Origin: Pelecanus crispus
Lineage: Eukaryota > Chordata > Aves > Pelecaniformes > Pelecanidae
Reading direction: 5' to 3'
Length of the DNA: 64,000 nucleotides
Assembly: GCF_030463565.1 (NCBI RefSeq)
Contig: NC_134649.1
Location: 32,761,044 to 32,825,043 of the forward strand
The position numbers and the translations under genes were made by a program. Under the pieces are notes generated by a model. That model was not told where the DNA came from, did not search any database, and saw nothing but the letters and a program-made list of their open reading frames with translations. This document shows, piece by piece, positions 1 through 64,000 of this stretch (positions within the stretch are counted from its first letter, which is position 1; every line of letters starts with the position of its first letter).

Positions 1-1
1 C

Positions 2-154
2 CTGCAGTGGGACGCCTTCACGCTGCCAGAGCTGCACAATTTCCTGCGCATCCTGCAGCGGGAGGAGGAGGAGCACGTGCGCCAGCTGCGGCACCGCTAT
101 GCCCGCTGCCGCCAGAAGATGCAGGAGGTGCTGGCCACGCACACGCCGGGGTGA
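2..154 (+). CDS. RASSF1: RASSF1 last coding exon (C-terminal end only)
   Basis: The first bases read, in the second frame, as about 50 residues ending in a TGA at 152-154. They contain LPELHNFLRILQREEEEH, which I recognise as the C-terminal SARAH helix of Ras-association domain family member 1. In the family this coiled helix mediates homo- and heterodimerisation with the Hippo kinases MST1/2, and the full protein is a Ras effector and microtubule-associated tumour suppressor. The zinc-finger (C1) and RA domains and all earlier exons lie left of the window. The helix is charged and followed by a short tail ending in HTPG. TUSC2 follows on the same strand, as in mammals, which supports the identification. 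No defect is visible in this exon. Confidence 0.93.
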   Translation: MQWDAFTLPELHNFLRILQREEEEHVRQLRHRYARCRQKMQEVLATHTPG

Positions 155-391
155 CCACGCCGCCCGCGCCCGTGGCCTGCCAGCGCGCCGGGACCCTTGC
201 CTGCCGGCGGGTGGGGGCACCGGGGAGGGGGGTGGAGAGGGGTGCCCCAGGACCCACTGGGCCATCGCAGCCCCCATGGGGCTGGCCCAGGGAGTGGGTG
301 TCCCCGGGGGAGCGAGTGTCTCCAGGGGGTGTGGGTGTCCCCGGGGGAGCGAGTGTCCCTGGGAGGAAGCAGGGCGTCGAGCCCCAATAAA
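155..391 (+). terminator. RASSF1 3'UTR and polyadenylation signal
   Basis: A short 3'UTR follows the RASSF1 stop and an AATAAA hexamer lies at 386-391, followed by a G/T-rich stretch. The UTR contains an imperfect direct repeat (period about 37 bp, copies starting near 294 and 331) sharing the core GTGTCCCCGGGGGAGCGAG. The repeat is G-rich and looks like a small minisatellite, not a coding segment. Confidence 0.8.
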
Positions 392-589
392 GGCATCTGG
401 GTGACGAGGCCTGGCCTGCGGCATGTCCTTGGCGGGGAGGCGCTTGGGGCCGGGCGGGCTGGGGCAGGGGCGGGAGGGGACACGACGACCCCCCGGTGCC
501 TTTGGGGCAGGGGTGAGCGCGCGTGGGGCGGGGCCGCCGCGTTGGGGCTCGAACCCGCGGTCCCGGAGTTCCCGCCGCGCCAGGCGGGG

Positions 590-813
590 AGGAGGCCTCG
601 CCCCCTGCCGCTCTCACGTGACGCGGGCGCCTCCTTCCTCCTGGGTCACGTGCCGGGGGCATCGCGGGCGCCGGAAGTGGCGCAGCGCGGCGGCGGGCGC
701 AGGGAGGCGCTCGGTCGGCGTTGCCGGGCGGCTCCGGGCCGCTTCCCTCCCCCAGGCCGCTTCTCCTCCCCCCACCTCACCCCGCTCCCGCCGCCGCCGC
801 CGCCGCCGCCGCC
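590..813 (+). promoter_or_regulatory. TUSC2 CpG-island promoter with two E-boxes and an ETS site
   Basis: The roughly 220 bp before the TUSC2 start codon are very rich in CpG and contain no TATA box. Two CACGTG E-boxes lie at 615-620 and 647-652, and a CCGGAAGT ETS-type site lies at 671-678, the usual arrangement of a housekeeping promoter. A CCG repeat runs up to the ATG in the 5'UTR. Site identity is seen in the sequence; their use as MYC/USF and ETS/GABP sites is inferred from known binding motifs. Confidence 0.7.
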
Positions 814-2987
814 ATGGGCGCCAGCGGCTCCAAGTCGCGGGGGCTGTGGCCCTTCGCCTCCCCGGCGGCGGGCGGCGGCGGCGCCGAGGGCCCCGGCGGG
901 CAGCAGGCCCTGGCCCGGGCGCGGGCCGCGCGCGCTGCCACCCCCTTCGTCTTCACACGCCGCGGGTGAGAGGCCGAGGAGGGCGGGGGGGGCGGGCGGT
1001 TGCCATGGCAGCGGGGGGGGGGGGCTCCGCCGCTGGGTCGGTCCAGGCCTGCCCGGCGCCGGGGGACAGGCCCTGGCCTTCCGCGGGACCCGGGGGACGA
1101 GAGGGCGGCCCCCTAGCAGCCGCTAAGCCGGCAGCGGGGGCCGCTGCAGCCCTCACAGTGCTGGTGGTGCCGGCCTGCCCCAGCTTCCTTCCCTGCGAGG
1201 GGCGCAGGAGGGCGGCAGCCATTGGCAGGCTCTTACCTACCCGCCTCCCCTTTCCTCCCGCCAGCTCCATGTATTATGATGAGGATGGGGATCTCGCCCA
1301 CGAGTTCTATGAAGAGACAATCGTTACAAAGAACGGGAGGAAGCGCGCCAAGCTGAAGAGGATCCACAAGAACCTGATACCTCAGGTAGCATGTGGAGAA
1401 GGGTGGGGGAAAGTGAGTGCCAAAGCACCACGGTGACAGCTGAAGTCCCGGCTTTGCCTTCTCCCTCGGGGCATCTTCTTGCCAGGAAGGCGAAGGCTTT
1501 CTGCTCACAGCCCCTAGCTCCTGCCTCAGAGCCATAGCTCCTGTGCATCCTGGTTCACACCCGTGTCATGTAGTGAGGCTAGGAGAGGGAGAGCTGGTGA
1601 CACCCTCCAGCCCCCCGTTCCAGAGAGGAGTGGTGCCCCAGTCCTTTAGAGCTGCCAGGCTGGGGAAGATAGCTCAGCTGGGTGTGTGTTGTGGGGTGCA
1701 GAGTGCCAGTCAGCCCCACATGGCCATGGTGTCCCATCACTGACCCAAGGTGCAGGGCGATGCACTTGCTCAGCCCGTGTCACATTGCTGCAGAGGGCCA
1801 GGCCCTGGTTTCAGGAGCAGTGGCCAAAGCCCATCACCTGCTGACGCAAGTGTGCATGTTCCCCGTGGTCACTCAGTAGTGACAGTGGTGTTGACAGCTA
1901 TGTGTTTTGCACCTCAGTGCAAAAGTATCCTCTTAAAATAAGTAACTGGGGTGAAGCCGGGCAAGGGCTGGGACACCAACTGAGCATCTCAGTGCAGGAG
2001 AAGGATAGCCTGCATGTAGGGAACCTTCTGGGGGCGTAAATGGAGAAAAGGGAGGATCAAACCAGGGCTGGAGAGAGACCCTGCAGGAGTCTTTCCTAAG
2101 TAAGCATAAAGGCCTGGCTCTAGTGAGCACCTGGGGCGAGCCGTTGGTGTGCTCCAAGGGGTGAGCATTCCCCGCGGTGAGGTGGCACCCTTCTGAGTGC
2201 TGCGCAGGCAGTTATGGGGGAAAGGATTCAGCGCCGCTCCCCAGGCTGACATTCTTGCAGAGGCAGGCTTGGACTGTGGGACTGACTCCTTGTCCGTGTG
2301 GGTTGAAATTCACCTGGTTGGAGAGCTCGGCTGAGCTGGAGAGAGCAGGCCCTGAGCCCCTGCTCACCCCCAGCCCCCGACCTGCCAGCGGGTCCTCCCA
2401 GTGCTGTAACAGGAGAAGGCTTGGACAGAGCATGGGAAAGGCGCCTGTAGCTGGCGTGGAGGGAGCGTACATTCAGCAGCCTCCACTCTGGATAGAAAGC
2501 TGCTTTTCTTGTGCGCCAGCTGCCCTGGCTGCTTTCTCTCAGAGAGCTCTTTTCATTCTTTTAAATCCCGTGAATGAAAGGTGCCGGATGAAAAGCCCAG
2601 ACGGCCAATATCTGCCAGTCACGCACCAGCTGCTGCACGGGCAGTGCCTGGCAGAGCAGCTCCCTCCTTTCTCGCCCTGCTGAGCTCCAGACCCGCCATG
2701 TGTGGCAGCCAGCCGTGCCTCTCGGTTCTCCAGGGGCAAGTTCGAAGGGCAAAGTGCTTTTGCTTTGCGTGCTGCTGTTCAGGCATACTTGGTGTCACGG
2801 TGGCTTTATGGACTCATGTTCCTCGACGGCACGGTGTCCCTTGTCTGTATGGGGTGACTCGCAGGGCTTGGGGCTCTTGTTTGGTGGTCTCCTCTGCTCA
2901 CTGTTCTGCCTCTTCTTTCAGGGCATAGTGAAACTAGAGCACCCTCGCATTCACGTGGATTTTCCGGTGATCATCTGCGAGGTGTGA
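814..2987 (+). CDS. TUSC2: TUSC2 (FUS1), three coding exons
   Basis: Exons are 814-965, 1265-1385 and 2922-2987, joined by GT...AG introns, giving 112 residues against 110 in human. The start MGASGSKSRG is the N-myristoylation signal known for this family (Gly2 myristoylated after Met removal). The exon 1/2 junction creates RRGSMYYDEDGDLAHEF and the protein ends in HVDFPVIICEV, both close to the human sequence. The first exon carries an Ala/Gly-rich, lineage-variable segment at about residues 18-43. TUSC2 is a small, mostly mitochondrial, calcium-linked tumour suppressor involved in apoptosis and immune regulation; that is family knowledge. The start is fixed by the ATG in the context GCCGCCATGG. 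No frameshift or missing part is seen. Confidence 0.96.
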
Positions 2988-5720
2988 GTCAACAGACGTT
3001 GCTGCCTGCGGGTGGGAGGTCCTGCCCACCGCCCCCAGCCTCACCAGGCAAGGCTGCGTCGTGTTCTCACCTGAGGAGGACTCTGGGCACGCAGCAGGGA
3101 CGGTGGCTCTCACCTCACCCGGAAGCGAGGCAGGCAGGACACAGCAGGCCAGGCTGGGCTTGGCTAGCGTTCCTCGCAGGACATGGGTGACCTTGTGCAA
3201 CAACTGCTTACAAACATCCTCGCTTGAGTCAGAAGACTAAAATACCTTTCATAGCCTCTAGCCGACGTTTGATGGGTAACTGGAACTGCAAACAAGCTGC
3301 TGTCTGTGAGCTGTTAAAGGGAGAGCGAGCCTGCACTTCTCACCAGATAAAATCCCCTGCTTCTCAGGTATGCGGCCCAGGGAGAGCCAGGGCAAGGTAA
3401 CGCACTGCCTGGGGTCCCGAGATCCCTCGGGCCCAGCAGTTAGATGGCCAGTGTTGCGGCATGTCGCTTGACACGGGTGTTATGTGATGCTCCCCCAGGT
3501 GGGTCTGTCGATGGAGGACGAAGGCCGAGGGGGGGCCGGTTTCAAAGCACATCTGGTTGGCTGCTTGCGCTCCTCTTGGAAAGGGATTGGAGATCAGATG
3601 CCGCTATCTTGGACCTCGGTCTTTTCCTCCTGTGTGTTTCCCCGCTTATGCCGGCTCTGGGGAGGTTGGCTTTGCTGCTGCCTGCAGTCCCTCTGCCCGC
3701 AGGAGATCTCTGTGTTCTGCAGCCGCTGCTGGTGGCAGTGAGGCCCCCAGCTCTGCAGCGGACTTAGCTGCCCCGTTAGTGAGCTGGCTCCTGCCGAACG
3801 CTATCCCTTGCCCGCTGCGGGGCTGTGCTGCTGGGCAAGGCAGCTCCTCATAGCGTCCTCACCTCCGCTTCCGTCTTGAACATACGTCCCGGTGGGGTGG
3901 GCCTTGACAGAGCCAAGCAGGAAGGAAATAATTTCTTCCCGTCCCCTGAAAACAATCAATCAGTGTGCCTGCCCCGGCTTGGAAATCTCTCTGGCGATGT
4001 GAACTATGGTTCCTCCTGTGTCCCAGCTGGCGGCAGGAGGAGAAATGCAATGCACTTTAAAGGGAGGCTTTCTGCTCTGTCTTGGAAGGTCCTGCTCTTT
4101 TCTCCTCTTTCCTCCCGCTTGAGAAGGTCAAGGTCGCCTTGGCAGCACCGAAAAACCTCTCGTCCCTGCCTGCGAGCCCTGGGGTGCCGAGCCAGGTGCT
4201 GCAGGGCCAGGGAAGGGCCTGACCCGTACCGTCCCTCGCCAGCACTAGGAGCCACTGCCTCCCTGCTCGGCTGCCCCTGGATGGGCAGGCGGAGGAGGAC
4301 TGGCTGTGGGGCAGCGAGCACAGCTTTAAACTGGGTCAGAGCCTGCTCCCCACAGCAGCCGGCTTGGCTTTCCTCCTCTTTTGTTCCAGAACTTATTTAC
4401 TTTCTAAGCACTTCAGATGTTTGCTACCTCGATTTTTAATTTAAGCCGCTGGTACTTGGCTGCCAGCCCTGTCGGCGTCTACGTTGGATGTATCCATTTC
4501 TGCGCCCACCGAGAGCCGCCTGGGCGCGGGGCCACATTCCTGGCTTCGGGGAGATAACAGTGGCGTGGCTGTTGCTGTCTTCCTGTCACCACCTCTTCCC
4601 TCTGTGTCCCCCCACCCGCTGTTCCCACCAACGGGAGCGAGTGCGGAGGGTGAAGCACGGAGGGTGAAGCGGATGTGCTGGCTGCCACCGGGCAGGGAAG
4701 CAGGCAGGGCTGGGCAGGGCTCCGGCAGGGAGCTCGTCTACACTGTGATGCTGGGCGCTTCTTTCGACATCTTTTGTTCTCCTGCTTGCTTGAGAGAGTC
4801 TTGTCTTAAAACAATCCCCCACTGAAGTGTTTCTTATTTGCACCACCTGCTCTTGAGTTTGTCCCGGGCCGGATCTCTCTGGGAAGGGTGTCCCTCGGGC
4901 TCCGTAGGAAAGCAGGAGCTGCTGTCCCCAGGAAGAGGAGAGAAAGCCGTGGCCGGGCTGCCTGCGCCGCCTTGCTCCACTGCTGTCCAAGAGCAGGGGA
5001 AGCTGTGCTGAACCTGCCTTGGGTATGGGGCAAGGCAGAGGAGGAGTGGGGAGGGGGCCAGTGCTGCTTGCCTGCCCCGACAGGGAGCCCCTCGCCTGGC
5101 TACTGGCCAAAAATCTGCTGACAAGGCAGGGCCTGAACCCCGGGGGGGGGGCAGAGACCAAGACTGGCTTAGCAAGGATGCTTTTGTTCTCCCTGACAGG
5201 CTGCCCACCCTTCCCCCAGGGTGTCAAACATGCTTCCCCCGAAAAAACATGCCTTCTCCCACGCCCCCCGTGTCACCAGAGTGGCAGCGAACCTCTGCAG
5301 GCTGCCAACAAGCTGCATCCTGCCCTGCTTCTTCCCAGGCTGGTCCCCTGAGCAGCCAGCCCCCGGGCCCCCTCCCCTCCGCCAGCCTCCAGCCCTCCTG
5401 CAGCAGCAGGGCCTTGGGAGCACCTGGAGGGATCTTAAAAATGTGAAGGTCGCTGTAAATAGTATTTGTGTCCTCTGTGGTGTTGGAGCAAGCAAAAAAA
5501 AAAAGGAAAGTTTTTTTCTTTTCTTTTTTTTTTTTTTTATGATTTCTGTGCGGTGTTGTGCTTTCCCGTGTGGATGTGTAGCCAAACCGTACTCACCGAC
5601 ACTAGACTCCTTACTCCTCTAGCGTGTGGGTAGGACCCATGGATTTAGGAAACATACACTATTTATGGTCCTTCCTCCCAGTGCATCTGTCCACTTTTGT
5701 TAAATTTCAATAAAATTATT
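2988..5720 (+). terminator. Probable TUSC2 3'UTR, polyadenylation signal at 5709-5714
   Basis: There is no convincing gene between the TUSC2 stop and a TTTCAATAAAATTATTT block with AATAAA at 5709-5714. The last 200 bp before it have a balanced, non-repetitive composition unlike the GC-rich sequence before, which is what a conserved 3' end looks like. I infer a 2.7-kb 3'UTR; transcript data could instead show an earlier cleavage site. A poly(A)/poly(T) stretch lies at 5493-5539. Confidence 0.5.
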
Positions 5721-8205
5721 TGTAGAGCCCACAAGTCCAAGAGGTGTCTCACTGGGGAGGGCAGGTGGGTGAGCGGCTGTGCCCGTGGGTGGAGGAATGA
5801 GATGCTGGAGAGCCAAGGGGAAGTGGGCTTTGCTGTGATGGTCACTTTTCTGCTGGCACTTTGAGCCCCCTGTTTTTTTGGGAGGGGGGTGTTTGTGCAC
5901 ATGTGGCTGAACTTGTAGTGAAGGAGCCATGAGTCACGGCCATTTCCAGGTGCTCCAGTTTTGCTCATGGTGCTGGCAGGAGTTGGTGGCTTTGTCGGGC
6001 TGTGACTGCTGCTAGCTGCTGTGACATCCTTTAGATATATAACTGAAGTGTGCTTATATAAATATATGTAATTTTCTTGTTCAGCCAAATAGGGTTGGAA
6101 CTCGGGCCCCTCTCTCCTCCCATGTGGGGAGGGAGGTCTGGAGGGACCTGGGCATCTTGGGCAGCCCAGCCTCAAGCCAACCTCTTCCCATCCGGCTGCC
6201 TGGGCCCCGCGGGGGGGAGGATCTGCCTGTCTACTCCTTCATCGCCTGCCCTGCCAAATCAGTGCCTCATTAATCACCAGGGCCTGATGACTTTCTCGAA
6301 CCCGGCATGACCCCGTGCTGGGATGCTGCTTGTCCCCCCAGCAGTGCCGGCTGTCCATGAGGCGAGCGTGATCTCACTTTATGCCCCATGTCCTGCCCCT
6401 GTCCGCCCTGCAAATGTTTTCCTGTGGCTGCTGCCACCTCTCATCGTTTCCTCCGCGCAAGCCGGCTCGGAAACAAGCTGCTGACGAAAGCTGTAATGAG
6501 AGTGAGTAGTGCGGTGTGTCCTGCCAGCACTTCGGCTTGCGGGGGACGAGGCTCTGGGACTTTTGCCCATTGACCTGTAGGGGCCCCAACCCCAGGAGGG
6601 GCGGATCGTGGTCGCCTCGGGGGGGACTGGGTGGCTGCGCAGGGTGTTATGGCTCAGCGAGGTTAGACAAGGATGTGGCTGTGGCTCGCCGGCATTGTGA
6701 GCATCTCCGTGTCCAGCGGGGCCACCCCAGTCCCCCTCCTGCTGCTCATGTGGCAGGACTGGGCCTGCAGCCCCTGGCCCAGGGCGGAGGTGGGTGCCAA
6801 CCTCCCAGCCTGGCCCCGCAGCCACTCCGTTCCCAAGCCAAGCACCTTGCCTAGATCTGTCCAGAGTGAGCAGATGTGACTAATTCCCCATTATCCGGCA
6901 TCCACGAGGGATTCACAGCCGCCCAGCTGCCCACGTGGGACAGCTCACCTGCTTGGCTTGCCCTGGCCACTGCCCACCTCTGCTGCCCCGCTGGCGTGGC
7001 AAAGCCATGCGGGGCTCTCGTGCCTGGCTGGGAATGGCTTAACATCATCTTGTGGTCAGCAGGATGAGATGGGAGAGGGGAGGCTGGATGTGGCCAGCTG
7101 CCCCCTTCCAAAATCCAGGGTCTTCCCTGTGGGAAGGGAGGAGGGAAACCGAGGTGGGCGATGCCGAGCCCTCCTGAGGGGATGGCAGTGAGAAGCTGCG
7201 TTGCGTTGAGGACTTCCAGCCCTCCCAGCAGTGGAGAGCTGTGACCCCTTCAGCGCATAAGGCCACGAAGGATGGAAAATTTTAGGCATTTGTGCTGCCG
7301 GTGAAGGGAGCCTGTTTACTGCCTGGAGGGGAAGGGCAGTGCCCGCCGGCGCTGGGATTTCTTGGCTCCCTGCAATCTCTCCCAAGGGTTTGGCAGCCAA
7401 CACCCCACCAGTTGCCGACCTTCCCTGTCCCTTTCCCAGCTGGTGCCTGGCGTTGCCCGCAGGCCGGGCCGAGCTGTGGGGTGCAGCCTGGGTTGAGACC
7501 GTCCGGCTGGGACACCATGCCCATCCTCGGTGGTACTGTCACCCTCATGGTGGGAACTTTGCCGCGAAAGCTAGCACTCGAGTGGGTCCCGCTAACTGGA
7601 GCCATCTGCGGGTCCCCGTGGCCCTCGGCTTGCGCCACCGGCACTGGGGGCCGGCACCGAACAATGCCGGGCTTGGTGCTCCCCCCTGCTCCCTGGGGAG
7701 CCGGCAGGCAGTCGGGGAGCGCTTCCGCAGATTCAGCCCTGTTTCCTTCCCCCGCCAGCCCCGGCACACCCTCGCGCTCTGGCCCCGGCGCTTCCTCCGT
7801 GGGAGCACCCTGATGGCCCCCAGCCCACGGGGGCCAGCCCTGGCCAGAGCAGGCAGGGCACAGGCAGGACACGGGGACGGCCACACTGCCAGTCCCTGAG
7901 CCCTGCCTGTCCCACTGCCCGCCCGGGGGGACTCGCCGGAGCCTCGGCGGTGCACCGGGAAGGAAGCCCCCCCGGTCCTGCTGCGCCTGCGGCCCCCCTT
8001 GTGCCCCCCCCCCGGGCAGGAAACCCGCGGGGCCACGGCTGAGTCAGCAGCACCGACTGCCCCGGCCCCGCACAGGACGTCCTGCCCAGCACAGAACTGC
8101 CCCGGGGTCAGCACCGCCCTGGGGACACGGCTGTTCTGGGGACACCACCATAGCAGGGACATCGCCATCCTGGGGCACAGCCCCGCTCCGGGGACACTGC
8201 TGCCC
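5721..8205. other. TUSC2-HYAL2 intergenic stretch, no gene seen
   Basis: This GC-rich interval has several medium-length open frames on both strands, but none resembles a known protein, and they lack consistent splice or start signals. A short TATATAAATATATG stretch occurs around 6053-6068. I see no RNA gene or transposon remnant here. Confidence 0.5.
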
Positions 8206-8209
8206 TGAG

Positions 8210-8950
8210 GACATCACCCTTCTGGGGCCACCACCGTCCTGGGGACGCCACCACTTCCATGATGCTGGGGACACCGTTATCCCGCAGCCGCCAGCATTTT
8301 AGGGTCACCACTGTCCCGGGGCCACCACCACCCTGGGGACGCCACCACTTCCATGATGCTGGGGACACCGTTATCCCGCAGCCGCCAGCATTTTAGGGTC
8401 ACCACTGTCCCGGGGCCACCACCGTCCTGGGGACGCCACCACTTCCATGATGCTGGGGACACCATTATCCCGCGGCCGCCAGCATTTTAGGGTCACCACT
8501 GTCCCGGGGCCACCACCGTCCTGGGGACGCCACCACTTCCATGATGCTGGGGACACCATTATCCCGCGGCCGCCAGCGTTTTAGGGTCACCACTGTCCCG
8601 GGACCACCACTGTCCCGGGGCCACCACCACCCTGGGGACGCCACCACTTCCATGATGCTGGGGACACCGTTATCCCGCAGCCGCCAGCATTTTAGGGTCA
8701 CCACTGTCCCGGGGCCACCACCGTCCTGGGGACGCCACCACTTCCATGATGCTGGGGACACCATTATCCCGCGGCCGCCAGCGTTTTAGGGTCACCACTG
8801 TCCCGGGACCACCACTGTCCCGGGGCCACCACCACCCTGGGGACGCCACCACTTCCATGATGCTGGGGACACCGTTATCCCGCAGCCGCCAGCATTTTAG
8901 GGTCACCACTGTCCCGGGGCCACCACCGTCCTGGGGACACCGTCTCAGGG
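8210..8950. repeat. Minisatellite, seven units of 94 or 111 bp
   Basis: A tandem array recurs with the landmark CCACTTCCATGATGCTGG at 8251, 8345, 8439, 8533, 8644, 8738 and 8849, so spacings are 94, 94, 94, 111, 94 and 111 bp. The longer units carry an extra 17-bp copy of the CCACTGTCCCGGGACCA type. Units also alternate between ...CCGCAGCCGCCAGCATTTT and ...CCGCGGCCGCCAGCGTTTT, showing a higher-order 94+111 arrangement in the right half. Flanks on the left (8150-8210) are decayed versions of the GGGGACACC motif. The array stays open in several frames only because its unit has few stops; it is not a gene. Confidence 0.95.
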
Positions 8951-9500
8951 TCACCACCGTTTTGGGGACCCACCCCCGCCCCGCCGCGCGCCGCAGCCCC
9001 TCGCGCCCCGCGGCGCCCCCTGCCGGCGCCCCCGCCCCGCCCCCTTCCGCCGCACGGGGGGCGGGGCCTCACGGGCCGTACCAAACGCAGCGGGACGGGG
9101 GGGGGTGACGCGCCCTGCCCGGTGCCGCGGCCCCACGGAGGTGTGTGTGTGGGGGGGGGGGGGGGTCCGCCGCCGGCCCGCGCCCCCAGAACCCCGCGAT
9201 GGTCCGCGCCGCCACCCCGGCGCGCCGCGGTCGGGGCGGGGCCGGCCGGGGCCGGGAGGCGGCGCCCCCGCGGGTGGTGCGCGCCGGGGAGGTTTAAAGC
9301 GGGCGGCGGGGGGAGGCGGCGCCGGTGGGAGCCCGCGGCGGAGGATGGCGTGAGCCGCTGTGAGAGCCGGCGGGGGAGCCGCGCCGAGCGGCAGCGGACG
9401 GGACGGGACGGGACGGGGAGCGGGGCGGAGCGGGGCGGGGAGCGGAGGTTGGGGCGCGGGGCCGCGCCGCGCCCCGGCACAGCCCGGCGCTTTGTGTGCC
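8951..9500 (+). promoter_or_regulatory. HYAL2 CpG-island promoter and probable non-coding first exon
   Basis: An extremely GC-rich block directly after the minisatellite includes a poly(G) run near 9150, a GGTTTAAAGC motif at about 9291-9300 that could act as a weak TATA-like element, and a GACGG/GGGAC repeat near 9396-9440. A GTGAGC at 9347-9352 is a candidate donor for a non-coding first exon, because the coding exon is preceded by a good acceptor (CTGCTGCCCCCAG ending at 9826). The exact transcription start cannot be placed by eye. Confidence 0.55.
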
Positions 9501-9842
9501 GGTCTCGGACAAAGGCGGCGCCGCGCCGGCACTTGGGGGAGCGGCGGGGAGCGGGAGCGGGGGAGCCCGGAGCGGTGGGGGAAGACCGGGAGCGAGGGGA
9601 AGTGGGGGCAGAGGGGACTGGGAGCGGGACCGGGCGGAGGCGCTTGGGACCGGGATTCCCGGGAACCAGCCCCCGGGGGCTCTGCCCGCACCCCACCGGG
9701 ATCCTTCTACCCCGGGCGGGGTTTGTGGGGAAGGGGCTTGGGGCAGGGTCTGCCTTGGGGGGGTGCGGGAAGAGCCGCCCCTTGCCCGCCCCCCCCTCCT
9801 AACCCCCCCTCTCCTGCTGCCCCCAGGCCCCCGTTGGGCAGG

Positions 9843-12121
9843 ATGCGTGGGGGCTGCGCGTCGGCGGTGGCGGCCATGCCCTGGCTGGCCCTGCTGGCCC
9901 TGGCCTGGCAGCCCCCCAAGAAGCCGTCGGCCGCCCCCCTGCTCACCCGCCGGCCCTTCCTGGTGGCCTGGAATGTGCCCACCCAGGACTGCAAGCCCCG
10001 CTTCCAGGTGTCCCTCGACTTCAGCCTCTTTGACCTGCAGGCCTCCCCCAATGAGGGCTTCGTGGGGCAGAACCTCACCATCTTCTACAAGGAGCGCCTG
10101 GGGCTCTACCCCTACTACACCAGCCAGCGCGTGGCCGTCAACGGCGGCGTCCCCCAGAACAGCAGCCTGTCCGAGCACCTCGCCCGCCTCCAAGACAGCA
10201 TCAGCAAGTACATCCGCTCGCCCGCCAAGGAGGGTCTGGCCGTCATCGACTGGGAAGAGTGGCGGCCCATCTGGGCTCGCAACTGGAAGCCCAAGGACAT
10301 CTACCGGGAGGTGTCTCAGCTGCTGGTGTACCAGCGGCAGCCTACCTGGTCGCGCGAGGAGGTGAACAAGCAGGCCGTGTTTGAGTTTGAGTCGGCTGCC
10401 CGGCAGTTCATGGTGAGCACGCTGCGCATGGCCAAGAGCTTCCGCCCCAAGCAGCTCTGGGGGTTCTACCTCTTCCCTGACTGCTACAACCACGACTACA
10501 GCAAGAACAAGGAGAGCTACACTGGGCAGTGCCCGGATGTGGAGAAGACGCGCAATGACCAGCTGGCGTGGCTCTGGAGGGAGAGCACGGCCCTCTACCC
10601 CTCCATCTACCTCGACCTGCTCCTGGCCTCTACCCCCAACAGCCGCAAGTTTGTGCGGGCGCGGGTGATGGAGGCCATGCGCATCTCACAGCAGCATCAT
10701 GATGGCTACTCCCTGCCTGTCTTCGTCTACACCCGGCCCACCTACATCCGCAAGCTGGATGTACTCAGCCAGGTAGGGCTGTGCCACTGGGTTGTCCTCG
10801 TCCCAAGCCCTGGGCACCTGAGTTTGGGAGCCAGCTGAGGTGTTCCCTCTGCCTGTGTCCCATCCCAGTCCCCTGGAGCGGGGTGGCTCTGGAGGCTGGT
10901 GGCTGCCCTCCTGGTGTCACTGGCACCCCATGGCCCAGCTGCCCCTGTGTGGGGCAGGGAGCAGCACCCTTTGGCATGGGGTTGCTGGTGCATATGGCCG
11001 CCCCAGAGAGCAGAGGGGGTGCCCAGCCCTGCCTTCCTCCCAGGGGGGTCACAGTGAGTGTAGGCACCTGTGGCTCAGCCACTCCATGGGTGGGCAATAG
11101 GGTGCCATGAACTCCCCCTTTATGGGCAGGCTGTCCAGCAGCAGGATGGGCCCCGATGGTCACTGTCCCTGAGGAAGTGCATGAGAGGTGCTGCAGGACT
11201 CCTGGGTCCCAGCGGCTGGGACCCCGGGCTGTGTGAGCCCACAGCCTCTGTGCTGTGCTCTCTTAGCCCCTGAGGAGGGCAGTGGTGGTGGGGAGCCTTG
11301 CCTTCAAGTTGCTGGGACAGTCACCTTTTCCCCTGGAGCAGGGATGGCTCTTGCCTCCTTGACCCTGCAGTGGGCTTTTTGGGGCGCACTGTGCTGGGGG
11401 GTGTGGGTGCTGCATGGGATCTGTGGGCACTAATGAGGCTCTGTCCCCACAGCCGGACCTGATCTCCACCATTGGAGAGAGTGCAGCGCTGGGTGCAGCT
11501 GGGGCCATTTTCTGGGGTGATGCGGACTACACTAAAAACCGGGTAGGTTTGGGGTCAGTGTTCCCCTGGGGCAGTAGCTGATGGGTGTGGGGGGGTCACC
11601 TGCCCCCAGAGGGGGACCAGTGGCTTGAGGTTGGGTTGCCCTCTCCATCTGGGGTGCTTCTCTCCCTGGGGCACCCCAACATGCCCCTGATGCCTGCCTT
11701 TCCCCAGGACTCATGCCAGATCATCAAGAACTACCTGGAGGGGGACCTGGGCCGCTACATCGTGAATGTCACGACAGCAGCGCAGCTCTGCAGCACGGCG
11801 CTGTGCCAGGGCCGGGGCCGCTGCCTGCGCCAGGACAGCATGGCTGATGTCTTCCTCCACCTCAACTCCACCAGCTTCCAGCTGCGGCGCCGGGATGGGG
11901 ACCACCCTCAGCACCCCCTCTTCTGGGCCGAGGGCCAGCTGTCCTCTGCTGACACCCTCTTCCTACGGACCCACTTCCGCTGCCATTGCTACCAGGGCTG
12001 GCAGGGCAGTGGCTGCCAGGTGCCTGCTGGCCCCCGCAGTGATGCCCCTGACCCCCTGGCACCGCTGGGACTCGGGGTCCTGTTGCTGCTTGCAAGCTGG
12101 TGCTACCCCCCCCTGGACTGA
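9843..12121 (+). CDS. HYAL2: HYAL2, GPI-anchor-type hyaluronidase, three coding exons
   Basis: Coding exons are 9843-10772, 11453-11542 (90 bp) and 11708-12121, giving 477 residues; human HYAL2 has 473. A hydrophobic leader follows the start (a second in-frame Met at residue 12 could also serve). The family 56 glycoside hydrolase domain begins RPFLVAWNVPTQDC; the catalytic motif GLAVIDWEEWRP places the acid/base pair at Asp136 and Glu138. WGFYLFPDCYNHDY and the 90-bp exon encoding IGESAALGAAG are typical. A cysteine-rich EGF-like segment (CQGRGRC...FRCHCYQGW) precedes a C-terminal hydrophobic stretch LGLGVLLLLASWC, expected for GPI attachment. HYAL2 cleaves high-molecular-weight hyaluronan at the cell surface. 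Its position between TUSC2 and HYAL1 matches mammals. The gene looks intact. Confidence 0.96.
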
Positions 12122-12385
12122 GCTGGCTCTCCCAGCACCCCCCTTCTGTGGTGGTGTAGGGGACCTATTTAAGATATCCCTACCCTGCCTGTGAAGCAGC
12201 TCGTTATGGGGGGGCTGCCCCTCGCTGTGGGGGAAGAGCTTTGGGGTTGTCCCTTCTCTGCTGTGGGGCAGGTGCCCCCCATGGGGATTGGGGGATGGGG
12301 GACCCTTTCCTGTTCTAAGGAGAGGGTTGGGGGCAGGGAGTGGGTGCTTAGTGGTGCTGAGCCCCTGTGCTTTAACTTGAATAAA
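12122..12385 (+). terminator. HYAL2 3'UTR with polyadenylation signal
   Basis: A short 3'UTR ends with AATAAA at 12380-12385 in the context CTTGAATAAAGCTGGG. The next 40 bp are G/T-rich, as expected of a downstream element. Confidence 0.82.
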
Positions 12386-12439
12386 GCTGGGTGGAGCATG
12401 AGAGGGGTGTGGGATGATTTGGGGGAACGCTCACAGGTC

Positions 12440-13480
12440 ACCCTACTATTGCCTAACCCTACTCCCAGGCATGGCCTCCCTGGGCGGGGCTGGGGGCACC
12501 GGGGGTGGGCGCGCAGGTCGGGGCAGGGGCTGGAGCTTCCCCCGCGGTGCCGCGGCCGGGCCACCCACGTGGAGGCTGCGGCGGGACCGCCCCGGGCTGC
12601 CTTGGCCACGCCCCCTGCCGCAGGCCACGCCCCTGGGCCGCCAGCAGGCCGGCGTGGCCACGCCCCCGGGCTGCCTTGGCCACGCCTCCCGCCGGTGACA
12701 CGCCTTCGGCCCCGCCCCGCCGAGCCTGGGCCGTGGGCACGGCAGGATCCGTGCCGCGGGGGGAATCCCCCCTCGGGACCGCGACAGCCGCGTGGGGCCG
12801 GGGGTGGGTACAGCCCTGCGGGGCCGGGGGCATCCCTGAGCCGCGAGTGTCCCTGAACGCCGCTGTCCTGCGCCGCGAGTGTCCCCGAGCGGTGCCCTCG
12901 CCCGGCTCCTGTCCCCTCGCCGCACGGTCCCCGGCGCCGCCCTGCGCCGCCTTTGCCCGTCCCCTTGCGGCCGCTCCGGCGCTGCCCCGTCCTTGGGGTG
13001 CCCGGTGGCACGGCCCGGGTCCGCGGTGCCAGGACGCCCGACCCTGCGCGGCGCAGCCACCTTCCGGCCAGCGCCCCGCGGCTGCTGTGCGCGGCCCCAG
13101 GCGCTGCCCTCCTGCGGCTGCTGTCCCCACGCGTGAGTGTCCCCAGGCGGTGCCCTCCTGTGCCACTGCCGTTCCCCGGGCTGTGCCCTGCCAGGTCCTG
13201 CCCGATGCTGTGAGCTTCCTCCCAGCAGTGCCCTCCTCCTGCCAGCTAATGGCCGACGCTTTCCCAGCGGCGCCCGCCCGGCCCAGCCCACGTCCGTCAC
13301 CGTGACCTTGCCCTCCCCACCCAGTCCGTGTCTGTTTGTCTTTCCAGCCCAGCTCATCGCCGGCCAGTCACTGGGTGTTGACTCTGCGCATTCCTCCCCA
13401 GCCGGGCCTGCCGCCGCCAGTCATTAACCGGGGTTGGCACGCCGCCGTCCCCGCGCCGGGGGCCCCCGTGCTGGGCTCCA
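12440..13480. other. HYAL2-HYAL1 spacer, GC-rich, no gene seen
   Basis: This spacer holds irregular short repeats (TTGGCCACGCC at about 12600-12690; GCCGCGAGTGTCCC at about 12840-12890, and related GTGTCCCC words to 13145). Long open frames occur on both strands because stops are rare at this base composition, not because of coding constraint. I looked for NAA80 or HYAL3 sequence here and saw none. Confidence 0.55.
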
Positions 13481-13678
13481 GCTGCTGATAACCTGATAAC
13501 TTTGGGGACGTCACGTGAGGAGGTGGGAGAGGTGACTGGCACCGCTCGGGGACAGGGGTGTGGATTAATGCGGGCCCGGGCTTGGGCTGGGGATAAAAGC
13601 GTCGAGGCCTGCCCAGGTCTCAGTCCGTCTCAGCTCTCCCCAGGCAGCGCCGGGACCCGTCCCGCGCCCACCGGCACC
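13481..13678 (+). promoter_or_regulatory. HYAL1 promoter with TATA-like box, GATA and E-box/CRE sites
   Basis: Two GATAA words (CTGATAACCTGATAAC) lie near 13485-13500. A composite GACGTCACGTGAGG follows, with CACGTG at 13512-13517, then a GGGGATAAAAGC TATA-like element at about 13590-13600. A TATA box there would place transcription start near 13620-13630, about 50 bp before the ATG, whose context CCGGCACCATGG is a strong Kozak match. The use of these sites is inferred. Confidence 0.65.
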
Positions 13679-15200
13679 ATGGCATCAGGGTGGTCCTGCT
13701 GGGTCCTCCTGCTGCTCCTGCCTGCCCCGGCCCACCCTGGGGGGCCTGGCCCTGTCCTTGTCAAGCGTCCCTTCGTCACCATCTGGAACATCCCCACCGA
13801 GCGCTGCGCCGAGAAGTACAATGTCACCCTCAACCTGGAGGTCTTCGACGTGTTGGCCAATGACCAGCAGTCCTTCATCGGGCAGGACATCACCCTCTTC
13901 TACAACAAGGAGCTGGGCTTCGTCCCCTACTACACATCCAAGGGGGTGCCAGTGAATGGGGGGCTCCCCCAAAATGCCAGCCTGCAGGCCCACCTCCATG
14001 AGGCCGCCCGAGACATCAAAGTCACCCTGCCCAGCCCTGCCTACAGCGGGCTGGCTGTCATCGACTGGGAGAAGTGGCGCCCGCTTTGGATCCGCAACTG
14101 GGCCTCCATGGACATCTACCAGCAGAAGTCAGAGGAGCTGGTGCGGCAGCAGCACCCGCAGTGGCCCCCCAACCTGGTGAAGGAGACAGCCAAGCAGCAG
14201 TTTGAGCAGAGCGCCCGCAACTTCATGGAGCAGACCCTGCAGCTGGGTAAGACCCTCTGTCCCGATGGCTACTGGGGGTTCTATGGCTTCCCCAACTGCT
14301 ACAACAATGACTTTGACAGCGTGCCCTACACTGGGATGTGTCCGGTGGTGGAGCAGCAGAGGAACAAGGAGCTGTGGTGGCTCTGGGAGAGCAGCCAGGC
14401 GCTGTACCCCAGCATCTACCTGCCCTCCTGCTTCAATGGCACTAACAAGGCACTAACCTACGTCCGGCACCGCATCGCCGAGGCCTTCGCTGTCCAGCGT
14501 GGCATCCTCTCCAGCGGCATCCCTGTCCTGCCCTACTCCCAGATTGCCTTTGACTGCACCACTGACTTCCTCTCCCAGGTGATGGGGACGTGGGGATGGT
14601 GGGCACCTCTCAGGCTGATGGGTTGGTGCCAGGGCATCTTCAGCTCTGCCGGGGTGGTGCGGGGGCTTTGGGCATTGTTGACTTCTCTCCCCTTGGGTGC
14701 AGGAGGACCTGATGAACACCATCGGGGAGAGCGCGGCTCAGGGTGCTGCTGGCATCGTCCTCTGGGGCAGCCTCAACTACAGCACCTCCAAGGTGAGTGC
14801 GGCGGGTGGCACTGCACCACCGCCCCTGGGGACACCCCTGTTCCCTGGCCATGCAGGGCAGTGACACCATGTGCTGTTGCAGGAGATGTGCCTGAGGCTA
14901 AAGGACTACGTGGAGGGGCCCTTGGGCCACTACATTGTTAATGTGACGGCCAGCGCTGATCTGTGCAGCCAGAGCCTGTGCTCCGGCCGGGGCCGCTGCG
15001 TGCGCCAGGAGAACAAGCAGGGCTTCCTCCACCTTGACCCCTTCCGCTTCACCATCGACCTGCAAGCTGGCAAGCCCTGGCTGGTGGTGCAGAGCCTGGA
15101 GTCCAGTGATGATGCCCTCCAGCTGGCCAAAGAGTTCAGCTGCCAGTGCTATGACAAGTGGCAGGGACCCCGCTGCAACACCCAGGGCTTCGCTGAGTGA
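13679..15200 (+). CDS. HYAL1: HYAL1 hyaluronidase, three coding exons
   Basis: Coding exons are 13679-14578, 14703-14792 (90 bp) and 14883-15200; the 435-residue product equals the length of human HYAL1. A signal peptide (CWVLLLLLPAPAHP) leads into a family 56 domain starting RPFVTIWNIPTERC. The catalytic motif GLAVIDWEKWRP places Asp129 and Glu131 at the same numbers as in the human enzyme. I favour HYAL1 over HYAL3 because of TYVRHRIAEAF, IPVLPYSQIAFDCTT and GESAAQGAAGIVLW. An EGF-like segment (CSGRGRC...FSCQCYDKW) ends the protein, with no C-terminal hydrophobic tail, so it should be secreted or lysosomal, where HYAL1 degrades hyaluronan to small oligosaccharides at acid pH. Several N-glycosylation sequons (NVT, NAS, NGT, NYS) are visible. 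It lies 1.3 kb after HYAL2's polyadenylation signal and appears intact. Confidence 0.93.
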
Positions 15201-15313
15201 GCACCCCCCCCGCCGCTATGCCAGGGACACTGGGGCAGGCAGGATGACACCACCCCGTGCCCCCAGGACCCTTGCTGTGCAGTTACGAACCTGACCACAG
15301 GGCTGCTAATAAA
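15201..15313 (+). terminator. HYAL1 short 3'UTR with polyadenylation signal
   Basis: AATAAA at 15308-15313 (GCTAATAAAACTGG) follows the stop codon by about 110 bp. The downstream CGTCTCCTTGTCTTCC is a plausible pyrimidine-rich end region. Confidence 0.82.
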
Positions 15314-15539
15314 ACTGGTAGGCACCTGCAAGCGTCTCCTTGTCTTCCACCACAGCACGTTTTGGGGTGAGAGGGTCCCCCAGTGACACTGGCAGTGCCT
15401 CACAATGCTGCCAAGTCTGTGCATCGGGACAGGGGGTCTGGGAGTGTAACGCCTCAGAGAAGCCAGAAAAAAAGAAGAAAATTTATGGGAAAAGACATAG
15501 GAAGGGCGGATAATAAGGAATAACTGATTTAAACTAAAG

Positions 15540-15773
15540 AAGAATAGATTTAGACTAGACATTAGAAAGAAGTTTTTTACAATGAGGGTGGTGAAGCACT
15601 GGAACAGGTTGCCCAGAGAGGTGGTAGAGGCCCCATCCCTGGCAACATTCAAGGTCAGGTTGGACGGGGCTCTGAGCAACCTGATCTAGTTAAAGCTGTC
15701 CCTGCTCATGGCAGGGGGGTTGGTCTAGATGACCTCTAAAGGTCCCTTCCAACCCAAAGCATTCTATGATAAT
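15540..15773 (+). mobile_element. CR1 LINE 3' fragment
   Basis: The stretch reads as the CR1 3' end in sense orientation: a TTACAATGAGGGTGGTGAAG segment, then GGAACAGGTTGCCCAGAGAG, GTTGGACGGGGCTCTGAGCA, and finally AGGTCCCTTCCAACCCAAAG followed by an ATTCTATGAT end. It is 5' truncated, as most CR1 copies are, with only the last part of the RT-proximal region and 3'UTR. It sits about 230 bp after the HYAL1 polyadenylation signal. Confidence 0.93.
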
Positions 15774-16689
15774 GGGGGAAGAGGATGACGAAATGGGGAA
15801 TGATGGGGAGTGGCCAGCAAGTGGAGGTGATGGGGTGAAAAGATGTGCCTGTGCAGCTGTGGCCAGAGGTGCACAGGACCCCCTGCTCCTCCCAGGCATG
15901 AGGGCTGCAGTGTGAAACCAGTGTCCGCACTTTGTTTTTATGCAAACAGGTTCAGCCCTGGAATGACATGAAAGATCACCGGTTTCTGTAACCCTGGCTG
16001 CTGACTCAGCAATACCTGTCTTAAAGCGATCAGGAGAAGGCATGAGATGAAACACTACTTCCCTGGTTCAGCTTAGATGAAGACATTGGCATCTTCATCT
16101 GGATGTTCAGCTTGGGGTGGGGGGATCACACACTCAGTTCTCTGATCTTAGGCCCTAATTTGGGCAATCTCTCCGTGATGGGACTGCGCTGCATAGCACT
16201 GCATGTTTACTGGGGACTTACGAAGTTGCAGCATTATTTCTTATGCTGGTTAATGTAAACCACTGCAAAGCATGAAAGAAATGAACCCCCTGCTCAGTAA
16301 AAAGGGCAGCATGAAGCTGCATCTAGTTTAGATGCTTCAGTTAAATCCTCTTTGCTAAACTGTGCCTTGGTAAATGCTCTTATGAGAGGTTCTTCCTTCA
16401 GTTGCTGGGTAATAGGTTGTCTCCTCCTGGTAAAAGCTGACCCATGGCTCTAGGGCACAGCTGTGACGGCTGAAGAGTCGCACGACTCATGAGCTCCTGT
16501 TCTTCTGGAATGGCCTTGGGAGAATGCCTCTGCAGAAGAGAGGACCTCTCATTCACAGATTTCACGGGGAAGAGCATCCCTCGTGCATGCACCATGCAAG
16601 CCTCCTCCTGACTTTTACTTTCTAGTGCTAACAAACCAGGCTGGGCTCTTCTCAGAAATGGTTCAACTGGTCAACTGCAGGCAGATCAG
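15774..16689. other. Unannotated stretch between the CR1 fragment and the HSF block
   Basis: I see no gene, RNA or recognisable transposon here. Base composition drops from the GC-rich HYAL region towards 50%, which marks the transition into different sequence. Confidence 0.45.
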
Positions 16690-16861
16690 TTGCTTCTGCT
16701 TGGGCTGTGGGTGGTGAAATCGGAACTTTGCTGTGCAAAGAGGACGGGAAAACAGGGAAAGGTTTATTGTCCAAAGAGTTTATTACCAACTCTACTAGGC
16801 TGTTGTTTCTTGACAACTCTGGAAAAAAGACTGGAAAACCCTAAGCTACGAGAACTACGAA
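16690..16861 (-). pseudogene. Diverged left remnant of the HSF-like repeat unit
   Basis: This fragment resembles two separate parts of the neighbouring unit joined together. Its GCTGTGCAAAGAGGAC...GGTTTATTGTCCAAAGAG section matches about 18049-18132, which includes the unit's polyadenylation signal. It then continues directly as GACTGGAAAACCCTAAGC, matching the sequence from about 18785. The roughly 650 bp between these points in the unit, which contain exon 2 of the HSF-like gene, are absent. Divergence is much higher than between the two full copies, so it derives from an older duplication. Confidence 0.7.
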
Positions 16862-17170
16862 AACAGAACTCTCTTCCTGTTTGCTGCCCGTTTCTTCTCT
16901 AGGCAGAGAAGGGCTCTGCCATTTGGAGAGCACTGCTTCTGCAAGGGAATAGGCGTGCGCCCAGGCGATGCTCCCCCGCCGGATTTCAGCAGCCTCCCAG
17001 GGGCTGCTCTGTAGGATCCGCTGGAAGTAAACCTCTAGGAAGGCTGTGCAAAGGAAACGGAAGGAACGGGAGGTGCGCACCCCCCCTTTCCTTGGTTCGG
17101 TTCCTCTGCTTCTCTTTGCTCCCTCAAATGTGGGACCAAACGCAGCGAAATCGATGCCGCTCTGTAAAGC
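16841..17170 (-). CDS. Unidentified open frame in copy A (no ATG)
   Basis: On the - strand a frame is open for 110 codons between a TAA at 17171-17173 and a stop below 16841. It has no ATG; if real it would be an internal or terminal exon. The central part (residues such as FLCTAFLEVYFQRILQS and AWAHAYSLAEAVLSKW) has the alternating hydrophobic pattern of two amphipathic helices, which is unlike random GC-rich translation. It lies downstream of the HSF-like gene on the same strand. I do not recognise a family. The last residues differ between copies A and B because the duplication breakpoint cuts the frame. Coding status is doubtful. Confidence 0.25.
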   Translation of the reverse strand, partial: ALQSGIDFAAFGPTFEGAKRSRGTEPRKGGVRTSRSFRFLCTAFLEVYFQRILQSSPWEAAEIRRGSIAWAHAYSLAEAVLSKWQSPSLPREETGSKQEESSVFVVLVA

Positions 17171-18097
17171 TTATGAATCGGCCCCCTCTCTAGAGGATCA
17201 GGTGCTTTTTCTGTAAAGGAAAGGTCTGATCTCGAGGCGGTGGGATTCTCTTCCCTTTGGCATTTGGATCCGGCCCTGGGAGGTTTACGACCCCGTGGGC
17301 GTGAGTGTTAGGGCAGCAAAGGTGAGGACGCTAAGCGTGAGGACAGCGTGGGCAGAGCTCGGTGATGGGCGTTTGGGCAGAGCAGGGAGGGTCTCCTGGA
17401 ACTGCCGGAGCATCCCTGAAGGCCTGGCCCAGGCAGAGGCAAGGCGCAGCTCAGCTGGACTTTGCTGTTACCCTGCAGTGCTGGAAAAGGCCAGAGTCTG
17501 GCGGGGGCGGGGGCGGGGGGAAGAAAGGAGCGGAGCGAGTGGGGACGCCGGCATGACTTTGTGTCTTAAATGACAGTGAAGCTTAGTTTCTTCTTCTTTT
17601 CTTGGCCCTAAAACAAATGGAAGGCCTGGTATTTCCCTGCCGCACCCCAGTGGCCAGGGTTCGTGCTCCCCCGCTGGGGGTCGTGCACCCGCTTTGGAGC
17701 CCGGGGCCTTGGAAAAGTGAAGCGAGGAGCAATCGGCGTGTCCTGTGCCGGAGAGCACGTTGCAAAGCCAGGCGTTTGTAGCACCTGGCTCAGTAGCCGG
17801 GATGTCCCCAGGTCGGGGTTAGCGTTTTGAAAAGGAGCCATGTCATCGGGGGCGTTTTGGTCAGACCCGTGTTCCCACTTTGGTTTGCCTCTAGAGGATT
17901 TTACGCAGACGTGGGAAGCTCTCCAAGTGCGCGCAAGACCTCTGGTTTCTGAGGATCTCGGCTCGATTGCCGGGCAAAAGGATTAAAGTGCTTGTGGACC
18001 CGTGGCTTCTGCTTTGGTGGGTGAAATATAAACTCAGCCTGGGCTTTTGCTGTGCAAAGAGGACAGGACGACTGGAAAAGGTTTCTTGTCCAAACAG

Positions 18098-18103
18098 TTT
18101 ATT
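18098..18103 (-). terminator. Polyadenylation signal of HSF-like copy A
   Basis: TTTATT on the + strand is AATAAA on the gene strand, 116 bp after the stop codon, in the context GGCAATAAACTG. The diverged left remnant (16779-16784) keeps the same hexamer, so the signal is older than the recent duplication. Confidence 0.75.
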
Positions 18104-18218
18104 GCCAGCTCTGCTAGGCACCCTGCTAGGCTCTTCTTACCGACAGTATTAAGCTCTGTCTATTAACAACGCTATTAACTGGGCACCATTGACTGGCTGC
18201 CGACTGTCTGTGCTCCCG

Positions 18219-19929
18219 CTAGGACGTGCTGCGCTGGGGCCCACCTGCAGGGTTGGGTCTGCAGGTGCAGGTGGGGCAGTGGGGGAGCGCGGGGCTCTGG
18301 CCGTGGGGCGGCCTGGGCCTCGGCAGAGCCGAGGCTGCTGCCAGCACGGGCATTGCAAACCGCGGAGGAGCACGAGCAGCACGCTGGAGGCCGTCCGGGC
18401 TCTGGCTGCTGGGTGGTGATAGAAAGAAGAGGGCCAGAGGGGTGAACCCCTCGCTGCCCGCTGCTCCGGCAGGCCCTGGAAGCGTGGGAGCCGCTGCCAG
18501 TGGAGACGGATGGGCGCTGCCGAGGCCGGGAGGTGCTTCAGCCCGTCGCTTGGCGGGTGCGGTCGTCCCGGGTGGAGACGCCCGCGTGTGCCCTGCAGGC
18601 CGACCCTCTGGGCTTCTGCAGGGGTGCCTTCCCTCCGCCTCTGGTGCGTCTGGGGCTCTCCGCTTGATGCCGACTCTCCTCTTGCACTTTTCCAGCAGGT
18701 GGGGATGCTCTCTGTTAAAGGTGGGGTTGTAGTAGTAGAGTATCTAAAAAAAGCAAAGGAGAAGTGTTAGTTGCCCCCCTCCCGAGACTGGAAAACCCCA
18801 AGCTACGAGAACTAAGACTCTGAATGGCAAAAGACGAGCGTGGCTATTGGAAGGGACTCCCAGGGGCGTTGGAAACCTAAAGCTCAGGCTACAACGTTAC
18901 GTGACGCTTCCGTTCAGGCATGGCCACCCCGGGGCTTTGCCGTCTGGGAGCAGAGCAGCGTAGGTTTTCCAGAAGCGTAAGAGCTGCTTTCGAAAGCCAA
19001 ATACCCCGACTTTTCGGCAACTTCAGTGTGGCTGTGAGCGGGCAGGCAATACTCTGCTCCTCAGATGTATCTTCTCGGCACTCAGCAGGTGCCGCAGGCA
19101 GGGTTCAGGTTTGGCCCAGCAAGACACGTAGCAAAGACATCGCAAGAAATCCGGCTGCGCTGAGTCTGTCTTTCCATGTAACGGGTTCAAAGTCAGCGGA
19201 TATAAGCGAACCGTGTTTTATCCGCCTTTCTACCGGTCAGCAAGACTAACTCAAACCTTCCTGAAAGCGACCTGAGAAGAAAATTAAAACCAGGCCGCTC
19301 GCTACCACCCTCATCTCCCGTATGACAGGGCCTGACTCGATGTGAAGGCCCGTCTCTCCCCCCAGAGCGTTGTGAGCGTTGGCTGCTGTGCAGAGCAAGC
19401 GCCGTACCTGGCTGTGAGCGGAAGCTGCCGCTTCTTCCGCCAGAAATTCAGGCAGGGAGGCAGATCGCTGGAAATCCCGCGGCATTTTGGTGAATCCGTA
19501 GAGGTTCAGCTGCCGCACAAAACTCTTCATGCTCTGCGTGGCAAAAACCCGCAGAGGTCCTCCCCTGCCCAGCACCTCCTCTTTGAAGAGCTCTTCGTTG
19601 ATGGCCAGGCATTTTCCACCCTCGCTCCACCAAATGGACCGAAACCGCTCGCTTTCCACCATGTGCCAAAGCTTCTGTGGAAAGCAGAGGGACGACAGTC
19701 CATTGGCCTCGCCCACGCTCTCGCCGGAAACGGGAGGCACTCGTCTGGTCTCGTGTCCGTCACGGCCAGGTTGGGCATCCCGCTCCTCCTTTCTCGCTCG
19801 TCCGGCAGCGTCGCAGGGTGCTCTTTCCCCCTGTCCTGCAGGGCCAGCAGCAGCGGTGTCTGCCCACTGCCCTGGCTCGTGCGGAGCAGAAAGGGATGGT
19901 GTTTCTGCGGGAGACAGCTCCCTTTTCAT
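18219..19929 (-). CDS. HSFY/HSFX-type heat shock factor-like gene, copy A, two exons
   Basis: Exon 1 is 19929-19408 and exon 2 is 18743-18219, giving 348 residues. The exon 1 donor is CAG|GTACGG and the exon 2 acceptor is GCTTTTTTTAG; both exons meet in phase 0 and I found no stop in either. The HSF DNA-binding domain starts at FPQKLW (residue 83), runs through FRSIWW and the recognition helix SMKSFVRQLNLYGFTK (133-148), and finishes in exon 2 with ILYYYNPTFNREHPHLL. The rest is proline/alanine-rich without the heptad-repeat trimerisation region of HSF1-HSF4. The overall form is closest to HSFY/HSFX factors, whose mammalian members are sex-linked and germline-associated. The start is the first in-frame ATG (context ACGAAATGA). 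I infer a nuclear DNA-binding protein; target and expression are unknown. Confidence 0.85.
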
Positions 19930-20065
19930 TTCGTTTGTCCCAGCTGGACCCAAGTTTCCCTCGCTGGCCGTCGCCCTGCACAGGCAGGCCCTGTGCTGCC
20001 AGTCAGCAAGCAAAGGCCAACTGGCGCCAGCTGACCGTGGGTACCGGTGGGATACTCTGGCATGT

Positions 20066-20096
20066 CACTGTGATGCATCGTGGTGACATCACAGTG
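20066..20096. promoter_or_regulatory. Inverted repeat with CRE-like sites upstream of HSF-like copy A
   Basis: CACTGTGATG (20066-20075) and CATCACAGTG (20087-20096) are a perfect 10-bp inverted repeat with an 11-bp spacer, 137-167 bp before the ATG of the HSF-like gene. The right arm overlaps TGACATCA, which resembles a CRE/AP-1 type site, and TGACGGTGATG follows at about 20102. No TATA box is evident. A regulatory role is inferred from position and symmetry. Confidence 0.45.
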
Positions 20097-20307
20097 TGCC
20101 ATGACGGTGATGTTTGGCAATGGCGCCCTGGCAGAAGGGAGCAGCCAGAGCAGGCATTGCCGAAGAGCGCTTGTTGCTTTTCACCGCCAGAGCCACCGGT
20201 GGTGGCACTCCAGAGCCCAGAAGTCAACAAAGCTGTGTTGAACGGCTGTAGGCAATGAGAGGACCGTGCTGCGTCCCCTTGCATCCGGGAGTGCGTCCGC
20301 AGGGGAG

Positions 20308-20425
20308 GAATCACAGAATCAGTCGTGGAATCACAGAATCGGTTAGGTTGGAAAAGACCTTTAAGATCATCCAGTCCAACCGTTAGCCTAGCACTACCAA
20401 GTCCACCACTAAACCAGTTACGGCT
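20308..20425 (-). mobile_element. CR1 LINE 3' end fragment, copy A (first of two)
   Basis: GAATCACAGAATCGGTTAGG, TTGGAAAAGACCTTTAAGAT and CATCCAGTCCAACCGTTAGC are the reverse complement of a CR1 3' end. It is short and is separated from the next CR1 by about 65 bp of A/T-richer sequence. The same subfamily appears at 34298. Confidence 0.88.
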
Positions 20426-20486
20426 AGAGTAATAGCTTCATGTTTCCTGGCTGGATTATTTTTTATTGGAAGTAAAAACTAGGGCT

Positions 20487-21155
20487 CAGTAAGGTTGGAA
20501 AGGACCTCTAAGATCATCAGCGCAACGGTCAACCCAACACCACCATGCCTACTAAACCATGTCCCAGAGGGCCACGTCTACCCGTTTTTGGAGCACCTCC
20601 AGGGATGGTGACTCCACCACCTCCCTGGGCAGCCTGCTCCAACGCTTGACCACTCCTTCCGTGAAGAAATTTTTCCTAATACCCCATCTAAACCTCCCCT
20701 GGCGCAGCTTAGAGGCCATTTCCTCTCGTCCGATCGCTAACTGCTTGGAAGAGGGGGACCGACACCCACCTCCCTACAACCTCCTTTCAGCTAGTCGTAG
20801 AGAGCGACAAGGTCTCCCCTCAGCCTCCTCTTCTCCAGACTGAACAATCCCCGTTCCCTCAGCCGCTCCTCATAAGACGTGTTCTCTAGACCCTTCACCG
20901 GCTTCGTTGCCCTTCTCTGGACGCGCTCCAGCAACTCAATGTCTTTCTTGCGCTGAGGGGCCCAAAAGTGGACACAGGATCCGAGGTGTGGCCTCACCAG
21001 TGCCGAGTAGAGGGGGCCGATCACTTCCCTGCTCCTGCTGGCCACGCCTATTTCTGATACAAGCCAGGACGCTGTTGGCCGCCTTGGCCACCTGGGCACA
21101 CTGCTGGCTCATGTTCAGGCGGCCGTCGACCGACACCCCCAGGTCCTTTTCCTGA
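20487..21155 (-). mobile_element. CR1 LINE fragment with reverse-transcriptase C-terminus, copy A
   Basis: On the - strand this piece encodes a decayed end of the CR1 ORF2, including [36 protein letters not shown] and [19 protein letters not shown], followed by the 3'UTR down to the AAGGTTGGAAAGGACCTC end at about 20490. It is 5' truncated at about 21155, near a GAGGAGCGGGG junction. The remnant at 25930-26175 lacks this element, showing the site before insertion. Confidence 0.93.
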
Positions 21156-21295
21156 GGAGCGGGGATGGCGGCAGCGTTGGGCATCCCGGTGCCCCGTTTG
21201 GGAAGTTTTCCAGCTGGGCGCCTCTGACACCCGCAGAAATGGCCTTACGGTCTTTGCTGTGCTGGTGGCTCTTGAGCTCCCGCGTCTCGGCCTTT

Positions 21296-21495
21296 GGCAG
21301 AGAGTGGGGAGCAGCAGGGCTGGGGCTGCAGCCAGCGGCCGGAGTGCTGGGTTTGCGGGGTCCCTCCTCACCCAGACGTGGCGGCACCGCCCCCGTGCGT
21401 TACCCTGGCTAGGTCCCTCCTGGTCCCCCTTCTTTCCCTCTGGGTTGTCCAGCAGCATGGGGAAGCCTGTTTCCCCAGCAGAATGAAGGCAAGGG
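21296..21495. other. 200-bp spacer between copies A and B
   Basis: This segment occurs once. It may be the original continuation of the unit that copy B lost when it joined the diverged remnant at 25930. It carries no start codon or signal I recognise, but it extends the unidentified - strand frame of copy B to a stop near 21409. Confidence 0.6.
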
Positions 21496-21804
21496 AACAG
21501 AACTCTCTTCCTGTTTGCTGCCCGTTTCTTCTCTAGGCAGAGAAGGGCTCTGCCATTTGGAGAGCACTGCTTCTGCAAGGGAATAGGCGTGCGCCCAGGC
21601 GATGCTCCCCCGCCGGATTTCAGCAGCCTCCCAGGGGCTGCTCTGTAGGATCCGCTGGAAGTAAACCTCTAGGAAGGCTGTGCAAAGGAAACGGAAGGAA
21701 CGGGAGGTGCGCACCCCCCCTTTCCTTGGTTCGGTTCCTCTGCTTCTCTTTGCTCCCTCAAATGTGGGACCAAACGCAGCGAAATCGATGCCGCTCTGTA
21801 AAGC
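21409..21804 (-). CDS. Unidentified open frame in copy B (no ATG)
   Basis: This is the counterpart of the frame at 16841-17170, open for 132 codons here because the sequence beyond the duplication boundary extends it (tail with LPSFCWGNRLPHAAGQ). The helical core is identical to copy A. No ATG, no recognised family. If the gene is real, copy B is more likely to keep the ancestral 3' end because the spacer is single-copy. Confidence 0.25.
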   Translation of the reverse strand, partial: ALQSGIDFAAFGPTFEGAKRSRGTEPRKGGVRTSRSFRFLCTAFLEVYFQRILQSSPWEAAEIRRGSIAWAHAYSLAEAVLSKWQSPSLPREETGSKQEESSVPLPSFCWGNRLPHAAGQPRGKEGGPGGT

Positions 21805-22731
21805 TTATGAATCGGCCCCCTCTCTAGAGGATCAGGTGCTTTTTCTGTAAAGGAAAGGTCTGATCTCGAGGCGGTGGGATTCTCTTCCCTTTGGCATTTG
21901 GATCCGGCCCTGGGAGGTTTACGACCCCGTGGGCGTGAGTGTTAGGGCAGCAAAGGTGAGGACGCTAAGCGTGAGGACAGCGTGGGCAGAGCTCGGTGAT
22001 GGGCGTTTGGGCAGAGCAGGGAGGGTCTCCTGGAACTGCCGGAGCATCCCTGAAGGCCTGGCCCAGGCAGAGGCAAGGCGCAGCTCAGCTGGACTTTGCT
22101 GTTACCCTGCAGTGCTGGAAAAGGCCAGAGTCTGGCGGGGGCGGGGGCGGGGGGAAGAAAGGAGCGGAGCGAGTGGGGACGCCGGCATGACTTTGTGTCT
22201 TAAATGACAGTGAAGCTTAGTTTCTTCTTCTTTTCTTGGCCCTAAAACAAATGGAAGGCCTGGTATTTCCCTGCCGCACCCCAGTGGCCAGGGTTCGTGC
22301 TCCCCCGCTGGGGGTCGTGCACCCGCTTTGGAGCCCGGGGCCTTGGAAAAGTGAAGCGAGGAGCAATCGGCGTGTCCTGTGCCGGAGAGCACGTTGCAAA
22401 GCCAGGCGTTTGTAGCACCTGGCTCAGTAGCCGGGATGTCCCCAGGTCGGGGTTAGCGTTTTGAAAAGGAGCCATGTCATCGGGGGCGTTTTGGTCAGAC
22501 CCGTGTTCCCACTTTGGTTTGCCTCTAGAGGATTTTACGCAGACGTGGGAAGCTCTCCAAGTGCGCGCAAGACCTCTGGTTTCTGAGGATCTCGGCTCGA
22601 TTGCCGGGCAAAAGGATTAAAGTGCTTGTGGACCCGTGGCTTCTGCTTTGGTGGGTGAAATATAAACTCAGCCTGGGCTTTTGCTGTGCAAAGAGGACAG
22701 GACGACTGGAAAAGGTTTCTTGTCCAAACAG

Positions 22732-22737
22732 TTTATT
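22732..22737 (-). terminator. Polyadenylation signal of HSF-like copy B
   Basis: AATAAA on the gene strand, identical in position and context to copy A, 116 bp after the stop codon of the copy B gene. Confidence 0.75.
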
Positions 22738-22852
22738 GCCAGCTCTGCTAGGCACCCTGCTAGGCTCTTCTTACCGACAGTATTAAGCTCTGTCTATTAA
22801 CAACGCTATTAACTGGGCACCATTGACTGGCTGCCGACTGTCTGTGCTCCCG

Positions 22853-24563
22853 CTAGGACGTGCTGCGCTGGGGCCCACCTGCAGGGTTGGGTCTGCAGGT
22901 GCAGGTGGGGCAGTGGGGGAGCGCGGGGCTCTGGCCGTGGGGCGGCCTGGGCCTCGGCAGAGCCGAGGCTGCTGCCAGCACGGGCATTGCAAACCGCGGA
23001 GGAGCACGAGCAGCACGCTGGAGGCCGTCCGGGCTCTGGCTGCTGGGTGGTGATAGAAAGAAGAGGGCCAGAGGGGTGAACCCCTCGCTGCCCGCTGCTC
23101 CGGCAGGCCCTGGAAGCGTGGGAGCCGCTGCCAGTGGAGACGGATGGGCGCTGCCGAGGCCGGGAGGTGCTTCAGCCCGTCGCTTGGCGGGTGCGGTCGT
23201 CCCGGGTGGAGACGCCCGCGTGTGCCCTGCAGGCCGACCCTCTGGGCTTCTGCAGGGGTGCCTTCCCTCCGCCTCTGGTGCGTCTGGGGCTCTCCGCTTG
23301 ATGCCGACTCTCCTCTTGCACTTTTCCAGCAGGTGGGGATGCTCTCTGTTAAAGGTGGGGTTGTAGTAGTAGAGTATCTAAAAAAAGCAAAGGAGAAGTG
23401 TTAGTTGCCCCCCTCCCGAGACTGGAAAACCCCAAGCTACGAGAACTAAGACTCTGAATGGCAAAAGACGAGCGTGGCTATTGGAAGGGACTCCCAGGGG
23501 CGTTGGAAACCTAAAGCTCAGGCTACAACGTTACGTGACGCTTCCGTTCAGGCATGGCCACCCCGGGGCTTTGCCGTCTGGGAGCAGAGCAGCGTAGGTT
23601 TTCCAGAAGCGTAAGAGCTGCTTTCGAAAGCCAAATACCCCGACTTTTCGGCAACTTCAGTGTGGCTGTGAGCGGGCAGGCAATACTCTGCTCCTCAGAT
23701 GTATCTTCTCGGCACTCAGCAGGTGCCGCAGGCAGGGTTCAGGTTTGGCCCAGCAAGACACGTAGCAAAGACATCGCAAGAAATCCGGCTGCGCTGAGTC
23801 TGTCTTTCCATGTAACGGGTTCAAAGTCAGCGGATATAAGCGAACCGTGTTTTATCCGCCTTTCTACCGGTCAGCAAGACTAACTCAAACCTTCCTGAAA
23901 GCGACCTGAGAAGAAAATTAAAACCAGGCCGCTCGCTACCACCCTCATCTCCCGTATGACAGGGCCTGACTCGATGTGAAGGCCCGTCTCTCCCCCCAGA
24001 GCGTTGTGAGCGTTGGCTGCTGTGCAGAGCAAGCGCCGTACCTGGCTGTGAGCGGAAGCTGCCGCTTCTTCCGCCAGAAATTCAGGCAGGGAGGCAGATC
24101 GCTGGAAATCCCGCGGCATTTTGGTGAATCCGTAGAGGTTCAGCTGCCGCACAAAACTCTTCATGCTCTGCGTGGCAAAAACCCGCAGAGGTCCTCCCCT
24201 GCCCAGCACCTCCTCTTTGAAGAGCTCTTCGTTGATGGCCAGGCATTTTCCACCCTCGCTCCACCAAATGGACCGAAACCGCTCGCTTTCCACCATGTGC
24301 CAAAGCTTCTGTGGAAAGCAGAGGGACGACAGTCCATTGGCCTCGCCCACGCTCTCGCCGGAAACGGGAGGCACTCGTCTGGTCTCGTGTCCGTCACGGC
24401 CAGGTTGGGCATCCCGCTCCTCCTTTCTCGCTCGTCCGGCAGCGTCGCAGGGTGCTCTTTCCCCCTGTCCTGCAGGGCCAGCAGCAGCGGTGTCTGCCCA
24501 CTGCCCTGGCTCGTGCGGAGCAGAAAGGGATGGTGTTTCTGCGGGAGACAGCTCCCTTTTCAT
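22853..24563 (-). CDS. HSFY/HSFX-type heat shock factor-like gene, copy B, two exons
   Basis: Exon 1 is 24563-24042 and exon 2 is 23377-22853. I saw no difference from copy A in either exon, the 664-bp intron or the splice sites, so the predicted 348-residue protein is the same: an HSF DNA-binding domain at about residues 83-200 followed by a proline/alanine-rich tail without a heptad-repeat oligomerisation region. It faces the same way as copy A (head to tail). Identity this high means either a very recent duplication, ongoing gene conversion or an assembly artefact; the sequence alone cannot separate these. Both copies look equally able to be expressed, since each keeps the same upstream region and polyadenylation signal. 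Confidence 0.84.
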
Positions 24564-24699
24564 TTCGTTTGTCCCAGCTGGACCCAAGTTTCCCTCGCTG
24601 GCCGTCGCCCTGCACAGGCAGGCCCTGTGCTGCCAGTCAGCAAGCAAAGGCCAACTGGCGCCAGCTGACCGTGGGTACCGGTGGGATACTCTGGCATGT

Positions 24700-24730
24700 C
24701 ACTGTGATGCATCGTGGTGACATCACAGTG
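24700..24730. promoter_or_regulatory. Inverted repeat with CRE-like sites upstream of HSF-like copy B
   Basis: The same perfect 10-bp inverted repeat as in copy A (CACTGTGATG ... CATCACAGTG), at the same distance from the start codon. Confidence 0.45.
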
Positions 24731-24941
24731 TGCCATGACGGTGATGTTTGGCAATGGCGCCCTGGCAGAAGGGAGCAGCCAGAGCAGGCATTGCCGAAGA
24801 GCGCTTGTTGCTTTTCACCGCCAGAGCCACCGGTGGTGGCACTCCAGAGCCCAGAAGTCAACAAAGCTGTGTTGAACGGCTGTAGGCAATGAGAGGACCG
24901 TGCTGCGTCCCCTTGCATCCGGGAGTGCGTCCGCAGGGGAG

Positions 24942-25059
24942 GAATCACAGAATCAGTCGTGGAATCACAGAATCGGTTAGGTTGGAAAAGACCTTTAAGA
25001 TCATCCAGTCCAACCGTTAGCCTAGCACTACCAAGTCCACCACTAAACCAGTTACGGCT
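24942..25059 (-). mobile_element. CR1 LINE 3' end fragment, copy B (first of two)
   Basis: Copy of the short CR1 end at 20308-20425, carried along by the tandem duplication, not a separate insertion. Confidence 0.88.
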
Positions 25060-25120
25060 AGAGTAATAGCTTCATGTTTCCTGGCTGGATTATTTTTTAT
25101 TGGAAGTAAAAACTAGGGCT

Positions 25121-25789
25121 CAGTAAGGTTGGAAAGGACCTCTAAGATCATCAGCGCAACGGTCAACCCAACACCACCATGCCTACTAAACCATGTCCCA
25201 GAGGGCCACGTCTACCCGTTTTTGGAGCACCTCCAGGGATGGTGACTCCACCACCTCCCTGGGCAGCCTGCTCCAACGCTTGACCACTCCTTCCGTGAAG
25301 AAATTTTTCCTAATACCCCATCTAAACCTCCCCTGGCGCAGCTTAGAGGCCATTTCCTCTCGTCCGATCGCTAACTACTTGGAAGAGGGGGACCGACACC
25401 CACCTCCCTACAACCTCCTTTCAGCTAGTCGTAGAGAGCGACAAGGTCTCCCCTCAGCCTCCTCTTCTCCAGACTGAACAATCCCCGTTCCCTCAGCCGC
25501 TCCTCATAAGACATGTTCTCTAGACCCTTCACCGGCTTCGTTGCCCTTCTCTGGACGCGCTCCAGCAACTCAATGTCTTTCTTGCGCTGAGGGGCCCAAA
25601 AGTGGACACAGGATCCGAGGTGTGGCCTCACCAGTGCCGAGTAGAGGGGGCCGATCACTTCCCTGCTCCTGCTGGCCACGCCTATTTCTGATACAAGCCA
25701 GGACGCTGTTGGCCGCCTTGGCCACCTGGGCACACTGCTGGCTCATGTTCAGGCGGCCGTCGACCGACACCCCCAGGTCCTTTTCCTGA
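25121..25789 (-). mobile_element. CR1 LINE fragment with reverse-transcriptase C-terminus, copy B
   Basis: Copy of the CR1 at 20487-21155, duplicated with the unit. The only two substitutions I noticed between the tandem copies, at 25377 and 25513, fall in this element. Confidence 0.93.
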
Positions 25790-25929
25790 GGAGCGGGGAT
25801 GGCGGCAGCGTTGGGCATCCCGGTGCCCCGTTTGGGAAGTTTTCCAGCTGGGCGCCTCTGACACCCGCAGAAATGGCCTTACGGTCTTTGCTGTGCTGGT
25901 GGCTCTTGAGCTCCCGCGTCTCGGCCTTT

Positions 25930-26175
25930 TGCTTTTCACTGCCAGAGCCACCGGTGGTGGCACTCCAGAGCCCAGAAATCAATAAAGCTGTGTTGAACGG
26001 CTGTAGGCAATGAGAGGACCGTGCTGCACCCCGTTGCATCCAGGAGTGGGTTCGCAGGGGAGTAGCTGGGATTTCGGCAGCGTTGGGCATCCCGTGCCCC
26101 GTTTGGGAAGTTGTCCAGCCTGGCATCTCTGACACCTGCAGAAATGTCCTTATGGTCTTTGCTGTCTTATTGATG
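25930..26175 (-). pseudogene. Diverged right remnant of the HSF-like unit, lacking the CR1
   Basis: The first part (TTGCTTTTCACTGCCAGAGC ... GTTCGCAGGGGAG) matches about 20174-20308 of copy A with scattered substitutions. The second part (GGCAGCGTTGGGCATCCC ... GTCTTTGCTGT) matches about 21165-21270. In the full copies these are separated by the roughly 850-bp CR1 block; here they are adjacent across GAGTAGCTGGGATTTC. This is therefore an old paralogous piece of the upstream (5') region of the HSF-like gene that never received the CR1 insertions. It contains no HSF coding sequence. Confidence 0.8.
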
Positions 26176-27369
26176 GATGCCGACTCTAAGGAAACGTAAT
26201 CCAAGCTGTAAAAGTTGCAGAAAATTTGCATTCACTGTAATGCAAAGAGCATGTGAAGTGTGTAGGAAGAACCCTCTGCCAGGCGCAGGAGAAGGTAGCC
26301 CAATACACAGGGAAAGCCTTGGGGAAATGGAGGAGAATTCCTCCAGTCCTCATGTTTTTCTGGTGGCATTGCAAGACAGAGCCAGAGCAGGATGACAGCT
26401 CTTTCTGAAGAGCAGAAAGGAAGAAAGAAGGGAAACTGCTCAGCAGGGACTTACTATTTCTCTTCTCTCCTCAGGACAGGGTGGCTCCTGCCTTCTCACT
26501 GGGCTAGCGCAATACTGAATAATTAAGTGTACATGCAGGGGAGCTTGTATAGGTGACACACTTGCATCAGTTTTGGTACAAAACCCCATGATGATGAAAA
26601 CACTTGTAATCATCCATTTTCAAGATGCTCCTTCCAGGGCACAAATGTTTTTTAGAAAACAGTTACTAACACAAATGACCTTGCTAGAATAACTTGAGTT
26701 TGTGAGTACTCCCAGCACTCGTACTGACCCCAGTGATAACCAGCATTTGATTGCTGCAGAGTTATTACAGCTGACTTGTTAATTTTTTTTATTACATTTA
26801 ATAAGGCTCTGAGAAGGTACCAATGGAGACATGATTAGACCTTTGGATTCCCTAGTAATGGTTTTCAGAAACATTTGCTGGGTTATTACCAAGCTCTTCA
26901 CCAAGCTGGTGGGCCCTGAAAAAATTAGTCATAATTGGATTTTGGCCCAGATTGAATTGTTTAATCTCTTTCTTATAAAGATAGCTTGGTAAATATTGGG
27001 TGTAAATGTTGGAAACAATATTATCTTAGTATTTTTCGTATGTGGAATGTGATGTAACTTAATGAACACTCAAATATGCTCCTCCCAAGCTACAGAGAAT
27101 CTGGTATTTGCTGAAATTGAAAGCATAGTTCACCTTGCTATTCACACAAAGGAAGTTACTATGAATTTCAAGTCCTCTTTATGCCTGGAAGGTATCACAG
27201 CTGAGTGCCTGGAGCTTTTAGTCATTTAATATCCTTCAAGAGTTCAGCTTCTGAATATCTGGTGCATCGTTAGGGGCTGATTTGCGACTTCTGCTGGGCA
27301 CAGAAATTTATGTTATCTCAATCCATTAACTGAACTGAGCATTGAAAGGGGCATCAGGAAAGAGATGCT
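26176..27369. other. AT-richer stretch, no gene seen
   Basis: Base composition changes sharply here to AT-rich. I see no coding, RNA or repeat feature. Parts near 26880-26960 (AATTAGTCATAATTGG) contain homeodomain-like words and could be non-coding regulatory sequence, but nothing shows this directly. Confidence 0.45.
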
Positions 27370-27454
27370 TCCTCTTGCTGCAGGGGGGTTGGGCTCAATG
27401 ACCTCTCAAGGTCCCTTCCAACCCAAAGCATTCTATGATTCTATGATTCTATGA
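27370..27454 (+). mobile_element. CR1 LINE extreme 3' end
   Basis: CAGGGGGGTTGGGCTCAATG, CAAGGTCCCTTCCAACCCAA and then three ATTCTATG repeats form the CR1 terminus in sense orientation. Only about 85 bp are recognisable. Confidence 0.9.
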
Positions 27455-30400
27455 CTTGCAGAAAGGTCTAACACTGTCAGAAGCTGCAGAAGCACTGCAA
27501 GAAACCCTGCCTCTAGGTGCTGGCTTGCAGCTTGTCTTAAATAAATGTGAGACCGGAAACCTGGACCAGCCCTGTTTCTTGTAGTTGAAATAATGCAAGC
27601 TTGGGCATGAACGCAGTTTGCCACCTTCAAATAAGAGTTTTAAATGTGTAAGAGGATTCATTTTATTCATCCTACTTACGGTATCTATTCCTCAGTCCTT
27701 GCCTCTTACAGTGTATCTAAAGACACTCAAGACACTGGATTTCATGTAATCTAGCTTGTCTTACTCCAGACTCTGAGGAACAGAGACTAGAAAGACACTG
27801 CACATTGTGCCAACAGACAACTCAGAAGCATGGAACATCTGCTTGGTTGGTTTTTTTTTTCAGATCTGAAAACCATGCTAGGCCTTGTAAATGCATAGCG
27901 CTCTGCAAATCCATCTGCAGTGCCGGAGCAAGCCCACACTTGGTGGGAGTGAGCTAGAGAGGAGCCAAAGCAAGAGGTGCCAACAGCAATCTGACAGCAG
28001 CCCCAGGCCTTTGTGTGGTTCACATTTCTGGCTGCTCCATGTCTCTTGGGTGGAGTATGCTTATGGTGCCGTCAAACCAGCCCATTTTCTGTGCTCAGGA
28101 TGACCGAGAAATCTGCTGTGCTCGGAGCCTGCTTGTCCACTCTGTTACAGGGTTCGCATAAAACTGATTTCTAGGCTTTTTCCACATGCTGCTGAAAGAA
28201 ATAAGGGCAGGCTGTCACTTAAAACTGTCCTTACATTGCCTAGTTTTTAATTTCAACAACTGAGTAATTTTTGTCTAGGTAGTTTAAGCCACATGTTTTC
28301 TCCAAAAAGAATTTATCTTAAGTACTTACTATGGTTAACTATCCCAAACAGAGAGAATTGAATTGCTGATTGCTCTGAAATTAGAAAGATATTTTATGAT
28401 CTGGAATGAAGATGCTAAGAGTGAAAAGCCTTTAAATGCTTCGATATGACTAGGACATAAAGTAATTTCACTGAATGGCAAGGTGTAGATTAAGTCTTGC
28501 ATAAAAGAGATGGAAGAAAGCCCTCCCAAACAATCCACAGGCTTTTCAGATACAAGTTGGAAATTAGATGCCTATTAATTAGCTAATAAGAAAAGTTCTC
28601 ATCTGCCTTGTTCGACTAAAAATGTCAAAATCAGTAAAGACAGAGAAATTTCCCACATTGTTAAAAGTCGGTTTAGTCAGGCACTAAGATACTGTTTTCA
28701 GTTTTGTCTTTGCATTAACAGCCCACACCTATTAGACGACCAAGAGGGTAACCATATTTTGAGACCTCAGGAGTTGTTTTAGGACCACACAAGTTATCAT
28801 TTGCCATTGCATATCACTTCATCCAAAGCTTGGGACAAAAGTCATAAAACCAAAATCAGAAGAATGGGAAGCAGGTTCTCCCAGACCACTTCTCCTGCAG
28901 CCCTTACAGCTGGGTGCTGAGATTGTCCTGTGGCCTTTGGACTCGACGCATGAGTACAAAGCTCTTTTGGAATAAATAAATCCTTCCAAAAAGCAGGCCA
29001 CAGTAACTGCATGGCTTGAAATTAAATAGATGGCATGCGGGCCTTTAAAATGCCTTTTATTCCATTTACATTGCAGTGGAGGCTTGTGGCACTGGAATGC
29101 TGATGACTGTCCAAGAGCCCAGGTTGCTTTGTACACATGCAAGCATATTGCAGCTACAGGAAGACAGAGGAGTGCTGGGTGCTCTGCTTTTGGAGGAGAT
29201 GCTGATAAACGGTGCCAGCCTGGTCATGTTAGCAGCACCTGAACACATACGTGCTTTTGGCTGAGATTTCTGGACTAGTGAGCACCTGCTACCTGCACAT
29301 AAATTAGCACAGCCCTGGGGATAAGAAGTGAACAAAAATGGGTTCCTGCAACTGACCCGGTGTCAGGTTGCATGAAGTGACTGCAAAACTCTTGGTGCGT
29401 GTGAGACCAACTTTAATCCAACACAAGTTCAGTACAAGGCATGACAGTCAGAGGGGAGGCAGGACTCCACCAGAGCATCAGCAGAGATGGCTGCTCCAGT
29501 TAGTGCTGAAGCATGGGGATGTGTGAGTCTGGGAATGGGTTTTGGTTGCTCTGTTAAGCTGCAGTTACAGAAAGTCCACCTAACTACCAATCAAGCACTG
29601 CTCTGCTGTACCCAAAGTTTACAGGTGAGCAGCTCACCAGACCATAGCAGCTAAGAGGACTTGGAGAGAGACATCTCAGAGAAACATGCGACCAGAAGGA
29701 GGCGGTGGCACAAAAACTGCCTCCAAAGATGCTTGACTCTGCAAGCAGCTTGAGGTGCTACTGAGAGCACAGAGGTTTTTTTGCCTTTGAATAAAGCATA
29801 CCCCCATATATACCAGTAGTGTCAAGGATATGCACAAAGCTTCATTGCTTTCCTGTTGATTAATACTTCAAATAACACTTGCAACTTCTCTTTCATGTGC
29901 AATGTCAAAGCTCACTTCTGATTATTGTTTCAAAAGTGAAATACCAACCCCTACAGAAATCATTCTCATAAGGTTGAATGTGAGGCCCCATACCTCCTCC
30001 CAAAACCCAGCTCAGTCTGAGTGTCATCTTTTGTTCACTCACAGCAGCAGACTTGAACACAAGATCTTCTAGCTCCCAGTTACCTAAAATGAAAGTGGAC
30101 CTTCCTTATAGTCTCTTTGTATTTGGGTTTTGTGCTTAAAAATCACCCACTTCTTACCTTTTCTCTTGCTCAGGTATTTCTATGAAAGATCTGAAAAGAT
30201 CTAAAAGAAAGATGTAGGAAAGATCTGTAATGGTCTTCAAGGGTCACAGACTCTGCTGTTGCCCTGGATTTGACATACCTTGTCTCAGAGCACTAGCAGG
30301 GATATCAGACTTCATTCCTCTGATTCACTAGATTGCAATTTCAGAAGTTACTTGGAAAAAAAAAAAAAAGTAAACCCTGAAGCATGGTTTGTGGGCTTTC

Positions 30401-33400
30401 AGCAAGTATTTAAACATCCAGCACAAACAGCAGACACTGCTTCAGGTTATATAAACAAAAATGCCTCTGCATTTTGAAGCTTGTCCTACTTTGCTCCGTA
30501 ATTTTTAAAATCTGCCAGCAATGGGGCTGGGCACCAGAGCAGGACTTTCACCACAAAAATGTGGGTGCAGGAGCAGATCCTTTCTTATGAGTGTTTCAAG
30601 TCTTATACAGGCAGTGCTGGTGTGCAGGCTTCCACATTTTCTGTTAAAGAAACACGCGGTTTGTGTTTTTCACTGCAGTCAGGCCCGTCAGAGGCAGAAC
30701 ACGTGCTATTTGCAGCATCTCTGCTGCTCTGATTTGGCACTAACTCCTTTCCTAGTTATTTTCCACCCTGGGGTTTTAAAACCAGCCTAATCAGTGTCCT
30801 GTGCTGGCATTAGTAAGTCAGCAGGAGTGTTATCAACAGCCCACGGAGGGTCAGAGTAAGGCCTTGTGAACCAACTTCAGTGAAGCCGTTTGCTTGCGCT
30901 GTGTAAAACACCTTGCAAACTAATTTTCCTCCAATGACATGTTAGGCATAAAACCATACAGTGCTCCAAACACTGCTCTAATCTGCTGATGCAGACTTAA
31001 AGCAAACTGAATATTATAGCAAAACAGTTTGCATGAACTGTCCTGCATTTGATTGTAACTCTTCTCAGGAGGAAAAATCTCATTTGACAGATTACTGGTC
31101 ATAATTCCCAATTAAGACATAAATAGCTGTAATCCTCTGTGCTGTTGGGCAGAGTTCGGGGTTAGTTTTGGCAAAAACAAACCAAGCTGGAATTGAAGTG
31201 GGGAGAAAAAAGACTTTGAGACTGAACCTGCCCTCAACACAAAGCATATATTCTTTACTATCTTATTTGTTTCAATACGCACCAACTGATACCTGCACAC
31301 AGCAGGTATCAGCTGAGATAACAGGGAGTTCAATATTTGAGGCCCGGCCTTCCCCACCATACCAACAAATCTGTAAAGAGAGTAAGAGGACACGGATAAC
31401 TTGCAGCATCCAGCACAGCAGATGCAGCATTGTTGGAAGACTGACTTTTGCCAGAATGTATTATATACAGTCACAGCACATAATGCAGACCTACAGTGGA
31501 CGTCTGAACACAAATATCCTCCATACTCTGGGGAATGTGCATTGTGCAAAGCATCAGCAGAATATACACAGTGTCAGAGAGGCATGTGTTTGCTTCCTTG
31601 TCTTCAAGGCAGCTGGGAAAAGAGGTGGTCTGTATTTAACCTTATTCTCCTTTTATAAAACAGTGTTGGTAGTGACCTTTGATTATGGTCATCTGAAACC
31701 AGCCAGCTCTCCCCAGCTGCATAAACCAGCTCTTGGGGCACAAGTTACTCTTTATATTCACTGGCCCAGAACAGAAAAGCCTCCCTAAAACAAGTTACCC
31801 CTTTCTCCCTGCATCTCTGCCACCCTATCAAAATTACTTAGATGGAGCAGATTTTCTGTCAAAAATCCATGCTGCATTTAATCACACTGAAAAATACTTA
31901 TGCTGCTTTTTATTTCATGTACTAACACTTGTTCAGTTTACTCTGATAATCTGCTTAGAATTTGTTGAATCAGTAACTACATTCAAATTTAACTTACTTG
32001 AAAAGCTGCATTCTCCCCATCAGCGTATGAAACCAGGTGAGCCCAAGAAGAACCACCACCAAAAATGTACTAGCAGCTACTCTTCAGGATGTTGGTCAGA
32101 AGGGTCATGAAACCTTTTCCTCCTCAGTTATGGCTAGAAGGCATAATATGAGTGCTAGTTTTCTGTTAGCTATCAAAGTAAGCCTTACTTTTGTTTTCTA
32201 AGCAAGAAGAAACTATTTCAACATATGCAGGTTTATATAGAAATACCTACCAATAACACAGAGTAGAGGGATCTCATCTTTAGAATGCCTCAGTCTGGGT
32301 TCTTGCTAGATAAATCGATGTAAGAGTTAAAATAACAAGGCAGTTAATTGATGAGTAATCCCCAAGTGAAACAGAAGGAATATACATCAGAGTATTTGTT
32401 TCTGTCATGGTCTGAGCATGCCATTTATTCCTTCTACTACACAGACACTAGTGGAAAGAAGCACAACACCAATGCAAGCAATTTGCCAAATATGTCCTTA
32501 ATACAATAGTTATATAATCTTCTTACGTGCTGTCTGTTGGGAAGGGGGGCTGTGATGAAAGATACGTTTTTTTTCCTTAGTCAAAGGTTGTGGAAAAATC
32601 TCAGTCGTCTGTGATTTAGAAACAGCACTTGACTACAGCTGCACATACAGAAAAAAAGCAGCACAAAAATAGCTGGACAAACACTCCAGCAATGTACATA
32701 ACAAGATTCCCCATTCCAAAGAGCCTGAGAAAGGCCACGCAAGCTCTTAGGGTCTGACTAGACTTGAAATGAGAATTCTCCCTCACTAAGATAAGGTTTC
32801 CCAAACATCTGTCCAGTCTTGGGGTACCTCAACATGTTCCTATGCTTCACGACAAGGGTCCATCTCATTTTTTAAGATCTTATAGTCTGGACAGATAAAA
32901 TAGCTCAGAGAAAGGAAAAATGAGGTACAGCATGATTACCTGAATAGTCGTATTAACTTTTGCTTGCCAGTTCACCAACTGATGTGTTTCAGCCTTTAAT
33001 TCTTCTCCTGCACACTTACAATTTATCTGGGTAAAGATTGCAAAGTATCTTTAATAAAAATAGTTGCGTTGCCTGGCTCAACCAAGTGCAGTACAGTCCT
33101 GCACTTGCCCAGCTCCCAAGGGATTTAACAAAGCACCGAACAGCTTAAACGTTCCAGACCACAAGCCAGGTAAAATACTTACAAAAATCTCACTGATCAA
33201 TGGTTGGCTGCACGGATCTTGAGCAAAACCCAAGATTTCTAGCAATTCTTGCTATTAATAGCTGTACTGGTTAATCAGTGATTTAATGTGTTTCACTTTT
33301 AAGAATACTTAAGTCTTCTGCAAACTTCGTATCCTGTGGTACAGCTTTTCTGGGAGCGCAGCTGGCTGCACAATGCCAAACCATCTGGGACAAGAAGGGA

Positions 33401-34297
33401 CAAGCCCGATCACAAACTAAGCAGACAATAGGAGGAGTGTGGCAGGGGCCAAGGGCTAAGGTTTGTCTTCCCACCTTGAAGAAAAGCTGCAGATGAGAAT
33501 AAACATGGTTAAGCAGAGGACAAAAAAACACCAAAAGAAAACACAAGAGCCCTGTTTGATCTGCAGCGAGGCTCTGTCCATCAACCCATGCTGGCTTACA
33601 GGCTGCCTTTGCAACTGGTACTCAGGACCTTTTCTTCCGCTGAAAGAGGAGTCGAAATTTCTGGCTGTTACTGAGCTACTTTGCACTGGCTGGGAAGGGA
33701 GCGGGGGGTCACTTTGAACCCTTTTACCAACACTAAGTAGTAAGGAATCCTTGCAGCTGTGTGTTTTTGTTGGGTTTCCTTCATTTTTAAGGCCAAGGAT
33801 GGGAGGGTGCCCAACCCCCTGAGCTCCATTTCTGCCCCTGCCTCACTACCTGCTGCTCATGCTGCTTCACGCCAGCTGCAAAAACCACATTATTAAACTT
33901 CCCCCCCCCCCCCCAAGAGAACACATGGGTAAGGTTTCACTAAGCCCAGAAACTGTGACTGTAAGATGCTTCAAAGGGACAGCAGACAAGACCGAAGGCC
34001 TCTCCCCTATGCCAAGGGCTCACAATCGCAGGATGTTTCTTACAGAGAAACTCTCAATCAACTCCAGCAAGTGGCCCTTGCTCCAGGCTGGAAGGAGTCC
34101 TATACAAAACCAGAGTTAACTAAATTGAGTTTTGAGCTATACCATCTGTGCCAGTGCTAAATGCTCTGCTCCAGAACAGCACTGGTGACATGGTGGCTGT
34201 GTGCGTGCACCGTGTCATCCCCCTTCTTCACATTGTTAAGTGGGCAACAAAGCTTGCTAACACAGAAAAGGCCACTGTTACGTAGAGTCACTTGAGC
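27455..34297. other. Gene-poor AT-rich stretch
   Basis: No convincing exon, RNA gene or transposon was found in this 6.8 kb. Open frames above 100 codons exist (for example + strand 31168-31788) but lack an early ATG and have no recognisable motif. The block 28562-28600 contains TATTAATTAGCTAATAAG, a dense cluster of homeodomain-type ATTA words, and 30925-31135 is similarly non-repetitive and ATTA-rich; these are the segments I would first compare between birds for conservation. A poly(A) run lies at 30357-30369. Confidence 0.4.
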
Positions 34298-34420
34298 TTA
34301 GAATCATAGAATTGTTTAGGTTGGAAAAGACCTTTAAGATCATCCAGTCCAACCATTAACCTACACTACCAAGTCTACTCGAAGCCAATCAAGGGTAGAC
34401 TAGAAGAGCTTCTTAAGAAG
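34298..34420 (-). mobile_element. CR1 LINE 3' end fragment
   Basis: AGAATCATAGAATTGTTTAG, GGTTGGAAAAGACCTTTAAG and CATCCAGTCCAACCATTAAC are the reverse complement of a CR1 3' end. The continuation (CACTACCAAGTCTACTCGAA) matches the fragment at 20308, so both belong to one subfamily. Confidence 0.9.
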
Positions 34421-36149
34421 ATAAAGCAAATGAATTATTAATACTTCAGATGAAATCACAGGGAGTTAAATAGGAATTATGTCCAGAAGGTGGACACAAC
34501 TTCCTACTCCATAGAGCCAACCCCTTGCACTATGGCACCTCAAGAAGCTGTTCAGCTCTCTAGGGTATGCACAAGGAGCTGGATCTTACTTTGATGGTTC
34601 CCCAAAAGAAAAGAAGGTTGTTCCTTAGCATCACATCAACAGTGAAACTTTTTTCTCCCCTACTTGCCCTCAGTTCCTAAAAAATCAGGTTTCCAGACGG
34701 CTTTCTGCATGGGTTACCACTCTCCTTTGATACAGCCTAGGACTGGAGGAGGTAGGGGTTCGGTCTCTTAGCCCGAAGTAACTCAACCCTCACTGTGAGT
34801 CACCGCACACGCACTTCAAGGAAGTGATACCAAGCAGCGTACTGACCTCAGCTGCCAAGTTTCCTCATTACAGGAGGCATTATCATCTGGAGATAAGCAT
34901 CCAATACTCCCTGCTTACAAAAAAAAAAAAACCCAACCAAAAACCTTTCTGTCATGTGGCTTAATTTCTGCAAGCGATTAACATTGAAGAAGCTCTATGT
35001 TGTTAACTAAAGGTTTAAAACATCAGATGATCCCCAGGCAAAGCCAGCATAGTTACAATACTTATGTTACCAGTGGGGGTCTGAAACCAGCTGCCCAAAC
35101 AGCAAACTTAGACCTGGTATCACTTGGAAAGAGCCTGGGAAGCCGAATGAACACGTGTAGGTAGAAGAAAAGACATCCTGCCAAGGTAAAGAAAATTTGC
35201 ATGTGAATTTTAAGCAAAAAATAACATTCCTAATTCAGTTGCTTATGTCAACCATTTTCACCTTAAAGGGAAATTATTCTGATTTTTCGCTCTTAAGCAG
35301 TTTTAGGCTGATGCTTCCTTAAGCTTCCTCCATTTTTTATTTGGCCTCTCTTTTATTAGTTGTGGTGTTTCCCGCTCCCCAAACTTCTTTGCCTATCTCT
35401 GCAGGCCGAATGCACTGAAGGACAGATAACAGCTCCGTCCTGCACACGGTGCTGCCTCTCCAACTCCTTACCCCAAGTACAGGACGTGCTTACAGTATGA
35501 CAAGATAACGACTCCAAAGCTTCTATGCACACCCATTTATTTCACGCCTACCTCAAACAAACAGCCTAATAAAGTTACAAAGCTGTTAATGAAGCCAAGC
35601 CACAAAAATAATCACACCCTACTTGAACAAGATAACATACACACTTAAATATCACCACTAGGACAGCATAAGGAACTAGAGGACTGTTGTCACCAAGCTT
35701 AAGCTGCCAAATTGTCCTCTGGGATCCTGCGTGTCGAGGGCAGGGAAAAAACTCCAGCCCAAAGCAAGCGGGTGGCTGCGCCCTGAGCGCACTTACAGGC
35801 TGTCATTGCCCAGACTTGCTTCACCTGGGACCCCCTCGGCTCACCGAAAGGTGGATCCCAGCCCTGGCTTGTTTCCTTACCTGGCCTGGGGACATTGGTG
35901 GGGTGCGTGCCTGCTTGGACGCACTGGGTCTGTGCTGGGGTCACCTGCGGCTCCTGCTTGTCGACTCCACGCAGAAGCAGCGCAGCTGCTCCTGAGCTTG
36001 GCTAAGCACTTGTTGCTGATAAAACGCCCTTTTCTCTGGAGACTGTTGATCCCTATCTTCTACTAGGCTGGATATGGTCACATCTAGGTCTGCAAAATGG
36101 CTACAGTTGCTTCCCCCCCCCCCCCGCGTTTATTTGAGATATTTTTAAA
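34421..36149. other. Stretch before the CpG island, no gene seen
   Basis: No supported feature. A - strand GTAAGG donor-like site occurs near 35882, but the frame before it shows no family likeness and I do not call an exon. A poly(C) run lies just before the island at about 36113-36125. Confidence 0.4.
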
Positions 36150-36950
36150 AAATTGGCTCCTTTTAAAACACATAACCCCCCGAGCAGAAAGTGAACGAAC
36201 GGCTGAAGTCCCAGGAGGGAGCGAGCAGCGACGCCGCCGAGGGAGGGCGGCAGGCCCTGCACCGGCTGCTGCTTCATCGCCGGGGCTGGTGCCCGGCAGC
36301 CCCGCTCCGGGGCCGGGGCGGTGCGGGCGCTCCCGCAGCCGCGGCCGAGCAGAGGTGAGCCCGGCCCGCTCGACTCCGCGCCCGCCCGCCCGCCCGTGCC
36401 CGCGGCAGCGGCGCTGCCCGGCGGGGCGGGGGCTGCCCGGGGCCGCTCCGCTCCGCGCCGCCCCGCCCCGCCCCGCCCCGCGCGGGCCGCGCACACCCGC
36501 GGGCAGCTCCGCGGGGCCCCCGCGGCCGCGGCCGCCAGGACCCGCCCCCGCCCCGCCGCGCCGAGCGGCTGCCGGCGGGCTGCCCGCGGCCGCGCACCGC
36601 CGGGCCGGGCCGGGCCGGGCCGTCCTCCGCCGGAGCTGAGGCGCCGCCGCAGATGTGGGGCTGCCGCCGTGGCTGCCCGCAGGGCCGGCGCTGCCGAGGT
36701 AGGAGCCCCGGCCGCCGGGGCCTCCCGCGGCCTCGCCGCCCGGAGCGGGGCTGCGCGGCTGGGGCTGGGCGCCCGCCGGGGCGGCTGCTTCCCCTCGCAC
36801 CCCCGGCTGCTTCCCCTCGCACCCCCGGCTGCAAAGCGGGGGGTCCCCGCGGGGCGGCCCCCAGCCCCGGAGAGTCCCACGCGTGTCGGGGTGCGGCGGG
36901 GCAAGGCTCGAGGGGGGAAGGTCGCGTTTTCTGGGACACCCTGGTTTGAA
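36150..36950 (+). promoter_or_regulatory. CpG island with candidate first exons
   Basis: This 800-bp island is dense in CpG and carries a run of CCGCCCC GC-boxes near 36459-36485, so it is very probably an active promoter. Two good donors on the + strand are visible: AGAG|GTGAGC with exon end at 36354 and CCGAG|GTAGGA with exon end at 36698. The second follows an ATG at 36653 that would encode MWGCRRGCPQGRRCR and end in phase 1. No gene with that N-terminus is known to me. The island lies 15 kb upstream of the main PFKFB4 first exon. It could serve an upstream PFKFB4 transcript, a non-coding RNA or a - strand gene. Confidence 0.55.
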
Positions 36951-39900
36951 TTTTCCCTTCCAGCTCCACCAAGGGAGCAAGGGTGACCGGCGTCTCAAAG
37001 GCTCGGGAGGCGGGCGGTGGGAATCGCGGCTTCTGCTGGGAGCAGCCCAAGGCAGAGGAAGGTTTGGGAGATGTGGTGTGGAAAGAGGGAATCGTAGTGT
37101 ACCAGTGGCTGTTTGCTTTCCAAGTTATTTTTGGAAATTGCTTCGCTGTGAGGGATTTTTTTTTTTTTTTAACTGTCTGTGGGAAGGTGTATTTACATTG
37201 TGCTCCTCCAAGCGTTGATGCTTTCTATTGGCCGAGGAAGGCTGTAAAATCAGTGTTTTCACAAATGCTGATCCAACCGGTTAGTTGTTCTTCCCCTATT
37301 CCTAATGGCAACACCATAAAAACACGTAATCTGCATTTTTTTTTTTTTTATCTCGCCCTGTGAGATTTGGCTGCTGGCATGTTGGAGCCTTCCTGGGGAA
37401 GGGCTGACGCTCCCTGAGGATTGAGGGGTCTGGCGTGTTTGTTAGGCACTTTGTGTAATGCAGGATGACAGCTGCGAGGCAGGTGCACCAAAACTTCTGA
37501 ACGCAGGCTCAGTCTTGGTTATGCTTGGGTGTTTTTCCCCCTTTCCAGGGCAATTGTATTACATAGGCTGGAAGATAAACCTGGTGCCTTCCTGGGCTCT
37601 CCTGCAGCTGTGGGGCAGGATGGGGAAGCAGAGACGGAGGCAGAAGCAGGGTGGTGGTGTACGCAGGTCTGTTAACGGGACCAGAGAGCCTTGACCTGGC
37701 GCCCTGAGCTGCCTGGTGCCGTAGAAAATTGGGTGTCACTGGGTGTAGAGTGGCTGTGGCTCCTGCCCAGTGACTCACAGGATTGCTCTTGTTTACAGCC
37801 ATCGCTTTGCTTCTGCTAGCATTATAGTAGGCAGCTGCCTACTTCTTCCATGCCCAACTCCGACCCAGGGCATGGAAATGGATTTCAGTAAAGTTGGTGG
37901 TTTCCAAACCACCTGAACTGAGGGGAGGGACCCAATTTAGCTGTTGAAACACAGTGATGGGCCACTGCTTACCCGTGGCTGAACTGAAAACCAACCCTAC
38001 ATCATTCCTCAGGTCACTCGTGTGATGCTTGCGCCGACGTCCTCAATTAGCAGTGATTTGTTGGCTGCACCAGGGGAGCTGCTGAAATTGATACTGCTCT
38101 CGCTCCTCATTCTCAACATCTTGTAGCCTGGCTCAGTATTAATTCTGTAGCAGGTCCCGTTGTGCTTGTGTGGCTCTTTGGAGTATGGGGAGGAAAAATA
38201 AAAAAACTGTTAATGTTGAAGAAACTTGAACACCCTTTAAGATTTTTAAATCTTTAAAAACATTAATTCTGAATTAAACATTTTATATTGCTAAATGTCA
38301 AAGAGAGACTAGTTAACATAAGGCAAAAACATACTAAACCAAGTACAACTCAGAGCGATCCCATGTAGGGTCAACTGGTTTTTGTCATGCTCTGCAGAGA
38401 GCTGAAGATGGGACTGAATAAATACCGCTTGTGGGACTCCTGGTGCTCATCCAATATGTTGCGGAGCAGTTTGCAAAGTTTCCAGTAAGTTTGCTTAATG
38501 TGGCCTTAGTCAGTTGTGAGGCACTCCCATAATTATGGCTGCAATTAAAAGCAATAGCAGCCATTTACATATGGTGCTGGTCCTTTTAAATTGGCACATC
38601 ATCTAATGAGAGCATTCGTGTAGGGATAGTTATGCAGGACAAGGCCCAAAGCTGAGAGCGTTTCGGGGAGGATTTTGTTTTGGAACTTTTTTGAGGTAAT
38701 TTGAAGGAAGGGTCTGCTTTAGTCAAGTGACAGGACATTTTGTTATGAAAAAGTACTGAGTTATAACCCTTACCAGTAGTAGGATGTTGTTGAATTATGT
38801 GCTTTTAGCACTTCTTTTTTTTTTTTTTTTTTTTATGTATCATCCATCTAGTTTAAAAAAAATCATCTTGGTTACACCAGTATTTTTCTCAATTTGATTG
38901 CGTCAGTGTTCCTTCTGCTCTTATGAGTAAGAGATTTGGTAAATCCAGCTTGTGGATGATATCTAATTGCTGATGAAGCACTACAGATGTGTACTAAATT
39001 GCTCACTGAAGTTGCGTGCTTTCCTTGGGGCTTAAACTGTGCATGTAATGTCCACAGATTTTTCTTTGAGATGAATGTAAACATTAGACTTTAAATGCTG
39101 GAAAACATCATACATTTGGGGAGTGTTTCAGCTTTCTTCTGAGGGAAATGACCTGGTGGATCAATCTCACTTTCTTGCTGTGTACAGTTGTGGTGGTTGT
39201 GGTTTTGGGTGGTTTTATTTTGAGGTTTTTTTGTTGTTGTTGGGGTGGTTTTTTTGTTTTGTTTTTTTTTTTTTAAATTTACTGAATGTAATGTAAGCTT
39301 GTGTCCCCACACCCTGGGTGGGGCAGGTCCTTGGGAAGAGTCACAAGGCAAATGTAGTAGAAAGGGTAAAAATTTTCAAAGTACAACTGAGGAAGCACCA
39401 GCCACAGGACTGAGAAGTACTGGGTTCCTTGGGTCTGCTCTGGTTTTCCTCAGAAGCGTTTTTTTCCCATTTTAAGTCAAATAATTAGTCTGTTAACCTT
39501 TTGTCACAGACATAGCGCTTGACTTGTGGTCTCTGAGGGTGTAAGAGGTTAAGTAATTAAATTGTGTAAGGGGATAAAAGAGAATAATGAACTCCAAACT
39601 CACTAGTCCATCTAGTTGGGCTCTCCAGTGGCTAAAATTAAGTAATTTTATTCCTGTTTTTACTCAATTATTATTAGGTGTTCAAAGTGGGGACATGGGA
39701 GAGAGTGCCACGCCGCTTCACACAGGTTATTTTCAGAGGTGGTGGATTTATTCGGGTATGATTTGGTTGTGCAGAAGGGTGGTTTCAGGGGGACCGCTGG
39801 CCTGCCTGACCCTGACAAGATACCATGTGGGGCGAGATTGGCTAATAACCAGGCTTGTTCTTGGGTGCCTGCCAAAACCTGTCCCTAAATATTGTAATCG

Positions 39901-42900
39901 CATGCTAATTGTGAATGCTAATCTCCAGATGTACTTAACGTATTACCAGGGTGAAGTACTGACCTTGTAGCTGTTGGATGGTGCTCTGTGCAATGTAGCT
40001 GTTTTAAGTAAAATCACTGTCATGTGGTGGGGCTGTGAATTTGTGTCCATGGAAGTGTAGAAGCAATATTTGTGTTTTTGCATGAAACGTGTTGAACTTA
40101 CCCGTGCAGTGCAGTTGTAAGTGCCTTTGAGGTTGTATTTTGATTATGTCAAACAACGTCATCTCTCGTTTGGGAAGCTGGTGAATAGGGGGCTCTTCTG
40201 GATGTTGGCATCTGTAACATGTAAGGATCTGAAGCAATGCACTGGAATTAATCCTGAAGTCTTTAAGCATAGAGCTGCCATGGTAGGTCCTGAATGCAAA
40301 TGATGAGTCTCCTAATTGCAACTGACTTTTATCCATGTGATGGATAAAAGGGATGTTTTGTAATGTTTTATTAATAAAATGGGACAGATTTGTCATGAGT
40401 GCCATGATTGTGGAAATAATGTGCCTGTTACAGCTTTAAATTTTTGTGTGTTGTATAATTTCATCACGACTGGTTACTTAGATAGCTGAAATGACTGTGT
40501 GGCATTAGTTTCCAGATGATTAAGTATGCCACTCTCTTGTTTACAGGACATGCACAAGTAGGAAAAGGTAGGAAAGGGTAAATCAGAATGGGGTTTAAGT
40601 TCTTATTTCCCTTTTTCACTCTAAAGTTGCCCACCTAGCTTGTTCCCAAATAATTATTTTTTCCAAATGTGAATTTTCTTCTCTTTCTGCATAGTGTCAA
40701 GTCTTTGTCTGTGTCATGGTTTAGGAGCTGCCTTCATGCGTGTTGTGCCTTGGCACTGGGAATTGCTGGGCTGCTGGGAGAGCTGTGCGATCCAGGCTCC
40801 CTGGCAGCTGTTCTCATCTGAACTAGAGTTACAACAGCCATGAATCTCCTGTGGAGTTGGTACGTAGCTGTTTAACGATACCTAAAAGTGACTTAGACGT
40901 GCTATTTCTGCCTTGCTCAGAAAAGCCACTTGTGGTGTTGCACCTTTTGAAATGGATTCACATGTGAATGATTTCTCCATCTGCAGACAGCAGCGTGTTT
41001 TGTTACTTGGGTTAGCCTGCACTGAAACTGCAGAGGCTTGATTTGATCCTGTGTGGTTTAGGTGCATAAAATGGGAAGGTTTCCTTAAGCAGCAAGAAAT
41101 CCTCACGACTGGATTATATACAGTTTGCCAGTGGGTAGTTTAAATCAAATGATGCGAGGGACAGAATATTTGTGGTGATTTATTTATAGTTAAAAGCTTC
41201 CATATGACACTACACGCCCCTTTTGACATAAACTAATTGCGGAGCACAACAAACACAACTTGCTTTAATGCATCTGAAACCGCTTCTAACAATTATTGCT
41301 GCCACAACGATATTTGGATTCAAGGCTGGCTTTTTCTTCCTTTTAAGTTTTTTTTCTGATTGTATATCCCTGGAAATGTAATTAATGTTGTCAGTTAATA
41401 ACAAGCAACGTTTGTTGTTCGTGGGAACCCTATGGATATTCTTAAACTGGGAGCTCTGCAACATTTACTTTTTGCATTAAGGGTCGGGGGGGAATAGAAG
41501 AGCTTTGTAGTTTTTCTGTTACTGGTGTGAAACTGGTTTCCCCGAAACAACGGGGAGATTTCAGGGGTTTGTGTCCTCTTGCAATGAAAAAATTTCAGAT
41601 GGCTTGTGAGAGGCAGACTGATGGGGGAAGGAGGAGGGGAAAAAAGCAGCAAGGCAGCCCTTGCCATGGAGGAAGCAAGCACTCTTGTTGCAGCTGAAGT
41701 CATTACTCATTTTTGGTAGGAGATTGATCTAGCTGCTTTTTTTTTTTTTGCTTTTTTTTTTTTTTTCCCCTGAGACATGTTCTGTTTGGGGACTGGGATA
41801 TGGGAGCTTAAAATGCAAGCAGCTCTGGAAGAGAGGTCTCACATGGACTTAGGTCTTGGTGTTACAGTTGCTTTTTCTTCCCCAGGTTGGGTCAGTTCCA
41901 AGGACTTGGGCTCATCCGGTGTCAATCTTGTGTCTGATGGGACAGGTCAAAGTACTTTGTGTAGTGGGAGCATTGGCAGGGCAGCTCTTCTCTCTTGGTA
42001 GCTGGTTTTCGCTAAAATGTAGGAGACTAATATTTTGGAGACCTCTGTCCTGTGTCAGATAAGGTTCAAATTAGTCAATGACTTCGGATGTCCTTGGTGG
42101 TGAGGGGGAGACCTGAGGAGGACACAGACCATTCCACCGGTTGGTGGCTGGAGCCAGCAAGCCTGGACAGCTGGTGTTTCACTGGAGGTGGCGAGAGTAT
42201 GAGGGCTCATGTGCTTATTTGCTTTTGATTATTTGGTTTTGGTGGGGGTTTTTTTTGTTTGTTTTCCATCCTTATATCCCATATATATTTTGCTTTCAAT
42301 TTAAATGTAAATGTTTGAATGTGTATTTACAGATTCTGGTGCCACAGTCTCTCACATATGCTATATGTGATGGAGTCTGGCCTTCTGCATACCTGAATCA
42401 TTCTTTATAATTTATTTTCTCTAGGGAGACTTGTGCTGAAACAGTTATTTTTAGGAATATAAAGAGAATTCAGGGGTTTTGCTTTAAAAAAAAAATAGGT
42501 GGTTTCTTTGCTAATATTGACTCTCACCTGGTCAATGTTTCCCCTTGCAAGAGTTATTATTTGTAGCATTTGTGTTGTTTAGCCTGTCTGCACTCCTTAA
42601 ATTAGATTATTTTGACTGTTGTAATTTTATTATCCTTATTAAGCTTCCTCATCTACATATTGATCCTGTTAGTCTCAGGAAGCTGATAAGCCATCTAGCT
42701 GTACTTGCAAAATACACAGAAAATGAGAAATCTGCCCTGGAGGCTATGAAGACAGATTCTCCAGTGATTTGGATCTCCATGTGTCTGGCCTGCATTTTTT
42801 TTTCCCTGTAGTGGTAGGTTTTAGACTAGATGATAGCATTGCAGTTTACCAAATTAAGATTAATTTTGCTTTTATTATAAATTCTGTCATCAATAGCTTC

Positions 42901-45900
42901 TGAGACGCTTTGCTCTAGTTCGCGTGTATTTTTATTTGGATGAATACACTCCTTTTACATAAAGCTTAAGAATATTTCCAGAGGCAGCTGGCATCACGTA
43001 TGCTGTGAGGTTTTTTCCTCCTTGTGTCAGTTTTCCATGCTGGCTTTCCAGAGGGATTTATTCTTTACTTTCGAAAACCTGCTTTCCTGTCTCGGTTGCC
43101 TAGAGGACATGCATGAAACCAAGTATAACTGTAGGTGCATTTAGAGGACTTTGGGCCCAAGTGCTGCCCCATTAACTCGTTTGCTCTTGCTTCCATTGCC
43201 ATGGGCTTTTTCCTTAATGGCCTACTTATCCCATACGGTAATATATGCTGGAGTACTATACTTTCTTGGACCTTTAACTCCTGTCCCCCCATTTTCTTGT
43301 TTGCCCTAGCTCTTGGCCAAGCCTAGTCCCTCTTACAATGTGAGGTTGTATGACCTCCACCTCAGCCTCTCCTGTGCCGAGTCCATTTTGCGTGCTTCTG
43401 ACTATTTACATGTTATTTATGTCACTGAAATGTTCAAAGACCCCTGTTTTGTTCTTGTTCTCTGCGACCTCTCTACACAGTCACTGCTTATTCCAACGAA
43501 TTGTTGGGTTTTCTTTCATGATACTGTTCCTCTGCTCCCCGTCCAGCGTTGCCTCCTTCTCCTCCCACAATTTGACCTTGCCTTGCTCTTGTCTCCCCAT
43601 ACCCTATTTCAGGCGTTCACATGGCTTCAACTTCTATTATGTGCTGATGACTCACAGATGCTCTCTACACCTCTGACGGTTTGTCACCCAGTCCAGCGGC
43701 TGTCTTCCTCCTTGCCTTTTTCTCTTTGATTTCTCCATCAGTAGTCATTTAATATTTCAAGCCCCAAACCCCTGATGGTGCTTCCTATGCTCTCTTTATC
43801 TCATCTTTTAAAACGCTGCCACCTGATAGGTAGCTTCATCCCAAAGCCTTCATGATTTTTTTTTAATTAATTTGTTTTACTTCATGTGTTTGGATGACAT
43901 GCAAATTCTGGGTACTCTTTATTGTTAATATATTTCTCCTTTTTTAGCTCATCAGACAACTTTCCTAATGCATGTAATAAGATTTTACAGATGTTTTACT
44001 TCAAAGTGGCTGTCATGAGAAATTCTACTTCTGAAGTCAGTTGATAGTGCTTGGTTTTAAAGATAGCGTTAGGCATTTTAATTCCACTCTGAGAAGGCAG
44101 CTGCCCTTGTTTTGCTATTTTTTATATTTAGCAGCCCAGATCTAGCTGTTATTAAACAAGTGGGATTCATGGCATCCTAGCTGAATGAAATGACAAAGGA
44201 TACGTATACATCATAAATGTTAAAATAGCTAGTATAAAACAAGCTGTAAGTGAGCATAATTCATAAGCCTTTCAGCCTGGAGAAGGGTCAGCTGTTTTAT
44301 TTAAAATTGCTAATCCTTTCCTTGTGCTCCTTTTAACTATACTGTTACTTATAACAGCAAACCCAAACTAGGAATTGGGAAGGTTTTTCTAATACGCTTA
44401 TGCGACTGGAAAGGAATAGAGAGTTTTAAGGTGATAGAAACGCTTTCAGACTGCTTAGTAGAGATTGCTTTTATGCACATTCAAGAGGCACAAAGACAAA
44501 CATCCTAGAGGGTGCTAGTATGTTTTTGCTTTTCCTTCTCTTTCAAATATTACAAATTTATCAAGCCTTGGTTTTCCTGGGTTGTATCACGGATTCCAGG
44601 TAACAGTGGTGAAGCAGACTCACTGCTCTGTCACACTTCTAAGGAAGAGGAGAGTGTATCGGGTACACCCACAGGCTGTCCAGAGGCTGTGCAAGGCTGT
44701 ACGTGCTGTTGCTGTAGTAACGACATCGGATACTACCAGAACAACGTGTAGGAACAACTGTCCTCAGTAGACTTACCATCTTGGAAACTCAGTATTTTCA
44801 GTTACCCTCTAGACCTGTGAATGTAAACGGGCAATTTATGCAAATGCCATACATTTTAATGCCCTCTTTCTGCACTTTAGAAGCACACCCCGCCTCATGT
44901 AAATAGTTTGAAGTCCCTGGTATACAGTAAGCTACAAAGGGTTTTTTAACACTGGGTTGTGCTCAGAAAACATGAATAATGGATGCCATCTTTCCTTTAT
45001 GTTGTGTCATAACAGGAAGATTTTAAATGTTGCTTAATGTTGTGACGATGGAAATAGTTTTAAGCAATACCTGGAAGCACCACTTGAGGATCTGGCCTAT
45101 TTTTCAAGGAAATAATTTCAGTGTTCTCTCAGCGGTGAAGGTGGGAGGTGGCTGCTTGGACTGGAGGTGTAAAGAATTAGTGATTTATCCTTCAGATTTG
45201 AAGAATACCATTAATGCAGACCAGCCTTAAATCTGTGCCTCATGTTAGACTTAACACAGGACATTTCCTTGCATGAGAACAATGGCATCTCATTGATAGG
45301 GTTTATCTTCAGGCGGTAGGTTTCTCCCGTGTTTAAAATAGAGCAATTATTTCTTCTGAAATGTGATAAACGTCTAAACTAACGTGTTTATATATTTAGA
45401 AATAATAAAAGTACTCTGAATGGCCATGCTTTCAAGAATGGTTCACATAATGAAAGAACAGAGTGACAATGTAGCAAGGTGTATTTTTTTTTTTTTTTAA
45501 TGTAGTTGATAATCCTGTGTATGTGAATCTTGGTGTATGCTCTGGGATTCTCCATGCAATCCACATGTTGGTGTGAGGACATTCTGCTGATAACCTGTAT
45601 CTCCCCAAGTAATCTTAGGTTGTCTGATAGGTTTTATATGCATACAATACATCTTGTGGGTTCTGTGGAAAGCTATCCAAAACTTTATTGGTACTATTCT
45701 TACAATAAAACCCCTTGTATAGCTAGTACGTGTTTCCTGGTCATTAGGTTGTCATGGCTTTGAAAACACGTAACTGTGTTGGAACCAAGCCACACTTAAA
45801 CACTGCTGTAAGGGATGCATCACTGTTTTGCGTGCACGAGGAATAACTATCATGATTTTTCAGTAGATGATGAAAAAATACAATGAATGCAAATTTGTGT

Positions 45901-48649
45901 GGGAATTAGTCCTCTCTCCAGCCAAACAAGTGTTGCGTGAAGCTCCTGAGTGCCTGAGCCCTGTCAGATCTTCCTTTGTATCAGATGTGTTGATGATTGT
46001 TAGAATGGGAACTTTTTTTCTCATGAATTTACTTCATACCAACATCTTCTGTTTGGATGAGTTATTCTCCTTATCTGTGCTAAGGAATATTATTTTGTTT
46101 CAGCTTAAGGAATCTTTCTAGTATCTGTAATGATACAGCTTTGTCTGTGTGGGATCTTGTATGTTGTTTAAATCTATTCCCCAATTAGCACTGATGAGAT
46201 TTCTTGTTCTTAGTAGTAGCTCATTGTCATATAAAGCATGATCACGCATGTTTTTTTTCTGAATATCTTTGGTGGATTGATCTGTAGCCAGGAAGTCTAA
46301 TAGTAAAATGAACTCTTATAAAATAACTTCTAAAGGTGTGTATTGCTGGGGGCAGATTCTTTTTTAGTTCTGAATCCTTAATGGCTTTGCTTGTCTTTGA
46401 GGTAGCAGTCTACTTCAATACAACTGGAACCTTTTCCCTTTAGGCAGTGATAGGAAATAGGATATGGAGTGGATGGTGCCAGTGATAAACTTATTTGTCA
46501 CTCAGAAGAAATGGAGTAAGTGCTAGGGCCGTGTATCACAAGGCCTGGTCCTTGTGCTTTCAGTTGGTTTGGAACCAAGTCCTAAATGGAAGGACCGGTG
46601 GAGATGGTATGGGGAACCTGCTGAACTTGTCATGTGGGATGCTTGAAATTTTTGGGGGCTTAGTGGGCTATTTGTCACTTTTGACTCCTGGGACATTAGA
46701 TTGTGGGAAAACAAAAAGGATGGTACTTTTGGTTAAGGAGAAAACCATAGGCAGTCTTGAGGAGATGGGAAGTCTTCATTTAAGAAGCTGATGTAACAAA
46801 AAGTCCTGAGAAACTTAACTGAGAAGGTATGAAACAATGTATGTAATTTTGCTAATACCTCTCTTCCCCAATTGCTCATTGTGCTTGCTAAGCTCTTCAC
46901 AGGAAGGAACTTACTCTATTCTCTGTGGGAAGTTGTGTGAGATATTTTGAACTTGTGAGGGATCTCTTTTGTAGGATGACTGTTCCCAATGCATCATCTT
47001 TGTCAACATCCAGGAGCTCAGGAACAGCACGGAAGGAAGAGTTGCTAGTGCACCTTTCTTTATCTCTAGGTTTCCTTGGCAATTGAAGAGCAAAGTTGAG
47101 TTAGTACTTGCCTTACAAAGCTGACAGCATTACCTAGCAGATGGGCATTGTGTTTTCGGTAGCTTCTTAAAGATTACTCTTCCACAGTGAGGAAAAAAGT
47201 GCCAGGCTTGATCTGTACTTCAGGAATATGGGAATTACCTGGGGGAGGGAGCAGTCTGTCCCCTGCTGAGGTGCTAATGTAATAAGGGATGTGATGGAAC
47301 AGGCCAAATGTCCCATCTGCTCTACAGTAGTTCTGGTCATTATAGTGGAAACTCAGTGCAGTTGCAAGTTTGGATGCTGTCATTACTGATGAGCTGCAGC
47401 TTTTTACCATGTAAAAAGCACTGTAACAAATGCATGGTCAAAACAAAAAAAATCAGCATTACAGCCTGTGAGGTGCGTAGGGAGAAATCTCTCTCCCATT
47501 CCACCCGAAATGCAGTTTTGAAATGCTGGAGTGTTGTTACTTGTGAACAAAAAGGGCGAAGCATAGCTGTGTGTTTGGTCACCATCTCTTCTAATTGGCT
47601 TGCAGTGTTGTAACTGCCTTGTATATTAGATAGCTGTCACTGGCTGTCCTTGGGTGATGCTTCTAGCTGCATAGATTTTGGCCAATGAAGGACTGCCACG
47701 AGCCTGCTGAAGGTATACTTGACACCTTTTGTTTCATTAAGAGAGAAAATCAATTATAAGTTCAATAGGAATTATCCTGTATGCTTTACGTAAGTATCAT
47801 GATACAGTGTAGCAGGCTTCTAGTTAGCTGGTCAGAGCCATCTAGTCTGTGTGGAATCAGGGAGCGTTGGTTGGATGTCGAAGCTGGATATGCAAGATAT
47901 GTGTGTGGGCTGAAGACTGTGCTGGTGTGTATTTCTCAAATAACATTCATACGTAATGCTCTTTTTAAATTCTGCGTTCCTCTGTACCGCCTTAAACTGT
48001 ACTGAAACTAAGCTTGTGTTGTGCTATGTGGCTGAAGTCTTTTAGAGTAGTTGAAAACTTGGGGGGGGGGGTGGGGGGAGCATACAGCCCTCTTTACATG
48101 CCTTCTTAAAGGGGGAATGAGGACCCTAACTCTGATCTCTCCTCCTCTCACCATTGTGCTATGTGGAAAATGTAGATACCTATTTTAAGATGGGATCATT
48201 CAATTCCTGCTTGTTACTTCTAGCTAAAACAGTAATCTGCCAGTTGCAATAGAGAACACCTGGATTTAGGTTTTTGCCAGCTATTTGTGTGTGTAGAGAT
48301 CAGGTGCTATTGGTTTTCTCAAAGACATAAATAACCGAGACTGCAGGGATAAAAAAATTTCCTCGTGACATGGTGGAAAGAGAATTGCTTCAGAGAAATG
48401 GAAGCATTAGGTTAAGGGCGAAATATAGTTTGTTGGTGTTTAATATCTAGAAAGAAATGAGGATATTTAATTTTGAGTGTGGACTTTCTCCCCAACATTT
48501 TTTTTTTTTTTCATTTGGTTGAGAAAATAACTCGGGAGTAGTAGATCGACTTTTCTTCCCTGTAGCTTCCTGTAACCTCTGACTCTACCTTGGGTGCTCA
48601 AAAGCCCAGAGTGGCTGTACTTGAACGCTAGCGTTCTGTGAAGCTTTGG
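36951..48649. other. Intron-like AT-rich stretch, no exon recognised
   Basis: No protein-like exon was found in this 11.7 kb. Long homopolymers are mostly T on the + strand (37158, 37338, 38814, 39250, 41739, 45487, 48499), the bias often seen in introns transcribed in that direction. Segment 38521-38625 (AATTATGGCTGCAATTAAAA and following) looks like non-coding sequence under constraint, but this is only an impression from its composition. Confidence 0.4.
43160..43740 (+). mobile_element. Possible ancient L2/CR1-clade LINE relic
   Basis: A pyrimidine-rich section contains CACATGGCTTCAACTTCTAT followed by GCTGATGACTCACAGATG and a CCTCTGAC end. This resembles the part of L2-type LINEs that encodes the reverse-transcriptase YADDSQ motif: one frame gives CADDSQM directly, another gives GFNFYY just before it, so a frameshift lies between. 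Surrounding sequence (CCTCCTTCTCCTCCCACAAT, TTCCATTGCCATGGGC) has the same style. It is strongly decayed, which fits an element older than modern birds. Confidence 0.4.
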
Positions 48650-49250
48650 GCTCCCTGGCGCAGCGTTCGCAGTGCGACCTCGTTGCACGTTTCTGCAACA
48701 TAAAAGTGAATTACTTAATTTTGCCGCGGAGGGGGGGGGTAGCCTGGGCACAGGCCACCTGCTGCAGCTCCGCGTTTCAACGAACTTTCATCTAGCAGCG
48801 CCTGGAGCGGCTGCCCCCCACCCCCCGCCCCCCCGCCCGGGGGCTGCCCCCCCGCCCGGGGGCTGCCCCCCCCCCCCCCCCCCCCCGCCCGGGGGCTGCC
48901 GGGGCGGCGCGCGGCGCCTTGCCGACGGGCGGGTGCCCGTGGCCGCAGCCAGCCGCCGGGGGGCGCCTGCAGCCCGCGCGGTGGCGGGGCGCCGCCTGGC
49001 GGGCGCGGGGCCGCCCCGCGCGAGGGGAGGCCGGCAGCGGGCTCCCGGCCAGGCGCGCGCCGCGGGGGCCCGGCACGGCCGCGGCGCCCGTTCCTCCAGA
49101 AACCTCCGCTTCGCGTCGCGTTTTGTAAATACGCGGGACCACAGCTCGGCCAGGCTTCCAAGCGCTGATGGTTTGCGGTGCTCCGCTTGTTGGGAAGCAC
49201 AGCTGACATCACGAACGGCGTTTTCGAACACCGGAGGGGAAACGGGGAGA
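48650..49250 (+). promoter_or_regulatory. Second CpG island with C-rich tandem repeat
   Basis: An extremely GC-rich block includes a repeated CCCGCCCGGGGGCTGCC word (48830-48905), with a run of more than 20 C between the second and third copies. The strands are strongly asymmetric, so the C-rich strand could form i-motifs and the other G-quadruplexes. No clear exon is present. It may be a regulatory island of PFKFB4 or of an unknown transcript. Confidence 0.45.
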
Positions 49251-50390
49251 GCTTGTGTTCTAGCAGCTTTTTTTTATTCTCGGAAAGTTTTGCTCTGTTC
49301 TATTTCAGGAACTTCCCAAAAAAAAGCTGCTTCGTCTTTTGCCGCGAGAGCGGGGACAGGATATTGTCGTAGTCTGGTCAGGGCTCCCAGCTGCGGCGCT
49401 GGAGCATCCCACGCGCTTCACCTCAGGGCCTGGCACGGCGTGGGGGCTCCTTTGCAGCCATCCTGCCTATACAAACCACACGTTGTGACCTCTGGCTGTG
49501 CCTCTGCGTCCTTTAGTCGTTTTACGGATATCTCTTGGATCTTCTGCGCTGCAGAAGGGTTTGTGAACTGGTTTTTCGTGAGCTGTATCTGCTGTGCTCT
49601 GCGCGGTGAGGGCGTGGGCAGCTGGAGGACCGGAAAGTCGTCTTTTCTCACTCCAAGTAGTGAGTTGGTGCTGCCAGAGCGGTGGTGGAAAGACGGGAGG
49701 CGGAGATGTTGGGTGGTTTATGGATGTTTTATAGACTGTCAGACTATAAAGCGCTATCTTTACTAGGGAAATGAGATACATGAAAGTGACTTCCAGACAT
49801 TGCGGAACTTGTATTATATGGTTACTATATGATACAGTTTATTTACAGATACAAAGTAGGGTTTCTGTATGATCAAGCAGAAGCCTTGGTCTGTGTACGC
49901 ACAGGAGACAGGCTTCCGGGATTAACCTGGAACACAGATTAAACTGTTCCTGCTCACAACTCTTTTGGCAACTGTTAGAAGTAAATACATACTTAATGGA
50001 AGAAACCAAGAAGCTTTTTAAGTGTTCAAAAACTCCCTCTCTCTGCTCCTAGTTTTCTGACCCTTGTTAATGTAACTCCTATAACCCCTCTGCCCCTCCC
50101 CACCTTGGCTCTCAACTCACAACAAAATCAGGAAGAAATGCTAGCATAAAAGTATACTGCAGGTGCCTATGGTTGAAAATTGTTATCAGTCTTGAAGAGA
50201 AGGAAATTGCCTTAGAAAAGAGGGAAGGGCAGGTCAAGCAAACACGGCTTTGGAAAACTGGTGCTAACTTCTCCTGGGGGTGTCTCACCACATGTCTCTG
50301 AGAACTGGTTTTCTGCTGTTTAAAAAGCTACCTTTTAGCTTGTAATGGGATAGAAAAACTAAAAATGATGCTTAGAGTCTGACTAGTATT

Positions 50391-50545
50391 TAAAAAAAAA
50401 AAAAAAAACCACAAAAAAAGCCCACCCACAACAAAAGCAACTAGAAAAGATACTTTTCCCAGCCAAGCTTTGTTGCCTTCTGTTGGGCATAGATCCAGCA
50501 GCTTCCGGATTTTCTGCCTTCCCTGGTGTTTCGGGGGATCCTCCA
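50391..50545 (-). repeat. Left arm of an inverted repeat around PFKFB4 exon 1
   Basis: CAGCCAAGCTTTGTTGCCTT, the GATCCAGCAGCTTCC segment and TTTTCTGCCTTCCCTGGTGT match the reverse complement of 52141-52240 with about 10% mismatch by eye. A poly(A) tract (50391-50408) followed by CCACAAAAAAAGCCCACCCA also matches the other arm's poly(T) side. The unit is unknown to me; its A-rich end suggests retroposition. Confidence 0.8.
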
Positions 50546-51099
50546 CGGGGGATCACGACCGCCTCACCCAGCAGACCTGGTGGGTACTGACCTTCATTTG
50601 TAGTTGGGCCAGAGTCATAACGGCTGAGTGCCTGAGAGTGAATAATAATGAAAATGCATATTGCACTTCACTACCATCTTTTCAGTGTGTTGCATTTATC
50701 TTCTGTAAAATATGTAGATGTATGCAATAGTGAAATATTCAGCTTTTTTAGCACTTTGCTCAGCCCAGTTAATGAACTTCAATTGTGGGGTTTCTCTCAG
50801 CTGTAAAGCTGATGAAGTTGATTTGGAAACATGGCAGCTGGATCTTGTATCTAGCCGCACCACTGCTCTTACTGCAGGGCAAGATCTTTCGACTGCAACT
50901 TGTGAATAGTTTTTCTTGGTAGTTAAACAAGATGTTAGAAAGCTATTGTTTATTTACAGTTTTCTGCATTGAGACTAATTTAGCCTACAGGCCAAAATAG
51001 AGTTTAATTGGAAAAATGTACCATTTGGTGAATGACTTAAAGCAAATTGCACGCTCGCTGGACATGCTATTTTTAGGGCTTTTAAAAAAGGCCCTTCTG

Positions 51100-51630
51100 A
51101 GGCAGCGTGATGTTCTCCGCAGCTGGACCGCGCCGGCTGCGGAAAACGCAATCACCCGCTTGTCAGCGCACACCGGCTGCACCCCGACCCCTCGTTATCT
51201 TCGCCTGGAGGAACAGCCCTGCTTCCCTACCCCCGCCTTCCTCCTCCCGCTGCCCGGGGCCGCCGACAGCCCCGCTCGGGCTGGTGTGAAGACCCGGTGT
51301 GAAAAATAAACGGTGCGACGCGGCCTCAGCCTGCCAGGCCGCAGGGGCCGGGGGGGCTGCGCCAAGCCTCTCCCGTGAGGGAGCAGGGGCCCCGTCGGGG
51401 CCCGGCACCGCCCCGGGCCTCCGTCCTCCCGCTGCGGGCAGACACCGAGGCAGGGACCCCGCGAGGGCTCGCTCCGGCCCGAAGGCCTCGACCGGGCCGC
51501 GGCAGCCGCCGCTTCCCGCGGCCGGCCTCCCCTCAGGGGGCGGTGCGGCCTCGGCCTCGCCCCCGCCGAGCTGAGAGGCGGGGCCGCCCCGCCCGCCGCC
51601 ACTGCAGTGGGAGCCGGGAGGCGGGCGAGG
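51100..51630 (+). promoter_or_regulatory. PFKFB4 CpG-island promoter
   Basis: The half kilobase before the PFKFB4 start codon is CpG-rich with GC-box words (GGCGGGGCCGCCCCGCCCGC near 51577-51597) and no TATA box. The island continues through exon 1 into the intron to about 52.1 kb. Mammalian PFKFB4 is hypoxia-induced through HIF-1 sites; I did not find an unambiguous hypoxia element by eye in this stretch. Confidence 0.65.

Positions 51631-64000
<12,370 letters not shown>

What the first reader, a model, noticed from the sequence alone, without database searches (positions are those of the whole stretch)
18219..19929. Intact two-exon HSFY/HSFX-like gene whose DNA-binding domain is split by an intron
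The recognition helix (SMKSFVRQLNLYGFTK) is in exon 1 and the closing strand and helix of the domain (LYYYNPTFNREHPHLL) are in exon 2. The frame rejoins exactly through CAG|GTACGG and TTTTTTTAG, and exon 2 stays open for 174 codons to a TAG with an AATAAA 116 bp later. This combination argues for a working gene, not a fossil. The protein lacks the heptad-repeat oligomerisation region of HSF1-HSF4, so it would bind DNA differently from classical HSFs. Mammalian relatives are sex-linked and testis-associated; an autosomal-looking avian gene beside HYAL1 is unexpected.
Basis: partly seen in the sequence, partly recalled or inferred. Interest (0 to 1): 0.8.

Follow-up and report, generated by a model that had tools for sequence, protein, structure and literature searches.

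The report
Duplicated HSFY/HSFX-like gene in a bird
A bird chromosome carries two identical, apparently working copies of a heat-shock-factor-like gene best known from mammalian sex chromosomes, part of a scattered family whose other members have mostly decayed or lost the key DNA-reading residue.

Summary
The five Z loci are all broken or partial.

The protein has one HSF DNA-binding domain (DBD; Pfam 86 bits, cut-off 22). It groups with HSFY/HSFX rather than HSF5 or HSF1/2 (human HSFX/HSFY letters recalled). On the branch leading to the window's group the DBD evolved at dN/dS 0.18 (1 rejected, p=1.5e-5), while its N-terminus (1.14) and mid-exon 2 (0.90) look neutral. Four of 15 scorable copies, the window's group, keep the recognition-helix Arg.

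Best reading: a working avian HSFY/HSFX-type transcription factor, recently duplicated. The intron-split DBD is not odd: cattle and pig HSFY also have two exons. Expression was not testable.

The parts
19408..19929 (-). copy 1, exon 1: 174 codons, N-terminus and most of the HSF DNA-binding domain
19486..19533 (-). copy 1, recognition helix SMKSFVRQLNLYGFTK; its Arg (residue 139) is the codon 19515-19513
   Evidence: role of this Arg in HSF1/2/4 from PMC11059408 section 18
18744..19407 (-). copy 1, phase-0 intron of 664 nt, donor GTACGG, acceptor TTTTTTTAG, branch-point-like CTAAC at 18770-18766
18219..18743 (-). copy 1, exon 2: end of the DNA-binding domain, Pro/Ala-rich tail, stop TAG
18098..18103 (-). 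copy 1, AATAAA polyadenylation-like signal
24042..24563 (-). copy 2, exon 1, identical to copy 1
23378..24041 (-). copy 2, intron, identical to copy 1
22853..23377 (-). copy 2, exon 2, identical to copy 1
16862..21298 (.). first tandem unit (4,437 bp) holding copy 1
   Evidence: 3 differences from the second unit (20743, 20879, 21296), none in the gene
21496..25932 (.). second tandem unit holding copy 2; 197 bp of other sequence (21299-21495) lie between the units
16727..16860 (.). relic matching the gene's 3' flank (86%, 74 bp) and intron end (94%, 33 bp)
25933..26165 (.). relic matching the gene's 5' flank (93%, 130 bp) and another part of the unit (88%, 107 bp)

Best explanation
A working gene of HSFY/HSFX type in a bird, present as two identical head-to-tail copies next to hyaluronidase genes on a contig that is not the Z. 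Two exons are spliced to give a 348-residue protein with one winged-helix HSF DNA-binding domain that keeps the SFVRQ recognition helix, so it most likely reads single or paired GAA units. It has no recognised oligomerisation repeat and a Pro/Ala-rich, poorly constrained tail, so it most likely binds as a monomer or with partners rather than as the classical trimer. By analogy with mammalian HSFY it would act in the testis. Shown: gene anatomy, DBD, selection on the DBD, Arg kept, copy number and contigs. Inferred: splicing in vivo, DNA target, monomeric binding, testis role.
For: Anatomy with splice signals. Pfam DBD over the full profile. DBD dN/dS 0.18 on the branch to the window's group against 0.47 elsewhere, 1 rejected p=1.5e-5, holding with one taxon dropped (0.25), another topology (0.17) and the exon-1 core only (0.18; p vs 1 = 2.1e-5, 1.3e-5, 0.004). 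On the same branch N-terminus 1.14 and mid-exon 2 0.90 are not different from 1, an inner control. In pairwise counts the DBD has 1 of 369 (A-C) and 2 of 369 (A-D) differences against 24 and 34 of 664 in the intron. Arg kept in 4 of 15 scorable copies, exactly the window's group. Donor GTAC in 10 of 12 copies scanned and the CTNAC/T-run/TAG acceptor in 10 of 12. HSFY/HSFX grouping with 99% ultrafast bootstrap.
Against: No RNA evidence. The window group's DBD also has few synonymous changes (A-C 1, A-D 0, on about 83 sites; N-terminus 5 and 7.5 on about 64), so gene conversion or DNA-level constraint may explain part of its recent uniformity; A-D has 2 amino-acid and 0 silent changes in the DBD. 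Raw A-H nucleotide differences in the DBD are not fewer than in the intron (p=0.19). The better fit of two rates over one is modest (p=0.016; 0.067 with H dropped; 0.11 for the exon-1 core). Human HSFX1, HSFY1, HSF1 and HSF2 letters were recalled. The two copies could be a false duplication of the assembly. The structure prediction of exon 1 was uninformative (pLDDT 43.7).
Confidence: 0.78

Rival explanations
1. A recently dead gene: selected until the last duplications, now silent copies that have not yet collected damage.
For: Copies A and B differ by 3 bases in 4,437 and A-C by 3.6% in the intron, so there was little time to break; copy D, 93% identical, lost the homologous upstream region about 30 bp before the ATG and has a replaced tail, yet its frames are still open; at least ten other loci are broken or partial.
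Against: A and C both keep every splice signal, both frames and the polyA signal; the DBD is nearly free of changes where intron and N-terminus are not.
Confidence: 0.15
2. A member of the HSF5 lineage rather than HSFY/HSFX.
For: The best solved-structure match by sequence is human HSF5 (8zys, E 9.3e-13); HSF5 also lacks heptad repeats (PMC11059408).
Against: The bird has a separate HSF5 at C12:12789210 (67% to human HSF5, DBD in one uninterrupted frame). The window DBD is 35% identical to human HSF5 but 56% over 126 ungapped residues to recalled HSFY1, including the stretch between recognition helix and last strand. No HSFY or HSFX structure appeared among the 18 sequences that one search returned, so cannot favour them.
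Confidence: 0.04
3. The second copy is an assembly artefact and there is one gene here.
For: Adjacent units 99.93% identical are a known pattern of false duplication (recalled).
Against: The two units have different flanks and 197 bp of unrelated sequence between them; relics of the unit lie on both sides, as in an old tandem array. A third near-identical copy lies 1.45 Mb away (97%).
Confidence: 0.25

Closest known systems
[quoted passage not shown]
   Same: HSF DBD; two exons with one intron (cattle, pig: PMC3049798, PMC4460688, passages); no heptad repeats reported for it in what I read; multi-copy with many dead copies; 56% identity over 126 ungapped residues with recalled human HSFY1.
   Different: This copy is not on a sex chromosome; tail and N-terminus do not align usefully with recalled HSFY1; expression unknown.
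HSFX (mammalian X-linked homologue)
   Same: DBD of the same clade; recalled HSFX1 aligns from the N-terminal side through the DBD (33% over 310 columns with gaps).
   Different: Not on a sex chromosome in this copy; relatives are on the avian Z, which is not homologous to the mammalian X-conserved region (recalled).
HSF5
   Same: HSF DBD with SF[VI]RQ recognition helix and no heptad repeats (PMC11059408).
   Different: HSF5 has an insertion before the recognition helix and, in this bird, an unsplit DBD; only about 35% identity.
HSF1-HSF4
   Same: HSF DBD and SFVRQ helix.
   Different: No Pfam match beyond the DBD; four other HSF loci of this genome match profile 20-63 in a single stretch, which suggests other intron positions; this gene's first exon covers 1-69.

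Membership tests
HSF superfamily | HSF-type DNA-binding domain over the curated cut-off | tested here: met
   Pfam PF00447, 86.1 bits against 22, profile 1-100 of 100
HSF superfamily | recognition-helix Arg that contacts G of GAA | tested here: met
   R139 in SFVRQ; role in HSF1/2/4 from PMC11059408 section 18
HSFY/HSFX | DBD clusters with HSFX/HSFY, apart from HSF5 and HSF1/2 | tested here: inconclusive
   99% ultrafast bootstrap, but human HSFX1, HSFY1, HSF1 and HSF2 letters were recalled, not fetched; bird monophyly only 76%, bird plus HSFY1 only 62%
HSFY/HSFX | two coding exons, one intron | tested here: met
   cattle and pig HSFY in PMC3049798 and PMC4460688. The exact intron position in mammalian HSFY was not seen
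HSFY/HSFX | sex-chromosome location (in mammals) | tested here: not met
   The window's contig C7 is not the contig with the DM-domain cluster (C46, taken as Z); five relatives are on C46. This is a trait of mammalian copies, not of the protein family
HSFY/HSFX | testis-biased expression | not testable with these tools
   no RNA data held
HSF1-HSF4 | HR-A/B heptad repeats after the DBD | tested here: not met
   no second Pfam match; 31 Pro in the 143 aa after the DBD; best 35-aa window there has 7 Pro (crude scan)
HSF5 | insertion between helix 2 and recognition helix | tested here: not met
   alignment: HSF5 rows carry about 14 extra residues there, this family none

The most novel reading that the evidence does not exclude
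Birds keep an HSFX/HSFY gene family of their own, amplified without regard to sex linkage, with at least two selected lineages that split in function: the window's group keeps the GAA-reading arginine, while a pair on another contig (C16) is under equally strong DBD constraint (dN/dS 0.20) although that arginine is leucine, which would make it an HSF-fold protein that no longer reads heat shock elements. The Z copies are the graveyard.
Probability: 0.4. Interest if true: 0.62.

Novelty: new member of a known kind. Interest (0 to 1): 0.5.

Why it matters
[quoted passage not shown] A selected, intron-bearing avian member would show that this branch of the HSF family predates mammalian sex chromosomes and amplifies recurrently in genomes where it is not sex-linked. 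That gives a comparison for the open question of whether HSFY amplification is driven by the Y or by the gene itself. The arginine split between two selected lineages gives a direct DNA-binding test.

Tried and rejected
Open length as evidence: rejected, since overlapping frames of similar length exist. Retrocopy origin of the family: rejected, since the intron region aligns in most copies. HSF5 membership: rejected as above. Sequence search against solved structures gave HSF5 first, but returned no HSFY/HSFX entry. AlphaFold2 on exon 1 with 7 rows: mean pLDDT 43.7, pTM 0.27, not used; no fold search was run. IQ-TREE codon runs: topology used, dN/dS not obtained from its output, so a codon model of my own was written. 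One search failed on a program option and was repeated corrected. Pfam scan of ten further long frames, 5172-57647 in the window's right part and one at 6382, gave no family. The five members of alignment A1 could not be used to search the genome. Paper searches (listings only, partly capped, e.g. 20 of 66 and 15 of 266) showed no title or abstract start on an avian HSFY/HSFX family; subscription journals and database annotation of bird genomes were not searched, and I recall that automatic annotation names such genes in birds.

Full report
Observation. On the minus strand the window holds ATG at 19929, a 522-nt exon 1 ending CAG at 19408, donor GTACGG, a 664-nt phase-0 intron with CTAAC and a T-run before TTTTTTTAG, and exon 2 from 18743 to the TAG ending at 18219, with AATAAA 116 nt on. 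The spliced 348-residue product matches Pfam HSF_DNA-bind over the whole profile at 86.1 bits (cut-off 22); exon 1 alone gives profile 1-69. Open length by itself is weak evidence, since other frames here are open for 205-232 codons.

A second gene, identical over its whole length, lies 4,634 bp away at 24563-22853. The repeated unit is 4,437 bp with 3 differences, none in the gene. Between the units are 197 bp of other sequence; relics of the gene's 3' and 5' flanks lie left and right of the pair, so the locus looks like the remains of an older array. Whether the pair is real or a false duplication of the assembly cannot be told without reads. Upstream on the + strand lie TUSC2 and two hyaluronidase genes (Pfam).

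The family in the genome. The window's assembly (1.31 Gb, 310 contigs; the window is C7:32761044-32825043) was searched with the Pfam family, each exon as protein, the gene as DNA and its downstream part as DNA. I count 17 loci: A and B (window), C (C7:34.230 Mb, 98% in exon 1), D (C7:33.975, 93%), E (C7:34.226, 44%), F and G (C16:4.23 and 4.33, opposite strands, about 99 kb apart), H (C2), I, J, K, P, Q (C46), L and M (C13), N and O (C3). Weaker hits (for example on C1, C5, C19, C35) were left out, and the tool calls its counts lower bounds. C46 carries three DM-domain matches within 100 kb, the DMRT1-3-2 cluster that sits on the Z in birds (recalled), so I take C46 as Z.

State of the copies. 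A, B and C are open in both exons. D is open, but exon 2 ends after 151 codons in a replaced tail, and its homology to A begins only about 30 bp before the ATG. F and G are open in both exons but lack an ATG at the homologous start; the first in-frame ATG is at residue 36 of the open frame. E is open in exon 1, but no match to the start of exon 2 was found. H, I, J, L, M, N and O have stops or frame breaks; K has an open DBD part in exon 1 but stops in exon 2; P and Q are fragments with stops. So 5 of 5 Z loci are broken or partial. The intron aligns in most copies, the donor GTAC was found in 10 of 12 copies scanned (not in J and L in the span scanned), and an acceptor of the same make in 10 of 12 (not in E and K), so the family spread as DNA, not as retrocopies. 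In one search the segment downstream of the window gene matches upstream of Z copies at 65.54 and 57.88 Mb, which fits spread from a head-to-tail array.

Selection. Codon alignment of the DBD (121 codons, 13 of 17 loci; B identical to A, and O, P, Q left out). With my own MG-type codon model one dN/dS for all gives 0.43. The branch to A/C/D gives 0.18 against 0.47 elsewhere; 1 is rejected (p=1.5e-5) and two rates fit better than one (p=0.016). With H dropped: 0.25, p vs 1 2.1e-5, two rates p=0.067. With the protein-tree topology: 0.17, 1.3e-5, 0.019. With the exon-1 core only: 0.18, 0.004, 0.11. Eight branches were tested in all: the F/G branch gives 0.20 (p=2.3e-6 against 1), J 0.29 (p=0.017), and E 0.68, H 0.47, I 0.81, K 0.67, N 0.50 are not different from 1. 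So the two lineages with open frames in both exons stand out, and the damaged ones, J apart, do not. On the A/C/D branch the N-terminus (56 codons, 9 taxa) gives 1.14 and mid-exon 2 (99 codons, 8 taxa) 0.90, neither different from 1. A C-terminal motif (44 codons, 7 taxa) has 0.42 family-wide; this was not tested against 1.

Counter-evidence in the pairwise counts. A-C and A-D have 1 and 2 differences in 369 DBD sites against 24 and 34 of 664 in the intron (Fisher p=4e-4 and 3e-5). But silent changes in the DBD are also few (1 and 0), so gene conversion or DNA-level constraint may add to the recent uniformity. Over the whole coding part Nei-Gojobori dN/dS is 0.34 (A-C), 0.71 (A-D) and 0.55 (A-H); for the DBD of A-H it is 0.25. 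A-H raw differences in the DBD are not fewer than in the intron (p=0.19), and the N-terminus has more (p=3e-5).

The reading residue. [quoted passage not shown] passages of PMC5205663 on R71). The window gene has SFVRQ with Arg at residue 139. Of 15 copies where the site can be scored, 4 keep Arg (A, B, C, D); E, L, M, O have His, I, J, K, N Cys, F, G Leu, H Gln; P and Q were not scored (B by identity with A). F/G is therefore a selected lineage without the reading residue.

Relationship. Sequence search of solved structures gives HSF5 first (8zys, 9.3e-13), then HSF2, HSF1 and HSF4, with no HSFY/HSFX entry among the 18. Against recalled human HSFY1 the window protein has 70 of 126 residues identical without a gap; recalled HSFX1 33% over 310 columns; human HSF5 35% over 126 columns. 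In an LG tree of 12 of the 17 loci, the bird family, HSFY1 and HSFX1 group at 99% ultrafast bootstrap apart from human and bird HSF5 and HSF1/2; bird monophyly has 76% and bird plus HSFY1 62%. The bird's own HSF5 is at C12:12789210, 67% identical to human HSF5, DBD unsplit.

Literature. Cattle and pig HSFY have two exons and one intron, are amplified, and are expressed in testis (PMC3049798, PMC4460688; passages). A 2025 review says high-confidence HSFX/HSFY orthologues are known only in mammals (PMC12366260; passages and section 5). PMC7674692 (section 17) found HSFY to be the only testis-specific Y gene that kept the expression pattern inferred for the proto-sex chromosomes from chicken, platypus and Anolis; the passages I saw do not say which outgroup held an orthologue. 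So a non-therian orthologue was already in use there.

Verdict. The anatomy is real, the gene is very likely a working HSFY/HSFX-type gene of a bird, and there are two copies here. The split domain is ordinary for this kind of gene. The less ordinary parts are the wide scatter over non-Z contigs and the Z, the decay of every Z locus found, and the loss of the DNA-reading arginine in all scorable copies outside the window's group.

Noticed in passing
G000:C16:4231815-4233619 and 4329573-4331377 (L013, L014): Near-identical family members on opposite strands about 99 kb apart, DBD under constraint (dN/dS 0.20) but with Leu in place of the DNA-reading Arg and no ATG at the homologous start. Whether they sit in a larger inverted repeat was not checked.
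   Followed up: partly
G000:C46, 57.87, 58.85, 65.22, 65.54 and 66.43 Mb: Five relatives on the contig taken as Z, all with stops, frame breaks or missing parts.
   Followed up: partly
G000:C13:9.55 and 10.25 Mb (L022, L021): Two near-identical broken copies 0.7 Mb apart on one contig.
   Followed up: no
window 8224-8941: Tandem repeat of 94-, 111- and 205-bp periods, GC-rich, upstream of the first hyaluronidase gene.
   Followed up: no
G000:C12:12789210-12789599 (L005, L027): The bird's HSF5, DBD in one uninterrupted frame, 67% identical to human HSF5.
   Followed up: partly
family-wide, window 18249-18375 in copy 1: C-terminal motif around VLAAASALPRPRPPHGQSPALPHCPTC recurs in paralogues on C16, C46 and C3 although the sequence before it does not align well; function unknown.
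   Followed up: partly
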